From: JBHIBR01 sp046759145 [NCBI: Nitrospinota bacterium]
Lineage (GTDB): Bacteria; UBA8248
Length of the DNA: 16,537 bases
NCBI GenBank assembly: GCA_046759145.1
Contig: JBHIBR010000003.1
Coordinates: 1-16,537, forward strand
Direction: 5' to 3'
Below are positions 1 through 16,537 of the stretch, piece after piece. Numbering within the stretch: the stretch's first letter is position 1; each line of letters opens with the position of its first letter. The notes beneath the pieces are model-generated. The model did no database searches. It saw only the letters and a list, made by a program, of their open reading frames with translations, and was not told the origin of the DNA. The translations under genes and the position numbers were made by a program.

Positions 1-11
1 CTAGGCTGGGA

Positions 12-94
12 GGGGCTCTGGAAGCCCTAGAAGGGGCGATCTCCCACTGAGCGGACGAGGGGAAGACGGGCATATGTGGCCACGCCAGAGCCCC
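12..94. repeat. Long-range inverted repeat, 10-bp arms
   Basis: GGGGCTCTGG at 12-21 is the exact reverse complement of CCAGAGCCCC at 85-94. The 63-nt loop contains two small palindromes, CATATG (71-76) and GTGGCCAC (76-83). No coding frame of useful length crosses positions 1-210, so this is intergenic DNA beyond the terminator of the minus-strand operon. It could be structured RNA of a neighbouring transcript, but 10-bp GC-rich arms can occur by chance and I assign no function. Confidence 0.3.
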
Positions 95-107
95 CCGTGC
101 GGACGGG

Positions 108-135
108 AATAAAGGGCTATCCCCTCTCATAGCCC
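108..135 (-). terminator. Rho-independent terminator of the aminotransferase/ALDH/LeuDH operon
   Basis: Read on the minus strand, a perfect 7-bp stem (GGGCTAT at 135-129 pairing with ATAGCCC at 120-114, 8-nt loop) is followed at once by TTTATT (113-108). It lies 75 nt past the stop of the last minus-strand gene. On the plus strand the stem is preceded, not followed, by the A/T run, so it acts in one direction only. Confidence 0.65.
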
Positions 136-210
136 CCGCCCCACCTCCTGTTCCTTTGAGCCCCCTCGCGTCAGGAGGCCCAGGGGTGGGGAAGGAAGAG
201 GGGGAAGGCC

Positions 211-597
211 TCAGGCGCACCGCCCGAGGGCAGCGTCCACCGTGCGGAGCAAGAGTTCCCGGCTGAGGGGCTTCTCCAGACAGGTCACCGTCGCCCCGCA
301 GGGTTTGCGCACAAGCGAGCCACCGCGGGGATTGAGGCCGGTGAGGATGCAGGGCGCCCCGGGCCGCACCCCGCGCACCAGCTCGAGGAAACGCTCCACC
401 TCGGCCGGATCCCGACAGGCGTCCAGGATGACGAGGTTCACCGCCGCCCGGGAGAGGACCTCCGCCGCGGTCCCCGCGTCGGGGGCCTCGCACACCTCGT
501 AGCCCGCGCGGCGAAGCACCTCGGCCTCGGCACTCCGAAGGGCCGCCCTCGCCTCGACCAGCAGGATGATAGGGGGTGGGCCCCCCGCCTGCTCCAT
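211..597 (-). CDS. Stand-alone receiver-domain (CheY-like) protein
   Basis: This 128-residue protein is essentially one response-regulator receiver fold with no output domain. The phosphoacceptor is D59 (in VILD), the conserved Thr is T86 and the conserved Lys is K109 (EKP). The acidic pocket is unusual: where two acidic residues normally hold Mg2+ after beta-1 there is E15 followed by A16, so phosphorylation may be weakened or lost. The ATG at 597 follows AGGAGG by 11 nt, with a second G-rich run next to the start. It begins 30 nt after the stop of the leucine-dehydrogenase-like gene and is the last gene before the terminator, so it is probably co-transcribed with the catabolic genes. Its partner kinase is unknown; the histidine kinase at 6433-8526 is the nearest candidate, but nothing shows a direct link. 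Confidence 0.8.
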   Translation of the reverse strand: MEQAGGPPPIILLVEARAALRSAEAEVLRRAGYEVCEAPDAGTAAEVLSRAAVNLVILDACRDPAEVERFLELVRGVRPGAPCILTGLNPRGGSLVRKPCGATVTCLEKPLSRELLLRTVDAALGRCA

Positions 598-627
598 CCC
601 CCTCAGAACCTCCTTCCCCCCGGTCGC

Positions 628-1782
628 TCAGGCGCTGGCGCCCGAGGTGCGGCGCGCGCCCCTGTGTGTCGGGTGCTCGGAGCGGGCGGAACTCCCCTTC
701 CGAGCCTCCCGGGGCAGCCAAGAGGCAGGACCCGGGCGCCCCGCCGGCGCGGACCGCAGCGCCTCTTCGGCCTGCCGGTCGGCCGCTTCCTCGGGCCGCA
801 CCTCCTCCCGCTCCGCCCTCCGGAACACCTGGAGGAGCCGTTCGGCCACCCCCACCACCTTGGCGTCCCGCTGGGCGGGGCTCAGCCCCACCAGGGGGGC
901 TGCCACCGCGACGAGGCCGCCCGCGTTCACGAGGTAGTCGGGCGCATAGAGGATGCCCCGCCGCGCGAGGCGCTCCCCCGCCTCGGGCGAGGCGAGCTGA
1001 TTGTTGGCAGAGCCCACCACCATCGCGCAGCGCAGCTCTCCCACGGTCCGCTCGTCCAGCGCTCCGCCCAGCGCGCAGGGGGCGAACACCTCGCACTCGG
1101 CCCGGTGGATCCCCTCGGGGCGCGCCCGCCAGGCCCGGAACCGTCGCGTCGCCTCCCCCACCCGGTCCTCGCGGACGTCGCTCACTATCAGGCGCGCCCC
1201 CGCCCGGAAGAGGGCGGCCGCAAGCTCCATCCCCACCGCGCCCACGCCCTGGATGGCGACGCGGCAACCCGAAAGCCCTTCGCCGCCGAAGCGCCACTTG
1301 AGGGCGACCCGGATGCCCGCCAGCACGCCCCGGGCAGTGTGGGAGGCCGGGTCCCCGGTCCCGCCCCGGGCGGTGCTCGTGCCCACCACGTGGCGGCTCA
1401 CCCGGGCGATGGCGTCCATGTCCTCGGGCGTCGTCCCCACGTCCTCGGCCGCGGTGTAGCGACCGCCGAGGCTCTCCACACAGCGCCCGAAGGCCTCCCA
1501 CAGGGCGGGGCTCTTGTCCCGGGCGGAGTCGCCCACGATGACGCTCTTGCCGCCCCCCAGGGGGAGGCCTGCCAGGGCCGCCTTGTACGTCATGGCGCGG
1601 GAGAGGTGGAGGACGTCCTCGAGAGCTTCCTCCTCGTTCGGATAGGGCCACATCCGAACCCCCCCGAGCGCGGGGCCGAGTCGCGTGCTGTGGATGGCGA
1701 TGTAGGCCACGAGGCCGGCGTCCGGCTCGTGAAAGGCGGCGATGTGCTCGTGGCCGAGCCTCCGGATGATGCGTACTTCCAT
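628..1782 (-). CDS. Leucine dehydrogenase family (Glu/Leu/Phe/Val dehydrogenase)
   Basis: A predicted NAD-dependent amino-acid dehydrogenase that would reversibly deaminate a branched-chain or other hydrophobic amino acid to its 2-oxo acid plus ammonia and NADH. The N-terminal substrate domain has LGPALGGVRMW (35-45), MTYKAA with K67, LGGGK with K79, and AEDVGTT with D114, all matching the LeuDH pattern. The Rossmann domain has GVGAVG at 179-184, then CEVFAPCALGG and YAPDYLVNAGG. The ATG at 1782 has a strong SD (GGAGG, 5 nt upstream) and lies 22 nt after the ALDH stop. Family members are usually about 350-370 residues; this one has 384, and roughly the last 50 form an Arg/Pro/Ala/Ser-rich tail without recognisable fold. 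Leucine versus valine or phenylalanine preference cannot be read from sequence alone. Confidence 0.88.
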   Translation of the reverse strand: MEVRIIRRLGHEHIAAFHEPDAGLVAYIAIHSTRLGPALGGVRMWPYPNEEEALEDVLHLSRAMTYKAALAGLPLGGGKSVIVGDSARDKSPALWEAFGRCVESLGGRYTAAEDVGTTPEDMDAIARVSRHVVGTSTARGGTGDPASHTARGVLAGIRVALKWRFGGEGLSGCRVAIQGVGAVGMELAAALFRAGARLIVSDVREDRVGEATRRFRAWRARPEGIHRAECEVFAPCALGGALDERTVGELRCAMVVGSANNQLASPEAGERLARRGILYAPDYLVNAGGLVAVAAPLVGLSPAQRDAKVVGVAERLLQVFRRAEREEVRPEEAADRQAEEALRSAPAGRPGPASWLPREARKGSSARSEHPTHRGARRTSGASA

Positions 1783-1804
1783 TACTGCCTCCTTCCCCCG
1801 CCCC

Positions 1805-3310
1805 TCAGTCCTCTACCTCGGCTTCAAGCCCCTGGGCCATGGTGATGGTGGTGTCGTGGTTCACCGTCCAGGCCACCCTGTGGGAGACGGCGTCGAAGAG
1901 GGCCGCGGCCGAGGGCATCCCCGTGCCGCTGCGCTTCACCCCCCCGAAGGGGAGCTGCACTTCGGCCCCGATGGTGGGGAGGTTGACGTAGCCGATGCCG
2001 AACTCGCACTCGCGCTCCACCCGGCGGGCCTTGCGGTAGTCCTCGGTCATCACCCCGATGGCGAGGCCGAAGGGGGTGTCGTTGTACACCTCGATGGCGT
2101 GGTCGAGGTCGCGCACGGGGACGAGGGCCACGTGGGGGCCGAATACCTCCTCGCGGAGCACCCGCTTTCCGGGCCCCGGCTCCATCCGGTAGACGAAGGG
2201 GCTCATGAAGAAGCCTCGCGCCAGGTCGCCCTCGCTCAGCCGGCTCCCTTCGAGGAGCACCTCTCCCCCCTCCTCGAGGGCCAGGCGGTTGTAGCCCTCC
2301 ACCTTCTCCACGCCCGCCGCGTTGATGAGGGGACCCATGAAGGTGGAGGGATCCAGGGGATCTCCCACCCGGACCCGGCGCGCCATGGCGACAAAGCGCT
2401 CGCAGTACTCCTCGTAGACGGGCTCTTCGATGAGGATGCGGCCCGCGCTCACGCAGCGCTGGCCCGTGGTCTTGAAGGCGCTCAGGATGCCGCCGTGGAC
2501 GGCGAGGTCGAGGTTCGCGTCCGCCAACACCAGCAGCGCGTTCTTGCCGCCCATCTCGCACACCGCAAGGCGCCACTCGCTCTGGGCGCACACGCGGCGG
2601 ATGCGGCCCCCCACTTCGAAGGAGCCCGTGAAGAGGACGGCATCCACCTCGAGGTGGCGGATGAGGGGCTCACCCGCCTCCTCCCCCATCCCCTGGACCA
2701 GGTTGAGCACCCCGGGGGGGAACTCCGCCCGCTCGGCGTACTCCACCAGCCGCTGGGCCACCAGGGGGGTGTCCTCCGAGGGCTTGAACACTGCCGCGTT
2801 GCCCTCCACCAGCGAGGGGCCCAGCAACCACAGGGGGATGGCGAAGGGGAAGTTCCAGGGGGTGATGGCCGCCAGCACGCCCTTGGGCTTGCGCTTGACG
2901 TAGGAGTCCTTCCCGGCCACCTCGCTCGCCACCACCTCGCCGTGGGCCATGCGGGCCATGCCGAAGACGTACTGGGCCATGTGGATGCCTTCCATCACGT
3001 CGGCCCGGCACTCGTTGAGGGCCTTGCCGCACTCGCGAGCCATGAGGCGGGCCAGGGGCTCGAGGTCCGCCTTGACGAGCTGGACGAAGCGGTCGAAACA
3101 CTCCGCCCGCCGGATGCGGCTCATCGCCCGCCAGGCGGGGAAGGCGCGGCGGGCCGCCTCGACCGCCCGGGCCACGTCCTCCTCCCCCGAGCGGGGGAAA
3201 ACCCCCACCACCTCGTCCGCGTTGGCGGGGTTCAGGCTCTCGAAGCTCTGACCCGAAGCGGCCGGCACCCACCGGCCGTCGATGAAGTTCTTCCCCTGCA
3301 CCACCATCAT
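1805..3310 (-). CDS. NAD(P)+-dependent aldehyde dehydrogenase, probably semialdehyde-specific
   Basis: A 501-residue aldehyde dehydrogenase with the full catalytic set: N153 in TPWNFP, K176 in FKPSE, FTGS (227-230), general base E252 in CEMGGKN and nucleophile C286 in GQRCVSAG, then LREEVFGP and a C-terminal GVKRSGTG. The C-terminus (VNHDTTITMAQGL) resembles the end of ALDH7/aminoadipate-semialdehyde dehydrogenases, which with the upstream aminotransferase suggests a semialdehyde substrate such as 2-aminoadipate semialdehyde. This is inference, and other semialdehydes remain possible. The ATG at 3310 overlaps the aminotransferase stop (ATGA), implying translational coupling. A second ATG at 3307 is better spaced (7 nt) from the GGAGG and may be the true start. 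The frame stays open another 36 codons upstream inside the aminotransferase gene, but that stretch is not ALDH-like. Confidence 0.88.
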   Translation of the reverse strand: MMVVQGKNFIDGRWVPAASGQSFESLNPANADEVVGVFPRSGEEDVARAVEAARRAFPAWRAMSRIRRAECFDRFVQLVKADLEPLARLMARECGKALNECRADVMEGIHMAQYVFGMARMAHGEVVASEVAGKDSYVKRKPKGVLAAITPWNFPFAIPLWLLGPSLVEGNAAVFKPSEDTPLVAQRLVEYAERAEFPPGVLNLVQGMGEEAGEPLIRHLEVDAVLFTGSFEVGGRIRRVCAQSEWRLAVCEMGGKNALLVLADANLDLAVHGGILSAFKTTGQRCVSAGRILIEEPVYEEYCERFVAMARRVRVGDPLDPSTFMGPLINAAGVEKVEGYNRLALEEGGEVLLEGSRLSEGDLARGFFMSPFVYRMEPGPGKRVLREEVFGPHVALVPVRDLDHAIEVYNDTPFGLAIGVMTEDYRKARRVERECEFGIGYVNLPTIGAEVQLPFGGVKRSGTGMPSAAALFDAVSHRVAWTVNHDTTITMAQGLEAEVED

Positions 3311-4824
3311 GCCCCCTCCCGTCCAGCCAGGGCTCGGGCGAGGATCCCCAGGGCGAGGTCCACCTCCCTGGCCCGCACATCCAAAGGCGGAAGCAGCCGG
3401 ACGCTCTCGCGCCCGCAACCCAACGTCAGGAGGCCCGCCCGGAAAAGCCGCTCAACCAGGCCGCCGCGGGCCTCCCGGCTCGGCAAGTCGAAGGCCACCA
3501 AAAGTCCCAGTGCCCGGGGGCGCTGGAGCTCGGGGTGGCGCGCCGCCAGCTCCTCAAGCCCCGCGAGGAGCCTCGCCCCCATGGCCCGGGCGTTGGCGAG
3601 CAGGTTCTCCTCCCGGATGACCTCGAGCGTCGCCGCCCCCACCGCAGCCGCCAGCTCCCCGCCCGACCAGGTGCCCGAGAGCACGCCCGGCTCGGGGGGG
3701 AAATCGCGCCGCCTTCCCACCACCGCACCCACCCGCAGGCCCTTGCCCAGCGTCAGCAGGTCGGGGCGAACGCCCAGGTGCTCTGAAGCCCACCAGCGGC
3801 CGCTCCGCCCGAGCCCGGTCTGGATCTCATCGCAGATGAGGAGGGCGTCCGACTCCCGCGCGAGGCGCTCTGCCGCCCGGGCGAAGGCGGGCTCGGCAAA
3901 CACGTACCCTCCCTCTCCCTGGATGGGCTCGAGGATGACAAAGGCGAGCAGCTCCCGGGGGATCCGCCGCCACTCGTGGACCACCTGAGGCAGGCGGCCC
4001 TGGGCGAGGAGCTCGCGCAGGGGCGTCTCCTCGATGAGGAGGTCGACGGGGAGGGGCGCGCGGTTGAAGGGAAGGTGGCGCACCCAACGGAGGGTGGGGA
4101 AGCCCTCCTTGTGGACCTCCTTGCTCAGGCTGAGGGAGAGCGCCCCCAGGGTCCTTCCGTGGAAAGCGCCCTGGAAAGCGATCCCGAAGAGCGGGTAGTC
4201 CTCGAAGAGCCCCGGCAAGAGGGGGTTTCGGCCCACGCCCAGTTGGCGGAGGAGCTTCTCCCAGAGGTCCCCCCCCAACCGTTCCCGCAGCATCCGCCAC
4301 TTGCGGTGGAGGGCCGCCTTGATGGCGTTCTCGTTGGCCTCCGCGCCCGAGTTCACCAAAAACGCCGCGTCGAAGCCGAAGGGGGCGCAGAGCTCACACA
4401 GGAGAGCCTGCAGGTGGGCGGGGGTGCGGAAGTGCTCCGCCTCCCGGTGAGGAAGCGGGAGCGGAGCGGGGGCGGCGGGGCTCGGCCCCACCGCGATGAT
4501 GGTGTCGTGGGCGGCCGTCTTGATGGGGTCGAAGGGAACCCCGCACTCGCGCAGGATGGTGGGGTGGTTGTAACCCAAGGGGGCTGCCGCCACGTGGGCG
4601 TAGAAGTCCAGATAGAGGTTCCCGTCCGGGTCATGACAGAAGGGACCCCCGGCGGGCAGGGTGACATCCCACACGAAGGGGTAGCAGTAGGTGGAGGGTG
4701 GGGCGTGGAGGTGGTGGAACTCCCACCAGGCCCGGGCCGCCGGCCCCGGCGGTGGGACGACGATTTGGGGCCTGGCCCCCTCGCGCTGGAGGAGGGCAGG
4801 AGGAGATTGGGTCGTGCAGTGCAC
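3307..4824 (-). CDS. Class III (omega) PLP-dependent aminotransferase
   Basis: A fold-type I, class III aminotransferase of about 505 residues that would transfer an amino group to 2-oxoglutarate or pyruvate. Visible motifs, numbered from the chosen start: NSGAEANENA (about 158-167), GAFHGRTLG, EPIQGEGGY, the PLP-binding Asp D332 in CDEIQTGLGR, and the Schiff-base Lys K361 in LTLGKG. Two regions look longer than in ornithine or GABA aminotransferases: the N-terminus, and a charged insertion of about 25 residues between the GAE motif and the HGRT motif. Lysine 6-aminotransferase, GABA or ornithine aminotransferase activity are all possible. I chose the GTG at 4824 because a long SD (AAGGGAGGG) lies 9 nt upstream. 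An ATG at 4857 and a TTG at 4893 are in frame but lack an SD. It is the first gene of its operon and overlaps the ALDH start by 4 bp. Confidence 0.85.
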   Translation of the reverse strand: MHCTTQSPPALLQREGARPQIVVPPPGPAARAWWEFHHLHAPPSTYCYPFVWDVTLPAGGPFCHDPDGNLYLDFYAHVAAAPLGYNHPTILRECGVPFDPIKTAAHDTIIAVGPSPAAPAPLPLPHREAEHFRTPAHLQALLCELCAPFGFDAAFLVNSGAEANENAIKAALHRKWRMLRERLGGDLWEKLLRQLGVGRNPLLPGLFEDYPLFGIAFQGAFHGRTLGALSLSLSKEVHKEGFPTLRWVRHLPFNRAPLPVDLLIEETPLRELLAQGRLPQVVHEWRRIPRELLAFVILEPIQGEGGYVFAEPAFARAAERLARESDALLICDEIQTGLGRSGRWWASEHLGVRPDLLTLGKGLRVGAVVGRRRDFPPEPGVLSGTWSGGELAAAVGAATLEVIREENLLANARAMGARLLAGLEELAARHPELQRPRALGLLVAFDLPSREARGGLVERLFRAGLLTLGCGRESVRLLPPLDVRAREVDLALGILARALAGREGA

Positions 4825-4941
4825 CGCGTTGGACCCTCCCTTCTCCGCCCCTGCCATTAAGAAAGCAAATCCATCCGCATTTATGCCGAGCAACTGCTAT
4901 GCCGGGACGTGCAGCGCGCGGGACAGCGGCTAAGTCGACGT

Positions 4942-4970
4942 AATCTCAGATATTTCCAGTTATTCCACAA
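4942..4970 (-). promoter_or_regulatory. Weak candidate sigma70-type promoter for the aminotransferase operon
   Basis: The 230-bp gap between the response-regulator stop and the aminotransferase start is locally AT-richer. On the minus strand it contains TTGTGG (4970-4965), a 17-nt spacer, and GAGATT (4947-4942). Both hexamers match the sigma70 consensus in only three positions, so this is a suggestion. I saw no convincing -24/-12 sigma54 site and no clear intrinsic terminator in this gap, so read-through from the upstream operon is possible. Confidence 0.2.
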
Positions 4971-5056
4971 GATCGGCGGTCCCTGGCGGGCGGGTTGTCT
5001 TATGACAGCTTGACCTTCGGCCGGGCGGCTGGATGCCAATGTGGCAGGGGCGTGTT

Positions 5057-6436
5057 CTAGCTAGTTCCTAGCTTTCTGTATATCGTTCGCGTGGCGATTC
5101 CAAGCTTGCGGGCGGCGGCGCTCTTGTCCCCTTCGGTGAGTTTCAGGGTGGCCTCGATCATGAGCCGCTCCACCTCGTCGAGGGGGGTGCCCACCGGGAT
5201 GGCCACCACCGGGACCCCCTGGGGCAGGGCCCCTTCCCCCCCCGCCCCCTCGACCCGTCCGATGTGGGGGGAGAGGTCCTCGACGCCCACTACGCGGTCC
5301 CGGGTGAGGACGACGGCCCGCTCGATGGTGTTCTCCAGCTCCCGCACGTTGCCGGGCCAATCGAAGTTATAGAGCCGGTCCAGGGCTTCCCTGCTCACGC
5401 CCTCCACCTGCTTGCCGTTCTTGGCGGCGTAGCGCTGGATGAAGTGCTCGACCAGGAGGGGGATGTCCTCCTTACGCTCCCGCAAGGGAGGGAGGGGGAG
5501 GCTGATCACGTTCAGCCGGTAATAGAGGTCCTCGCGGAAGGTCTTTCCCTCGACGGCCGCCCACAGATCCCGGTTCGAGGCCGCCACGATCCGCACATCC
5601 ACCCGCAAGGTCTGCCGCCCCCCCAGCCGCTCGAACTCCCCCTCCTGGAGCACCCGGAGGAGCTTGACCTGGACGGCGGGGCTCATCTCCCCGATCTCGT
5701 CCAGGAAGAGGGTCCCCCCATCAGCGAGCTCGAAGCGGCCCTCCTTACGGTGGGTGGCGCCCGTGAAGGCCCCCCGCTCGTAGCCGAAGAGCTCGCTCTC
5801 GAGGAGGGTTTCGGGCAGCGCCGCGCAGCTCACCTTCACGAAGGGGGCCCGGGCGCGGGGGCTCAGGTTGTGGATGGCCTGGGCCACGAGCTCCTTGCCT
5901 GTGCCGCTCTCGCCGAGGATGAGGACGGTGGCACTGCTGGGGGCCACCTGCTCGATGAACTCCAGCACCTGCCGCATGGAGCGGCTGGCGCCGATGAGCT
6001 CGCCCTTCTCCCGCATCCGGGCGAGCTCGGCCCGCAGCTCTTCCACCTCCCGGCGCAGCTCCTGCTTCTCGATGGCCTTCCGGATGACCTTGAGGACGTG
6101 GGCCCGCTCGGAGGGTTTCTCGATGAAGTCGTAGGCCCCCTCCCGCACCGCTTCCACAGCGGTCTCGATGGTCCCGAAAGCGGTGAGCATCACCACCTCG
6201 GTCTCGGGCCGAAGCCGCTTGACCACCTTGAGGAGCTGGAGGCCGTCCATCCGGGGCATGCGCAGGTCGGTGAGGATGAGGTGGGGTGCCCGATCGGCGA
6301 GGAGGGCGAGCGCCCGCTCCCCGTCCTCGGCCTGGTCTACCTCATAGTCCTCCCGGGCGATCATCTTCGCGAGCGTCTCGCGCAGGGGGGCATTGTCCTC
6401 CACCACCAGGATGCGCTTGCGCCCCGCAGCGCTCAC
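5057..6436 (-). CDS. NtrC-family sigma54-dependent response regulator
   Basis: A 459-residue enhancer-binding activator with the classical three domains. The receiver domain (about 8-120) has acidic pocket E13/D14, phosphoacceptor D57, T85 and K107. A helical linker (120-145) leads into the AAA+ domain (about 147-380) with Walker A GESGTGKE (175-182), the sigma54-contacting GAFTGA loop (222-227) and Walker B LFLDE (243-247), followed by [10 protein letters not shown]. The C-terminus (about 425-459) is a Fis-type helix-turn-helix (SAAARKLGI). The intact GAFTGA loop means it should open complexes of RNA polymerase with sigma54. The GTG start at 6436 overlaps the kinase stop (GTGA) and has GGGAGG upstream; the frame is open further upstream but only inside the kinase gene. 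It is the last gene of the prkA operon, and translational coupling to the kinase strongly suggests they are partners. Confidence 0.93.
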
Positions 6437-8526
6437 GAGCCGGCAACCTCCCGTACCAGCAGGGGGAGCTGGATGTGGAAGGTGGTCCCCTGTCCCTCCT
6501 GGCTGGCGAAGTGGATGGCCCCCCCGTGCTCCCGCACGATCTGAAGGGTGTAGAAGAGACCCAGGCCCGTCCCCTGGGGCTTGGTGGTGAAGAAGGGGGT
6601 GAAGAGCTGTTCCTGGACGTCGGGGGGGATGCCCCTGCCCGTGTCTTCCACCTCCACCGACACCCGGTCGCCCGCGAGCCGCGTGCGAACGGTGAGGCGG
6701 CCCCCGGCCGGCATGGCCTCGAAGGCGTTGCGGATGAGGTTCAAAAGCGCTTGGCGGAACTGAAGGGCGTCCACCTCGCACTCAGGCAGCCTCGGCTCCA
6801 GCTCCTGCACCAGCCCCACGCCCTGCCGCGCAGCCTCCTCCTCCACCAACTGGAGGACCTCCTCCGCCAGGGCGTTCAGCTGCGTGGGGACCCGCTCGGG
6901 GGTTGGCAAGCGCGCGAAGCGGATGTAATCATCCACCACCCTGGACAACTGTTCCACCTCCGCGCGGATGGGGCGCAGGTGCCCCCACGCCTCCGTGGTG
7001 TCCACCCCGCGGTAGCCGCGCAGCTCATCCTCGAGCAGCTCCACGTTCAGGTTGATGGCGGAGAGGGGGTTGCGGACCTCGTGGGCCACCTGGGCGCCCA
7101 TCTTCCCCAGCAAGGCCAGCCGCTCCCCCTCCACAAGCTGCCGCTCCAGGGCCCTCCGCTCGCTCACATCCTTGACGTAGACGATGACCTGGGCCGTCCC
7201 GCCCCCCTCGTCGCGAACAGGGTAGGTGTAGACTTCCAAGTCCACCTGCCGCCCGTCGCCGAGCCGCGCGCGCCGCTCGACGCACTCTCCCTGCCCCGTA
7301 GCGAGGGCGTGGGCCACGGGCTCACGGGGGGTGGGCCCTTTGTCCCCTGGGGCGTTTCCCTTGCCCCAGAGGCGGCCGACGAGCCTCTCGGGAGTTCCCC
7401 CCATCATCCGCGCCATGGCTCGGTTGAGCGCGAGGATGCGGAACCGCCGGTCCACGATGGCGAGGCCGTCGGGGATGCCGTCGAACAGCGACTGGAGCCG
7501 CCGCTTGCTCTCCACCATCCGGCTCGACCACAGGAGCTGCTCCTCGGCGCGGATGCGGCGCCGGTCGCGTTCGAGGATGAGCAGCGCCCCCCCGATCACC
7601 ACTATGAAGCCCAGGCAGGTGAGGAGGAGCGCCCCCCGGAAGCTCCGCTCCATCTGCCGGCCCACCTCCGACCCGGGGGCGGTCACCGCGAGCGTCCAGC
7701 GGGTGGAGCCCACAGCGAGCGGGGCGAGCGCTGTGAGGTAGCGGCCCTCCGTGCTGCCCGGGCGGTGGATGTAGCGGTGCGCTCCCGTGGTGGACTCCCC
7801 CCGCAGCATGTGGCGGGCCAGCAGGGCACGGAACTGCCCCCCCCTCTCCCCGGAAAGCAGCTCCCACACGCTCTCCCCCTCCAGGGAGGGGGCGCGGGGC
7901 TCCACCAGGATGTGCCCCGCATCGTCGAGCAACCAGGCATAGCCCCGAGAACCCGAGCGAAGGGGCCTCACGAAGGCGCGCGTCAGCCTCTCCAGGGGGA
8001 GCCGGGCGGCCAGGAGCCCCCCCCGGCCTACGGCCACCTGGGCCCGGATTGCCCGCAGCCGGCCGCCCTCGAGGATGGGCAGGAGGCAACCCCTCCGGGG
8101 CTCGGGGCAAGGGGGGCGGGCCCCCCTCTCCGGGGCGCGGAGGCCGGGCGCCGGCGGCTGCCCCCCGGGCCGGTACTCCAGCCCCTCCGCCTGGCCCTCG
8201 AGCTTCGCGTGCAGGGCCGCCAGCACCGCGTCTGCCCCCTCCGCTCCCCTTGCCCCCTCCAGCAGGTCGCCCGCAAAGCGCAGCGAGCTCAGCACCGAGC
8301 CGAGGAAGCCTTCCATGCGGGAGGCGGCCTCCTGGGCCAGGGAGAGCTGTTGGCGGTTGAAGTGGCTTTCCACCTGCTCCTTGGCCTGGGCGTACATCTG
8401 CATCGAGATGTAGAGGATGAACCCCAGCACCAGGAGGGAGGCGACGCACACCAAGCACTTAAGCCGGCGGCCCGCCCGGCGGGCGCGTCCGGTGACGGCG
8501 GCGGCGATGGGGTCTTCCGGGGCCAT
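6433..8526 (-). CDS. Membrane-bound PAS sensor histidine kinase (NtrB-like)
   Basis: A 697-residue sensor kinase. A basic N-terminus precedes TM1 (about 24-42). A periplasmic region of about 250 residues (45-290) has Cache-like size and placement but no motif I can name, and TM2 follows at about 296-318. Then come a PAS domain (about 340-455, with [12 protein letters not shown]), a HisKA domain with phospho-acceptor H482 in [10 protein letters not shown], and a HATPase domain with N-box N600 (LIRNAFEAM), DTGRGIPP and GTGLGL. All catalytic boxes are present. I chose the ATG at 8526, 20 nt after the spoVR stop, because the 39 codons of open frame upstream lie within spoVR and look like its shadow; no good SD precedes the ATG, so the start is uncertain. 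The short, coupled junction with the NtrC-type regulator makes this its cognate kinase. Confidence 0.9.
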
Positions 8527-8546
8527 GGCGGCTGCGACCGGAGGGC

Positions 8547-10049
8547 TCAGCGTGCGTCGGTCTCGTGATGCTCGTGGCCGTCGAAGGAGAACCGCCTCGG
8601 CCTCCCCTCCACGATCGTCCCCAGATGCACGGGCCGGCCCCACAGCTCCTGCACCCGCTGCAGGGCCTCGCGGGCGTAGTCCAGGCGCAGGTCCACCCCC
8701 TCGTGCTGGTGCTCCAGCAGGAGCTCCCCCCGGTTATGGCAGTTGCCGTCCAGCACCCGGACGATGGGCCGGCCGGCGTTGGTGATGCTGAAGAGGAGCT
8801 GCCGCCTCACCGCCTCGAAGTCCCGCTCGGCCACCTCGTAGCGCCGGGTCTTGCGGTTGTAGCGGAAGACGAAGAGGCCCTGCTCTTCGCAGAACTCCCG
8901 GGTGAGGAAGGTGTCGATGAAGGTCACATCGTTGTAGAGCTTGCGGACCTCGAAGATCTTCTGGCGGCCCATGCCCAGCTGCATGTCCCAGTTCTTCCTG
9001 GCCACCAGGTCCTCACACTCCTCGTACTCCTTGCCGAAGCGGCCCTTGTTCCAGCGCTCCTCGACGTTGCGGAAGAGCTCGAGGCCGAGCTTGTAGGGGT
9101 TGACGACCCCCGGCCTGCCCCCCACGGTGCCCGAGTGGTGGTCGGCGTAGTGGACGAGTTCGCTGTCCTCGAGCAGGGGGGGCGCCTCCCCCTGGCCCGT
9201 GAGGATCTTCGAGTGCCAGTAGGTGGCCCACCCCTCGTTCATCATCTTGGTCTGCCACTGGGAGGCGTAGTAGATGCTCTCCTCCCGGATGACGGAGAGG
9301 ATGTCCCGCTGCCAGTTCTCCAGCTGGCCGTGCTCGATGAGGAAGAGGAGCACATCGCGCTCGGGCTCCTCGGGGAAGCGGCGCCGGCGCTGCTCCTCCT
9401 CCTCATCCAGCTGGCGCCGCTGCTCCTCCAGGAACTCGGGCGGGTTCACGTACTCCTCCATGTAGTCCTTGCTCTCGAAGCGGGCCGGGGCGGGGGGCGC
9501 AGCCTCCTCCTCGAAGGAGTCCCGGGGGGGCTCCCGGCGGCGTCGGACGAAGGGCGCGTGGGGGTCGATGAGGTCCTCCACCGAGAGGCAGCGGTCGATG
9601 AACTCCTCCACGGCCGCCTCCCCGTGGCGATCCATGTATTTGCGGATGCGGGTGGCGTGGTTGGCCATCTCGTCCACCATCTTCCGGTCGGTCTTGGCGA
9701 AGGCGTAATTGTTCCGGAAGAAGTCGCAGTGGGCGCAGACGTGGGCCATCACCATCTTCTGGTCGGTCAGGTTGTTGGACTCCAGCAGGTGGGCATAGCA
9801 GGGCTCGTTGTTGATCACCATCTCGTAGATCTTGCGCAGCCCGTAGGCGTGGCCCTTGCTGAGCTCGTTGTACGCCATCCCGAAGCGCCAGTGGGGGAAG
9901 CGGGTGGGGAACCCGCCGTAGGCGGCCACGGCGTTCATGCGCTCGTAGTCCACCACCTCGAAGATGATCTCGCAGAAGTCGAGGCCGAAGCCGCGCGCTG
10001 CTTCCTCGACGCGTTGCTGCCAGCGGCGGAGCTCGGGGCTCAGGCTCAC
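8547..10049 (-). CDS. spoVR: SpoVR family protein (YcgB-like)
   Basis: A 500-residue SpoVR-family protein, close to the length of E. coli YcgB. Family landmarks are the N-terminal FPHWRFGMAY (51-60), YEMVINNEPCYAHL (75-88), the MAHVCAHCDFF block (101-111), the EGWATYWH signature (272-279), and the C-terminal block with GRPGVVNPYKLG. A charged, Pro/Glu/Arg-rich stretch at about 168-232 separates the two conserved halves and is probably flexible. No signal peptide or membrane segment is visible, so it should be cytoplasmic. The biochemical role is unresolved: named for Bacillus spore cortex formation, it is found together with PrkA and YeaH in many non-sporulating bacteria in stress or starvation responses. 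GTG start at 10049 with CGAGG 7 nt upstream; 22 nt after the yeaH stop. Confidence 0.92.
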   Translation of the reverse strand: MSLSPELRRWQQRVEEAARGFGLDFCEIIFEVVDYERMNAVAAYGGFPTRFPHWRFGMAYNELSKGHAYGLRKIYEMVINNEPCYAHLLESNNLTDQKMVMAHVCAHCDFFRNNYAFAKTDRKMVDEMANHATRIRKYMDRHGEAAVEEFIDRCLSVEDLIDPHAPFVRRRREPPRDSFEEEAAPPAPARFESKDYMEEYVNPPEFLEEQRRQLDEEEEQRRRRFPEEPERDVLLFLIEHGQLENWQRDILSVIREESIYYASQWQTKMMNEGWATYWHSKILTGQGEAPPLLEDSELVHYADHHSGTVGGRPGVVNPYKLGLELFRNVEERWNKGRFGKEYEECEDLVARKNWDMQLGMGRQKIFEVRKLYNDVTFIDTFLTREFCEEQGLFVFRYNRKTRRYEVAERDFEAVRRQLLFSITNAGRPIVRVLDGNCHNRGELLLEHQHEGVDLRLDYAREALQRVQELWGRPVHLGTIVEGRPRRFSFDGHEHHETDAR

Positions 10050-10071
10050 GGGGCGACCTCGCGCGGAGGGC

Positions 10072-11175
10072 CTAGCGGCCCCTGCCCAGAAACTCCCTGA
10101 TGGAGCGGTAGATGGCGTTGCGGTCCTGGATCTCGCTGGTGATGAGGGCCTCCTCGCCCTGGAAGGCCTGGTCCAGGTCCCGCTTGAACTGGCCGCTGCC
10201 GTAGAAGCTTTTCACCTGGGCGTAACAGAAGAGGTTCACGTGGGGGAGGAGTTCCTCCCGCAGGAGGCGGATGCAGAGCTCGTTGTCGCCCCCATCCCAG
10301 TTATCGCCGTCGGAGAAGTGGAAGGGATAGATGTTCCACTCGGAGGGGTCGTAGTGGGCCTCCACGAGCTTGCGGCAGAGCTTGTAGGCGCTGCTGATCT
10401 TGGTCCCCCCGCTCTCCCGGGTGTGGTAGAAGGTGTGCTGGTCCACCTCCCGGGCCTCGGCGTCGTGGATGATGTAGCGGGTCTCGAGCCCCTTGTATTG
10501 GCTCCGCAGCCAGGTGTCGATCCAGAAGGACTCGATGCGGACGATCTCCTTCTGCTCGTCCCCCATGGAGCCGGAGACGTCCATCATGTAGAGGATGACG
10601 GCGTTGTTGTCCGGGGTGGGACGCTCCTTCCAGGAGCGGTAGCGCATGTCCTCATGGACGGGCACCACCACCGGGTTGTCCAGCTCGTACATGCCGCTGG
10701 CGACCTGGCGCACGAGCGCCCTCTTGTACGTGCGCCTGAAGTGCCGCAGGCTCTCGGGCCCCGCCCGGCGGATGCTGGAGTAGCGGCCTTTCTCGGCCAC
10801 CACGGTGGTGCGGCCGCGGGGCCGGATGCGCGGCAGCTCCAGCTCCTCCCCCAGCAGCTCGGCCAACTCCGCGAGCTCCACCTCCACCTCGAGGATGTGC
10901 TCCCCCGGCAGATCCCCCGCCCCCGGGCCGGCCGAGGGCTCGGGGGGGGTGAGGGGGGTGCCGACCTCCCCCTCGCCCTGGCCCACCCCGCCCACGGCGT
11001 GGGGGCCGTAGCAGAAGGTCGGGATCTCGATCTGAGGGAGGGGGATGCTCACAAAGTCCTTCCCCCGCCGGCCCAGCAGCTCGGTGGTGGTCATGTAGCG
11101 GCGGAGGTTCTGCCTGATCTGGCCCCGGACGATCTGCCGGAAGCGCTGGAGGTCCCGCTCTGCCCTCAACACCAT
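10072..11175 (-). CDS. yeaH: YeaH/YhbH family protein with VWA-like domain (DUF444)
   Basis: A 367-residue DUF444 protein, somewhat shorter than E. coli YeaH and B. subtilis YhbH. The N-terminal part (1-60) is basic and amphipathic. A low-complexity Gly/Pro/Glu linker (65-100) follows. From about 190 a von Willebrand A-like fold starts with an intact metal-ion-dependent adhesion motif DVSGS (199-203) in the context [13 protein letters not shown]. It probably acts in the cytoplasm as a partner or substrate of PrkA, as inferred from their constant pairing. The ATG at 11175 lies 13 nt after the prkA stop, with a GGGAGC-type SD within the gap. Length and motifs make the assignment secure; the function of the family is not known precisely. 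Confidence 0.92.
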
Positions 11176-11188
11176 GGCCGCCCGCTCC

Positions 11189-13240
<2,052 letters not shown>

Positions 13241-13323
13241 CAGTTCCTAACCTCCACAACACCCACAGGCGCCCGCTCGCGGCGGGGCGACTTCCGCCCC
13301 CTCCGCCTCCCCTCCCGGGGCCC

Positions 13324-13393
13324 GCCCAGCGCGCGCCAACCCCGCGCAAGCGGTTTAAAAACCAGCCTATCGAGCCGTTCCAACCCTTGTCAA
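13324..13393 (-). promoter_or_regulatory. Candidate promoter region of the prkA operon
   Basis: Three overlapping possibilities appear on the minus strand in the 268-bp gap before prkA. A perfect sigma70 -35 TTGACA (13393-13388) is followed after 18 nt by TAGGCT, a weak -10. Two sigma54-like GG-N10-GC arrangements occur: GG at 13363-13362 with GC at 13351-13350, and a better -24 half (TTGGCGCG, 13339-13332) with GC at 13325-13324. A 12-bp palindrome GGTTT-AA-AAACC (13352-13363) lies between them and could be an operator. In DNA this GC-rich the GG-N10-GC pattern occurs often by chance. Confidence 0.3.
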
Positions 13394-13508
13394 CCTTCCC
13401 GCGGGGGCGGCCTCCCTCCGGGGGGCAGGGGCCGCGAAACCTGGCCCGCCCCCTCGCTCCCCTCACTCCCAAGGCAAAAGGCGTGCCCGGGAGCCCTCTG
13501 CCTGCGCA

Positions 13509-14078
13509 TCAAGCCGGAGCGAGCGGGGCGGAGGGGGGAGAGAGGGCCGCCATTCTCTGCTCCATGTCCTCCGCATGGGAGCCCGGCCAGTACACCCGGC
13601 GGCAGTGGGGACATCGGAAGAACCGGGGCTGGTGGTGGAAGACGAACTCCGGCACCATCCCCGCCACCTCGGCCTTGGCGACCACCTGCAGCGGAGCGTT
13701 GCACTCCATGCAGATGCGGAGTGCCCGCTCCGAGGGCCCCAAGCCCAGGCGCCGGAGCACCTCGCGCACCTGGGCGGCGGGGAGTTCCTCCCGCAGCAGC
13801 AGGCAGCGCCCGCGCACCGCCCGCTGCGCGGCCAGGCGCGAACTTCGGGTGAGGAGCAAGCGCCCCTCCGCCAGCGCGCGGGCGAGGAAGGAGGGCTCCA
13901 GGCGTCGCAGGTAGAGCGTGTCGTAGCCAAGGGCGCGAAGCCAACGGGCAACCTTCCCGAGCGGGGGGTCCGCGATGAAGCGGGGCGGAGAGGCAGGTGG
14001 CGACGCAGCCTGCGGTTCCGGTCCAGAAGGGCTTCGGATGCTTCCCTCGCTCTCTATGGGCGGCCTCGGGTCAGCCAT
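13509..14078 (-). CDS. Mut7-C RNase-domain protein with C-terminal zinc ribbon
   Basis: A 189-residue protein of the Mut7-C (DUF82, PIN-like) family. Residues 33-110 form the predicted nuclease fold (FIADPPLGKVARWLRALGYD, with D37 and D53). The C-terminus is the zinc ribbon typical of the family: C123-x2-C126 and C155-x2-C158, followed by VYWPGSH. Where most relatives read TRD after the third strand, this one reads TRSSRL (S79), so a probable metal-binding Asp is missing and catalysis may be impaired. The first 32 residues are a Pro/Ser-rich extension. Start: ATG at 14078, without a clear SD; a GTG at 14090 is an alternative. The gene is transcribed divergently from hrcA and is separated from prkA by 268 bp, so it is probably its own transcription unit. 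Confidence 0.85.
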   Translation of the reverse strand: MADPRPPIESEGSIRSPSGPEPQAASPPASPPRFIADPPLGKVARWLRALGYDTLYLRRLEPSFLARALAEGRLLLTRSSRLAAQRAVRGRCLLLREELPAAQVREVLRRLGLGPSERALRICMECNAPLQVVAKAEVAGMVPEFVFHHQPRFFRCPHCRRVYWPGSHAEDMEQRMAALSPPSAPLAPA

Positions 14079-14116
14079 AACTACGCCCACTCTCGGCGGC
14101 CGCGGCTACCCCCATA

Positions 14117-14155
14117 GCGCAGTGCATAATATCTCCCCAAGCTGCACCCTTGCGC
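14117..14155. promoter_or_regulatory. Compound inverted repeat and minus-strand -10 box in the divergent region
   Basis: GCGCA-GTGCA (14117-14126) pairs with TGCAC (14143-14147) and, after a 3-nt bulge, TGCGC (14151-14155), leaving a 16-nt loop. The loop and the edge of the left arm hold TATTAT on the minus strand (14131-14126), a good -10 hexamer for the Mut7-C gene about 40 nt before its ATG, although no good -35 accompanies it. The repeat could be an operator acting on this promoter. Both calls rest on short matches. Confidence 0.3.
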
Positions 14156-14201
14156 AACAGTTTTTTTCCGGGGGCCCGAACCCCCGCCCGGCGCCAAGTG
14201 A

Positions 14202-14230
14202 TTGACAAGGATGCGGGGGCAGCATAATAA
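14202..14230 (+). promoter_or_regulatory. Sigma70-type promoter of the hrcA-grpE operon
   Basis: A perfect -35 TTGACA (14202-14207) is followed after 17 nt by TAATAA (14225-14230), or after 15 nt by CATAAT (14223-14228). The AT-rich -10 stands out from the surrounding DNA. Predicted start point is near 14237, giving a leader of about 60 nt before the hrcA GTG. Confidence 0.6.
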
Positions 14231-14231
14231 T

Positions 14232-14249
14232 CCACTCCTATATGAGTGG
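14232..14249 (+). promoter_or_regulatory. Inverted repeat over the hrcA start point, possible non-canonical HrcA operator
   Basis: CCACTC (14232-14237) and GAGTGG (14244-14249) form a perfect 6-bp inverted repeat with spacer CTATAT. The CACTC/GAGTG cores equal the inner part of the CIRCE half-sites (TTAGCACTC and GAGTGCTAA), and the position directly downstream of the -10 is where CIRCE is usually found. The spacer is 6 nt instead of 9 and the outer TTAG/CTAA parts are missing, so it is either a divergent HrcA site or an operator for another repressor. Confidence 0.45.
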
Positions 14250-14296
14250 TGCGGCCGGGCCGCTAAGCGCAGTCAGCCGCGAAAGGGGGGTGTCTC

Positions 14297-15343
14297 GTGC
14301 ATCCGACCCTCGGCGCCCGCGATAGCGAGATCCTCAGGGCCCTCATTTCCCATCACATCCGCACGGCGGAACCGGTGGGCTCGCGGGCCCTGAGCAAGTA
14401 CGCGCGCCTGAGCCTCAGCGCCGCCAGCATCCGCAACGTCATGGCCGACCTCGGGGAGAGGGGCTACCTCTCCCAGCCACACACCTCCGCGGGCCGGGTG
14501 CCCACCGACCTGGGCTACCGGGTGTATGTGGACTCTTTGATGGAGACCCATCAGCTCACCGAAGCCGAGTCCTGGGCCATCGAGAGGGCCTACGCTCCGC
14601 CCCCGGTGCGCCCGGAGGACCTCCTGGTCCTTTCCTCCCGCCTTCTCTCCCATTTGACCAACCAGGCGGGCCTGGTCCTGATTCCCAACCTCGCCCAGCG
14701 CCTGCTCCGGCACATGGAGTTCATCGCGGTGGGGCCCAGGCAGGTGCTGGCGTTGCTGGTGGCGGACCGCGGCCTCGTCCACAGCCGGACCCTGGCGGTG
14801 GAGGAAGAGATCCCCCAGGAGACGTTGGACCGCATCTCCCGCTACCTCAACGAGGAGTTCTCGGGAATAACCCTCCACGAGATCCGGCACCGGCTGGTGG
14901 AGGGGATGGGAGAGGACAAGCTCCGCTTCGACGCCCTCTTCTACAAGGCCATGGACCTCAGCTGCAGGGCGTTCGCAGAGGAGGAGAGCTCCAGCGAGGA
15001 GGTCTACGTAGAGGGTGCCTCCAGCGTCCTCGACCAGCCCGAGTTTGCCGAGGACGTGGAGAGGATGCGGGCCATCTTCCGCACCCTCGAGGACAAGAGC
15101 CGGCTCGTCCGGATCCTGGACCGCTGCATGGACTCCCGGGGAGTGTTGGTGGTCATCGGCTCCGAGAACCGGTCCGAAGACATGGAGGGCCTGAGCCTGG
15201 TGGCCCACAATTACTCCTGTGGAAACCGGGTGCTCGGCAGCGTGGGCATCGTGGGCCCCAAGCGCATGGAGTACCCCCGCATGGTCGCCCTGGTGGCCCA
15301 CACCGCAGGGGTCCTCAGCCAGGCCCTCTCGCGGCAGGCATGA
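14297..15343 (+). CDS. hrcA: Heat-inducible transcription repressor HrcA
   Basis: A 348-residue HrcA of normal length. It represses class I heat-shock operons by binding CIRCE-type operators, with the GroE chaperonin as usual folding partner. The N-terminal winged helix includes ILRALISHHIRTAEPVGSRA and the strongly conserved SAASIRNVMADLGERGYL and QPHTSAGRVPTDLGYR segments (about 48-80). The C-terminal part (about 100-340) is the GAF-like dimerisation domain, ending with GPKRMEYPRMVALV. GTG start at 14297 preceded by an AAAGGGGGG-type SD about 7 nt upstream. It heads the plus-strand cluster and is followed 12 nt later by grpE, so it presumably regulates itself and grpE through the inverted repeat at 14232-14249. 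Confidence 0.96.
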   Translation: MHPTLGARDSEILRALISHHIRTAEPVGSRALSKYARLSLSAASIRNVMADLGERGYLSQPHTSAGRVPTDLGYRVYVDSLMETHQLTEAESWAIERAYAPPPVRPEDLLVLSSRLLSHLTNQAGLVLIPNLAQRLLRHMEFIAVGPRQVLALLVADRGLVHSRTLAVEEEIPQETLDRISRYLNEEFSGITLHEIRHRLVEGMGEDKLRFDALFYKAMDLSCRAFAEEESSSEEVYVEGASSVLDQPEFAEDVERMRAIFRTLEDKSRLVRILDRCMDSRGVLVVIGSENRSEDMEGLSLVAHNYSCGNRVLGSVGIVGPKRMEYPRMVALVAHTAGVLSQALSRQA

Positions 15344-15355
15344 GGGTCCCCGAGA

Positions 15356-15925
15356 GTGTGTCCGGAGGACCCCGAGGGGACCGGCCCCGCACCAGCCCCG
15401 CGGGGGGGAAGTTCCCCGCCGGGCGATTCGCCTTCTGCGCCGGCGCCCCGGCCTGCTGCCGGGGAGGAGGGTAAACCCGCCCAGCCCGACGTCGATTACA
15501 GAGACCTCTACCTCCGCCTGCGGGCGGAGTTCGATAACTTCCGAAAACGGGAACACCGCGAGCGCGAGGCCTTCCGTCTTCAGGCCCACCGGGAACTTGT
15601 GGCCGCGCTGCTGCCCATCTTGGACGACCTGGAGCGAGCCGCCGCCCACATGGGGGCGGAGGAGGTGGGCGGGGTGGTCCGGGGTGTGGAGCTCATCGCC
15701 GCCTCCCTGCGCGAGCTCCTCCGCCGCCAGGGGCTGGAGCCCATCGCCGCCCTCGGCGAGAGCTTCGACCCGGAGCGCCACGAGGCCCTCCTCGCGGTCG
15801 AGAGCGCCGACCACCCCGACAACACCGTCATCGAGGAGCACCAGCGGGGCTACCTCCTCCGGGGGGAGGTGCTCCGGCCGGCAAGGGTGACGGTAGCCCG
15901 GTCCGTTCCCCAGGCCGAGGGGTGA
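15356..15925 (+). CDS. grpE: Nucleotide exchange factor GrpE
   Basis: A 189-residue GrpE, the ADP-release factor for DnaK. The first 40 residues are a disordered Pro/Gly/Ala/Glu region as in most GrpE proteins. The dimerising helix contains YLRLRAEFDNFRKR (about 48-61), followed by LLPILDDLERA, and the C-terminal beta domain contains FDPERHEALLAVE and GYLLRGEVLRPARVTVA. GTG start at 15356; a GAGGG that overlaps the hrcA stop codon serves as SD with 9-nt spacing. dnaK, which often follows, is not here: a small J-domain-like frame and rsmE come next, so DnaK must be encoded elsewhere. Confidence 0.95.
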   Translation: MCPEDPEGTGPAPAPRGGSSPPGDSPSAPAPRPAAGEEGKPAQPDVDYRDLYLRLRAEFDNFRKREHREREAFRLQAHRELVAALLPILDDLERAAAHMGAEEVGGVVRGVELIAASLRELLRRQGLEPIAALGESFDPERHEALLAVESADHPDNTVIEEHQRGYLLRGEVLRPARVTVARSVPQAEG

Positions 15926-15941
15926 GGGAAGCCTCCCCGGG

Positions 15942-16169
15942 GTGTCCGTGAAGCCGTCGGACTGTTCCGCCCTCCTGGGGCTATCACGGAGGGTCACTTC
16001 GGAGGAACTCCGCCGGGCCTGCCGGGGCGCCCCAACCCGGGGTCCCCAAGCGGCAGGCCGCTTGGGGACCCCAACGCGCGGGCGCGTTGGGGACCCTTGC
16101 CGGGGGCTCACCCTGCGCCACGATCCCGACAAAAGCCCGAGCGCGCCCGAGGCGGAGGGGGAGCCTTGA
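15942..16169 (+). CDS. Short, degenerate J-domain-like protein interrupted in frame by a palindromic element
   Basis: A 75-codon frame from GTG 15942, 16 nt after grpE, to a TGA that overlaps the rsmE start (TTGA). The beginning (CSALLGLSRRVTSEELRRAC) matches J-domain helix I and the start of helix II, and LTLRHDPDKSP matches the end of helix II and the loop. Between them lie 26 residues specified by the palindromic insertion. Without these the spacing fits a J-domain with no gaps. The key HPD tripeptide reads DPD, and helix III is missing, so stimulation of DnaK ATPase is unlikely. It may be a decaying remnant of a dnaJ-like gene kept open by chance or by coupling to rsmE; expression is plausible but function is doubtful. 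Confidence 0.55.
   Translation: MSVKPSDCSALLGLSRRVTSEELRRACRGAPTRGPQAAGRLGTPTRGRVGDPCRGLTLRHDPDKSPSAPEAEGEP
16020..16105 (+). repeat. 70-bp double-palindrome element with 8-bp direct repeats (putative palindromic mobile repeat)
   Basis: The core (16028-16097) holds two adjacent hairpins: arms GGGGTCCCCAAGCGGC (16039-16054) and its complement (16057-16072) with a 2-nt loop, and arms CCCCAACGCGC (16069-16079) and its complement (16082-16092), also with a 2-nt centre. The two share GGGGACCCC. The core is flanked by TGCCGGGG at 16020-16027 and 16098-16105, which looks like a target-site duplication. Element plus one repeat copy is 78 bp, an exact multiple of three, and contains no stop in the host frame. 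It inserts between the residues RAC-R and G-L-T-L of J-domain helix II. No transposase is present, so it would have been moved in trans. No second copy was seen in this window. Confidence 0.7.
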
Positions 16170-16522
16170 GACTCTTCTTCGTCGAGGAGGGCCAGATCTC
16201 AGGGGAGCGGGTCGAGATCGCCGGGTCGGAGGCGCGCCACATGGTCCGCGCACTCCGCATGGCTCCCGGCGAGCGCTGCCGCGTATCGGATGGGCGGGGG
16301 AGGGCGTACCTGGTGGAGCTCACCTCGGTGGGGCCACGCCGGGTAGAGGCGCGGGTGGAGGAAGAGCTCCCCGCCCCCGACCCGTCGCGCCGCCTGGCCC
16401 TCGGCCAGGGACTTCCCCGGGCGGCGAAGTTCGACCTCATCCTCCAGAAGGCGGCGGAGCTTGGGGCGGCCGAGGTCTATCCGCTCCACCTGGCCCGGTG
16501 CCTCGACCGCGGCACGGGCTAG
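16166..16522 (+). CDS. rsmE: 16S rRNA m3U1498 methyltransferase RsmE, N-terminal half, ended by an in-frame TAG
   Basis: RsmE methylates N3 of U1498 in 16S rRNA. The TTG at 16166 overlaps the TGA of the preceding frame and has GGAGGGGGAG just upstream, and the protein from there (RLFFVEEG, then ARHMVRALRMAPGE, LGQGLPRAAKFDLILQKAAELGAAEVYPL) is a normal RsmE N-terminus: PUA-like domain, then the beginning of the SPOUT domain. RsmE proteins have about 240 residues, but a TAG at 16520 ends this one after 118, before the AdoMet-binding knot. After the TAG the same frame reads GERAR, which fits the expected continuation, so a nonsense mutation or sequencing error is likelier than a true end. Only 15 nt remain in the window, so the rest cannot be judged. 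Confidence 0.8.
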   Translation: MRLFFVEEGQISGERVEIAGSEARHMVRALRMAPGERCRVSDGRGRAYLVELTSVGPRRVEARVEEELPAPDPSRRLALGQGLPRAAKFDLILQKAAELGAAEVYPLHLARCLDRGTG

Positions 16523-16537
16523 GGAGAGAGGGCGCGG

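What the first reader, a model, noticed from the sequence alone, without database searches (positions are those of the whole stretch)
16020..16105. In-frame palindromic mobile repeat inside a J-domain, with target-site duplication
Seen directly: two abutting hairpins (16-bp and 11-bp arms, each with a 2-nt centre) in a 70-bp core, flanked by 8-bp direct repeats TGCCGGGG. Removing 78 bp (core plus one repeat copy) restores a J-domain helix II whose spacing from the ELRRA segment to the DPDK loop matches the family exactly, with no gaps. Known comparison: Rickettsia palindromic elements and Wolbachia palindromic elements also insert in frame within coding genes and add peptide segments. Inference: this lineage carries its own family of small, transposase-less palindromic repeats that generate an 8-bp duplication and tolerate translation.
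Basis: partly seen in the sequence, partly recalled or inferred. Interest (0 to 1): 0.8.

Follow-up and report, generated by a model that had tools for sequence, protein, structure and literature searches.

The report
Hairpin insertion in a dnaJ remnant
A 70-base piece of DNA made of tandem hairpins has been inserted into the leftover start of a chaperone gene in an uncultured bacterium; the insertion itself looks real, but no sister copies could be found, so a mobile repeat family remains unproven.

Summary
A 70-bp core (16028-16097) of perfect hairpins is flanked by TGCCGGGG (16020-16027, 16098-16105). Removing 78 bp restores a J-domain: Pfam DnaJ rises from 12.1 to 24.7 bits, and of 3,841 in-frame deletion products the repeat-defined one scores best against 25 relatives' DnaJ. 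It is an insertion, not an ancestral peptide. Refined anatomy: two tandem 24-nt hairpin units, CCCCAA(5)NN(5)TTGGGG, period 25, plus a shortened third; the full units differ at three stem pairs, all compensated.

The host gene is a 49-codon dnaJ 5' remnant; HPD has become DPD (25 of 25 relatives keep HPD), so 'tolerates translation' is weak. No copy was found: 0 exact hairpin-1 matches in genome contigs, none convincing in 95 NC10 or 345 further genomes. Most likely: a MITE/REP-like non-autonomous palindromic element inserted with an 8-bp duplication into a gene that is now decayed.

The parts
15356..15925 (+). grpE (upstream neighbour)
   Evidence: Pfam GrpE 1.1e-38
15942..16169 (+). ORF holding the insertion: 5' remnant of dnaJ (75 codons with insert, 49 without), GTG start; stop overlaps the rsmE start (TTGA)
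   Evidence: dnaJ directly follows grpE in relatives
16020..16027 (.). left direct repeat TGCCGGGG
16028..16097 (.). inserted 70-bp core
16030..16042 (.). shortened hairpin unit CCCCAACCCGGGG
   Evidence: that it is a decayed third unit is inference
16044..16067 (.). hairpin unit 1, CCCCAAGCGGC-AG-GCCGCTTGGGG, perfect 11-bp stem (16 bp with neighbouring bases)
16069..16092 (.). hairpin unit 2, CCCCAACGCGC-GG-GCGCGTTGGGG, perfect 11-bp stem
16030..16039 (.). left subterminal inverted repeat CCCCAACCCG (9 of 10 with 16083-16092)
   Evidence: 31 of 2000 shuffles reach this, so weak
16083..16092 (.). right subterminal inverted repeat CGCGTTGGGG
16098..16105 (.). right direct repeat TGCCGGGG
16166..16522 (+). 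rsmE 5' part, TTG start; in-frame TAG 15 bases before the window's end
   Evidence: NCBIfam TIGR00046 7.2e-15

Best explanation
A small non-autonomous palindromic element, 70 bp, made of two full and one shortened tandem hairpin units (CCCCAA...TTGGGG, period 25), was inserted into the 5' end of dnaJ between grpE and rsmE and left an 8-bp target-site duplication. Shown: it is an insertion of 78 bp relative to DnaJ; its anatomy; the direct repeats. Inferred: a staggered cut made by a trans-acting transposase recognising the hairpins or the subterminal inverted repeats, as for MITE-like elements. The host gene is a dnaJ remnant, truncated after helix II with HPD lost, so the insertion most likely survives because it hit, or helped create, a dead gene; its stop-free reading follows from 79% G+C and a length divisible by three.
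For: Splicing out 78 bp raises Pfam DnaJ from 12.1 bits (E 0.21) to 24.7 bits (E 2.6e-5). Among 3,841 distinct in-frame, stop-free deletion products of the ORF (deletions of 0-159 bp), the best by an HMM of 25 relatives' DnaJ N-termini is exactly 78 bp starting anywhere in 16018-16029, i.e. the repeat-defined event: 29.2 bits against 16.6 intact and 26.9 for the runner-up. In relatives dnaJ follows the GrpE match by 12-209 bp in 31 locus records, of which four are places fetched twice. Hairpins beyond shuffles. Units 1 and 2 share 17 of 24 bases; three stem pairs differ on both sides and remain paired.
Against: No second copy was found in anything searched. No empty site in a near relative: closest full-length HrcA is 49%. 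Terminal inverted repeats are subterminal, imperfect, and reached by 31 of 2000 shuffles. No transposase is tied to it; the genome that would hold one could not be searched. The spliced domain still lies just under Pfam's curated cut-off (24.7 against 27.8 bits).
Confidence: 0.6

Rival explanations
1. REP-like cluster: tandem hairpin units of the kind moved by HUH/Y1 (RAYT) enzymes, which make no target duplications (recalled); the 8-bp repeats would then be chance or target homology.
For: Short hairpin units, 2-nt centres, tandem arrangement, variable upper stem over a constant base are REP-like; REP dimers with differing stems, and REPs inside genes, are described in PMC3733652 (passages). 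Hairpin centre and target share a 9-nt inverted match.
Against: Neither GTAG nor CGTC nor their complements occur in 16020-16105. Chance of the 8-bp repeats at the right place is about 0.1%. The 9-nt match is reached by 30 of 1500 random window stretches.
Confidence: 0.17
2. Not mobile: the palindromes arose in place by template switching or slippage between short repeats, with fold-back copying correcting the arms.
For: No other copy found in the collections searched. Tandem period of 25 and compensated stems could come from fold-back copying. The 9-nt inverted match between target and hairpin centre.
Against: No source for the core elsewhere in the window: longest exact match 13 bp. Units with the same base but different upper stems are not explained by copying one template (inference).
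Confidence: 0.18
3. The hairpins are a kept RNA structure between grpE and rsmE (attenuator, processing site or terminator).
For: Very stable as RNA, -59.1 kcal/mol, z -2.6. Single similar hairpins lie between genes on alphaproteobacterial conjugative plasmids, the best at E 4e-4.
Against: The one terminator-like site found in 15300-16537 is at 16136-16151 on the minus strand, not at the hairpins. No Rfam family reaches its gathering score in 15300-16537 (best P35, 29.2 against 70 bits, E 0.04). It sits inside the former J-domain frame, not between intact genes.
Confidence: 0.07
4. The 26 residues are an old, functional part of a lineage-specific J-like protein.
For: The frame is open through the insert and its stop overlaps the rsmE start.
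Against: 25 of 25 distinct relatives' rows lack it; direct repeats and palindromes are at DNA level; HPD is lost.
Confidence: 0.03

Closest known systems
Rickettsia palindromic elements (RPE); Wolbachia palindromic elements
   Same: Small palindromic DNA read in frame inside a protein-coding frame.
   Different: RPEs are 105-146 bp, in many genes including conserved working ones, TSD given as unknown (PMC2229807 passages). Here 70 bp, one copy known, 79% G+C, in a decayed gene, with 8-bp direct repeats. Wolbachia elements: recalled; only a reference title was seen.
YPAL/RU-2 of Yersinia
   Same: Not A+T-rich, internal inverted repeats, no TA ends, target duplications on insertion, some co-translated (PMC2229807 passages).
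   Different: About 168 bp, abundant; duplications of 3-26 bp; no sequence comparison was made.
REP / REPIN repeats (GTAG and CGTC super-families)
   Same: Short hairpin units, short loops, clusters, stems that vary with pairing kept, some inside genes (PMC3733652 passages).
   Different: No GTAG or CGTC tag; 8-bp direct repeats; whether a RAYT is present is unknown.
Double-hairpin elements of fungal mitochondria
   Same: Adjoining hairpins inserted in genes, not removed from transcripts (PMC2800124 passages).
   Different: Organellar; reported to lack flanking duplications, which this one has.
MITEs
   Same: Small, non-autonomous, duplicated target, inverted repeats; in-frame fusions are reported (PMC10969869 and PMC5896051 passages).
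   Different: Inverted repeats subterminal, 9 of 10 only; no parent IS known.

Membership tests
MITE | Target-site duplication | tested here: inconclusive
   Perfect 8-bp repeats at the insertion borders, which the J-domain fixes independently; no empty site in a near relative.
MITE | Terminal inverted repeats | tested here: inconclusive
   CCCCAACCCG/CGCGTTGGGG, 9 of 10, 2 and 5 nt inside the ends; 31 of 2000 shuffles as good.
MITE | Several copies in the genome | not testable with these tools
   Own genome not held; none convincing in 95 + 345 other genomes.
MITE | Ends shared with a transposase-bearing IS | not tested
   No IS end library at hand.
REP (GTAG/CGTC) | GTAG or CGTC tag at one end of the hairpin | tested here: not met
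   Neither motif nor its complement in 16020-16105.
REP (GTAG/CGTC) | RAYT gene flanked by the repeats | not testable with these tools
   Genome not held.
   In frame, but in a truncated dnaJ without HPD.
Rickettsia palindromic element | Sequence similarity to an RPE family | not tested
   No RPE sequence was compared.
DnaJ / J-domain | HPD motif | tested here: not met
   DPD; 25 of 25 distinct relatives' rows HPD.

The most novel reading that the evidence does not exclude
A lineage without close sequenced relatives carries a G+C-rich family of tandem 24-nt hairpin units whose upper stems are rewritten while staying perfectly paired, and which spreads as arrays with 8-bp target duplications, into genes as well as between them.
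Probability: 0.3. Interest if true: 0.55.

Novelty: new member of a known kind. Interest (0 to 1): 0.35.

Why it matters
If copies exist, this would add a G+C-rich palindromic repeat with an unusually clear insertion signature (protein-defined border plus 8-bp duplication) in a poorly sampled bacterial lineage, and the compensated stem changes between units would let one ask how such repeats keep their palindromes. As a single copy in a decayed gene it is a modest finding.

Tried and rejected
Own-genome search: no genome held. Exact hairpin 1 (centre free) in genome contigs: 0 (contigs under 3 kb are not held there). Three hairpin patterns in viral contigs: 0, 0, 0. BLAST of 86 bp in 95 NC10 genomes: all 95 'match' at E up to 10, best E 0.0017 over 25 bases; at most about 9 candidates a genome were scored and the list was cut; the 20 loci returned (L071-L090) were aligned and by eye none shows the two hairpins. 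345 genomes of the phylum of G004: 1 match at E up to 0.001 (L104, E 2e-4, 34 bases at 85%), which lies inside a 456-codon reading frame and is single in that genome. Covariance model made from the one element, entered twice: itself 103.6 bits; 2 of 95 NC10 genomes at E up to 0.01, one match each, 27 bits, hairpins of other sequence without CCCCAA...TTGGGG. Unit junction TTGGGGWCCCCAA: 1 of 95 and 14 of 345 genomes, never more than one place in a genome; the backwards control hits 4 of 95 and 47 of 345 (counted by hand).

Plasmid hits (6 records, 83-89% over 36-42 bases, best E 4e-4): five are single hairpins like one of the two units; the sixth (Indioceanicola) matches the left part without a hairpin. 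In two of them (L100, L103) a DUF736 gene lies downstream, in L101 (Haematobacter) a DUF2493 gene; the stretches of L099 and L102 carry no annotation. A follow-up with the Haematobacter hairpin found 7 places in 6 records, one record with two, all of genera I know as Alphaproteobacteria. I read this as a local plasmid structure, and its likeness to the window as probable convergence; the E-value of 4e-4 speaks somewhat against that. Phage hit: 23 bases, E 0.7. Rfam: nothing near threshold in 15300-16537. 'Open in all six frames' rejected as evidence: 1372 of 2000 shuffles are too. 9-nt inverted match of target and hairpin centre: 30 of 1500, not used. Paper search on such elements and Methylomirabilota: none of the 8 papers listed (of 6,302 holding two terms) holds that name; this proves no absence.

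Full report
What is there. Read directly, 16020-16105 is TGCCGGGG, a 70-bp core, TGCCGGGG. The core folds as single-stranded DNA into three adjoining hairpins that use nearly all of it (z -5.2; 0 of 200 shuffles as stable). They share four bases; the cleaner parse is two 24-nt units, CCCCAAGCGGC-AG-GCCGCTTGGGG (16044-16067) and CCCCAACGCGC-GG-GCGCGTTGGGG (16069-16092), one base apart, preceded by a 13-nt CCCCAACCCGGGG (16030-16042) that may be a unit that lost its top (inference). The units agree at 17 of 24 bases; of 11 stem pairs 3 differ, each on both sides, and all stay paired. Perfect 11-bp stems twice over with compensated differences point to something that keeps palindromes perfect (inference).

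Chance. In 60 shuffles of the window the longest perfect arm was 13 (observed 16); 0 of 2000 shuffles of the core reached 16, although the longest among them was 15; 0 of 2000 of the hairpin-2 stretch reached 11. Within the window 8-mers recur at a spacing of 60-99 in 64 of 657,980 position pairs. It is the only such structure in the window: the other inverted repeats with spacers up to 60 are 76-93% matched and lie inside long reading frames, and a model of the element finds, besides the element itself and its hairpin 1 read on the other strand (38.7 bits), nothing above 13.3 bits.

It is an insertion. The ORF 15942-16169 follows grpE. With the insert it scores 12.1 bits against Pfam DnaJ; without 78 bp, 24.7 bits (still just under Pfam's cut-off of 27.8, as the domain is truncated). 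In relatives dnaJ follows grpE: 31 locus records have it 12-209 bp beyond the end of the GrpE match, four of them places fetched twice; rows from Elusimicrobia and Bacillota, where it lies 1.9-2.3 kb further on, were left out. After dropping repeats and one extract that began with a stop codon (L096), 25 distinct N-termini made an HMM. Of 3,841 distinct stop-free products of deleting 0-159 bp (multiples of three) anywhere in the ORF, the best is the 78-bp deletion that the direct repeats define (29.2 bits; runner-up 26.9; intact 16.6). So protein homology and direct repeats give the same borders independently.

The host gene is dead or nearly so. The restored protein is VSVKPSDCSALLGLSRRVTSEELRRACRGLTLRHDPDKSPSAPEAEGEP: it ends near the start of helix III (helix names recalled), and its stop overlaps the TTG start of rsmE. 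H of HPD is D here and H in 25 of 25 rows; the two tyrosines near the N-terminus are C and S; a lysine and an alanine of helix II that are invariant in the 25 rows are R and T. The remaining 300-odd residues of DnaJ are gone (368 residues in the L001 reading frame). rsmE itself has an in-frame TAG 15 bases before the window's end, which may be an error at a contig end or further decay. So tolerance of translation cannot be claimed: a length divisible by three is a one-in-three event and freedom from stops is expected at this composition (1372 of 2000 shuffles).

Lineage and copies. No genome is held for the window. Full-length HrcA identity is at best 46% among 47 loci of genome contigs, 49% among 95 genomes of the phylum of G001, NC10 by the record title of L001 (94 of 95 with a match), 43% in 26 genomes of the class of G002 (25 with a match) and 45% in 118 genomes of the phylum of G004 (79 with a match); fragments are higher (59% over 29 residues in L047, 55% over 117 in G010, 59% over 71 in G231). 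The window therefore comes from a lineage distant from all of these, NC10 nearest by a small margin. One search used exact 8-residue patterns and could miss relatives. An empty site in a sister strain could not be sought. Copies: exact hairpin 1 with free centre, 0 in genome contigs; 0 in viral contigs for three patterns; in 95 NC10 genomes only short, mostly one-sided matches; in 345 further genomes one match inside a reading frame; covariance model, 2 of 95 genomes at 27 bits; unit junction below control level. In some searches the tool scored only part of the candidates in many genomes (for example 2 of 9, 53 of 160), so weak copies could be missed. Plasmid matches are mostly single hairpins on alphaproteobacterial plasmids, best E 4e-4.

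How it likely works. Most likely a non-autonomous element moved by an enzyme in trans with an 8-bp staggered cut (inference from the duplication); hairpins or the subterminal inverted repeats as recognition sites (inference). The REP/RAYT route fits the tandem hairpins but not the duplication, and the GTAG and CGTC tags are absent. In-place birth of the palindromes cannot be excluded as long as no second copy is known.

Comparison with print. From passages only: RPEs (105-146 bp, in frame in 19 reading frames, TSD unknown) and YPAL/RU-2 (not A+T-rich, internal inverted repeats, TSD 3-26 bp) in PMC2229807; GTAG/CGTC REPs in PMC3733652; prokaryotic MITEs and in-frame fusions in PMC10969869; mitochondrial double hairpins without flanking duplications in PMC2800124; Coxiella QMITE in-frame insertions in PMC5896051. 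Each trait of this element is thus known in kind; the combination here (two-unit hairpin array, G+C-rich, 8-bp duplication, protein-defined border) would be a new member if copies exist.

Verdict. Observation confirmed and sharpened; insertion well supported; mobile family unproven; the claim of tolerated in-frame expression weakened by the state of the host gene. Interest 0.35.

Noticed in passing
window 16166-16537: rsmE reads to LARCLDRGTG and then an in-frame TAG, after which the frame continues plausibly (GERAR); either an error at the contig end or a second broken gene beside the dnaJ remnant.
   Followed up: partly
window 15942-16169: dnaJ between grpE and rsmE is reduced to 49 native codons, its stop overlapping the rsmE start (TTGA); whether a full dnaJ exists elsewhere in this genome is unknown.
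   Followed up: partly
L099, L100, L101, L103 (about 601-637): Hairpins CCCCA...TGGGGACCCC outside annotated genes on plasmids of Rhizobiaceae and Haematobacter (upstream of DUF736 in L100 and L103, of DUF2493 in L101; L099 unannotated), of unknown role, alike to the window's units.
   Followed up: partly
window 16016-16024 and 16051-16059: GGCCTGCCG of the target is the reverse complement of the centre of hairpin 1; 30 of 1500 random window stretches do as well.
   Followed up: yes
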